Shown piece after piece: positions 1 through 40,094 of a DNA stretch of 40,094 nucleotides. The first letter of the stretch is position 1, and every line of letters starts with the position of its first letter. The DNA comes from Methylobacter sp. (GTDB lineage: Bacteria > Pseudomonadota > Gammaproteobacteria > Methylococcales > Methylomonadaceae), in assembly GCA_028712225.1 (NCBI GenBank), contig JAQTQN010000006.1, forward strand, positions 1 through 40,094. The letters run 5' to 3'. The notes below the pieces were generated by a model. That model did no database searches and was not told the DNA's origin. It was given only the letters and a program-made list of their open reading frames with translations. A program made the translations under genes and the position numbers.

Positions 1-1999
1 TTGTAAAGCCATTAAACCAAGCATCACGTTGTTCGTTGGTTGTGCCGGTTTTGCCTGCTAAATCTTGTCTGCCCAGTTCTTTGGCCGCCATTGCGGTGCC
101 GCGCTGTACCACATCCCGTAATAATGAATTCATCAGGAAATTGATTCTTGACGCGATAATTCTTGGCGCATAGATTTTTTTAGTCACCTCATCATCGTTG
201 CATTCGGGGCATGCAAGTTTTGGTTTAGCCTGATACACAATTTCCCCATCATTGGACTCAATGCGCTCAATATAGTATGGGCTCACTAGAAAGCCGCCAT
301 TGGCAAAGGTTGCATAGACGCGCGCCATTTGCAGAGGTGTGGCATCACCGCTTCCTAATGCAAGAGAAAGAGTTTTAGGGAGCTGTTGTTCGCTAAAACC
401 AAATCGCTGAGCTGTTGCAACAGCTTTTTCAATACCAATTTGTTGCAATAAACGTATGGAAATAATATTTCTTGAATGCGTTATAGCCTCCCGCAAACTT
501 GTCGGACCATAGAATCTCTTACTGTAATTTTCAGGCCGCCATTCATTCTCTTGGCCTGGAACATCAATAACAATGGGCGCGTCGTTAATCAGAGAGGCTG
601 GGGTGTAACCCTCTTCTAATGCAGTGGTATAAATGATGGGTTTAAAGCCAGAACCAGGTTGACGTTTAGATTGAGTTGCTCGATTGTATTTATTCCGGGA
701 AAAATCAAATCCGCCCGTCAATGCCAAAATAGCCCCTGTATCTGGATTTAGTGATACAAAAGCGCCTTCAACAGCAGGTACTTGCGTTAATGTCCAGCTC
801 TGGTTGGGTAGTTGACGAACACGTATGACTACGCCTGATTTAATTAAAGTGCTAAATGGTTTACTAGTCCAGCGAACATTTTCGGCCGATATTTTTACTA
901 TGTTGTTATTTTGAAGTCTAACAGTCGCCGCATTGTTGTTGACTTGAATAACTAGGGCGGGAACAGTATCGCCAATGATTGGTAGGTCTGCTATTTGCGC
1001 TTCATTGAGTTTAATTGCATTTTTATCACGATAACCGTGGCGTTCATCGTAACTATGCAGGGTGTTCATAAGTGCTTGGTTTGCTGCTGTTTGCAATGAA
1101 CCTTGTATCGTTGTGTAGACCTTAAAGCCTGCAATGTAGGCCTGGTCGCCATATTGTTCCACCATCTTCTGGCGTACCATCTCGGCCAAATAAGGTGCAA
1201 GCAGGTCTGGTGTTACAGTTTGTAGTTTGGCTGTGGAGGGTTGTGCCTGTGCCTCTTCGTAGGCTTGCTGAGAAATGTAGTTGAGTTCAAACATTCGCCG
1301 TAACACATAATTGCGTCTTTGCAGTGCGCGCGACTCATTCGTGATGGGATTATATAAAGACGGTGCTTTGGGCAGTCCGGCAATCATTGCTTGTTCCGCA
1401 AGCGATAGCTCGGCCAAGGATTTGTCGTAATACACTTGTGCTGCTGCTGCAATGCCATAGGCTCTATGGCCCATGAAAATTTGATTCAAATAAAGCTCAA
1501 GAATTTTTTGTTTTGAATACTCTCGCTCTATTTTTAGAGCCAGGATGATCTCCTTCAGCTTGCGAGTATAAGTTTTTTCGTTATTTAGCAAAAAGTTCCG
1601 GGTTACCTGCATGGTGATAGTGCTTCCGCCTTGCATTTTTTTACCGGTTAAAACTAACTGTAGCCCCGCTCTCAATAAGCCGTTGATATCAACCCCGGGA
1701 TGGTCAAAAAAACTGTCATCTTCTGCTGCTAAAAAGGCGTTCACTAATTGTTCAGGCACTTCAGACATAGTAAAAGGTATGCGTTTTTTCTCCCCAAACT
1801 GAGCAATCAGTAGTTTTTCTTTACTGTAAATACTTAATGGAATTTGGTATTGAACATGATGCAAAGATTTTATATCTGGTAGGTCGGATGCTAAATGGAG
1901 ATATAAAAAATAGCTCGTTGCGGCTATGGCCAAGCCCAATGTCAGAAAAATAACGGTAAGCCATTTGATAATTTGTCCAACTAACGATTTTTTGGCCAC
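1..1999 (-). CDS. mrcA: Penicillin-binding protein 1A, C-terminus beyond window edge
   Basis: Bifunctional class A PBP that polymerises glycan strands and cross-links peptides in the periplasm, anchored in the inner membrane. About 666 codons are visible on the minus strand, from a GTG start at 1999-1997 to the window edge without a stop. An in-frame TAA lies seven codons upstream, with GGAA as a possible ribosome site. Residues about 13-33 form the membrane anchor. The glycosyltransferase signatures EDDSFFDHPG and GGSTITMQVTRN are readable. In the transpeptidase domain the catalytic serine is Ser450 of SGFK, followed by the HSRN motif and, near the window edge, AGKTGTT (KTG box). It is transcribed away from pilM, the arrangement known from Pseudomonas (ponA // pilMNOPQ). 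The family is certain; the exact start could be a TTG four codons upstream. Confidence 0.95.
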   Translation of the reverse strand, partial: MAKKSLVGQIIKWLTVIFLTLGLAIAATSYFLYLHLASDLPDIKSLHHVQYQIPLSIYSKEKLLIAQFGEKKRIPFTMSEVPEQLVNAFLAAEDDSFFDHPGVDINGLLRAGLQLVLTGKKMQGGSTITMQVTRNFLLNNEKTYTRKLKEIILALKIEREYSKQKILELYLNQIFMGHRAYGIAAAAQVYYDKSLAELSLAEQAMIAGLPKAPSLYNPITNESRALQRRNYVLRRMFELNYISQQAYEEAQAQPSTAKLQTVTPDLLAPYLAEMVRQKMVEQYGDQAYIAGFKVYTTIQGSLQTAANQALMNTLHSYDERHGYRDKNAIKLNEAQIADLPIIGDTVPALVIQVNNNAATVRLQNNNIVKISAENVRWTSKPFSTLIKSGVVIRVRQLPNQSWTLTQVPAVEGAFVSLNPDTGAILALTGGFDFSRNKYNRATQSKRQPGSGFKPIIYTTALEEGYTPASLINDAPIVIDVPGQENEWRPENYSKRFYGPTSLREAITHSRNIISIRLLQQIGIEKAVATAQRFGFSEQQLPKTLSLALGSGDATPLQMARVYATFANGGFLVSPYYIERIESNDGEIVYQAKPKLACPECNDDEVTKKIYAPRIIASRINFLMNSLLRDVVQRGTAMAAKELGRQDLAGKTGTTNEQRDAWFNGFT

Positions 2000-2241
2000 T
2001 AGAAATTCCAAAATTGTTTACGAAAAATACCTAACTAAGCATAGAGAACAAAAGCATGATGTGAGAAGGGGACTTATTTTTTGTAAGGGATTACCAAGAA
2101 TTCTCGAAAACAAGATGGACATTTTAGGGGCTAAAAAAAAAAACACTACTATACTTTTGCCTACATTGATTGGTGTGTCCAGAAGGTAGTCCCCCAATAG
2201 CGCGACAATCGCAAAATCATCGGTTTTTTAAGGGTGTAGAT
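2000..2241. promoter_or_regulatory. Divergent spacer between mrcA and pilM
   Basis: This AT-rich 242-bp spacer must hold the promoters for both divergent units. The best candidate I can point to is a TATACT -10 box at 2150-2155 on the plus strand, preceded by a run of eleven A. No convincing -35 hexamer lies at the right distance, so the promoter call is weak. A purine-rich AAGGG lies 7 nt before the pilM ATG. Confidence 0.35.
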
Positions 2242-3303
2242 ATGAGTTGGTTTAATCAAAAACAGAGCGCAGTACTAGGTATCGATATTAGTACGGCGGC
2301 TGTAAAACTGCTCGAATTGAGTAAAGCTGGTGCTCGCTATCGAGTAGAAAGTTATGCCGTGGCACCTTTGCCGCAAGATGCCGTCATAGATAAAAACATC
2401 GCAAATGTCGATGTTATCGCAGAGACCATTAAAATTGCTGTAAAGCAGTCAGGAACTAAGCTGAAACAAGCATCTGTTGCAGTTGCCGGTTCTTCAGTCA
2501 TGACCAAAATGATTACCATGCCCGCTGCTCTTACTGACGATGAATTAGAAGAGCAAATCATGGTTGAGGCCGATCAATATGTGCCTTACTCCCTTGATGA
2601 TGTGAGTTTTGACTTTGAGGTTCAGCATGAAAACGAGAATAATCCAGAGCTCGTTGATGTCTTATTTGCCGCCTCGCGCAAAGAAAATGTGAATGATCGG
2701 GTGGAAGCGTTGACAAAAGCCGGGCTAAAAGCGCGAGTGGTTGATGTTGAAGCATTTGCTATTGAAAATGCATTTACCTTGCTTGCCGACCAGTTACCTG
2801 ATGCCATAGAAGGGCAGACAGTTGCCATCGTTGATACTGGGGCGACAATGACCACTCTTAATGTATTGTATAACTTGCGTACGGTATACACTCGAGAACA
2901 AGGCTTTGGCGGTAAGCAGCTGACCGAAGAAATTCAACGCCGCTATGGATTGACTTATGAAGAAGCGGGTTTGGCAAAAAAACATGGTGGATTGCCAGAC
3001 AATTACAATAGCGATGTACTCGATCCCTTTAAGCGCGCAATGGTTCAGCAGATTCAGCGCTCAATGCAGTTTTTTGTTTCCTCAAGTGCCAACCGGCGTA
3101 TCGATAGCGTTGTGCTGGCGGGCGGTTGTGCGTCAATTCCTGGAATAGAAAAGCTGGTTGAGCAGATCATGGGGGTGCCCACTTACGTAGCAAATCCATT
3201 TATTAATATGGCGTTATCAAGCAGAGTTAAACCTCAGCTGTTAAGCAATGATGCTCCTGCAATGATGATCGCTTGCGGATTAGCATTGAGGAGTTTCGAT
3301 TAA
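2242..3303 (+). CDS. pilM: Type IV pilus assembly protein PilM
   Basis: Cytoplasmic actin-like ATPase of the pilus alignment complex. It binds the N-terminal tail of PilN and so links the inner-membrane PilNO platform to the cytoplasmic motor parts. The protein has 353 residues, the family's usual size. ATP-binding elements of the actin fold are visible: GIDIS at about 13-17, VDTGAT at about 197-202 and VLAGGCASIPG at about 290-300. A longer reading frame extends upstream, but the ATG at 2242 has an AAGGG ribosome site 7 nt before it and begins with MSWF, as PilM homologues do. It is the first gene of pilMNOPQ; its TAA overlaps the pilN ATG (TAATG). Confidence 0.95.
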   Translation: MSWFNQKQSAVLGIDISTAAVKLLELSKAGARYRVESYAVAPLPQDAVIDKNIANVDVIAETIKIAVKQSGTKLKQASVAVAGSSVMTKMITMPAALTDDELEEQIMVEADQYVPYSLDDVSFDFEVQHENENNPELVDVLFAASRKENVNDRVEALTKAGLKARVVDVEAFAIENAFTLLADQLPDAIEGQTVAIVDTGATMTTLNVLYNLRTVYTREQGFGGKQLTEEIQRRYGLTYEEAGLAKKHGGLPDNYNSDVLDPFKRAMVQQIQRSMQFFVSSSANRRIDSVVLAGGCASIPGIEKLVEQIMGVPTYVANPFINMALSSRVKPQLLSNDAPAMMIACGLALRSFD

Positions 3304-3878
3304 TGGCAAAAATCAATTTACTACCTTGGCGCGAAGAACGTCGGGCGTTACAAAAACGCGAGTTTTTGAATTTTATGGCAGCTGGCGTGTTGTTGACCTT
3401 GTTGATTTTTATTGCTGTGCATTTATACATTGCCGGGTTGCAAGAGTATCAGCAGCAACGAAATAAATTTCTACAAGATGAAATAGCGTTTGTGGATACA
3501 AAAATCGTCGAAATCAAAAGCATTGAAGAAAAAAAATCCAAATTGCTCAATAAAATCGAGTTGATTCAGAAACTGCAAGAAAGTCGACCGGAAATAGTAC
3601 ATTTGTTTGATGAGTTGCCCAGGGTTACCCCTGACGGTGTATTCCTTAGTAAATTTACTCAAGTTGCTACTAATCTTACCTTCGAAGGCAAATCACAATC
3701 GAATGCCCGTGTTTCTGCATTTATGCGTGCTATCGAAGCATCGCAATGGCTGCAAGCCCCGTCTCTTACTGTGATTCAGACACCTGATAAAGCTAACCTA
3801 GAACAACTCAGTGATTTTACCCTGAATGCAAAACAAGGTAATAAAAACACAGATGTTGCTAATGGAGGTGGCAAATGA
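3303..3878 (+). CDS. pilN: Type IV pilus assembly protein PilN
   Basis: Bitopic inner-membrane protein that pairs with PilO and recruits PilM through its short cytoplasmic tail. It has 191 residues. The conserved PilM-binding motif INLLPWR is at residues 4-10, one transmembrane helix at about 22-46, a charged coiled-coil stretch at about 47-92, and a ferredoxin-like periplasmic domain follows. The start is set by the overlap with the pilM stop codon and by the position of the INLLPW motif. The upstream in-frame extension would place ten extra residues inside pilM and is unlikely. The stop overlaps pilO by four bases (ATGA), which indicates translational coupling. Confidence 0.95.
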   Translation: MAKINLLPWREERRALQKREFLNFMAAGVLLTLLIFIAVHLYIAGLQEYQQQRNKFLQDEIAFVDTKIVEIKSIEEKKSKLLNKIELIQKLQESRPEIVHLFDELPRVTPDGVFLSKFTQVATNLTFEGKSQSNARVSAFMRAIEASQWLQAPSLTVIQTPDKANLEQLSDFTLNAKQGNKNTDVANGGGK

Positions 3879-4525
3879 ATTTGTCAGAAATTAATTGGGA
3901 CTTGAATCAAGCCGGGTCGTGGCCTCTACCCATCAAAGCGGCAGCGATAGTTATTGTCTCTGTGCTGACAGCCGGTGGTGTTATTTACTATGACACATTG
4001 GATCAATTGGACGCTTTGGCGGCTATTGAAAAGCAAGAGCAAGATCTTAAGCAATCATTTGAAACCAAACAAAAGAAAGCTGTCAATTTGCAGGATTATA
4101 AAGATCAGCTCACTCAAATCGAGGCCGAGTTAGACGAAATGATTAGGCAAATGCCTACCGAAGAAGAACTTGCTAGCTTGTTGGTTGATATTTCACAAAC
4201 TGGTCTGGCTAGTGGCTTAGAGTTTAAATTGTTTAAACCCGGTGCGCCGGTGCGAAAGGATTTTTATTCAGAATTGCCCATCAATATACAAGTTATTGGT
4301 AAATATGAAGAGCTGGGGCTGTTTGTCAGTGGTTTGGCATCGTTGCCCAGAATTGTCACTGTGCATGATGTCAATATCGTTCCGCAAGCTAAAGACAGCA
4401 AGGATATTAAAGCAGGAGAAATGGTGATGAACGCTACGGTCAAGACCTATAACGAAGGTAGCGATTCTGCTGCTTCTGATGCAGGTGCTAAGAAAAAAAG
4501 AGGGAAAGCTAATGGCGCAAAATAA
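3875..4525 (+). CDS. pilO: Type IV pilus assembly protein PilO
   Basis: Inner-membrane partner of PilN; the PilNO heterodimer aligns the pilus machine across the periplasm and contacts PilP. The product has 216 residues: a short cytoplasmic tail, one transmembrane segment at about 20-39, a coiled-coil region at about 41-95 rich in Glu, Gln and Lys, and a C-terminal ferredoxin-like domain. The last 15 or so residues are a Lys/Ala/Gly-rich tail. It starts inside the end of pilN (ATGA overlap) and its 3' end overlaps the start of pilP by 14 bases, so the operon is tightly coupled. Assignment rests on the topology and on its place in pilMNOPQ. Confidence 0.93.
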   Translation: MNLSEINWDLNQAGSWPLPIKAAAIVIVSVLTAGGVIYYDTLDQLDALAAIEKQEQDLKQSFETKQKKAVNLQDYKDQLTQIEAELDEMIRQMPTEEELASLLVDISQTGLASGLEFKLFKPGAPVRKDFYSELPINIQVIGKYEELGLFVSGLASLPRIVTVHDVNIVPQAKDSKDIKAGEMVMNATVKTYNEGSDSAASDAGAKKKRGKANGAK

Positions 4526-5066
4526 AACGCCCTTGAGTAACCTGTCAGTTCATCAATTAATCTGTGTAGCACTTTGGCTTGTATTGGCGGGCTGTACTAA
4601 TGATGACATTACTGATTTGAAACAATTCGTTGCAGATGTTAAATCCCGGCCAAAATCCCCTATTAAGCCGTTACCAGAGATTAAAGTCATCGAGCCATTC
4701 GTATTTAAAGCCGAAGATCTGCGCGACCCGTTTCGGCCCTTGGCGCAACCGGAACAAACAGAAGCGGCTGCGGCCGCCACCGGTAGCGGTATAAAACCGG
4801 ATACCTCACGGCGTAAGGAAGAATTGGAGTCTTTTCCGCTGGAGGTATTGAAAATGGTTGGATCCGTCGTAATGGACAATAACTTGTGGGGCTTAGTAAA
4901 AGCTGATGACAAAACAATATACCGGGTAAAGCAAGGCAACTATATTGGTAAAAACTACGGAAAAATTATCCGTATCAGCGCCGATAAAATTGAATTAATG
5001 GAAATTGTGCCGGATAAGCCGGGCTCGTGGCGCGAACAACAAGCATCGTTAGTGCTGACCGAATGA
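4512..5066 (+). CDS. pilP: Type IV pilus assembly lipoprotein PilP
   Basis: Lipoprotein that bridges the PilNO inner-membrane complex and the N-terminal domains of the secretin PilQ. It has 184 residues. The signal peptide ends in the lipobox LAGC with the lipidated cysteine at residue 28. Position +2 is Thr, not Asp, and the family is normally held at the inner membrane by its complex. The conserved LRDPFRP segment follows an unstructured stretch, and the C-terminal half is the beta-sandwich HR domain that binds PilQ. The ATG at 4512 is preferred over an upstream in-frame start at 4479 because it gives a normal signal peptide. It overlaps the end of pilO. Confidence 0.93.
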   Translation: MAQNKTPLSNLSVHQLICVALWLVLAGCTNDDITDLKQFVADVKSRPKSPIKPLPEIKVIEPFVFKAEDLRDPFRPLAQPEQTEAAAAATGSGIKPDTSRRKEELESFPLEVLKMVGSVVMDNNLWGLVKADDKTIYRVKQGNYIGKNYGKIIRISADKIELMEIVPDKPGSWREQQASLVLTE

Positions 5067-5101
5067 TTAGTGCCCCGCGCGGGGATTTTGAGGAATAACA
5101 C

Positions 5102-7453
5102 ATGACAAACAAGCAAATCGACATTAGGGTAAACAACATGGGATATTGGCATTATTTATGGAGTCGCATCGGCTTAGGGGTGATGGTTTGGCTGTTGCAC
5201 TCGTCTTTGGTAAACGCCAGTGACTTAGCGCTCTCAGGCATAGATTTTGCGAATCAGGCAGGCGACAAACTTCAGGTGCAATTGGAAATGACCGGCCCGG
5301 CTGCTGAGCCAAAAATATTCAAAACCGACAACCCGGCACGAATTGCGCTAGATTTTCAAGGCACCAAAAGTGTTTTACCGAAAAAAATGTACTCAGTTAA
5401 CCAAGGTGCGGTAAGCAGTATTTACGTAGTAGAAGCCGCCGGAAGAGTGCGTGTCGTTGTTAATTTGCTTGAAACAACGCCGTTTGAAACTCAGGTAGAG
5501 GGCAATAAAGTGTTATTGACACTAACACGTGCCAAGGCTGTGGTTCCCGGTGTTACCAATGCCGCAATAAAGCCATTGTCTACGGTAGCTAAGTCTGCCC
5601 CCATGGCTCAAATCTCGTCGACAAGCGCAAAATCTGCTAACAGTGTCGCCGCCGCCTTATTACCGTCACAAGCTATTAGCGGCTTTGACTTCAAGCGGGG
5701 TGAAAAAGGAGAGGGACGGATACTCGTCAACCTTGCTAACCCTAATACCATCGTCAATTCTAAGGAAGAAGGCGGCAAGGTAATTATCAATTTCTTAAAT
5801 ACCCAACTGTCAGCCAATATGTCCAGACGGCTGGATGTTTCAGAGTTTGCAACGCCGGTTAAGTTTATCGATACGGTTTCCAGCAATCAGGAAACTACTA
5901 TGACGGTTGCTATGCAAAACAACCTATACGACTATTCAGTATTTCAGTCTGATGGGATGCTAACTGTGGAATTTAGGCCATTAACTAACGAAGAAAAAGA
6001 TGCATTGGATAGATCCCGGGTTAAATATACCGGCAATCGTTTGTCATTGAATTTTCAGGAGATTGAAATTCGCAGCGTGATAGCAATCCTTGCCGAATTT
6101 ACCGGTCAAAACGTGGTGGCCGGCGATGATGTGTCTGGTACCATTACTCTAAAATTAGATGATGTACCTTGGGATGAAGCGCTGGATTTCATCATGATGA
6201 CCAAGGAGTTGGGTAAGTTTGAAAGCGGCAATGTTACTTTGATTTCACCGCTGGACAAGATTAAAGAATATAAAAAGAAACAAGAAGAAACCGAAAAAGT
6301 CGTTGAGCAGTTAGACCCGTTAGTCACTGAATACGTAAAAATTAATTACGCAAAAGCCGAGAGCTTCAGGAACTTATTGAATGGTCGCGATACCGGTGCG
6401 TTTGGAAGCTGTAATTTAGCTAAGGGTAGTTCATCCTCATCCTCAAGTTCTTCAATGAGCGGCGGCTCTTCCAGTTCCAGTGCTGGTTCATTAGGCGGTG
6501 GGCAATCAGGGCAAAATCAGAACTCTGGAGCAGGTAATTCTGGCAGCGGTGGAAGTAACGATCAGCTTAGAATGTTGTCTCCACGAGGCTCTGCAATTGT
6601 CGATGCCAGGACCAATACTTTAATCGTGCGTGAAACAGCTAAACGGTTAGAAGAAATTAAAAAGCTAATTCGCAAATTGGATGTGCCGGTAAGGCAGGTA
6701 ATGATCGAGTCAAGAATAGTTATTGCTTCAAATTCATTTTTGAAAGAGTTAGGCACTAGATTCGGCGTGGCGGGAAAAAATGTTAAATTTGGAAGTACCT
6801 CGGGAGCCGTAGGATCAGTTAATCCGGTGGGTGGTACTGTAGGAAGTGTCAATGGCACTGCTGTACTAAATGATGCGTTAGTTGATTTGGCGGCTTCTAA
6901 TCCTTACGGAGCTCTAGGCATGACTCTCGCCAGAGGCGCTGACTATGTGCTTAATCTTGAGTTATCAGCATTACAAGATGAAGGTAAAGGAGAAATTGTT
7001 TCTAATCCTAGAGTTATGACTTCTGACCGTTGTCAGGCGACAATTAAACAAGGAGAGCAGATTCCTTACAAAACGGTTAGCCAGAACGGTACCCAAACGC
7101 AATTAGTTGATGCAGTATTGCAACTTGATGTTACCCCGCAAATAACACCCAGCGGTAGCGTGGTTATGAATTTAAGAATAACCAAAGACGCTCGAGGAGC
7201 TGAAACACCTGATGGCTTGGGTATTGATACGCGGGAAATTGAAACTAATGTCCACGTTATGGATGGTGAGACAGTGGTGCTGGGCGGGGTGTTTGAAGGC
7301 AGTAAATCTGAGTTAGTTAATAAAGTACCTTTTTTGGCGGATTTGCCAGGGATAGGATTCTTGTTTAAAAAAACAAATTCTGAAGAAACTAAAAAGGAAC
7401 TACTCATCTTTATTACGCCAAAGATTGTCACCGACAACTCAGCCAGTAATTGA
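5102..7453 (+). CDS. pilQ: Type IV pilus secretin PilQ
   Basis: Outer-membrane secretin that forms the channel for pilus passage. The 783-residue precursor has an N-terminal hydrophobic signal region (about 15-40), then two AMIN-type peptidoglycan-binding domains within about 45-290. The secretin and TonB short N-terminal domain follows (LSLNFQEIEIRSV, about 315-400), then an N1 domain and the C-terminal secretin domain with the conserved VPFLADLPGIGFLFK segment near 745. An unusually Ser/Gly-rich, Asn-containing linker occupies about 442-486, inside the N1 domain where secretins often carry a variable loop. AGGA lies 8 nt before the ATG. A second ATG at 5138 could also serve. It is the last gene of the pil operon, followed by a strong terminator. 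Confidence 0.95.
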   Translation: MTNKQIDIRVNNMGYWHYLWSRIGLGVMVWLLHSSLVNASDLALSGIDFANQAGDKLQVQLEMTGPAAEPKIFKTDNPARIALDFQGTKSVLPKKMYSVNQGAVSSIYVVEAAGRVRVVVNLLETTPFETQVEGNKVLLTLTRAKAVVPGVTNAAIKPLSTVAKSAPMAQISSTSAKSANSVAAALLPSQAISGFDFKRGEKGEGRILVNLANPNTIVNSKEEGGKVIINFLNTQLSANMSRRLDVSEFATPVKFIDTVSSNQETTMTVAMQNNLYDYSVFQSDGMLTVEFRPLTNEEKDALDRSRVKYTGNRLSLNFQEIEIRSVIAILAEFTGQNVVAGDDVSGTITLKLDDVPWDEALDFIMMTKELGKFESGNVTLISPLDKIKEYKKKQEETEKVVEQLDPLVTEYVKINYAKAESFRNLLNGRDTGAFGSCNLAKGSSSSSSSSSMSGGSSSSSAGSLGGGQSGQNQNSGAGNSGSGGSNDQLRMLSPRGSAIVDARTNTLIVRETAKRLEEIKKLIRKLDVPVRQVMIESRIVIASNSFLKELGTRFGVAGKNVKFGSTSGAVGSVNPVGGTVGSVNGTAVLNDALVDLAASNPYGALGMTLARGADYVLNLELSALQDEGKGEIVSNPRVMTSDRCQATIKQGEQIPYKTVSQNGTQTQLVDAVLQLDVTPQITPSGSVVMNLRITKDARGAETPDGLGIDTREIETNVHVMDGETVVLGGVFEGSKSELVNKVPFLADLPGIGFLFKKTNSEETKKELLIFITPKIVTDNSASN

Positions 7454-7471
7454 CGGCTTCTACTTAAAGGC

Positions 7472-7498
7472 AAAAGGGGGCATAATGCCCCCTTTTTT
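7472..7498 (+). terminator. Rho-independent terminator after pilQ
   Basis: A perfect 10-bp stem (AAAAGGGGGC paired with GCCCCCTTTT) with an ATAAT loop runs into a six-T tract, 19 bases after the pilQ stop. It separates pilMNOPQ from aroKB, although read-through to aroK is possible because aroK begins only about 30 bases later. Confidence 0.9.
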
Positions 7499-7529
7499 AT
7501 TGTTTTTAACCTCAAAAACAGAGTAGCTC

Positions 7530-8054
7530 ATGGCGCAAACAGAGAACATTTACTTAATTGGCCTCATGGGTGCCGGAAAGACCACCATAGGCCGACAGTT
7601 GGCAAAAGCGTTGGCGGTGCCCTTTTATGACAGCGATAAAGCGATTGAAGAGCGCACCGGTGTTGACATTCCAACCATTTTTGAATTTGAAGGCGAGCAA
7701 GGCTTTAGAGATAGAGAGCAGAAAATGCTTGAGCAATTAACGCAAATGGATGGCATCGTCTTGGCAACAGGCGGCGGTGCCGTGCTACGGGAAGATAATC
7801 GCAAAGCGCTCAAAAGCAATGGTTTCGTGGTTTATTTACAATGCGCGATAGATAGAATTCTGGAGCGCACCCGGCGAGATACGCAAAGACCGTTGCTACA
7901 AACAGATAACCCCAGATCGCGCTTGGAAGCTTTGTTTGCCGAACGCGAACCGCTATATTTATCTTGCGCAGACTTTAAGGTTGATACTGGTACGCTGCCG
8001 AGTAAGGAAGTGGTAAATCGCATTTTGGAAGCATACAGATCTGATTATCGGTAA
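7530..8054 (+). CDS. aroK: Shikimate kinase
   Basis: Cytoplasmic kinase of the shikimate pathway that phosphorylates shikimate at the 3-hydroxyl using ATP. Its 174 residues match AroK size. The Walker A loop GLMGAGKTT is at 11-19, the shikimate-binding Asp34 lies in DSD, Arg60 follows FR, the GGGAV loop is at 81-85, and the lid sequence RDTQRPLL at 116-123 supplies the conserved arginines. It lies three bases before aroB, as in most Gammaproteobacteria, where aroKB follow pilQ. The ribosome site is weak (GAG, 9 nt upstream). Confidence 0.96.
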   Translation: MAQTENIYLIGLMGAGKTTIGRQLAKALAVPFYDSDKAIEERTGVDIPTIFEFEGEQGFRDREQKMLEQLTQMDGIVLATGGGAVLREDNRKALKSNGFVVYLQCAIDRILERTRRDTQRPLLQTDNPRSRLEALFAEREPLYLSCADFKVDTGTLPSKEVVNRILEAYRSDYR

Positions 8055-8057
8055 CAG

Positions 8058-9140
8058 ATGAAAACATTACAGGTACAGCTGGGTGAGCGTAGCTACCCTA
8101 TTTACATTGGCTCCGGTTTATTGGATCAAGCCGATTTACTGACTCAGCACATCAAATCCAAGCAGGTTCTGGTCGTCACTAATGAGACCATTGCACCATT
8201 ATATTTGGACAAGATTTTAAAAAATCTAGCGGGGTACAGTGTTGAAACTGTCATATTGCCTGATGGCGAACAATTTAAAACCCTGGATTTTGTTAATAAG
8301 ATTTTTGACAAGTTACTGGCTAGTAAATTTAGCCGCAACGCGACCTTGATTGCCTTGGGCGGCGGGGTGATTGGTGACATGGGCGGTTTTGCTGCGGCCT
8401 GTTACCAGCGTGGCATTGCTTTTGTACAAATCCCGACAACTTTATTGGCCCAGGTGGATTCTTCCGTAGGTGGCAAAACCGGAGTAAATCATCCTCTGGG
8501 CAAAAATATGATCGGTGCTTTTTACCAGCCACAAGCGGTTCTTGCCGATGCCGATGTGTTGGATACTTTAGATGACCGCCAGCTGTCAGCGGGTTTGGCA
8601 GAAGTGATTAAATATGGACTGATCAGCGATGTCGAATTTTTTGAATGGTTGGAATTAAACATCGACGCATTACTGGGCAGGGATAAAAAAGCACTGGCGT
8701 TTGCAATTGAGCGTTCCTGTATAAACAAAGCGCAAGTAGTGGCTGAGGACGAAACTGAAACAGGTGTCAGGGCGACGTTAAATTTAGGTCACACCTTTGG
8801 TCATGCCATTGAAACCGGCATGGGTTACGGAGCATATCTGCATGGCGAAGCCGTGGCTATTGGTACTTGCCAGGCGGCGGATTTGTCCAGACGTAAAGGC
8901 TGGTTAAATGATAATGATGTAGACAGAATTATTGCGCTGTTTAAAAAAGCCCGGTTGCCGACCTTACCTCCCGAAGAGCTAGACTCAGACCGCTTTATCG
9001 AGCTGATGGCGGTGGACAAAAAAAATGTCGATGGGCAAATCAGATTAATTCTTTTAAAGCATATTGGTGAGGCCACGCTACCTGTTTCTGTACCTCGTGA
9101 ATTATTGGAGTTGACGCTTAATCACTATGCTAGAGAATGA
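8058..9140 (+). CDS. aroB: 3-dehydroquinate synthase
   Basis: NAD- and metal-dependent enzyme that cyclises DAHP to 3-dehydroquinate, the second step of the shikimate pathway. The product has 360 residues. NAD-binding and substrate loops are readable: [11 protein letters not shown] at about 101-111 and [12 protein letters not shown]. Metal ligands fit Glu182 (in LAEVIKYG), His245 (in [10 protein letters not shown]) and His262 (in LHGEAV), with His249 as the catalytic-type histidine. It is three bases downstream of aroK and overlaps the next gene by 14 bases, pointing to one transcript. Confidence 0.97.
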
Positions 9141-10494
9141 TTCTTTCACTATCAGTGTGAAAAAAAAGCCGGTTAACCAAAATACGGCGGCACTGACGTT
9201 GATTTCACAAGAGCGCACCCAGAAACTGGAATTATTGATTCATTTATTGACCAATTTGCCTCAGCCATTGGTCGTATGTGGTCCCGAAGGCATTGGTAAA
9301 ACTACACTCCTTAAGCTATTAAAGGAGCGTGAAAATCAGTCTTGGCTATATTGTCATTTGCAAGGTAATGCCGGATTAAGTTTTGAAGTTCTCCAGGAGC
9401 AACTGGCACAGAGCGGACTGAACGGTTTGCAAGCATCAACCAACAGAAAGTGTGTATTGATTATTGATGATGCCGGCACATTAGTACCGGGATTGATCAC
9501 CACTATTGTTCAATATGCATCTGCCCATCCTGTATTGCGAGTGGTTTTTGTACTCACCCATGACGAGTTGCATGTGCAGAGCAAGTCCGACAGGGTGTTG
9601 GATGATTGTCATGTCATTGAGATCCCGCCGCTTTCTGAAAAACAATGTGGCGAGTTTTTATTGGCCCTCTCCAGCCAACCTTGGACGCCAGTGTCTTTTG
9701 ATGCGATCAATGAACATTTAATAACAACTGTTTATCGGGAAACGCATGGCATCCCCGGTAAAATTATTGAGCAAATACCTGTTTTGTCTAATGTTCAGCA
9801 GAGTAATCAGGGTAAATGGTGGATGGTTGTTGCTGTTGCCGCCCTGGTCTCGACAGTGTTGGCTGTGCAGTATTTAAATCCCACTAATACCGAAAATAAA
9901 TCTCTCCCTGCACCAGTTGTCGAGCAACCTGTTGCTTCAATACCGCCTGTACAGCCAGTAACGCCTCAGACCGAACTGCCACCATTGACGGCAAAAGTAG
10001 AAGAGCCGCTGCTCGACGAGCTCATTAGTCCACCTGAACCCATGGTTACGGTGGATATTGAATCGCAAAACAGCCGGCAAATTGTTGAAAATAAAACTGA
10101 GCCACTCTTAACCCCTCCCGTGGCAGATACTAGAAAAGACAGTATTGAATCGGCCAAGCCGATTCCTAAAGAAACCGTGCCTGTAGTCAAAAAAGCGCTA
10201 GAAGTGCCGGAGCATCAGGATAAAAAACCGGAAGTTGAAAAGGTTTTGCCTGTAACTGGCGATTACACATTGCAATTGATGGTGTTATCAAAACAATCAT
10301 CCATAGATGATATTCAGAATAAATACCCTGCTTTACGTGCAGGTTTTCGAGTAACTAAATCAATAGTTGGCGGACAAGAAAAATTTGTTTTGTTCTATGG
10401 CTCATTCGATAGCGCCGCTACCGCCAACAAGGCTCGCCAGACATTACCGCCGGAATTCCGAAACGCCCTGGCAAGAAAATCCGGAGCCCGGTAA
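9127..10494 (+). CDS. damX: DamX-like AAA ATPase with C-terminal SPOR domain
   Basis: Inner-membrane protein whose periplasmic SPOR domain is expected to bind denuded glycan strands at the division septum. There are 455 residues. The cytoplasmic AAA (ExeA-like) domain has Walker A GPEGIGKT at 52-59 and Walker B VLIIDDAG at about 110-117. One transmembrane helix follows (about 231-248), then a long Pro/Glu/Val-rich linker (about 255-375) and the SPOR domain from [10 protein letters not shown] at 379 to the end. This order and its place after aroB match DamX of other Gammaproteobacteria. The E. coli DamX AAA part is degenerate, but here both ATP motifs look intact. It overlaps aroB by 14 bases. 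Confidence 0.88.
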
Positions 10495-10571
10495 CAACAT
10501 ACTGAAACAACGGTACTTACTCGTATTTTGATTTTTATATAAGATTCGCAACACTTAAGGCGATCCAATCT

Positions 10572-11639
10572 ATGCCCTCACTAAAAAACGATATTTTCAT
10601 CAAAACCTTATTAAAGCAGCCTGTTGATCGCACGCCTGTATGGATGATGCGTCAGGCGGGTCGGTATTTGCCTGAGTACCGAAAAGTCAGAGAACAAGCC
10701 GGTAGTTTTTTGGATTTGTGTACAAATCCGGAGTTGGCCTGCGAAGTGACCTTGCAACCATTAAGACGCTATGGCTTTGATGCCGCGATTTTATTTTCCG
10801 ATATTTTGACTGTGCCTGATGCAATGGGCTTGGGCTTATATTTTTCTGAGAATGAAGGGCCAAAATTTACCAATCCGGTCAGAACTGCAGCCGATGTTGA
10901 TAAGCTCCCTATCCCCGATCCGGAAAATGAACTTCGCTACGTCATGGATGCCGTTAGGTTGATCAGAAAGAATCTACAAGGGAGTGTGCCGCTGATTGGT
11001 TTTTCCGGCAGCCCTTGGACGCTGGCAACGTATATGGTCGAAGGTGGCAGCAGCAAGAGTTTTCAAAAAGTGAAAGCCATGATGTATAACGAGCCTAAGC
11101 TGATGCATGTCATGCTGGATAAGCTTGCGCAGTCGGTGGCGTCTTATTTAAATGCACAAATCGCGGCTGGCGCTCAGGCCGTTATGCTATTCGATACCTG
11201 GGGCGGCATGTTGAGTACTGAAGATTACAGTGAGTTTTCTCTTTATTACGCTAAACAAGTGAGAGCATTACTTAACACGCAGGTGGATGGGCAACAAATC
11301 CCCACTATTTTGTTCACTAAAGGTGGTGGCTTGTGGCTGGAACTTATGGCTGATGCCGGTTACGATGCCTTGGGGCTGGATTGGCAAACAGATATGCAGC
11401 AGGCGCGCGCCCGAGTTGGTAACAAGGTTGCACTACAAGGCAATATGGATCCGGTCGCTTTATACGCCAATCCTGAAGTGATTACTGAAAAAGTAAAAAC
11501 TGTTTTAGCTAAATACGGCCAGGGTTCTGGGCATGTGTTTAACCTTGGGCATGGGATTTTGCCTGACATTAACCCAGAGCATGTTAAAGCTATGGTTGAT
11601 GCAGTGCGGCAATATAGCCCGGCCTATCACCTTTCTTAA
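10572..11639 (+). CDS. hemE: Uroporphyrinogen decarboxylase
   Basis: Cytoplasmic enzyme of haem biosynthesis that removes the four acetate carboxyls of uroporphyrinogen III to give coproporphyrinogen III. Length is 355 residues, the usual size. The N-terminal signature [16 protein letters not shown] at 22-37 carries the substrate-binding arginines. The catalytic-type aspartate is Asp77 in FSDIL. The second signature ([13 protein letters not shown]) and the C-terminal HVFNLGHGI segment are also present. A 77-base AT-rich gap, including a TATATAAGAT stretch that could be a -10 box, separates it from the damX-like gene. hemE also lies near this cluster in pseudomonads, but there gltBD intervene. 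Confidence 0.97.
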
Positions 11640-11664
11640 AAATCGGTTTGCTAAGGTAACGACG

Positions 11665-12123
11665 ATGAATATAACGAAAAATTTGTTAGTGATAGGCTTG
11701 TTACTGACAGGTTATGGGGAAGTGAACGCCGAGGATGCAAATGCCGAAGAGATTACGGTTTATCGTAGCCCTAACTGCGGTTGTTGCGGCAAATGGCTAG
11801 ACCATCTGCAAAAAGAAGGCTTTAAAGTTAAGGATATTGTCACTAATGATGTTCAGTCTCTTAAAGACAAGTACGGCATTAGTGCAGAGCTGGCTTCTTG
11901 TCACACCGCGATTATTAATGGTTATGTGATAGAGGGTCATGTGCCGGCCAGTGATATTGCAACGCTATTAAAACTAAAACCCAAGGTGACTGGAATCACA
12001 GTGCCCGGAATGGTGAATGGCAGCCCCGGCATGGAAATGGGGTCTGAAGCTGACGCCTATGACGTGGTCAGTTTCGATGAAAAGCACAACCATCAGGTTT
12101 TCAAAAATTATCCGGCAAAGTGA
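11665..12123 (+). CDS. DUF411 / CopG-like periplasmic copper protein
   Basis: Secreted small protein of the DUF411 family, whose studied member CopG binds a cysteine-bridged copper cluster and belongs to copper-resistance systems. There are 152 residues. The signal peptide covers about 1-22, with cleavage predicted after VNA. The mature part starts with a thioredoxin-like segment carrying PNCGCCGKW, with Cys38, Cys40 and Cys41, and a further conserved Cys79 in ELASCHTAII. The C-terminal half has PGMVNGSPGMEMG, typical of the family. The start at 11665 is preferred over an upstream in-frame start inside hemE, because AAGGT lies 9 nt before it and it gives a clean signal peptide. It begins 25 bases after hemE and may be co-transcribed. 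The copper role is inferred from the family. Confidence 0.87.
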   Translation: MNITKNLLVIGLLLTGYGEVNAEDANAEEITVYRSPNCGCCGKWLDHLQKEGFKVKDIVTNDVQSLKDKYGISAELASCHTAIINGYVIEGHVPASDIATLLKLKPKVTGITVPGMVNGSPGMEMGSEADAYDVVSFDEKHNHQVFKNYPAK

Positions 12124-12199
12124 TGCGTTTTTGTAACAGCTAAAAATCGTTACGCGCCATTCAATTGGGTTGGCAGAAAAACTGCGAACTGTTTTCACA

Positions 12200-12234
12200 A
12201 TAACCAGTGGAGTTTTAAATATTGCACTGGTTAT
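12200..12234. promoter_or_regulatory. Perfect 10-bp inverted repeat after the DUF411 gene
   Basis: ATAACCAGTG and CACTGGTTAT pair perfectly across a 15-base AT-rich loop. No T tract follows on the plus strand, so it is not a standard terminator. It may be a weak or Rho-assisted terminator of the hemE-DUF411 unit, or an operator for cstA. Confidence 0.4.
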
Positions 12235-12285
12235 ATCAGCGTTTATATCAGGCTTTTGTCTGGAAAAAGTCGTCTTTGGTCATCA

Positions 12286-12300
12286 GGCTATGACATAGCC
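12286..12300. promoter_or_regulatory. 15-bp palindrome upstream of cstA
   Basis: GGCTATG-A-CATAGCC is a perfect palindrome around a central A, ending 55 bases before the cstA ATG. The size and position fit a dimeric regulator's operator. Which regulator is unknown. Confidence 0.4.
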
Positions 12301-12355
12301 GCTGAATTTTCGGATAATTGCCTTGAATTGGCAAACAAAAGGAGCCTGCCTGATC

Positions 12356-14425
12356 ATGCATACTTTACTAACAAAAATAATCTGGATACTGATCACCTTA
12401 TTGGGTGTCGCGGCTGTAACAGGGATTGCCCTGAATCGCGGTGAGCACATCAATGCATTGTGGTTTGTGGCGGCGGCATTGTCTGTATATAGCATTGCCT
12501 ATCGATTTTATGCATCATGGATTGCCGCACAAGTACTAACGGTCGACGATACTCGTGCAACGCCGGCGGAGCGCCTGGATAATGGTAAAGATTTTGTGCC
12601 TACCAATCGCTGGATCGTATTCGGGCATCATTTTGCCGCGATTGCAGGCCCCGGGCCATTAGTTGGGCCAACATTGGCAGCACAATTCGGCTATTTACCC
12701 GGTACTTTGTGGATTTTATTCGGCGCGGTGTTGGGCGGTTGTGTTCAGGATATGGTGACGTTATTTCTGTCTACCCGGCGTGATGCCAAAAGCTTGGGAC
12801 AGATGGCGCGTGACGAATTAGGTCCCCTAGGCGGCACGGCGGCATTAGTCGGTACCTTCAGCATCATGATTATTCTGATAGCGGTGCTGGGCTTGGTGGT
12901 CGTCAATGCTATGAAACATAGTCCATGGGCCACGGCAACAGTCGCTGCGACCATTCCTATTGCGATGATAGTCGGATTTTACATGCGCTTTTTTCGCCCA
13001 GGGCAAGTGCTTGAAGCGTCAGCATTGGGGGTGATTTTATTATTGCTGTCGGTTGTTGCCGGCGGTTGGATTGATAACCATCCAGAACTGCGTAAGTTAT
13101 TTGATTATGAAGGTTTAATGCTGGCTTGGTGCGTGATGGCTTACGGCTTTGCGGCTGCGATTTTGCCGGTTTGGTTGTTGTTGGCACCGCGCGATTATTT
13201 ATCGACTTACATTAAAGTAGGTACGATTACCCTGTTGGCGGTAGCCATTATTATTTTGCAGCCGGAAGTAAAAATGCCGGCGATGACGCAATTTATTGAC
13301 GGCACTGGGCCGATTTTTGGCGGCAAGCTCTTTCCATTTGTATTTATCACTATAGCCTGCGGGGCGATTTCCGGGTTTCATTCTCTGATCGCTTCCGGCA
13401 CCACGCCCAAATTATTAATCAACGAGCGTGATATTCGCATGATTGGCTATGGCGCCATGCTGCTTGAGTCCTTCGTCGCGTTGATGGCAATGATTGCTGC
13501 AACCGTTCTCGACCCAGGTGTGTTCTTTGCGATTAACAGTCCGGCCGGAGTGGTGGGATTGGCTGAAGTTGATGCGGTAGCAAAAATCTCTTCCTGGGGC
13601 TTTCCGGTGACAGTGGCGCAGATGCAGTTGTTGGCAAACCAAATGGGTGAGTCGACATTGTTTGCCCGTACCGGCGGCGCGCCATCATTGGCAGTGGGTA
13701 TGGCCAGTATTTTTGGCAGCGCCTTTGGTGAGACGTTATTGGCGTTGTGGTATCACTTTGCCATTATGTTTGAAGCGATTTTTATCCTTACCACGCTGGA
13801 TGCTGGAACACGTGTCGGGCGATTTATGCTGCAAGACATGTTGGGTAACTTTTGGCCGAAAATGGGGGAAACCTCTTGGGCGCCGTCAGTCGTTTTTACC
13901 AGTGCCTTGGTCGTAAGTGGTTGGGGCTATTTTCTTTATATAGGCGTGATTGATCCGAATGGCGGGGTTAATATTTTGTGGCCATTATTTGGTATTGCCA
14001 ACCAATTGTTGGCGGCGATTGCGTTGTGTGTGGCAACAGGGATTCTGGTTAAATCGGATAAGTTTAAATATGTTTGGGTAACGGGTGCGCCTTTACTTTG
14101 GTTGGTTGTTATTACCAGTAGTGCAGCATGGGAAAAAATTGCCAGTGAGGATGTGCGGATCGGTTTTTTTGCCGGGGCCGAAGATCTTACTGCCAAATTG
14201 GCGGTAGGCGGTTTTACCCCTGAAAAAGCCAAAATCGCCCCTCAATTAATATTTAACTTACAACTGGATGCTTGGCTGACATTGTTTTTTGTCGCGTTGT
14301 TATGGTTAATCGTGTTTGATATGTTGCGAGTGAGTTATCGTTATTTAGCTGGGAAATCGGTGCCACCTTTGGCTGAAGTCCCGTACAGTTCAAGTAGACT
14401 TATCGAAGAGTGGGTGCGTGATTGA
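12356..14425 (+). CDS. cstA: CstA-family carbon starvation / pyruvate transporter
   Basis: Large inner-membrane transporter. E. coli relatives (CstA, BtsT) take up pyruvate and are linked to peptide use under carbon starvation. The product has 689 residues, many in hydrophobic helices, with the family motif around FGHHFAAIAGPGPLVGP (about 82-98) and the CstA core followed by its C-terminal five-helix part. The ATG at 12356 has AGGAG about 11 bases upstream. An earlier in-frame ATG at 12323 adds a non-conserved hydrophilic segment and is less likely. It overlaps ybdD by one base (TGATG), the conserved pairing of CstA/BtsT with YbdD/YjiX. Confidence 0.94.
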   Translation: MHTLLTKIIWILITLLGVAAVTGIALNRGEHINALWFVAAALSVYSIAYRFYASWIAAQVLTVDDTRATPAERLDNGKDFVPTNRWIVFGHHFAAIAGPGPLVGPTLAAQFGYLPGTLWILFGAVLGGCVQDMVTLFLSTRRDAKSLGQMARDELGPLGGTAALVGTFSIMIILIAVLGLVVVNAMKHSPWATATVAATIPIAMIVGFYMRFFRPGQVLEASALGVILLLLSVVAGGWIDNHPELRKLFDYEGLMLAWCVMAYGFAAAILPVWLLLAPRDYLSTYIKVGTITLLAVAIIILQPEVKMPAMTQFIDGTGPIFGGKLFPFVFITIACGAISGFHSLIASGTTPKLLINERDIRMIGYGAMLLESFVALMAMIAATVLDPGVFFAINSPAGVVGLAEVDAVAKISSWGFPVTVAQMQLLANQMGESTLFARTGGAPSLAVGMASIFGSAFGETLLALWYHFAIMFEAIFILTTLDAGTRVGRFMLQDMLGNFWPKMGETSWAPSVVFTSALVVSGWGYFLYIGVIDPNGGVNILWPLFGIANQLLAAIALCVATGILVKSDKFKYVWVTGAPLLWLVVITSSAAWEKIASEDVRIGFFAGAEDLTAKLAVGGFTPEKAKIAPQLIFNLQLDAWLTLFFVALLWLIVFDMLRVSYRYLAGKSVPPLAEVPYSSSRLIEEWVRD

Positions 14426-14622
14426 TGCTTTCTAAGTTTAAAGCGGCGTGGCGACTACTGAGGCGGCTTTCTGGTGATGATGCGTATGAATGCTACTTAG
14501 AAAATTATGCGCGGCAGCATAGCGCTGACTGTGAACATGGCTGCGTCGCGCCGATGAGTAAGCAAGCGTTTTTCAAGCAATGGCAAGATGAAAAATGGCA
14601 TGGCGTGAAAAGATGTTGCTAA
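14425..14622 (+). CDS. ybdD: YbdD/YjiX-family small protein (CstA partner)
   Basis: Small cytoplasmic protein of the DUF466 family, encoded directly after CstA-type transporters and thought to support their function. It has 65 residues, close to the family's 65-67. The YxxYLEN segment in the middle, the KQAFFKQWQDEKW helix and the terminal Arg-Cys-Cys are typical of the family. The ATG at 14425 overlaps the cstA stop. A TTG one codon earlier is possible but unnecessary. Its role in transport is inferred from constant linkage with cstA. Confidence 0.88.
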   Translation: MLSKFKAAWRLLRRLSGDDAYECYLENYARQHSADCEHGCVAPMSKQAFFKQWQDEKWHGVKRCC

Positions 14623-14649
14623 GCAGTTAGGCCGGCTTTTTCAGGCAAT

Positions 14650-14694
14650 AAAAAACCCCGGTTGAAAATACACAATTTTCAACCGGGGTTTTTT
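14650..14694. terminator. Bidirectional terminator between ybdD and the PEP-CTERM gene
   Basis: A perfect 20-bp stem (arms 14650-14669 and 14675-14694) encloses a 5-base loop. It has a six-A run on one side and a six-T run on the other, so it can end both the cstA-ybdD transcript and the convergent minus-strand transcript. Confidence 0.93.
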
Positions 14695-14719
14695 GTTTTT
14701 GAGCAAAGCGATTTGGTGT

Positions 14720-15307
14720 TTAGATAATCTGTTTACGTTTTGCGCTCCATAGCAAACCGAACAATCCGGAACCAAACAACCACATTGCCGCAGGAACGGG
14801 GACTGGTGCAGGTTCTAAAGTTACTTGTAAAGCGTAGCTACTGGTTCTTTGGAAGAGTCCTGAGTCAATAAATGTATCAGGAGCAGAGCCTGTCCAAGAT
14901 TGAGTGTTGTTGTCCCATTCGTTACCAAATTGAGTTAATGCAATGGTGTAATTACCAGGCGCCAACGTTAATGTAATCAAGTCATCCCAGCTGAATCCTG
15001 ATGATGCACTTTCGCGATCCTCTACATCATCGCCTGTGGTACTGGTGACGGGAAATAATGTTGTTGGGCCAAACAAAGTTAGAGTTGAGTCAAAGCCGCC
15101 ATCGGCAACAGAGGTTCCATTTGCCAAGGTGCCGCCGGCATAGCCGAAGGTTTCAAATGTAGTAAGGGTGTCTTCGGTTAGTGTGAAGTTGTATGTAAAT
15201 ACATCATTACCGGTGCCAAAATTGCCCTGATAATTGGTTACTGCGGCGCTAGCTGATCCAGCTGACAGCGCCGCAAAAAATAAAATCGAGCCAAATAGTT
15301 TGTTCAT
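14720..15307 (-). CDS. PEP-CTERM sorting domain protein, DVUA0089-like
   Basis: Secreted protein predicted to be processed by an exosortase and released or anchored as exopolymer-associated protein. It has 195 residues: a signal peptide at about 1-21 (cleaved near SASA), a beta-rich body, and a C-terminal sorting tail at 169-195 with VPVPAAMWLFGSG, a hydrophobic helix and the basic end KRKQII. The body (a GGTLANG and GGFDSTLTLFG region, then LTLAPGNYTIALTQF) resembles the DVUA0089 family of Ca-binding-like extracellular proteins, which I recognise only by pattern. No exosortase or exopolysaccharide gene is nearby, so it is an orphan target. AAGGT lies about 9 nt before the ATG. Upstream are a sigma-54-type promoter and two repeated elements. 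Confidence 0.85.
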   Translation of the reverse strand: MNKLFGSILFFAALSAGSASAAVTNYQGNFGTGNDVFTYNFTLTEDTLTTFETFGYAGGTLANGTSVADGGFDSTLTLFGPTTLFPVTSTTGDDVEDRESASSGFSWDDLITLTLAPGNYTIALTQFGNEWDNNTQSWTGSAPDTFIDSGLFQRTSSYALQVTLEPAPVPVPAAMWLFGSGLFGLLWSAKRKQII

Positions 15308-15405
15308 AAATATTTACCTTGTTGAAGTTTAAGTTAAGTTTTTTGGGGTTATTTTATGGAAGATTGTAGGTCAGCCAAATTTGAAAATTAATCTTTAAAA
15401 TAACT

Positions 15406-15421
15406 AGCAAAATTAATACCA
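15406..15421 (-). promoter_or_regulatory. Sigma-54 (RpoN) type promoter for the PEP-CTERM gene
   Basis: On the minus strand the sequence reads TGGTATTAATTTTGCT. This fits the consensus TGGYAYR-N4-TTGCW at all but one position, with the diagnostic GG and GC separated by exactly ten bases (GG at 15420-15419, GC at 15408-15407). The predicted transcript starts near 15395, giving a leader of about 88 bases before the ATG at 15307. Confidence 0.65.
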
Positions 15422-15491
15422 ATTTAATTTTTATTATTAATCCATTATAAATCAATAGGATATTTTTGTGCTCGATTACTGGCCTCTAAAT

Positions 15492-15512
15492 GTGTAAAAA
15501 ATCATGACACTT
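15492..15512. promoter_or_regulatory. Repeated 21-bp element, copy 1 (candidate enhancer site)
   Basis: Pattern GTGT-A6-N3-TGACACTT, with outer GTGT/ACAC inverted ends. Centred about 107 bp upstream of the predicted sigma-54 start of the PEP-CTERM gene, a usual place for an activator binding site. Confidence 0.55.
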
Positions 15513-15652
15513 TGGGCGTTTTTATTGGGTATTTGATTTTTGATGCTGAGATTCCGAGTTGAGCAATTAAGGTTCGAATGATGAATTATAAGGGGCTGTA
15601 GCCATATTAGTTGAAAAAAGTGGGTGAATATTGATTTTCACATAAAAATAAA

Positions 15653-15673
15653 GTGTAAAAAAAGCTGACACTT
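15653..15673. promoter_or_regulatory. Repeated 21-bp element, copy 2 (candidate enhancer site)
   Basis: Same pattern as the copy at 15492, identical except for the three central spacer bases. Here the arms AAGTGT and ACACTT are a 6-bp inverted repeat. It lies 161 bp from copy 1 and about 145 bp before glgP, so it could serve either gene. Confidence 0.55.
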
Positions 15674-15679
15674 ACATGG

Positions 15680-15693
15680 TGACAATTTTGTCA
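15680..15693. promoter_or_regulatory. Inverted repeat TGACAA-TT-TTGTCA
   Basis: Two 6-bp arms separated by two bases, immediately beside copy 2 of the 21-bp element, which also contains TGACA. It may be part of a composite operator upstream of glgP. No regulator is identified. Confidence 0.35.
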
Positions 15694-15817
15694 GTCTGCC
15701 TTAAAGCCGACGTAGAAATTGATAACTGATCTGCTAAGCGCGTGCAGAATGTTTTGTCTAACCATGTAAAAATAGTTACCATCCAAGCTTAAGTTATTTG
15801 TAGGGAATATTTAGAAC

Positions 15818-18319
15818 ATGCCAAATAGAAAGTTCAAAACCAGTCAGCCAAAATCCACTATTACCGCATTACCCAACCTGGGTATGGATAAGAAGCACGT
15901 AGTAACCGATTTTAAACGTTATTACGGACATCGCTTAGGGCGTGATGAAAATTGCCGATCCCCTCATTACGCCTATGAAGCATTATCTCTAGCCGTCAGC
16001 GATCGCTTAATAGAGCGCTGGAAAAAAACCTATAACTCTTATAAGGAAACGGACTGCAGGAAAGCCTACTATTTGTCGATGGAATTTCTAATGGGCCGCA
16101 GTTTGAGTAACGCAATGCTTAATTTAGGCATTGACGATTCTGTTTCAAAGGCCATGTACGATTTGGGGCTTGAGCTTGAGGAATTGGTTGATAGTGAGCC
16201 TGATGCAGGCTTAGGTAATGGCGGTTTAGGTCGATTGGCGGCTTGTTTTATCGATAGTTGTGCAACCTTACAACTACCAGTAACTGGCTACGGTTTGCGT
16301 TATGAGTACGGGATGTTTTCTCAGGTGATTATCAACGGTGAGCAAGTTGAAAAACCAGATCACTGGCTGCGTAATGGCAATGTTTGGGAAATTGAACGCT
16401 CCGAATACGCGCATCGGATTAAATTTGGCGGGCGTACTGAAACGCATATTGATGAGCGGGGCAAGGAGCGTGTGTCCTGGGTAGATACGCATGATGTGTT
16501 AGCCGTGCCTTTTGACACCCCGGTGCCTGGATACCAGAATGGTACAGTCAATACGCTGCGTTTGTGGAAGGCAACAGCTACGGAGGAGTTTGATTTACAA
16601 GAATTTAACGCCGGCGATTATGCTGAAGCTGTTGCGGCAAAAAACACCGCTGAAAATATCACTATGGTGCTTTATCCCAACGATGCTAATGAAAACGGTA
16701 AAGCATTGCGGCTAAAGCAGCAGTATTTGCTGGCATCGGCAAGCCTACAGGATGTAATCGCCAGTTGGGTGGGACGCCATGGCAACGATTTTTCTGAGTT
16801 TGCAGCGAAGAATTGTTTTCAATTAAATGACACCCATCCGAGCATCGCCGTTGCCGAACTGATGCGTTTATTGATAGACGTGCATGGGCTTGCTTGGAAT
16901 GATGCCTGGAATATCACGCGTAGCACCATGGCTTACACCAATCACACGCTATTGCCTGAGGCACTTGAGCGCTGGTCTGTTACGCTGTTCAAACAATTAT
17001 TGCCTAGATTGATAGAGATCATTTTTGCTATCAATGCCCATTTTCTGGCCGAAGTTTCTGCTCATTGGCCTGGAGATAAAGATAGGTTGGCACGGATGTC
17101 ACTGATTGAAGAAGGCCATGAGCAACAGGTGCGCATGGCTTATTTAGCTATCGTAGGCAGCTATTCGGTTAACGGTGTGGCGGCGTTACACTCTAAATTA
17201 TTGCAGCAAGGTTTATTTCGAGATTTTTATGAGCTTTGGCCAAGTAAATTTAATAATAAAACCAATGGAGTTACTCCTCGCCGTTGGCTAGCTGCTTGCA
17301 ATCCCGAGTTGGCGACGTTAATTACTAAGGCTATTGGAGACGGCTGGGTGACTGATTTGTCACAGCTGAAAAAATTGGAGCCATACGCTGACGATCCGAC
17401 GTTTCGCAAACGCTGGAATGACATTAAACAAAGTGCCAAACAAAAACTGGTGGACTTCAAGAAGCAAGAGCATGACATGGATTTGAACGTGAATGCTTTG
17501 TTTGATGTACAAGTAAAGCGTATTCATGAATACAAGCGGCAATTGTTGAATGTTTTGCATGTCATTCATCTTTACGATCGCATTAAGCGCGGTGATACGG
17601 CTAATTGGACAGAGCGCTGCGTATTAATCGGTGGCAAGGCTGCCCCCGGCTATTTCATGGCGAAAAGAATTATCAAGTTAATCAATAACGTTGCCTCAGT
17701 AATTGATAATGATCCCGATGTGGGGCCAAAGCTTAAGTTGATTTTTTTGCCTAATTATCGCGTGTCGGCAATGGAAAAAATTTGTCCAGGCGCTGATTTG
17801 TCTGAGCAGATTTCTACGGCGGGTAAAGAAGCCTCAGGTACCGGCAATATGAAATTCATGATGAACGGGGCTTTGACTATTGGTACGCTTGATGGCGCTA
17901 ATATTGAGATCCGTGAAGAAGTAGGCGACGATAACTTCTTCTTGTTCGGATTGACAGAAGATCAGGTTGAGGATTTGCGTCATCACTATGACCCTCTCTC
18001 ATTCATTCAACAAGACGAAGATTTGCAGAGAGTGATTAAGTTGCTGGAGTGCGGACATTTCAATCAGTTCGAGCCGGGTATTTTTGATTGCATCGTCGCG
18101 TCAATAAAAAGCCCTCACGATCCTTGGATGACCATCGCTGATTTTCGTAGTTTTGTCGACGCCCAAAGACGTGTAGAAGCGGCATATAAAGATAAAGAAC
18201 TTTGGACCAGAATGAGTATTCTGAATTGCGCGAACAGCGGTAAGTTTTCAACTGACAGAACTATTACTGAGTACAGCAATGATATTTGGAAGTTGACGCC
18301 AGTTAATCCTGGTAGTTAG
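15818..18319 (+). CDS. glgP: Glycogen/starch/alpha-glucan phosphorylase
   Basis: PLP-dependent enzyme that releases glucose-1-phosphate from glycogen. It has 833 residues, normal for bacterial GlgP (about 815-840). The PLP lysine is Lys679 within EASGTGNMKFMMNGA, close to Lys680-type positions of known enzymes. Other conserved blocks include YYLSMEFLMGRSL near 87, EPDAGLGNGGLGRLAACF near 130, the catalytic-loop NDTHPSIA, and KRIHEYKRQLLN near 567. An N-terminal extension of about 25 residues is basic and poorly conserved. It stands without other glycogen genes here and is followed 8 bases later by trmL. AGGGA lies about 14 nt before the ATG, slightly far for a ribosome site. Confidence 0.97.
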   Translation: MPNRKFKTSQPKSTITALPNLGMDKKHVVTDFKRYYGHRLGRDENCRSPHYAYEALSLAVSDRLIERWKKTYNSYKETDCRKAYYLSMEFLMGRSLSNAMLNLGIDDSVSKAMYDLGLELEELVDSEPDAGLGNGGLGRLAACFIDSCATLQLPVTGYGLRYEYGMFSQVIINGEQVEKPDHWLRNGNVWEIERSEYAHRIKFGGRTETHIDERGKERVSWVDTHDVLAVPFDTPVPGYQNGTVNTLRLWKATATEEFDLQEFNAGDYAEAVAAKNTAENITMVLYPNDANENGKALRLKQQYLLASASLQDVIASWVGRHGNDFSEFAAKNCFQLNDTHPSIAVAELMRLLIDVHGLAWNDAWNITRSTMAYTNHTLLPEALERWSVTLFKQLLPRLIEIIFAINAHFLAEVSAHWPGDKDRLARMSLIEEGHEQQVRMAYLAIVGSYSVNGVAALHSKLLQQGLFRDFYELWPSKFNNKTNGVTPRRWLAACNPELATLITKAIGDGWVTDLSQLKKLEPYADDPTFRKRWNDIKQSAKQKLVDFKKQEHDMDLNVNALFDVQVKRIHEYKRQLLNVLHVIHLYDRIKRGDTANWTERCVLIGGKAAPGYFMAKRIIKLINNVASVIDNDPDVGPKLKLIFLPNYRVSAMEKICPGADLSEQISTAGKEASGTGNMKFMMNGALTIGTLDGANIEIREEVGDDNFFLFGLTEDQVEDLRHHYDPLSFIQQDEDLQRVIKLLECGHFNQFEPGIFDCIVASIKSPHDPWMTIADFRSFVDAQRRVEAAYKDKELWTRMSILNCANSGKFSTDRTITEYSNDIWKLTPVNPGS

Positions 18320-18327
18320 CTTTGTCG

Positions 18328-18798
18328 ATGTTTCATGTAGTGCTCTATGAGCCGGAAATACCCGCTAACACAGGTAATATTATTAGATTGTGTGCTAATG
18401 CAGGGATGCAGTTGCACCTAATAAAGCCGCTCGGTTTCGAGTTAGACGATAAGAAATTGCGTCGAGCCGGATTAGATTATCATGAGTGGGTGGCGGTCAT
18501 AGAGCATGAAACATTTGCTGATTTTGTTGATCAGGTGCAGCCAAAACGCCTGTTTGCGCTAACGACAAAGGGTAAGCGTATTTATAGTGATGTTAAATTT
18601 GAATCCGGCGATGCTTTTTTATTCGGTCCGGAAACTCGCGGTCTTCCGGCGAGCGTGCTCTCTGATCTCGGTGCTGATGGGTGTTTATATCTGCCTATGC
18701 AAGTTGATAGCCGCAGTTTGAATCTGTCCAATACTGTTGCCATTATTTTGTACGAAGCATGGCGACAATCGTCTTTTGCAGGGGCAGTGTTTAAGTAG
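18328..18798 (+). CDS. trmL: tRNA (cytidine(34)-2'-O)-methyltransferase TrmL
   Basis: SPOUT-class methyltransferase that 2'-O-methylates the wobble base of tRNA-Leu isoacceptors using S-adenosylmethionine. It has 156 residues, matching the 157 of E. coli TrmL. The N-terminus LYEPEIPANTGNIIRLCAN, the knot motif FGPETRGLP and the C-terminal SLNLSNTVAIILYEAWRQ are all characteristic. The ATG at 18328 is preferred to a TTG two codons upstream. It lies 8 bases after glgP and is convergent with gpsA. In E. coli trmL also lies close to secB-gpsA, so the synteny is ancestral with an inversion. Confidence 0.95.
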   Translation: MFHVVLYEPEIPANTGNIIRLCANAGMQLHLIKPLGFELDDKKLRRAGLDYHEWVAVIEHETFADFVDQVQPKRLFALTTKGKRIYSDVKFESGDAFLFGPETRGLPASVLSDLGADGCLYLPMQVDSRSLNLSNTVAIILYEAWRQSSFAGAVFK

Positions 18799-18811
18799 TT
18801 CTGATGGTGTT

Positions 18812-18866
18812 AAAAATTAAGCGGCGTTGGTTTTGGCTTTTAACCAAACGCCGCTTAATTTTTTCC
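18812..18866. terminator. Bidirectional terminator between trmL and gpsA
   Basis: A long hairpin pairs AAAAATTAAGCGGCGTT-GGTT with its complement AACC-AAACGCCGCTTAATTTTT around a 9-base loop, with a single bulge. It has A-rich and T-rich flanks, so it can stop transcription in both directions between these convergent genes. Confidence 0.88.
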
Positions 18867-18926
18867 GGGTGTTTGAATAGCAAAGAGATTAGGTTGTTAA
18901 TTGTCTTCCCCGACAAGCAACCTATT

Positions 18927-19925
18927 TTAGGATTCGGATTTTTGGTCGCGTGCCAGCAGATTTTGTACCGCTGTCAAGGGAGCCAGGCCTTCATACAAAA
19001 CTTTATATGTTTGTTCCGTAATTGGCATGTCAATACCATGCTTTTGTGCCAAGAGAAAAGTTTCTTTCGCCGCGGAGACACCTTCAATTTCCTGCCCGAT
19101 TTCTTGTGAAGCAGTGATTCTATCTTTGCCTTGACCTAACGCCAGTCCAAAACGGCGGTTTCGGGACTGATTGTCAGTGCATGTCAAAAGAAGATCGCCT
19201 AAGCCAGCCAGCCCCATGAAGGTTTCTTGTTTACCGCCCAGTTCAATCCCTAGCCGAATAATCTCATTCAGGCCGCGGGTGATCAATGCGGCACGAGTGT
19301 TAGCGCCAAAACCCAGGCCATCGGCAATGCCTGCTGCAATAGCCATGACGTTTTTTACCGCCCCGCCCACTTCCACACCTATTAAGTCAGAATTAGTGTA
19401 AGCACGGAAGCGACCGCTATGGAGAATTTCGGCCAACTGGTTGGCAAATTGCGGTTGTGCGGACGCAATGGTGATTGCAGTAGGCAAATCGGCTGCCACT
19501 TCACGAGCAAAGCTGGGGCCAGAGAGAAAGGCAGCCGGAGTCTGATTAGAAAAAACTTCGTTTACCACTTCATGCAATAAACAACCATTTTCCGGATTGA
19601 AACCTTTGGTTGCCCAGGCAATCTGTACGTTACTGTTTGTTAATGGCTTGAGTTTGACTAAGGTATCTTTGAAGGCTCTGCTGGGTACTGAAACCAGGAT
19701 TAAATCACTAAAAGATGCGGCTTCTGCTAAATCAGAAGTAACCGACAGGTTTTCAGAAAAAGCTAGGCCAGGCAAGTATTGTTTGTTCTCGCGGTCAGCC
19801 TTTAGCGCGGCTATATGTTCGGGTTTATGCCCCCATAGCATTGTCTGGCAACCATTTCTGGCGGCCAGCATTGCTAAAGCTGTACCCCAAGAGCCAGCGC
19901 CCAGAACGGATATTTTTTGGCTCAT
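18927..19925 (-). CDS. gpsA: Glycerol-3-phosphate dehydrogenase [NAD(P)+]
   Basis: Cytoplasmic enzyme that reduces dihydroxyacetone phosphate to sn-glycerol-3-phosphate for phospholipid synthesis. It has 332 residues. The Rossmann loop GAGSWGTALA is at 9-18, the LSGPSFARE substrate segment is in the middle, and the catalytic lysine lies in VEVGGAVKNVMAIA. GLAGLGDLLLTC and NRRFG follow. It starts 9 bases after the secB stop and is the last gene of the apparent ArsR-rhodanese-secB-gpsA operon, the same order (yibN-secB-gpsA) as in E. coli. Confidence 0.96.
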   Translation of the reverse strand: MSQKISVLGAGSWGTALAMLAARNGCQTMLWGHKPEHIAALKADRENKQYLPGLAFSENLSVTSDLAEAASFSDLILVSVPSRAFKDTLVKLKPLTNSNVQIAWATKGFNPENGCLLHEVVNEVFSNQTPAAFLSGPSFAREVAADLPTAITIASAQPQFANQLAEILHSGRFRAYTNSDLIGVEVGGAVKNVMAIAAGIADGLGFGANTRAALITRGLNEIIRLGIELGGKQETFMGLAGLGDLLLTCTDNQSRNRRFGLALGQGKDRITASQEIGQEIEGVSAAKETFLLAQKHGIDMPITEQTYKVLYEGLAPLTAVQNLLARDQKSES

Positions 19926-19934
19926 TATGCTTAT

Positions 19935-20402
19935 TTAGTTGATGGTTTCTGAGCTGCCTGCTTGTTGTCCTTGTTGCAGGTGTTGGGCGTAAAGCGCATC
20001 AAAATTGACAGGGGCTAACAACATTTGTGGAAATCCACCTCTGGCAACGATGTCAGAAACGGTTTCTCTGGCGTAAGGGAAAAGTATATTAGGGCAGAAG
20101 CTACCTAACATGGGGCCTAGTTCCTGTTCAGTAAACCCACCTAAAGAGAAAATGCCTGCTTGTTTAACTTCAACCAGATAAGCGGTTGTATCTGCACTTT
20201 TAACTGTGATTGTGACGGTTAAAATGACTTCATATAAGGAATTTTCTAATGTTTCAACATGCGTGCCCAAGTTGAAATCGACAGCCGGTTCCCATTTTAA
20301 AGTAAAGGTTTTCGGTGAGTTCGGCGTTTCAAAGGACAGGTCTTTGGTGTAAATTTTTTGAATGGAAAATTGTTTTTCTACTGGGGTATTTTCTTCGGCC
20401 AT
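19935..20402 (-). CDS. secB: Protein-export chaperone SecB
   Basis: Tetrameric cytoplasmic chaperone that keeps preproteins unfolded and hands them to SecA. It has 155 residues, the usual size. Recognisable SecB segments are FSIQKIYTKDLSFETPNSP at about 12-30, VEVKQAGIF, and CPNILFPYARETVSDIVARGG, followed by the LAPVNFDALY end. A Gln-rich tail closes the protein. It sits between the rhodanese gene (24-base gap) and gpsA (9-base gap). Confidence 0.97.
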   Translation of the reverse strand: MAEENTPVEKQFSIQKIYTKDLSFETPNSPKTFTLKWEPAVDFNLGTHVETLENSLYEVILTVTITVKSADTTAYLVEVKQAGIFSLGGFTEQELGPMLGSFCPNILFPYARETVSDIVARGGFPQMLLAPVNFDALYAQHLQQGQQAGSSETIN

Positions 20403-20426
20403 GAGGTTTTTTGCTCAGATTAGAGG

Positions 20427-20876
20427 TTATAAAGAAGGTTTGTTTTTGCTGCTTACTTTTATTGGTAATTTGTAATCATTTTCCCAGGCTTGCATGCCAC
20501 CGGTAATAACAAAAACTTGCTCAAATCCTGCCTTGGCTAAAATTTTTGCTGCAGCTGCAGAACGAGTTCCTGATTGGCAAGCGATCAAAATAGCATCTTT
20601 TTTATGAGATTCGAGCTTTCCGAGGTGATCGGCAAGCTTGCTCAATGGTGTGTTGATAGCTTGTTCAATATGATTGTGAATAAACTCGTGCGGTTCGCGC
20701 ACGTCGATCACTACTGTCTCGCTGTCGTTCATTTTGGCAACGGCTAGTAGGGGGGAAATAGAGGTGAATTTTTTGAAAGTGGTATCAAAAAACTCTTGAA
20801 TCAAAAGAAAAGTAACAACCGCGAGGGCAATTGATAACCAGTAATGGTTTAAGATAAATTCCAGGTAACGATCCAT
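20427..20876 (-). CDS. Membrane-anchored rhodanese-like protein (YibN type)
   Basis: Single-domain sulfurtransferase tied to the inner membrane. It has 149 residues: one N-terminal transmembrane helix at about 11-27, then a rhodanese domain from about 43. The active-site loop CQSGTR is at 100-105, with Cys100 positioned to carry a persulfide, so it looks catalytically competent. DVREPHEF is the usual rhodanese substrate-side motif. The position before secB matches yibN of E. coli. Here it also follows an ArsR regulator by 33 bases, which suggests control by sulfur or persulfide stress. E. coli has grxC between yibN and secB, and that gene is absent here. Confidence 0.9.
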   Translation of the reverse strand: MDRYLEFILNHYWLSIALAVVTFLLIQEFFDTTFKKFTSISPLLAVAKMNDSETVVIDVREPHEFIHNHIEQAINTPLSKLADHLGKLESHKKDAILIACQSGTRSAAAAKILAKAGFEQVFVITGGMQAWENDYKLPIKVSSKNKPSL

Positions 20877-20909
20877 GAGTCGAGTGTATTGTAAGTAGTA
20901 ATGATAAGG

Positions 20910-21224
20910 TTAATGTTGCGTGCAAAATACTTCTTGCATCATTTTAATCAGCTGTAAAACGCGCGCGTCGTCGATAAAGTAGTACACACGATTGGCATCT
21001 TTTTTAGAGCCGATAATATTTTTTTCTCTGAGTATTGATAGGTGTTGAGAGATATTGCTCTGGCTGGTGCCTACCTGCTCAACTATATCCTGTACACAGA
21101 TAGACTGATTTCCCAGCACACACAATATTTTCAATCGTAAAGGGTGCGACATGGCTTTTAGGCGTTGAGCGGCTTTGATTATGTCGCTATCGGCATATAA
21201 AGTATGATCGTGCTTGCTTTCCAT
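20910..21224 (-). CDS. ArsR-family regulator, probable persulfide sensor (BigR/SqrR-like)
   Basis: Winged-helix homodimeric repressor of 104 residues, with the DNA-recognition helix around SQSNISQHLSILRE (54-67) and the wing at RVYYFIDD. Three cysteines are present: Cys35 (LKILCVLG), Cys43 (SICVQDI) and Cys101 (VFCTQH). The Cys35-Cys101 spacing of 66 equals that of the sensing pair in BigR (Cys42/Cys108) and SqrR (Cys41/Cys107). The metal-binding ELCVCDL box of classical ArsR/SmtB is absent. It is the first gene of a minus-strand operon with a rhodanese, which fits sulfur-species sensing. DNA-binding is certain from the fold; the signal is inferred. Confidence 0.85.
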   Translation of the reverse strand: MESKHDHTLYADSDIIKAAQRLKAMSHPLRLKILCVLGNQSICVQDIVEQVGTSQSNISQHLSILREKNIIGSKKDANRVYYFIDDARVLQLIKMMQEVFCTQH

Positions 21225-21324
21225 AGAGTGCTTGATGACTTGATTTACAAGGCTGGGATGTTAATGAGGAAGTCCGAACAATTATTTATACACAACGGTA
21301 GTAAACGTGTTTAATATAACTATT

Positions 21325-21397
21325 ACTTATAAGTTGATGTAAAAATACGTAAAAAAACTCTAAAACTAAATAAATGATACATTATTTTGAATCATTT
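21325..21397. promoter_or_regulatory. Candidate operators between arsR and gpmI
   Basis: The 247-bp divergent spacer holds a 10-bp palindrome ACTTATAAGT (21325-21334) and an inverted repeat AAATGAT-N12-ATCATTT (21372-21397). Both are AT-rich and of the kind ArsR-family dimers bind. They lie about 100-175 bases upstream of the arsR start. No distinct promoter boxes could be fixed. Confidence 0.35.
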
Positions 21398-21471
21398 GGG
21401 TGTGAGAATATATCGACCGTTTTGGTCTTGATCAGCAAGGTTATGATAAATTTAAGTCTGGAGAATAATAA

Positions 21472-23028
21472 ATGCTGTTGAATCGGCCTAAGCCTTTGGT
21501 GCTGTTGATACTTGATGGATTCGGATACTCCACTGATCCTGACTACAACGCGATTGCCTTGGCTAAAACACCTTGCTGGAATAAATTTCAAAAAGATTAC
21601 CCGATGACCTTTTTGGATTGCTCTGGGAATGTTGTTGGGTTGCCGGAAAATCAAATGGGCAACTCTGAAGTTGGGCATATACATATTGGTACAGGCCGGT
21701 ATGTTCCCCAGGATTTTTCAAAAGTTAATGACGCTATTCACGACGGTAGCTTTTTTGCAAATCCAGTACTTTGCCGCGCTATAGACAGAGCTAAAATAAA
21801 CAAAAAGGCTCTACATATATTAGGTTTGTTGTCGCCAGGTGGTGTTCATAGCCATGAAGACCAAATAATAGCGTTGATTGAGTTGGCGGCCAAAAAGGGC
21901 TTGGATAAAATTTATCTGCATGCTTTTCTTGATGGCAGAGATGTGCCGCCCAAAAGTGCGGCAACGTCTATTGCTCTATTTGAGGCGAAATTTAAAGCTC
22001 TCGGTGTCGGACAATTTGCATCGATTGTTGGACGGTTTTATGCGATGGACAGGGATAATCGTTGGGATCGTGTTAAGCGTGGCTATGATTTGATTGCTCA
22101 AGGCAAGGCGGATTTTTATGCTGAATCTGCAACACAAGCGCTAGATGATGCTTATAACCGGGGCGAAACAGATGAGTTTGTGTTGCCTACAGCAATTTTG
22201 ACTGATGAAGGCCATGCGTTGGCGTTGGATCAGGACGATTCAGTAGTATTCATGAATTTTCGCGCAGATCGCGCTCGTGAAATCTCTCAAGCTATTACCG
22301 CTAAAGATTTTGATTCATTTGATAGAGGCCGGGCGGCGCACAATGGTTACTTTTGTACCCTCACGGAATACCATCATGAATTTGATTATGACGTTGCTTT
22401 CCCGTCAATTGATATAAAAAACGGCCTTGGTGAGTATCTTTCAACGTTGGGAATGACCCAGTTGAGATTGGCCGAAACCGAAAAATACGCCCATGTAACG
22501 TTCTTTCTTAATGGTGGCATAGACGCCCCATTCCCCGGAGAGGATAGGATTTTAGTGCCCTCGCCCAAAGTCAGAACTTACGATCTGCAGCCGGAAATGA
22601 GCTCAGTCGAAGTCACCGATCATTTAGTCGAAGCCATTACCGGCGGCAGATACGATGTCATCATTTGCAACTATGCCAATTGTGATATGGTCGGTCATAC
22701 CGGCGTCCTGGATGCCGCTATTTTGGCTGTTGAAGCTGTTGATGCTGCCTTGCAACGTATTGTTGACGCGCTTAACAAGGTAGGCGGCAGAATGTTATTG
22801 ACGGCTGATCACGGCAATATCGAGCAAATGCGCGACAAGATTACAGGTGAGCCGCATACAGCTCATACTACTAATCCTGTGCCCTTGGTATATGTGTGTG
22901 GAGAAGGTCAATTGGCAGACGGAGGTAGTTTGTCAGATATTGCACCAACCATGTTGGCAATCCTAGGGCTTAAACAACCAATTGAAATGACTGGTAAATC
23001 ACTTATCACAGCTCAAAACAGGGAATGA
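21472..23028 (+). CDS. gpmI: 2,3-bisphosphoglycerate-independent phosphoglycerate mutase
   Basis: Manganese-dependent glycolytic enzyme that interconverts 3- and 2-phosphoglycerate through a phosphoserine intermediate. It has 518 residues. Metal-site Asp15 is in LILDGFGY, and the nucleophile is Ser65 in MGNSEVGH. DGRDVPPKSA, RADRAR and the C-terminal metal block LLTADHGNIEQM with HTAHT are all present. GGAG lies 9 nt before the ATG. Its stop overlaps the start of envC (ATGA), the same gpmI-envC pairing as in E. coli. Confidence 0.97.
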   Translation: MLLNRPKPLVLLILDGFGYSTDPDYNAIALAKTPCWNKFQKDYPMTFLDCSGNVVGLPENQMGNSEVGHIHIGTGRYVPQDFSKVNDAIHDGSFFANPVLCRAIDRAKINKKALHILGLLSPGGVHSHEDQIIALIELAAKKGLDKIYLHAFLDGRDVPPKSAATSIALFEAKFKALGVGQFASIVGRFYAMDRDNRWDRVKRGYDLIAQGKADFYAESATQALDDAYNRGETDEFVLPTAILTDEGHALALDQDDSVVFMNFRADRAREISQAITAKDFDSFDRGRAAHNGYFCTLTEYHHEFDYDVAFPSIDIKNGLGEYLSTLGMTQLRLAETEKYAHVTFFLNGGIDAPFPGEDRILVPSPKVRTYDLQPEMSSVEVTDHLVEAITGGRYDVIICNYANCDMVGHTGVLDAAILAVEAVDAALQRIVDALNKVGGRMLLTADHGNIEQMRDKITGEPHTAHTTNPVPLVYVCGEGQLADGGSLSDIAPTMLAILGLKQPIEMTGKSLITAQNRE

Positions 23029-24161
23029 TCAAAAAGATAATCTATTGTTTTTTACTGTGCTTGTATTTGACACCCGGCAGCGCTGAGGTTGCCGAGCCAT
23101 CCAGTGTTAATGAACAATTGGCAGAAATTGAAAAACTCTATGGACGAACTGCCGCGCTATTAAGAACGTTAGAAAGACAAGTCGAGCTGAAGCAAAATAA
23201 CTTAAGCAAGATTCGTAAAGAAATAGCGCTGCTTCAAAATGAAGTAACTAAACAAAGCAAAGAACTTGCCGGGCAAATTAAAGCGGCCCATGCCATGGGG
23301 CAGCAAGAAAAATTGAAATTGCTGTTAAATCAGAAAGATCCTGCGTTATCAAGCCGAATGATGGTCTATTATGATTACCTCAATGCAGCGCGAGTGTCCA
23401 AGCTAAGTCGTATTAATGATTCAATGGCACAATTAGCGAGCCTGGAACAGCGGCAGCAAGAAGAAGCGTCGCTGTTGGAAAAGGATTTGGAACAACAAAA
23501 AACAGAACGGATTACTGCGGACAGCGCTAGAGACAAGCGAACAAGATTGTTGAACCAATTAGGTGATGATTATTTTGCCAATGAACAACAATTAAATCGT
23601 TTGAAAGAAAGCGAAAGTAAGCTTAAAAATCTCATTGCTTCTTTGCAACTAAGCACCGGCGACTCAGAATCTGCCGTTGACCGTGTAGAAGAACAACTCA
23701 GCCATCAGACAGCAATTAGTGTAAGTGTCAAAGGCTCTGAATCTGAGGAGAGTTTCCCCGTAATCAAAGGTGATTTTTCCGAGTTAAAAGGAACATTACC
23801 TTGGCCAGTGACAGGCCAATTGCGCAACAAATTTGGCAATGCCGGTGGGGGCGCATGGGAAGATGGCGTGATGATTGATGCTAAAGAAGGTGCGGATATA
23901 CGGGCGGTCACTAATGGCACGGTGGCATATGCCGATTGGCTAAAAGGCTATGGATGGCTAATGATTGTTAACCATGGCGAAGGATATATGACGCTTTACG
24001 CATTTAATCAGAGTCTTTATAAACATAAAGGCGACAAAGTTGATGCAGGCGAAGTGATTGCCGCTGCCGGGCAAAGTGGTGGGCATAGCCAGTCGGGGGT
24101 ATATTTCGGTATACGCAAAAAAGGTAAACCGGTTGATCCTATTGCATGGTGTAGACAATAA
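23025..24161 (+). CDS. envC: Murein hydrolase activator EnvC
   Basis: Periplasmic activator of the division amidases AmiA/AmiB, not itself a hydrolase. It has 378 residues: a signal peptide at about 1-20, a long coiled coil rich in Glu, Gln and Lys (about 25-225) that in E. coli contacts FtsEX, and a C-terminal LytM domain (about 265-378). The LytM active site is degenerate: the usual LYAH histidine is Phe (LYAFNQ), and the HxH-type motif reads VYFGIR. This is as expected for EnvC and unlike an active M23 endopeptidase. It overlaps gpmI by four bases and lies 66 bases before the protease gene. Confidence 0.93.
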   Translation: MIKKIIYCFLLCLYLTPGSAEVAEPSSVNEQLAEIEKLYGRTAALLRTLERQVELKQNNLSKIRKEIALLQNEVTKQSKELAGQIKAAHAMGQQEKLKLLLNQKDPALSSRMMVYYDYLNAARVSKLSRINDSMAQLASLEQRQQEEASLLEKDLEQQKTERITADSARDKRTRLLNQLGDDYFANEQQLNRLKESESKLKNLIASLQLSTGDSESAVDRVEEQLSHQTAISVSVKGSESEESFPVIKGDFSELKGTLPWPVTGQLRNKFGNAGGGAWEDGVMIDAKEGADIRAVTNGTVAYADWLKGYGWLMIVNHGEGYMTLYAFNQSLYKHKGDKVDAGEVIAAAGQSGGHSQSGVYFGIRKKGKPVDPIAWCRQ

Positions 24162-24227
24162 AAGACTGAAAGCAATAGAAGTGCGTTGATTACTATTAAA
24201 AATTGATTGTTTGGAGTTTGAAATTAC

Positions 24228-25547
24228 ATGTTGAAAAAGAAAAATATATTTGTTTTGTCCTTAGGGATAACCTTTGGCGTCATCATTGGCCTGTGCGGTA
24301 GTGTATTTGCAGAGAAAAATAATGGTGCTGCCGTAACAACAGACACGGAAGTACTTCCTTATGAAGACCTTCGCACCTTTACCGAAATTTTTGGCCGCAT
24401 CAAACAAGATTATGTCGAGCCTGTATCTGACAAAAAACTGTTGGAAGACGCAATACGAGGAATGTTAAGTGGATTGGATCCTCATTCCGCCTATTTAGCG
24501 GCTGACGAGTACCAGGAATTAAAAGAAGGAACGACTGGCCAATTTGGCGGCTTGGGCATAGAAGTCACGATGGAAAACGGCTTTATCAAGGTTGTCTCTC
24601 CTATTGACGATACGCCGGCGCAACGAGCAGGCCTTAAAACTGGCGATTTAATTGTCAAACTTGATGAGCAACCGGTAAAAGGCATGAGCTTAACCGATGC
24701 CGTCAAGCTTATGCGCGGCGAGCCCGGTAGCAAAATTTTGTTAACCATCGTCCGCGAAGGTGAAGAAGCCCCGCTAAAAATTACCTTGGTGCGCGACATA
24801 ATAAAAGTTAAAAGCGTAAAAAACCGCATGCTGGAAAAAGGCTACGGTTACTTGCGCATTAGCAGTTTTCAATCTGGAACTGGCGAAGGCCTTAAAGAAT
24901 CTCTTGCCGCACTCAAGAAAGAAAACGGTAGCGATTTGAAAGGTCTGGTGCTGGATTTAAGAAACAACCCCGGTGGTGTTCTTAATGCCGCAGTTGAAGT
25001 TAGCGACGCATTTATTAAAAGCGGCCTGATTGTTTACACCGAAGGCCGTATTGCCAACTCAGAAATGCGCTTCAATGCGGCTCCTGATGATTTATTAAAC
25101 GGTGCCCCGATTGTCGTACTGATTAATGCCGGTTCTGCCTCTGCATCGGAAATTGTTGCCGGTGCCTTACAAGACCAAAAACGTGCCGTCATCATGGGTG
25201 AAAAATCGTTTGGTAAAGGTTCAGTGCAAACCATCCTGCCGACCAGTAACGGCGCTGCAGTTAAATTAACCACGGCTCGCTATTTCACGCCTTCAGGGCG
25301 ATCTATTCAGGCCCAAGGCATTGAGCCGGATGTAGCTGTGGCTCGTGTTAAATTGGAATCCTTAGATAAAGGTGACTTTACACCTGTCAAAGAAGCCGAT
25401 TTATCCCGTCATTTGCAAAATGGTAATAAAACCGATGATGCAAAGAAAAACCCACAGGATGAGAAAAAAGACGAACCGCTTGAGATGAAAGACTACGCTC
25501 TATACGAAGCACTGAATTTGCTAAAAGGTATTAGCATTATTAAGTAG
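24228..25547 (+). CDS. ctpA: C-terminal processing peptidase (S41 family)
   Basis: Periplasmic serine protease with a Ser-Lys dyad that cleaves near the C-termini of envelope proteins. In Pseudomonas CtpA controls peptidoglycan endopeptidases. It has 439 residues: an N-terminal signal or anchor at about 7-29, a PDZ domain (about 95-180, with FGGLGIEV), and a protease core. The nucleophile is Ser305 in GSASASEI and the base is Lys330 in SFGKGSVQ, 25 residues apart as in Tsp/Prc. A hydrophilic Lys/Asp-rich segment lies near 395-420. It follows envC in the same direction and fits a cell-wall remodelling unit. Confidence 0.95.
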   Translation: MLKKKNIFVLSLGITFGVIIGLCGSVFAEKNNGAAVTTDTEVLPYEDLRTFTEIFGRIKQDYVEPVSDKKLLEDAIRGMLSGLDPHSAYLAADEYQELKEGTTGQFGGLGIEVTMENGFIKVVSPIDDTPAQRAGLKTGDLIVKLDEQPVKGMSLTDAVKLMRGEPGSKILLTIVREGEEAPLKITLVRDIIKVKSVKNRMLEKGYGYLRISSFQSGTGEGLKESLAALKKENGSDLKGLVLDLRNNPGGVLNAAVEVSDAFIKSGLIVYTEGRIANSEMRFNAAPDDLLNGAPIVVLINAGSASASEIVAGALQDQKRAVIMGEKSFGKGSVQTILPTSNGAAVKLTTARYFTPSGRSIQAQGIEPDVAVARVKLESLDKGDFTPVKEADLSRHLQNGNKTDDAKKNPQDEKKDEPLEMKDYALYEALNLLKGISIIK

Positions 25548-25558
25548 TTGTTGGTGAG

Positions 25559-25597
25559 AAACCGGAATCCGGCGTTTGCCGGGTTCCGGTTTTTTTA
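25559..25597 (+). terminator. Rho-independent terminator after ctpA
   Basis: A 15-bp stem (AAACCGGAATCCGGC with GCCGGGTTCCGGTTT, one G-T pair) is followed by a seven-T run, ending about 50 bases after the ctpA stop. Confidence 0.9.
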
Positions 25598-25669
25598 TGC
25601 GTAATGAATTAGTTCTACTTTGTCGGATTAAGAACAATGCCGTTATGCCCCTTGAGGGTATTTATGTGG

Positions 25670-25725
25670 GGATAGTGGCTTCGAGCTATCCATGTAAACT
25701 GGATTTCGGCAATCCCTGTCGAAAT
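25670..25725. repeat. REP-like palindromic element
   Basis: Two adjacent hairpins: GGATAG...CTATCC (25670-25691), then ATTTCG...CGAAAT (25703-25725) around GCAATCCCTGT. The second resembles the dispersed palindromes of the CCGGCAATCCCTGCCGG type found between genes in many proteobacterial genomes. Only one copy is in this window, so repetition is inferred from the pattern. Confidence 0.4.
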
Positions 25726-25811
25726 GCCGGTCTTTTGAAGTCATCTGACAAAATAGGGAGATATGCGCCAGTAATCTAGCCAAGTGATGAAATCAGGGGA
25801 TAGGAAAGCGC

Positions 25812-26030
25812 GTGAGAGCAACGGCTGAAAAAATGAAGATGCGAAAGAAAAACATCAATCAAACCGATTTGTTCGATTTGGTGGAACAGATTATTCAGTT
25901 GGAGAAAATAAACTCTGAATTGAATGCGACATTCGCACTGGGGGCAATGGAGTTAAAGCTAGGTGATACAAAGATGAGAAAAAGTGACGCCCTAAAGTGG
26001 GTGCAATCCTCTATAGATTCGATAATTTAA
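25812..26030 (+). CDS. Small hypothetical protein
   Basis: A 72-codon frame from a GTG start with AGGA about 7-8 bases upstream. I do not recognise the family. The product is basic at its N-terminus (MRATAEKMKMRKKN) and then amphipathic and helix-rich, with LVEQIIQLEKIN as a possible short coiled coil. It has no signal peptide, no membrane segment and no cysteine. It lies alone between the ctpA terminator and the tRNA gene, in a stretch with repeats. A later ATG at 25833 or 25839 is possible. The good ribosome site argues that it is translated, but it could be a decayed remnant. Confidence 0.45.
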   Translation: MRATAEKMKMRKKNINQTDLFDLVEQIIQLEKINSELNATFALGAMELKLGDTKMRKSDALKWVQSSIDSII

Positions 26031-26240
26031 ACCATCATCCTATATGGGTATTTTTAGTTTGCGTACAAAGAAGACATTTAACCAAACAATATTTAATAGG
26101 GCAGGGTAATACCGGCCTTTTTTATGCGTGGGGATTAAAGCAAGATTATTTTTTAAATCTGAGCTGCGCGTAGAAACTACGACAGCATTTTGAAATCAAG
26201 CTCATTTTTTCATGCGAAACAATGAGTTAATTAAATAAAT
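26031..26240. other. Non-coding stretch with a duplicated terminator-like tract
   Basis: AT-rich, no gene seen. It contains CCGGCC followed by TTTTTTATGCGT (26118-26129). The same 12-mer follows the ctpA terminator stem at 25591-25602, so the two flank the hypothetical ORF about 527 bp apart. Confidence 0.5.
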
Positions 26241-26328
26241 TGGCGGAGGGGAAGGGATTCGAACCCTTGATACGTTGCCGTATACACACTTTCCAGGCGT
26301 GCGCCTTCAGCCGCTCGGCCACCTCTCC
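26241..26328 (-). tRNA. tRNA-Ser (anticodon GGA)
   Basis: An 88-base class II tRNA with encoded CCA. The minus strand begins GGAGAGGTGGCCGAGC, has the anticodon loop CTGGAAA (GGA, reading UCC and UCU), a long variable arm TGTATACGGCAACGTATC, and the T loop TTCGAAT closed by AAGGG/CCCTT. The acceptor stem pairs GGAGAGG with CCCCTCC, leaving an A-C mismatch at position 5-68. The variable arm is the same as in E. coli tRNA-Ser(GGA). It lies between astE-like and hypothetical genes and is transcribed with the minus-strand genes. Confidence 0.96.
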
Positions 26329-26450
26329 ACAATCCCCCCAATAGCTTGAAAGGCCGCGTAGGATAATCGATTTCGGCTTTGGTTGCAAACCGGTGGCCTT
26401 ACTCAAGTCCGTAGAGGCAATGCTGTTAAGCCGAGCATGATTCGGCAAGC

Positions 26451-27461
26451 TCACGGTGGTGATAACGGTAGGCGCTCCATTAGATAACACAGGCAATCCT
26501 GCCGGATTATCCGTTCGTCCAGGGTCAGCATTGCCGGGACTACGTTGCAGCGTGTCAGCAACTCGCCGTTGCGTACTTCAAAAAATCGTTCCGCTACACA
26601 GTTCCCATCTTCATCCAGTACTTGCAGAGGCATGTTGGTTTGCCTGGTTGTGCCTAAGCGAGTTCCGGCTGGGATTTCAGTGAAATTGAGGTGGTCAATT
26701 GCTGGTTCCAGACTGAGATCAACATCGGCCGTACCGAATTTAAAGCTGATGTACTCGGGGATTTTGACCAGTCCGATGGTGTGGAATAAATCAAGATCGT
26801 GAGCGGCGACCGGGTGGGCTGGGAAGTTGGTCAGGTGCAGGCAGGCCTCGACCAAGCCGACGGCGCGCGCAATACCTTCCGGATTGCCGGGCTTGCTGCA
26901 TTCAATCGCAATGGCCGGGCACAGTTTGGCAAATGCGGCGGACTGTGTGCCTTTGGGGCGAATGAAGTACACCGCGATGCGGGAAAACAAGGTCGCCAGA
27001 TGCAGAAAACGCTGGTCGAGCGTGTTGACGCAAGCGTAATTTGGATTAAGGCCGGTATTGTTGTGAATGTCGATACTGGCAAATACGCCGCGCTGCTGCA
27101 TCTCATTGATTACTGCTTGGGTCATCGCTTGTTGCTTCGGGGCATCGTGTTCGCTGCCTGGCCAGATGCGGTTGAAATCGGGCTGGCCGTCCAGCCTGCG
27201 TACACCTTCGCGAGCCGCCGTAACGTTGCCGACGAAAATGGACAAGGCGCGCGGTAGTTCGCGTTTGGCATATTTTTTTAATACTTGTTGAATCGTTTTC
27301 AGTCCTGTGTCTTCATTACCGTGCAACAAGATCGCGACGAACACCGCAGGCTGCTGACGTCCGGCTAAGTGCATCAGCGTGGGTTGCGGCAAGATGGTAT
27401 GCAGTTGCCGGGCGTCAACGTCTAAAAAGCCGTCAGGTACATGATCGATAATTTTCAGCAT
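26451..27461 (-). CDS. AstE/aspartoacylase-like zinc hydrolase
   Basis: Member of the succinylglutamate desuccinylase/aspartoacylase (M14-related) family, which cleaves N-acyl amides of amino acids or C-terminal residues. It has 336 residues. Zinc ligands fit His47 and Glu50 (LLHGNEDTG) and His133 (DIHNNTG). The substrate segment DFNRIWPG is at 95-102, and Glu187 in ECSKPGNPEG is the likely catalytic acid. No ast operon is present, so arginine catabolism is not suggested. It begins 15 bases after the GCS2 ligase, with GGAAG before its ATG, so the two form a unit. The pairing suggests that it hydrolyses the ligase product or a related amide, which is inference. Confidence 0.85.
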   Translation of the reverse strand: MLKIIDHVPDGFLDVDARQLHTILPQPTLMHLAGRQQPAVFVAILLHGNEDTGLKTIQQVLKKYAKRELPRALSIFVGNVTAAREGVRRLDGQPDFNRIWPGSEHDAPKQQAMTQAVINEMQQRGVFASIDIHNNTGLNPNYACVNTLDQRFLHLATLFSRIAVYFIRPKGTQSAAFAKLCPAIAIECSKPGNPEGIARAVGLVEACLHLTNFPAHPVAAHDLDLFHTIGLVKIPEYISFKFGTADVDLSLEPAIDHLNFTEIPAGTRLGTTRQTNMPLQVLDEDGNCVAERFFEVRNGELLTRCNVVPAMLTLDERIIRQDCLCYLMERLPLSPP

Positions 27462-27476
27462 GGTGCTTCCAAATAA

Positions 27477-28901
27477 TTAAATAGCCCATTCATGTACGGG
27501 CATGCCGCTATATTGGTGTTCCAGGTAGGCGGCGGTAAGGCTGAAAAAATCACGGCCATGTGCATCGATATAAGCGCGTTGCCAGGCAGCGCCGTTTTGG
27601 CCGGAACGAACTCGGGAATGCAAAATGGCAAGGTAACGCTGGCGATCTTCCTCAGCGATCCCTAGCATTTTCAAGCCTTGCGCAGCGATCGGCAACAGTT
27701 CGTCCAGTAACAAATCGCGGACGTTATATTGCTTGCCGTCCAGCCACTGTAGCTGAGCATCCAGCCCATCACGCGCAGCCAAGTAAAAATTGTCGCGCGC
27801 GGTTTCAAATGATAAATCCCTTTCCGGCGGCGTTTTTAAGTTTGCCAGAAAACAGGCCGCACCTAAATACAATGCTGCGTTAGCGACCATGTCGCTAATA
27901 CTGGGGCCTGCAGGCATAACGCGGTGTTCGACGCGCAAATGCGCTGTGCCCTCGGCATCGAAGCCAATCAACGGGCGATTCCAACGCCAGATGGTCCCGT
28001 TGTGGAAGCGCAGATGTTGTAGTTCACTGGCTTCACCGTGGAAATTAATCGGCAACAGTACGGGATAGCTCGCCAGGTTTTCTTGAAAGCATTCTTCGGG
28101 GCTAGTTGAGATATATCCCGAACCAAAGCTCACTCGTTGCGCACCTGACTGGGCGTCATTGCCAGTGTTCGCGACTTGTTCGAATACCGGAATACGCGTT
28201 TCATCCCACAACGATTTTTCGAACAAAAACGGCGAATTGGCAGCAATCGCAACCAGCGGCGCGGACAGCAGTAATGAGGCATTAAAATAACGCGAAAATT
28301 GTTTGGCCGGTGCTTGCAGATGGACTTGGAACGAAGTGGTTGCAGCTTCCAACATAACATCATGGTGGCTGACTATTAATCGCTCGCGGCCCTGAATATC
28401 CAGCCGAATTGGGAGGCCACTGCGGGCCTTGATAACTTGTTCATTCAATGCTAGATAGCGCTTGAATGGCGAAATATTGGCCAAACATAAATCGGCATTA
28501 CGCAAGGTAGGTAGTGTGCCGATCATAATCAGCGTGGCTTCCAGCTCATGTGCCACGTGCAGGCAACGCCGCCAGGTATTGCTCAGCTCTGCTTCCAAAC
28601 GGCTTAAAGCGAAACCTTGCAAACTCTGCGGAGTGCCGTTGAGTTCAATATTAAAGCGCGACAATTCCGGCACCACCAGCGGGTTGTTAATACGCTCAAG
28701 GAAAGTCGTGTTGATTGGTGCAGGAAAATGATTGTGATCCAGTAGCCAGGCTTCGAGTTCAAACCCGGTGACATGGGCTTGATCATCGAAGTTTCCGGAA
28801 TTAAGCATCTTGCCGAGTAATACTGTTTCCTGCCGCAAATGAGCCTGGAAAACTGCATAGTCTTCAGCTGAGAATTCAATGTTGCTGATTTCTTGGCCCA
28901 T
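27477..28901 (-). CDS. GCS2-family carboxylate-amine ligase (glutamate-cysteine ligase-like)
   Basis: ATP-dependent ligase of the GCS2 family (glutamine-synthetase fold), whose members join glutamate or similar acids to an amine such as cysteine. It has 474 residues from the ATG at 28901. The ATG six bases upstream lies too close to the GGGGAA ribosome site. The Mg/ATP-side motif HVTGFELEAWLLD is near 43-55, ELSRFNIELNG near 77-87 and HLRVEHRVMPAGPSISD near 322-338. It is longer than YbdK-type ligases (about 370). It could be the cell's GshA, but coupling to an AstE-like hydrolase and the lack of gshB point to a different product. The REP-like element lies directly upstream. Confidence 0.82.
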   Translation of the reverse strand: MGQEISNIEFSAEDYAVFQAHLRQETVLLGKMLNSGNFDDQAHVTGFELEAWLLDHNHFPAPINTTFLERINNPLVVPELSRFNIELNGTPQSLQGFALSRLEAELSNTWRRCLHVAHELEATLIMIGTLPTLRNADLCLANISPFKRYLALNEQVIKARSGLPIRLDIQGRERLIVSHHDVMLEAATTSFQVHLQAPAKQFSRYFNASLLLSAPLVAIAANSPFLFEKSLWDETRIPVFEQVANTGNDAQSGAQRVSFGSGYISTSPEECFQENLASYPVLLPINFHGEASELQHLRFHNGTIWRWNRPLIGFDAEGTAHLRVEHRVMPAGPSISDMVANAALYLGAACFLANLKTPPERDLSFETARDNFYLAARDGLDAQLQWLDGKQYNVRDLLLDELLPIAAQGLKMLGIAEEDRQRYLAILHSRVRSGQNGAAWQRAYIDAHGRDFFSLTAAYLEHQYSGMPVHEWAI

Positions 28902-28924
28902 GTGCATTTCCCCGTGTCAACAAG

Positions 28925-29004
28925 GTAGGAGCGGGCCGTGCCCGCGATAGCTTAAAACGTTTTAAGATTTTCCTTAATCGCTCACAGGCAAGGCCTGCTC
29001 CTAC
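28925..29004. repeat. GTAGGAGC / GCTCCTAC palindromic repeat element
   Basis: An 80-bp element has 12-bp terminal inverted repeats matching at 11 positions (GTAGGAGCGGGC and its complement), an internal GGGC-CGT-GCCC hairpin and a TTAAAACGTTTTAA palindrome. This is the type of dispersed intergenic palindrome common in pseudomonads and methylotrophs. It fills almost all of the gap between uup and the GCS2 gene. Confidence 0.65.
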
Positions 29005-29016
29005 AACGTTTAACGA

Positions 29017-30918
29017 TTAGCTTTTCTGCGCTTCGAGTTCGTCCCAGCGCATAAAGGTTTGCTCCAGCTTTTCTTCCGTTTGTTTTAATTCGTCCAAGGT
29101 TTTTGCTATCACCGCTTGATCCTGTTTGTAGAAATTAGCGTTACTGATTTGCTGGGTTAACTCGGCTTGCCGGGTTTCCAGTTGGTCAATTAATGCGGGC
29201 AATTTATCCAGCTCTTGCTGTTCTTTAAAGCTGAGTTTTTTCTTAGGTGTGGCAGGCGCGACAAACGTAGTCGATTTAGTCGGTTTTTCCGCTATCGGTT
29301 TTTTAGCGGCTTCAGTTTTCTTGACGCTTTCGCAATAAGCTATCCAATCGGTATAACCGCCAATGAATTCTTGCACCTCGCCATTGCCTTCAAGCACGAA
29401 TACGCTGGTGACGACGTTATCCAAAAAGGCGCGGTCATGGCTGACTAATAACAAGGTGCCATCGTAGTTGACCAGTTTTTCTTCCAGCAATTCGAGGGTT
29501 TCTAAATCAAGGTCGTTGGTCGGCTCATCCATCACGATCAGGTTGGCAGGTTTGGTAAATAAACGCGCTAACAATAAGCGGTTTTTTTCGCCGCCCGATA
29601 AACTTTTTACCGGTGAACGCGCTCTGGCCGGGGCGAACAAGAAGTCGCCTAAATAAGACATAACATGACGTCTGTTACCGGCGATGTCGACAAAGTCGTT
29701 GCCATCTGCCACGGTATCGGCCACGGATATTTCCGGATCAAGTTGATCGCGGAGCTGGTCGAAATAGGCGATTTCCAGCTTGGTGCCTTGATCGACGGTG
29801 CCGCTATCGGGTTCCAGTTGTTTGAGCAGTAACTTTAATAAAGTCGATTTGCCAGCACCGTTAGGGCCGATCAGGCCGATTTTGTCGCCGCGTTGAATAA
29901 GTGTGGAAAATTTATTGATAATTTGGCGGTCTTGATAAGCAAAGCTGATGTCGGTGACTTCAATAACTTTTTTGCCGGAAGCATCGCCGCGTCCCAAGGT
30001 CAGTTTGCTGGTGCCTTGTTGATTACGGCGCTGGGCGCGTTCGTCGCGCAGTTTTTCCAAAGCTCTAACGCGGCCTTCGTTGCGTGTCCGGCGGGCTTTA
30101 ACGCCTTGGCGAATCCAGACTTCTTCTTCAGCTAATTTTTTATCGAATTCGGCATTTTGGTTGGCTTCGTCTTCAAGCGCGGCGGCTTTGCGACGCAAAT
30201 AATCGTCATAAGTACCTTGCCAGGAGACTAAATTGCCTCGGTCGAGATCGATAATTCGCGTTGCCAGTTTTTGCAAAAAGGCCCGGTCATGCGTTACAAA
30301 CAACACCGCGCCCTGAAAATTAAGCATTTGTTCTTCCAACCAGGCGATGCTTTCAAAGTCCAAGTGGTTGGTCGGCTCATCGAGCAGTAATACTTCGGGC
30401 TCGATTACCAAGGCTCGGGCCAACGCTACACGGCGCTTCCAGCCGCCGGACAAGCCGCTGATTTTAAGTTCGCCGGGCAAATCCAGCTTGGTTAAGGTGG
30501 TTTCAACCCGTTGCTGAAAATGCCAGCCGTTGTGGGCTTCCAATTTGTGCTGCAGATCACCAAGCTCTTGCAAGGCTTTGTCATCATCGTACGACATGGT
30601 CATGGACAGCGCATGATAACGGGTAATCCAACTGCCTAAATCGCCTAAACCACCGGCGACCGCATCGTAAATGGTGGCATCGTCAGGTAAGTCCGGGGCT
30701 TGTTCCAGCCAAGCCAGTCTTAGTTCCGGTTGCCGCCAAATGTCACCGTGATCGGGCAGAATATCGCCGGCGATAATTTTCATTAACGTGGACTTGCCTT
30801 CGCCGTTGCGGCCCAATAAGCCGACTCTCTCGCCAGGATCGAGCTGGAATTCAGCATCCTTTAGTAAAGCATGAGTACCGAAAGCGATGGAGACATTGGT
30901 TAAGCGTAATAAAGGCAT
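29017..30918 (-). CDS. uup: ABC-F ATPase Uup
   Basis: Soluble ABC-F protein with two ATPase domains and no membrane part. Uup acts at the ribosome and affects transposon excision and replication tolerance in E. coli. It has 633 residues, like E. coli Uup (635). Walker A motifs GRNGEGKST (36-44) and GPNGAGKST, signatures LSGGWKRR and LSGGEKNR, and two LLDEPTNHLD/VMDEPTNDLD Walker B blocks are present. The C-terminal coiled coil (about 560-633, rich in Glu, Gln and Leu) is the Uup-specific domain, which separates it from EttA and YheS. It starts one base after the cinA-like stop. Confidence 0.94.
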   Translation of the reverse strand: MPLLRLTNVSIAFGTHALLKDAEFQLDPGERVGLLGRNGEGKSTLMKIIAGDILPDHGDIWRQPELRLAWLEQAPDLPDDATIYDAVAGGLGDLGSWITRYHALSMTMSYDDDKALQELGDLQHKLEAHNGWHFQQRVETTLTKLDLPGELKISGLSGGWKRRVALARALVIEPEVLLLDEPTNHLDFESIAWLEEQMLNFQGAVLFVTHDRAFLQKLATRIIDLDRGNLVSWQGTYDDYLRRKAAALEDEANQNAEFDKKLAEEEVWIRQGVKARRTRNEGRVRALEKLRDERAQRRNQQGTSKLTLGRGDASGKKVIEVTDISFAYQDRQIINKFSTLIQRGDKIGLIGPNGAGKSTLLKLLLKQLEPDSGTVDQGTKLEIAYFDQLRDQLDPEISVADTVADGNDFVDIAGNRRHVMSYLGDFLFAPARARSPVKSLSGGEKNRLLLARLFTKPANLIVMDEPTNDLDLETLELLEEKLVNYDGTLLLVSHDRAFLDNVVTSVFVLEGNGEVQEFIGGYTDWIAYCESVKKTEAAKKPIAEKPTKSTTFVAPATPKKKLSFKEQQELDKLPALIDQLETRQAELTQQISNANFYKQDQAVIAKTLDELKQTEEKLEQTFMRWDELEAQKS

Positions 30919-30919
30919 A

Positions 30920-32119
30920 TCAGAGATCTTTGTGTTGTAAAAAGCGTCTTAATAAATCCAGGGCCAGTAAGGCTGCCTGGTGTTGTTTGCGTTTGCCGGG
31001 ACCGGCCACGGTGCGTGTGGTTTGATGAAATTGGTGTCCAGTAAGGAGGACATTATATAGAACGATGGCGCTATCCTTGTCTTGAATTGCGCTTAAGTCG
31101 GCATCATGCAGTTGCACCAGCACAAAATCAGCGCCGCTTTGCGCTTGTGTAGCCATGGCGATGTTTTTTGCGACTGCCCAAAAGTCATCGTTGTTGATGG
31201 TCGAGGTTTGTTGATAGCGAGCTTCCAGTAACCAAGGCAGCGCTGTGCAGTAGCTGGCTATCATGCCTTGACTGACGGTTTCGACCACAGCCAGCGTGTG
31301 TTTGCCATCGATCATTAGCTGATTCAGTACGGTAATTAAATCGCCACCTTCCGCTCCCAAGCCATCAATCGCAAATACCTCATCGCCAATTTGTTTGGCA
31401 ATGGACTTCACTAAATCTTCAATAGCTGCTGACGGGTAATCATGTGGAAACAACAGCTTGGTTTGCACTTCGGCCAAGCTGGCGCGAAAGCCAAGTTGCA
31501 CATTATCGGGGATAGCTATCGGCTTAATGCGCTGCTGCAGGTCCGATTCGCCGATGCCGATGGTTTTAATGGTAATCAATGTTTGCGGCTGCAACACAAA
31601 GCGTTGTTGCAGCGTAGCTTGTACTTTTTCCAAATACATATGGCGCATTTCCGAAGGCACACCGGGCATGAATACAAACCGGCAGCGACCGGCTTTTAAT
31701 GCAAAACCAGGCGCGGTGCCCCATTCGTTATCCAGTCGTAACGCACCTTGGGGCAGCATCGCTTGTTTGCGGTTGGAGTCGGGCATGACTCGGTTACGGC
31801 GATCGAAAAACTGTTTGATTTGCGCAAAAGCGATTTCGTCAAATTCCAGCTGCAAGCCAAAAGCTTGGGCGACGGCTTCGGTAGTTAAGTCATCAGTGGT
31901 CGGCCCCAAGCCGCCGGTACATAGACAGCAATCAGCACGCTGGGAAACTTCTCGCAGCAACGTTACCAAATCGTCAAGTTTGTCGCCTACCGAGGTATGC
32001 CGGGTTACCGTAAAACCTAACTGCACAGCCTCTTGTGCCAGCCACGCAGCATTGCTATCGACGACTTGCCCGGTAACGACTTCTTCGCCTTGAGAGAAAA
32101 TTTCCAGTGTCGGGTTCAT
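30920..32119 (-). CDS. CinA-like protein with degenerate nicotinamide-nucleotide amidase domain
   Basis: CinA/COG1058 family. The N-terminal MoCF-like domain acts in pyridine-nucleotide repair (ADP-ribose or NMN handling). There are 399 residues. The start at 32119 is fixed by an ATGA overlap with the transporter gene, against a longer in-frame start at 32149. The N-terminal domain is intact: GEEVVTGQVVDSN at 11-23, GGLGPTTDDLT at 69-79 and MPGVPSEM. The C-terminal PncC-type domain has lost its ESCTGG signature, which reads ETVSQG at 280-285. It should therefore lack NMN deamidase activity, although a normal C-terminal fold may remain. It lies one base before uup. Confidence 0.88.
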   Translation of the reverse strand: MNPTLEIFSQGEEVVTGQVVDSNAAWLAQEAVQLGFTVTRHTSVGDKLDDLVTLLREVSQRADCCLCTGGLGPTTDDLTTEAVAQAFGLQLEFDEIAFAQIKQFFDRRNRVMPDSNRKQAMLPQGALRLDNEWGTAPGFALKAGRCRFVFMPGVPSEMRHMYLEKVQATLQQRFVLQPQTLITIKTIGIGESDLQQRIKPIAIPDNVQLGFRASLAEVQTKLLFPHDYPSAAIEDLVKSIAKQIGDEVFAIDGLGAEGGDLITVLNQLMIDGKHTLAVVETVSQGMIASYCTALPWLLEARYQQTSTINNDDFWAVAKNIAMATQAQSGADFVLVQLHDADLSAIQDKDSAIVLYNVLLTGHQFHQTTRTVAGPGKRKQHQAALLALDLLRRFLQHKDL

Positions 32120-33045
32120 GTAAAACTCTTCATCAATAGTCCATGCCACAAGGGCAGGGTGATTAAACTGAGTGCGGTCGTTACGGTAACTGCCATTGCA
32201 TAAAGTGAGCTGTCCAAATGGTAACGATCACAAAACACGATCCCTAATACCATGCTGGGCATGGCAATATCCAGCACTGCAGCCGCCCGGTAATCGCCGG
32301 TTATGCTGAGTTGGCTCATCAATAGCACCGCGAATAAAGGCATCAATGCCATTTTTATCACGATGACCGGCATAACATAAGGAATGTTGCGAACCCTGAC
32401 TGCCGTCCAACTCAAGGCTAATCCTAGAGAAAACAGCATTAACGGCACCACGGCACCCGCCAATTTTTGCAGTACCCCGAGCAGCCAATCCGGCGCAACA
32501 ACGTGATTGATATTCAGCAATACCGCCAGGCCCGCAGCCCAAAATGGTGGTGCATTCAGAAAAGCGATGACTGATTTGGGGTTTTCTGATTTGTCTTCGC
32601 CGTAATGCCGCACCAGTAAAATGCCAACCGTAAACAGAAATGGCGCAGTCGCAAACAAATCGATTTGTATCGCCACCGATCGTGCCCAGCTGCCGAAAGT
32701 CTGCTCTAAAACCGGCAAGCCTAAATAAGTAACGTTAGGGAATGCAGCGGCTAAAACCATGGCCCCTAAGCGGCGATGCTCAAACTTGAATAACGCGCCC
32801 ACCAACCAAATGCAAACAATCGCAAAACTAATGCTGGCAATGCCAAGCAAGGTGTATTGCAGCGAATGAACGCCAATATCGGCCGACCAAAGCACTTCCA
32901 ATACCATCGCCGGCAGCAGCAAATAATACACAACCGTGGTTAATACCAACCGGGTTTGCTCTGCTTTTAGCCCGCCCGGCTTGAGGATGCGCCAACCGGC
33001 ACCGCAAGCCATCAGCAGGGTCATTTGAATCAGAGTTGAGTTCAT
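32116..33045 (-). CDS. AEC-family (auxin efflux carrier type) transporter
   Basis: Inner-membrane permease of the AEC family, usually carrying organic acids such as malate or malonate. It has 309 residues with about ten hydrophobic helices and a typical family length. Recognisable elements are the N-terminal KPGGLKAEQ loop, FPNVTYLGLPVLEQTFG in the middle and the helix-break region MPSMVLGIVFCDRYHLD near the end. The substrate cannot be read from sequence. It is the first gene of the minus-strand unit with cinA-like and uup, and is divergent from pyrF across 99 bases. Confidence 0.85.
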   Translation of the reverse strand: MNSTLIQMTLLMACGAGWRILKPGGLKAEQTRLVLTTVVYYLLLPAMVLEVLWSADIGVHSLQYTLLGIASISFAIVCIWLVGALFKFEHRRLGAMVLAAAFPNVTYLGLPVLEQTFGSWARSVAIQIDLFATAPFLFTVGILLVRHYGEDKSENPKSVIAFLNAPPFWAAGLAVLLNINHVVAPDWLLGVLQKLAGAVVPLMLFSLGLALSWTAVRVRNIPYVMPVIVIKMALMPLFAVLLMSQLSITGDYRAAAVLDIAMPSMVLGIVFCDRYHLDSSLYAMAVTVTTALSLITLPLWHGLLMKSFT

Positions 33046-33144
33046 AAATAGATGTAATGTGTCGGGCGGCGAATTTTAACATTCACCGACTAATGAAGTT
33101 CCGGTAATATAGCCGTTGTTTTTAGCCTTCATTTTGTCAGCCAT

Positions 33145-33870
33145 ATGCCACAATCTATTCTTTCTACCAAAGCTATCCCTGTCCGTGAACGCCTGATTAT
33201 GGCTTTGGATGTTCCCAGCATCGCTGAAGCGCAGGCGTTAGTTGAAGAATTGGGTGATTCGGTGATTTTTTACAAAGTCGGCATGGAGTTGTTCATGTGC
33301 GGCGATTATTTCGGTTTTATCGAATGGCTTAAGCAGCGCGGCAAAAAAGTGTTTGTGGATTTGAAGTTTTTTGACGTGCCTGCCACGGTGGGCCGTGCTA
33401 TCCGTGCATTAAGCAGCAAAGGTGTCGACCTTGCCACCATTCATGGCAACGATTCCATCATGGAAGCGGCCGCCAAAGAGAAAGGCAATCTCAAAGTATT
33501 GGCCGTCACGGCGTTAACCAGCTTGGATCGTGGTGATCTTGATGATTTAGGTTTCAGCTGTGATGTGCGGGAGCTGGTGTTATCGCGCGCCAAACGGGCG
33601 TTGGACATCGGCTGTGATGGCGTGGTGTCATCCGGTCTTGAAGCGCCTATGCTGCGTGAACATCTGGATCACCGTTTATTGGTAATTACTCCCGGCATTC
33701 GGCCGGTCGATAATCGCGAAGACGACGACCAAAAACGCGTGGTTAGCGTAGACAAGGCTTTTCAGAACGGCGCCGATTACATTGTGGTTGGCCGCCCAAT
33801 CCGCGATGCCGATGATCGCAAAGCTATGGCTGAAAAAATTCAGGCGCAGATTCTGGCTGAGTTTCAATAA
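33145..33870 (+). CDS. pyrF: Orotidine 5'-phosphate decarboxylase
   Basis: Final enzyme of de novo UMP synthesis; decarboxylates OMP. It has 241 residues. The catalytic array is visible: Asp22 (MALDVPS), Lys44 (FYKVGMELF) and the DLKFFDVPATV motif with Asp72, Lys74 and Asp77. The phosphate-gripping end TPGIRP and the IVVGRPIRDA block are also present. No clear ribosome site precedes the ATG at 33145, and about 12 N-terminal residues are not conserved, so a later start is possible. It lies alone, divergent from the AEC transporter. Confidence 0.96.
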   Translation: MPQSILSTKAIPVRERLIMALDVPSIAEAQALVEELGDSVIFYKVGMELFMCGDYFGFIEWLKQRGKKVFVDLKFFDVPATVGRAIRALSSKGVDLATIHGNDSIMEAAAKEKGNLKVLAVTALTSLDRGDLDDLGFSCDVRELVLSRAKRALDIGCDGVVSSGLEAPMLREHLDHRLLVITPGIRPVDNREDDDQKRVVSVDKAFQNGADYIVVGRPIRDADDRKAMAEKIQAQILAEFQ

Positions 33871-33931
33871 TAGTCGGTCAAATTTAACAATTCATTGTCA
33901 ACAGACCCCGCATTCAGGATAATTAAACTGT

Positions 33932-33963
33932 GTTATATAACCTTATTAAATGAGTTATATAAC
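33932..33963. promoter_or_regulatory. Tandem GTTATATAAC palindromes before the TauE/SafE gene
   Basis: Two identical 10-bp palindromes (33932-33941 and 33954-33963) have centres 22 bp apart, two helical turns. Together they form a larger inverted repeat with 11-bp arms. They overlap TATATAA sequences able to act as -10 boxes, which would suit a repressor. They lie about 70-100 bases before the ATG at 34031. Confidence 0.5.
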
Positions 33964-34030
33964 ATAGTTCTCATTTATCAAGCCTGGATAACATTTGCTT
34001 TTCTTCAACCCTGCGATAACTTTAGCCACT

Positions 34031-34762
34031 ATGGAATTTGACCACGCCTTTAACTCATCGTACTTGGTCGCATTTACCATGGGGCTGCTAAGTAGCATGC
34101 ATTGTGTGGGGATGTGCGGCTCGATTATCGGTACCTTAACGCTGAGTTTAAGCTCTGAAGTACGCAACGATAAAAAACGCCTGTTGCCATTTGTATTTAA
34201 TTACAACGCCGGTAGGGTCACAAGCTACACATTGGCTGGTCTGTTATTAGGATTTGTTCAAACCGCACTGGTGATGACCATGGATGAATCTACCGGCTAT
34301 CGAGTCTTGCAAATACTATCGGCTATCGTCATGGCAAGTGCCGGCTTATACCTTGCCGGGTGGTTTCCTAGATTTGCGTATATCGAAAAGATTGGCCTAC
34401 ATTTTTGGCGAGTGATCGAACCTTATGGACGGCGTCTTATTCCGGTAAAAACGTATTCTCAGGCCTACTTATTTGGCATGGTGTGGGGCTGGTTGCCATG
34501 CAGCTTGGTTTATACCGCTCTTGCTTTGGCCTCGACCGCCGGAGGCGTTGGGCAAAGCGCTTTAACCATGTTGTTTTTCGGTCTCGGCACCATCCCGGCT
34601 GTTATGGGGATAGGATTTATGACCGGCATACTGACAAAACTTTCTGGCTTACAACGATTTAGGCAGATCATCGGTTTGTTAATGATTGCACTGGCTTTGT
34701 TAGCGGTAATTCCGGATCTTAATCCAATGCGTTGGCAACATACTCAGATAGTAGAGAGGTAG
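34031..34762 (+). CDS. TauE/SafE (DsbD_2)-type membrane protein
   Basis: Polytopic inner-membrane protein of 243 residues with about six helices, in the group annotated sulfite exporter TauE/SafE, related to the DsbD transmembrane region. The first helix carries SMHCVGMCGS (Cys25 and Cys29), and a later helix has WGWLPCSLVY. These cysteine motifs are typical of the members found beside cbb3 oxidase assembly genes and suggest thiol or copper handling, not sulfite export. The ATG at 34031 matches homologue N-termini, although it has no clear ribosome site. A TTG 12 codons upstream with TGGA is an alternative. It ends one base before the sigma-54 activator gene. Confidence 0.8.
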   Translation: MEFDHAFNSSYLVAFTMGLLSSMHCVGMCGSIIGTLTLSLSSEVRNDKKRLLPFVFNYNAGRVTSYTLAGLLLGFVQTALVMTMDESTGYRVLQILSAIVMASAGLYLAGWFPRFAYIEKIGLHFWRVIEPYGRRLIPVKTYSQAYLFGMVWGWLPCSLVYTALALASTAGGVGQSALTMLFFGLGTIPAVMGIGFMTGILTKLSGLQRFRQIIGLLMIALALLAVIPDLNPMRWQHTQIVER

Positions 34763-34763
34763 C

Positions 34764-35729
34764 ATGGCTTATTTCAGATCAATTATTGGTCAATCCCCTT
34801 CGTTGGATTCACTAATTCGTAGTGCAAGAATTGTGGCCACAACGGATGTCACTGTTTTGCTTAAAGGCGAAACAGGCACTGGCAAAGAGGTATTTGCTAA
34901 AGCCATTCAGAAATCCAGTTCACGCTCTGATAAACCTTTTATTACTGTCAATTGCGCAGCGCTTCCTGAAGGCTTGATTGAGTCTGAGTTATTTGGTCAC
35001 AAAAAAGGTGCTTTTACGGGCGCTAGTTCCAGCACCCAAGGTTTGCTACAGGCGGCCGACGGAGGCACATTATTTCTCGATGAAATCAACTCATTACCAC
35101 TAGGGGTGCAAGCGAAATTTTTGCGATTTTTGGATTCCGGGGAATGTCTTGTGGTTGGGGAAACTAAGCCTATTAAGGTGAATGTTCGTGTAATTGCTGC
35201 AACCAACTCCGATTTGACCAAGCAAATTAGCCAGGGCGATTTTAGACAAGACTTATATTTCAGGTTAAATGTCGTCCCCTTAGAGCTGCCGCCACTCTCC
35301 CAACGCACTGAAGACATTGAGCCGTTGGCCGTACATTTCTTAAATTTATTTGCCAAAGCTCATTCGATTGACGAACCTAAGTTAAGTAAAGCCACGCTAA
35401 AAGTGTTAAAGCACTATAAATGGCCGGGTAATATTCGAGAATTACGTAATTTGTGCGAAAGATTGAGTGTGTTATTAGCCGGACGAACTATTGAACCGGA
35501 AAATCTTCCAGCAGAGTTTAGCGTGACCGTAACTGGCGAATTGCCGGAAAGTGGCGATTTTATTTTGCCGGCGGAAGGGGTGCAATTGGATTCTTTGGAA
35601 GCTGATTTAATCAGTCAGGCTTTGCAACGCACTAATGGCAATCGCGCAAAAACAGCAAAATTGTTGGGTATATCAAGGGACACGTTGCTGTATCGAATGC
35701 AAAAACATGGCTTTTCAATATCGCATTAA
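34764..35729 (+). CDS. Sigma-54-dependent activator without sensor domain (PspF-like)
   Basis: AAA+ enhancer-binding protein that would remodel RpoN holoenzyme. It has 321 residues, close to PspF (325). The AAA+ domain starts almost at the N-terminus (IIGQSPSLDSL), with Walker A GETGTGKE at 35-42, the sigma-54 contact loop GAFTGA at 82-87, and Walker B GTLFLDEI at 101-108. A Fis-type helix-turn-helix lies at about 290-316. There is no receiver, GAF or PAS domain, so control must come from a partner protein, as PspA does for PspF, but no psp genes are present. GAGAGG lies just before its ATG, and translation is probably coupled to the TauE/SafE gene. Confidence 0.9.
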   Translation: MAYFRSIIGQSPSLDSLIRSARIVATTDVTVLLKGETGTGKEVFAKAIQKSSSRSDKPFITVNCAALPEGLIESELFGHKKGAFTGASSSTQGLLQAADGGTLFLDEINSLPLGVQAKFLRFLDSGECLVVGETKPIKVNVRVIAATNSDLTKQISQGDFRQDLYFRLNVVPLELPPLSQRTEDIEPLAVHFLNLFAKAHSIDEPKLSKATLKVLKHYKWPGNIRELRNLCERLSVLLAGRTIEPENLPAEFSVTVTGELPESGDFILPAEGVQLDSLEADLISQALQRTNGNRAKTAKLLGISRDTLLYRMQKHGFSISH

Positions 35730-36457
35730 AGACAACGCAGCCATTGCACGGTGACATTGTCGCTCCTGCCGAGTGCGCGTAATACCGTTAATTGAGCCAC
35801 TTTACCTAGCGCGGCTTTACCACTGGCAGGCTGTGCTAACTGTAATAATTCTGTCTGTTTTACATTCCCCCAAAACCCATCAGTACATAACAAAAAAGTC
35901 TCACCCTTTTGAATTGCGGGATATTCGTGAATTTCGGGGTGATGTTTTTTCAATACATTGATGCTGCGCGTTAGCTGATTTTGATCAGGATGCACTCCCA
36001 TTTCCTCTTCGGATATTTTACCGGCGTTCAGCAATTGCTGTGGGATGGAATGATCTTGGCTACGCCACAGGATTTCCTTAGGATTCATCCGATAGATGCG
36101 CGAGTCGCCGCAATGTGCAGTTAATACGCGGTGGCTATCGATAAATAGACAAACACAGGTGGTATGCGCCTTACTGGCTACCTCGTCATCTTGAAACAGC
36201 AGTTTCATCTTGTCAATTGCCGCATCTACCCAGGCTGCAAAAGTCGCGACTGGATTTTCCTGTATACGCTTACTGTAGTCTGCAGTGGCTAACAAGCCTT
36301 GACAAAAAAAACGCGAAGCTTTGTCGCCGGCACTATAGCCACCCAAGCCATCAGCTACCACAAGCAAGGCATACTCATCATTGATGATATATGCCATATA
36401 ATCCTGGTTGCTTTCCCTGTCGCCGGCGGACGTGAGTTGATAAAACTCAAACTCCAT
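35726..36457 (-). CDS. PP2C-family serine/threonine phosphatase
   Basis: Soluble Mg/Mn-dependent protein phosphatase of 243 residues with the complete PP2C motif set: GDRESNQD at 12-19, VADGLGGYSAGDKAS at 34-48, HCGDSRIYRM, RSQDHS and LLCTDGFW. The metal-binding aspartates are all present, so it should be active. No transmembrane segment or kinase domain is fused, and no partner kinase is in view. Its stop codon overlaps that of the convergent sigma-54 activator gene. It begins 4 bases after the pdxJ stop, so it is probably the distal gene of the lepB-to-pdxJ transcript. Its substrate is unknown. Confidence 0.9.
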   Translation of the reverse strand: MEFEFYQLTSAGDRESNQDYMAYIINDEYALLVVADGLGGYSAGDKASRFFCQGLLATADYSKRIQENPVATFAAWVDAAIDKMKLLFQDDEVASKAHTTCVCLFIDSHRVLTAHCGDSRIYRMNPKEILWRSQDHSIPQQLLNAGKISEEEMGVHPDQNQLTRSINVLKKHHPEIHEYPAIQKGETFLLCTDGFWGNVKQTELLQLAQPASGKAALGKVAQLTVLRALGRSDNVTVQWLRCL

Positions 36458-36461
36458 TTTG

Positions 36462-37214
36462 TTAAATTTGCCCGCTGTGCAATCGGGTATTACGCATAAG
36501 CTGCTTCAAATCACTGACCGTCTGCGCCAAGCCTGTTAGCACGGCTTGGGCAATAATGGCATGACCGATATTAAGCTCGACAATTTCCGGTATCGCACAG
36601 ATGGCTTCAACATTATGAAAATTAAGTCCATGCCCGGCATTAACTTGTAATCCAGCGGCGTGTGCGTAGTAAGCTGCTTGGCGAATGCGCTCCAGTTCTT
36701 CCGCTTGCTGTGCCGGATTTTCCGCATCGGCATAACGACCGGTATGTAATTCGATTACCGGCGCGCCAGCTTGCACAGCAGCATCAATTTGTTCTTGTTC
36801 TGGGTCGATAAATAGTGATACCTCAATGCCTGAGCTTTTTAATCTTTCGCACGCGGATTGCATGGTCGATAACTGTCCTGCGACATTGAGCCCGCCTTCA
36901 GTAGTCAGCTCGGCACGCTTTTCGGGCACCAGGCAGCAGGCGAATGGCTTTACTTTTTGAGCGATTGCTATCATTTCTTCGGTCACTGCCATTTCCAGAT
37001 TCAGCCGGGTATGCAGCATGTCTTTTAATAAATAAATATCGCGATCCTGGATATGTCGGCGATCTTCCCGCAAATGCGCGGTAATTCCGTCCGCTCCTGC
37101 TTGCTCGGCAATCAACGCGGCTTGAATTGGATCAGGATAACGGGTGCCTCTGGCTTGCCTTAAGGTGGCAATGTGATCAATATTGACGCCTAACAGAATG
37201 TTTTGTGTGCTCAT
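36462..37214 (-). CDS. pdxJ: Pyridoxine 5'-phosphate synthase
   Basis: TIM-barrel enzyme that condenses 1-deoxyxylulose 5-phosphate and aminoacetone 3-phosphate into pyridoxine 5'-phosphate, the last ring-forming step of the DXP-dependent vitamin B6 route. It has 250 residues. The N-terminal signature [20 protein letters not shown] carries the active-site histidine. [23 protein letters not shown] and the phosphate-site INAGHGLN-like segment follow. It overlaps recO by four bases, the usual gammaproteobacterial arrangement. Confidence 0.96.
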
Positions 37215-37912
37215 GTTTCTGGTCGTTTAATAAGTTTATTGATAACGGCCCGACTTTTTAATTGTCTGCCTTGTAGGTGGGTATCGATGACTTGTCTCAT
37301 CAGTAGTTTGAGTTCGCTTAGCACTTGCGAATCGTTGAATTGTCTCGATTGGATCGCTTGCACAGTCTTCTCTGAAAACAATCCTTTGTTATCTGCCACC
37401 AGTCCGAGTTCATTGTCGAACGAGTAACTTGCTGAGCGTATAGATGACTTGTTTGTCTCTGCATGTAAGCCGTAGCCGATGCTTTCCAGCAAATCCAATT
37501 CAAAAGTTCTTAAGGCAGGCTCTAGCGTTGCTTCTTGAGCTAGCCTGGTCAAACAGGACTGGTAATGAACAAATACTTCAGGATGTGGATCGTGTTTATG
37601 TAAAAAACAGCCGACCAACTCGTTGACATAAAAACCGCAATACAGCGCAAGACCAGTCAATTTAGCAAATGAATCAGCCATTTCAACGGTGGTGAGGGTT
37701 TTAAGTTCTGCCTTGCCAACATAGGAAATCAATATTGGCACAAAGGGCTGCAAAAGCCCGGTAGTTTTTGATTTTGTTTTTCGCACACCTTTTGCCAGGA
37801 CCGATAGTCTGCCAAAGTCACGCGTCATTACCTCAATGATTAGGCTGGTTTCGCGAAAATTACGCTGCTGTAGAACAAAAGCAGGTTGTAAATAGACTGC
37901 TGTTTCAGTCAT
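37211..37912 (-). CDS. recO: DNA repair protein RecO
   Basis: Recombination mediator of the RecFOR pathway; its N-terminal OB fold binds single-stranded DNA and anneals strands. It has 233 residues. The conserved N-terminal pattern [17 protein letters not shown] and the following [14 protein letters not shown] are characteristic. The C-terminal part is helical. The C4 zinc finger found in some RecO proteins is absent, as in E. coli. It overlaps era by eight bases and pdxJ by four. Confidence 0.94.
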
Positions 37913-38786
37913 TAAATCCTAAGCTTTGTAACGCGCGTTCATTGTCTGACCAGCCTTTTTTCACCTTGACCCACAGCTGGATATAGACTTTCTTGTCCAG
38001 CAATTTTTCTATATCCAGTCTGGCGTCGGTACCGACTTTTTTTAGCATTTCGCCATTATCACCAATCACAATAGTTTTTTGTCCAAGCCGCTCTACCCAA
38101 ATAATGGCGTAGATTTTGGTGATATGGGGCTTTTCTTCGTAGCGTTCTATTTCGACAGTTATCGCATAAGGCAACTCATCGCCTAACCGTCTGGTCAGTT
38201 TTTCCCGGACAATTTCCGCGCATAAAAATCGCTCCGGCCTGTCGGTAATTTGATCTTCCGGGTATATCAAATCACTTTCAGGCAGCATCTCCATAATCAA
38301 GCCTTCGAGCTCTTCAAGATTGGTGCTCTTCAAGGCTGAAATCGGGATCATGTGAGCAAAAGGAAAGCGATGCTGAGCTTCGGAAAAAAAAGTCAAAATA
38401 TCTTCTTTATCTTTAACTTTGTCGACTTTGTTGGCGGCCAGGATAACCGGCAATCCCGCCTGTTCGAGCTTTTTAAAAATAATCTCGTCATATTCATGCC
38501 AGGACAGACCGTCAATTAACCAAACGATGACATCAACACCTAACAAAGTAGTCTCTGCAGTTCTGTTTAGATAACGATTGAGAGCTTTCTGTTCATTGCC
38601 GTGCATGCCAGGCGTATCCATATAAATGGCTTGCCCTGCTGCTGTAGTGTTAATACCCAAGATACGATGTCGGGTCGTTTGGGGTTTACGAGAGGTGATG
38701 CTGATTTTTTGTTTCAGCAAATGATTCATCAGTGTTGATTTGCCCACATTGGGGCGCCCTATCAGGGCTACGAAACCACAATTCAT
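37905..38786 (-). CDS. era: GTPase Era
   Basis: Essential GTPase that binds the 3' end of 16S rRNA and assists 30S ribosome maturation. It has 293 residues. GTP-binding motifs are G1 GRPNVGKS at 10-17, the switch region KPQTTRHRI at 34-42, G3 DTPG at 57-60 and G4 NKVD at 119-122. A KH domain occupies the C-terminal third, with the VWVKVKKGWSDNE segment near its end. The start overlaps the rnc stop by one base, giving the classical rnc-era-recO order. Confidence 0.97.
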   Translation of the reverse strand: MNCGFVALIGRPNVGKSTLMNHLLKQKISITSRKPQTTRHRILGINTTAAGQAIYMDTPGMHGNEQKALNRYLNRTAETTLLGVDVIVWLIDGLSWHEYDEIIFKKLEQAGLPVILAANKVDKVKDKEDILTFFSEAQHRFPFAHMIPISALKSTNLEELEGLIMEMLPESDLIYPEDQITDRPERFLCAEIVREKLTRRLGDELPYAITVEIERYEEKPHITKIYAIIWVERLGQKTIVIGDNGEMLKKVGTDARLDIEKLLDKKVYIQLWVKVKKGWSDNERALQSLGFND

Positions 38787-39463
38787 TACACGCCTTTTAA
38801 TAATTCAAGCATTTGCTCTGCTGCTGCCTGCTCTGCTTTTTTTCTTGAAACCCCTGTGCCGATAAAGAATTGATCACTCAACGGCACGGTGCATTTGACT
38901 TTGAAGGTTTGTTCGTGACCCAGTCCGGACATGCTTATCAAAGTATATTCAGGCAAGTCATTTTTTTTAGACTGCATCAACTCTTGCAATTGAGTTTTAG
39001 GATCTTTTTTCCAATTCTCAAGCGACAAGGCTTGCAGCTTTTCTTGGAATAATGACACTACCCATTGCTGACAAGCGTCCATTCCTTGGTCGAGAAACAA
39101 TGCGCCGATAATAGCTTCCAGCGCATCCGATAAAATAGAATCACGGCGGAATCCACCGCTTTTAAGTTCACCGGAACCGAGTAGAAGGTAGTCACCAAGC
39201 TGGTGTTTTCTGGCAAGCTCTGCAAGAGATGTTTGGTTGACTAAGCTGGCTCTTAACCGACTTAATACCCCTTCCGGCGCTGAAGGAAAGTTATCATACA
39301 ACTGGTGTGCGATCACAAAACCTAAGATAGAGTCACCTAAAAATTCTAAGCGCTCATTATTTTTAGCCCCTACGCTACGATGAGTCAATGCGCTGATAAA
39401 CAGTTGCGAATCGTTAAAACTCAGGCCTAATCGTTTGGATAAGACGTTCGGATTTTTTGTCAC
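38786..39463 (-). CDS. rnc: Ribonuclease III
   Basis: Double-strand-specific endoribonuclease that processes rRNA and some mRNAs. It has 225 residues. The signature NERLEFLGDS is at 36-45, with metal ligands including Glu40 and Asp44, and the later helix SDALEAIIGALFLD supplies the other acidic residues. The dsRNA-binding domain occupies about 155-222 (DPKTQLQELMQ ... SRKKAEQAAAEQML). It lies between DUF4845 and era with overlapping ends. Confidence 0.97.
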   Translation of the reverse strand: MTKNPNVLSKRLGLSFNDSQLFISALTHRSVGAKNNERLEFLGDSILGFVIAHQLYDNFPSAPEGVLSRLRASLVNQTSLAELARKHQLGDYLLLGSGELKSGGFRRDSILSDALEAIIGALFLDQGMDACQQWVVSLFQEKLQALSLENWKKDPKTQLQELMQSKKNDLPEYTLISMSGLGHEQTFKVKCTVPLSDQFFIGTGVSRKKAEQAAAEQMLELLKGV

Positions 39464-39837
39464 TCCTGTCCGACCTCAATGGAATCATTAAATTCAGCCA
39501 ATACGCTCAAGTTACCGGCGATTTTTTGTACTGTTTCATATTCAATAGTCACTTTCAGGTAGTTACCGTGCTTAACCACTTTAATATCATCTTGAGTAAC
39601 ATCATAGACATAGTTCATGCTAAAACGTTTATTTAAGCTATTTCTAACTTCATTTTCACTTTGAGTTTCAATATTGGGGGATTGCTCGATAGCTTTTAGT
39701 GCATTGACTACTTTTGCGTGATCCATGTAGATGGGCACTATTTTAAGTGTGAGCAACGTAAAAAAAGCGATCAGCCCCAAAATAAACAAAATAGAGATCA
39801 AGGTTAAACCTTGTTGGTTTTTAACCGTTGCGTTCAT
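39460..39837 (-). CDS. DUF4845 membrane protein
   Basis: Small protein with a single N-terminal membrane segment (about 10-34) that looks like a pilin helix (QGLTLISILFILG), followed by a periplasmic domain with a conserved VPIYMDH motif just after the helix. There are 125 residues. The family is regularly encoded between lepB and rnc in Gamma- and Betaproteobacteria, as here. Its function is not known. It overlaps rnc by four bases and starts 39 bases after the lepB stop. Confidence 0.88.
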   Translation of the reverse strand: MNATVKNQQGLTLISILFILGLIAFFTLLTLKIVPIYMDHAKVVNALKAIEQSPNIETQSENEVRNSLNKRFSMNYVYDVTQDDIKVVKHGNYLKVTIEYETVQKIAGNLSVLAEFNDSIEVGQE

Positions 39838-39876
39838 GACCGGCTCCAGAATTGATGAATAAACAACAAGTGTAGT

Positions 39877-40094
39877 TTATTTCAAAACCGTGCCAATCCG
39901 ATCAAATCCCACACCCTTATGCTGCCAATCCCAACTCATCCAGATAAAAAAGGCTTTGCCTACCAGGTTTTCCTCAGGAACGGGCCCCCAGTAGCGGCTA
40001 TCATTGCTGTTGTCGCGGTTATCACCCATCGCAAAGTAGTTGCCTTGCGGAACGATGTAATCAAATTCAACCGTAGGCGCGCCATTTCTGATTA
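39877..40094 (-). CDS. lepB: Signal peptidase I, C-terminal fragment at window edge
   Basis: About 72 codons before the TAA at 39879-39877 are visible; the rest lies beyond the window. The frame contains the diagnostic box E motif MGDNRDNSNDSRYWGPVP, then LVGKAFFIWMSWDW and the end IGTVLK. LepB removes signal peptides of exported proteins on the periplasmic face of the inner membrane. The catalytic Ser and Lys are outside the window. It leads the lepB-DUF4845-rnc-era-recO-pdxJ cluster. Confidence 0.93.
   Translation of the reverse strand, partial: IRNGAPTVEFDYIVPQGNYFAMGDNRDNSNDSRYWGPVPEENLVGKAFFIWMSWDWQHKGVGFDRIGTVLK

Follow-up and report, generated by a model that had tools for sequence, protein, structure and literature searches.

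Background

The closest described counterpart of the system reported here is that of Haft et al. 2006 (PMC1569441), which, in the sections drawn on here, presents a 17-nt motif (motif 1) that has the 3' end TTTACA and precedes 99 of the 167 proteobacterial PEP-CTERM genes. According to those sections, motif 1 is sometimes repeated and is followed on average 62.8 nt later (range 32-92) by a GG/GC sigma-54 motif (motif 2), whose end lies 23-221 nt upstream of the start codon within a non-coding region of more than 200 nt; the spacing is given there only as mean, standard deviation and range. The same sections assign motif 1 to the response regulator PrsR on the basis of its phylogenetic profile. 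In D. vulgaris, DAP-chip of the regulator that had been predicted for genes of this kind showed binding to five predicted PEP-CTERM targets, the motif not being validated (PMC3333781), and in Aquincola tertiaricarbonis the RpoN dependence and the transcript start of the PEP-CTERM gene pepA have been shown experimentally (PMC9850573).

Here we analyze a 40,094-nt stretch of Methylobacter sp. DNA (hereafter the window), for which a PrsR-type, sigma-54-dependent PEP-CTERM promoter had been predicted from the sequence. That original prediction is largely right and not new, the locus adding one more member to a regulon that was described in 2006. What goes beyond the known regulon is the helical phasing of box and promoter, the position of IHF-like sites and a second conserved motif, none of which we found in the literature searched, a search outside which most subscription journals lay.

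The PEP-CTERM gene and its two upstream boxes

The gene in question (14720..15307, minus strand) codes for a protein of 195 aa with a signal peptide-like N-terminus and the C-terminus VPVPAAMWLFGSGLFGLLWSAKRKQII, which belongs to the DVUA0089 family (NF038127) and is borne out as a PEP-CTERM protein by matches to PF07589 (23.6 bits, cut-off 20.7) and TIGR02595 (17.8 bits, cut-off 16). Its description as an orphan target holds for the window ORFs scanned, since no match to an exosortase or EPS family was found among them. An A+T-rich intergenic region of 510 nt (15308-15817) separates it from its divergent neighbor, the glycogen phosphorylase gene glgP (15818-18319, plus strand). On its other side, between it and a small ORF, a strong inverted repeat flanked by A and T runs was seen by eye at 14650-14696 and looks like a terminator serving both strands.

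The sigma-54 -24/-12 site TGGTATTAATTTTGCT (15406..15421, minus strand), which ends 98 nt before the ATG, has the GG-N10-GC spacing claimed for it when read from 15421 to 15406; it departs from TGGCAC, and its promoter block is kept as TGGTRTTAATTTTGCT in related loci. Both copies of the predicted 21-bp repeat, GTGTAAAAAA-N3-TGACACTT, are exact (15492-15512 and 15653-15673, 161 bp apart). In the direction of the PEP-CTERM gene the element reads TGTCA-N3-TTTTTTACA, i.e., 17 nt with the 3' end TTTACA, and this 17-bp dyad (TGT-N11-ACA) is nested in AAGTGT-N11-ACACTT, one outer base being different in the proximal copy. We accordingly delineate two predicted PrsR boxes on the minus strand, a proximal one, TGTCATGATTTTTTACA (15493..15509), 71 nt from the -24 element, and a distal one, TGTCAGCTTTTTTTACA (15654..15670), 161 bp upstream of the first; the two share one orientation with respect to the gene, and the remaining box loci of the genome show this too. 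The distances of 107 and 268 bp originally proposed are valid with respect to the predicted transcription start (~15395) and not to the ATG (15307), upstream of which the box centers lie at 195 and 356 bp. In related loci from two other genomes, one of them represented twice, both boxes and the promoter block form conserved islands, and the inter-box sequence is divergent and carries indels (161 versus 174 bp).

Judged by the cited text of Haft et al. 2006 (PMC1569441), the resemblance to the published arrangement is close: the window boxes are 17 nt long and end in TTTACA, their distance of 71 nt to the promoter lies inside the 32-92 range, and the position of the promoter 98 nt before the ATG and the 510-nt intergenic region are likewise in range. 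Moreover, a PEP-CTERM gene follows, and PrsR, PrsK and RpoN are encoded in the same genome.

The regulon within the genome

In the whole genome, a 3.1-Mb draft that is 84% complete, the exact box core (TGTCA or TGTCG) is present at nine sites in four loci, namely C131 (the window), C46, C53 and C311, each with two or three co-oriented copies followed by a GG-N10-GC site and a PEP-CTERM gene; the genome-wide search proposed with the original prediction thus places nine of nine exact cores upstream of such genes. The boxes are 186 bp apart at C46 (L028), 182 bp at C53 (L029), and 232 and 178 bp at C311 (L030). A fifth, degenerate pair at C3 (L204) has a spacing of 186 bp and lies 311 nt from the closest GG-N10-GC site; the product of the gene downstream is interrupted by the contig end at VPLPQAVWMFG. 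At all four of these further loci the boxes are co-oriented relative to the PEP-CTERM gene. The idea of a regulon traceable across the genome is therefore upheld for the exact cores, but a box is present at only about 4-5 of the approximately 43 PEP-CTERM genes. A looser version of the motif (2 mismatches) was rejected, as chance swamps the signal (141 matches versus 101 in controls). The genome codes for both PrsR (TIGR02915, 702 bits) and PrsK (TIGR02916, 685 bits) above the curated cut-offs, with the two genes adjacent on C142, for RpoN on C33 (TIGR02395, 498.9 bits, above cut-off), and for about a dozen further enhancer-binding proteins.

The box and PrsR across other genomes

A scan of 84,980 species genomes for the exact 18-base form of the box recovered 108 stretches, many of them gammaproteobacterial (e.g., Methylococcaceae, Colwellia and Sedimenticola); those from Bacteroidota look like chance matches because, by inspection, the genes downstream lack PEP-CTERM. 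Across 121 box loci, a GG-N10-GC site is found downstream of the box on the same strand at 73 and on the other strand at none. A TIGR02595 match (E up to 0.5) in the ORF that follows was obtained at 28 of the 46 genome-scan loci examined that have such a site, compared with 4 of the 28 that lack it. Three loci (L067, L095 and L137), of which two stem from Sedimenticola and a Polarisedimenticolaceae MAG, have a box spacing of 122 and a promoter 65 nt away in common. By inspection, no PEP-CTERM gene lies directly downstream of them, and they look like one recurring arrangement.

We then consider co-occurrence in a sample of 201 genomes of the order (Methylococcales), 27 of which have a strict box. 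PrsR is found above cut-off in 25 of these 27 as against 72 of the 174 others (Fisher p = 3.5e-7, a value that is too small because the genomes are related, even if the direction is clear). This tracking of PrsR by the box, together with the presence of PrsR, PrsK and RpoN in the genome, supports the reading of the 21-bp element as a PrsR-type site; the notion that it is specific to this lineage fails, because both element and assignment are already contained in the cited sections of the 2006 paper (PMC1569441). The boxes might instead belong to another sigma-54 activator, with the co-occurrence of PrsR reflecting the shared ecology of PEP-CTERM systems. The 72 genomes with PrsR and no strict box speak for this, as do the dozen or so further enhancer-binding proteins and the two box genomes (G083 and G143) in which no PrsR match above cut-off was found; nevertheless, we deem it unlikely in view of the 25 of 27 box genomes with PrsR and of the D. 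vulgaris regulator with its five predicted targets bound by DAP-chip, albeit with a motif that was not validated (PMC3333781). Even less probable is that the boxes serve the divergent glgP, whose start codon lies about 145 bp from the distal box: the direction of the boxes and a sigma-54 site at the right spacing favor the PEP-CTERM gene, and a gene of this kind also follows the boxes, in their reading direction, at the genome's remaining box loci, whose other neighbors vary. A chance origin of the repeats, for which one might invoke the A+T-rich intergenic region and the departure of the promoter from TGGCAC, is excluded for practical purposes by the conserved islands of boxes and promoter in related loci and by the genome-wide data, with 0.05 matches to the 21-bp element expected per 40-kb window even when 3 mismatches are allowed (dinucleotide shuffles) and no match to the reversed pattern in the 201 genomes. 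Taking the locus as a whole, we hold with considerable confidence that it is a PEP-CTERM promoter under the control of PrsK/PrsR and RpoN. Points that count against this reading are the departure of the window promoter from TGGCAC, the unusual placement of its IHF-like sites (see below) and the two box genomes in which PrsR gave no match above cut-off.

Helical phasing and IHF-like sites

For each locus we took the distance from the box nearest the gene to the best-scoring GG-N10-GC site, whatever that distance was. After removal of similar loci by shared words only, such that the box and promoter sets include related species, 85 spacings remained, which cluster at 52.7, 62.7, 73.3, 83.7 and 94.4 nt with the gaps nearly empty. 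At a period of 10.5 bp these give R = 0.73 (n = 85), as compared with a mean of 0.15 and a maximum of 0.37 in 5000 draws of a jitter null that keeps the envelope and shifts each value by up to 5 nt. The phasing remains when the main cluster is left out (R = 0.70, n = 41), and it is also seen with the genome scan by itself (R = 0.73, n = 46), a set in whose selection promoters played no part. When other genomes were subsequently searched for spacings of 71-101, the values obtained were 71, 72, 73, 74, 75, 81, 85, 85, 86 and 95. The box-to-promoter spacing is thus quantized in whole helical turns across many bacteria. Between the boxes themselves there is no helical phase at 10.5 bp (R = 0.08), and the best over other periods has p = 0.07.

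The spacers between box and promoter contain a recurrent TAACTATTTGATA-like stretch. Scoring against the IHF consensus YAANNNNTTGATW places 23 of the 33 matches of at least 8/9 at positions -33 to -30 relative to the -24 element, with 7.4 expected over all positions together, and the position of this peak is identical for the 60-65 and 71-76 spacing classes. Because the pattern had been noticed in the same data, nine previously unused loci were checked, and in four of them an 8/9 match lies at positions -33 to -31. The window promoter has two tentative IHF-like sites on the minus strand, both matching 8/9 and both also present in the related loci L107 and L108: TAATGGATTAATA (15435..15447), 26 nt before the -24 element in an A+T-rich stretch, and TATCCTATTGATT (15450..15462), 41 nt before it. 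As these stand at -26 and -41 rather than at -33 to -30, a role for IHF is less certain for this promoter. Within the literature searched, the papers that name both IHF and PEP-CTERM are, by title or abstract, on other subjects.

A second conserved motif and a candidate activator

Shared words upstream of other sigma-54-like promoters, at genes without a box, uncovered a second motif, TTRAACTRTGTTATTTAAC. When up to one mismatch is allowed, the genome contains 13 sites, at least nine of which stand upstream of box-less PEP-CTERM genes with a sigma-54-like site (the site at C245 being weak). Elsewhere the genes downstream of it, again with sigma-54-like sites, are of various kinds and not PEP-CTERM genes alone. 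It is present in 98 of the 201 genomes of the order, almost all from the same family, and reversed controls gave zero. These observations suggest a second sigma-54 activator for PEP-CTERM genes. In L352, L354 and L360, from other genera, the motif also appears as a perfect 28-bp palindrome, TTAAACTRTGTTAWWTAACAYAGTTTAA, which is suggestive of a dimeric regulator.

The window itself contains an inverted pair of the motif, TTAAACTGTGTTATATAAC (33923-33941, plus strand) and the weaker GAGAACTATGTTATATAAC (33954-33972, minus strand), just upstream of a gene for a DsbD_2-type membrane protein and of an orphan sigma-54 activator (34764-35729, plus strand). The latter is an enhancer-binding protein that has AAA+ and Fis-type HTH domains and no receiver or sensor domain; after it comes a convergent gene for a PP2C-type phosphatase (35726-36457, minus strand). 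The activator gene sits behind a copy of the motif, as do its orthologs in two other genomes, which makes it a weak candidate for the regulator of the motif. Its phylogenetic profile does not discriminate, as orthologs are found in nearly all genomes of the order, many of them without the motif.

Proposed mechanism and significance

We posit that PrsK phosphorylates PrsR, an NtrC-type enhancer-binding protein, which would then bind the proximal 17-bp dyad, some 107 bp ahead of the transcription start, always on one face of the DNA. Across the wider regulon, a bend in the DNA that separates box and promoter is probably introduced by IHF, and PrsR may reach the sigma-54 polymerase via a short stiff loop; such a loop, with PrsR on a fixed face, would explain the comb of spacings (~53, 63, 73, 84 and 94 nt). 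The distal box probably raises the local concentration of PrsR or aids its oligomerization; since there is no box-to-box phase at 10.5 bp, it is more likely to raise occupancy than to make contact. Taken together, we lean toward a picture in which PrsR-box promoters are phase-locked in many proteobacteria, with an IHF bend roughly 32 nt ahead of the -24 element, and in which the family's second element, TTRAACTRTGTTATTTAAC, runs sigma-54-dependent PEP-CTERM genes in parallel with an activator of its own.

The window locus and its genome provide independent support, with sharper geometry, for a computational prediction that is 20 years old. Should PrsR boxes work solely at whole-turn spacings with IHF, PEP-CTERM promoters could be called by geometry in addition to sequence. 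Natural enhancers whose helical comb is this clean would suit the study of short-range looping. The second motif suggests that the surface-protein genes of these bacteria are split between two sigma-54 circuits.

Comparison with known systems

Promoters of the NifA/NtrC type with IHF have a dyad upstream element and a -24/-12 promoter with an IHF site between the two, and they depend on the face of the helix. The present locus differs from them in its dyad, TGT-N11-ACA, and in its predicted regulator, PrsR, and the parallel is drawn as a comparison, not as a claim of membership. The A. tertiaricarbonis pepA promoter (PMC9850573) similarly drives a PEP-CTERM gene from a -24/-12 site that is preceded by a predicted enhancer; however, it concerns another organism and another protein family, the window protein scoring 25.1 bits against a PepA cut-off of 80. 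Relative to the system of Haft et al. 2006 (PMC1569441), as represented in its cited sections, pairs or a triplet of boxes are seen here at every box locus of the genome, and a minority of the PEP-CTERM genes carry boxes; to that system, whose cited sections make no mention of either, the present analysis adds helical phasing and an IHF-like site.
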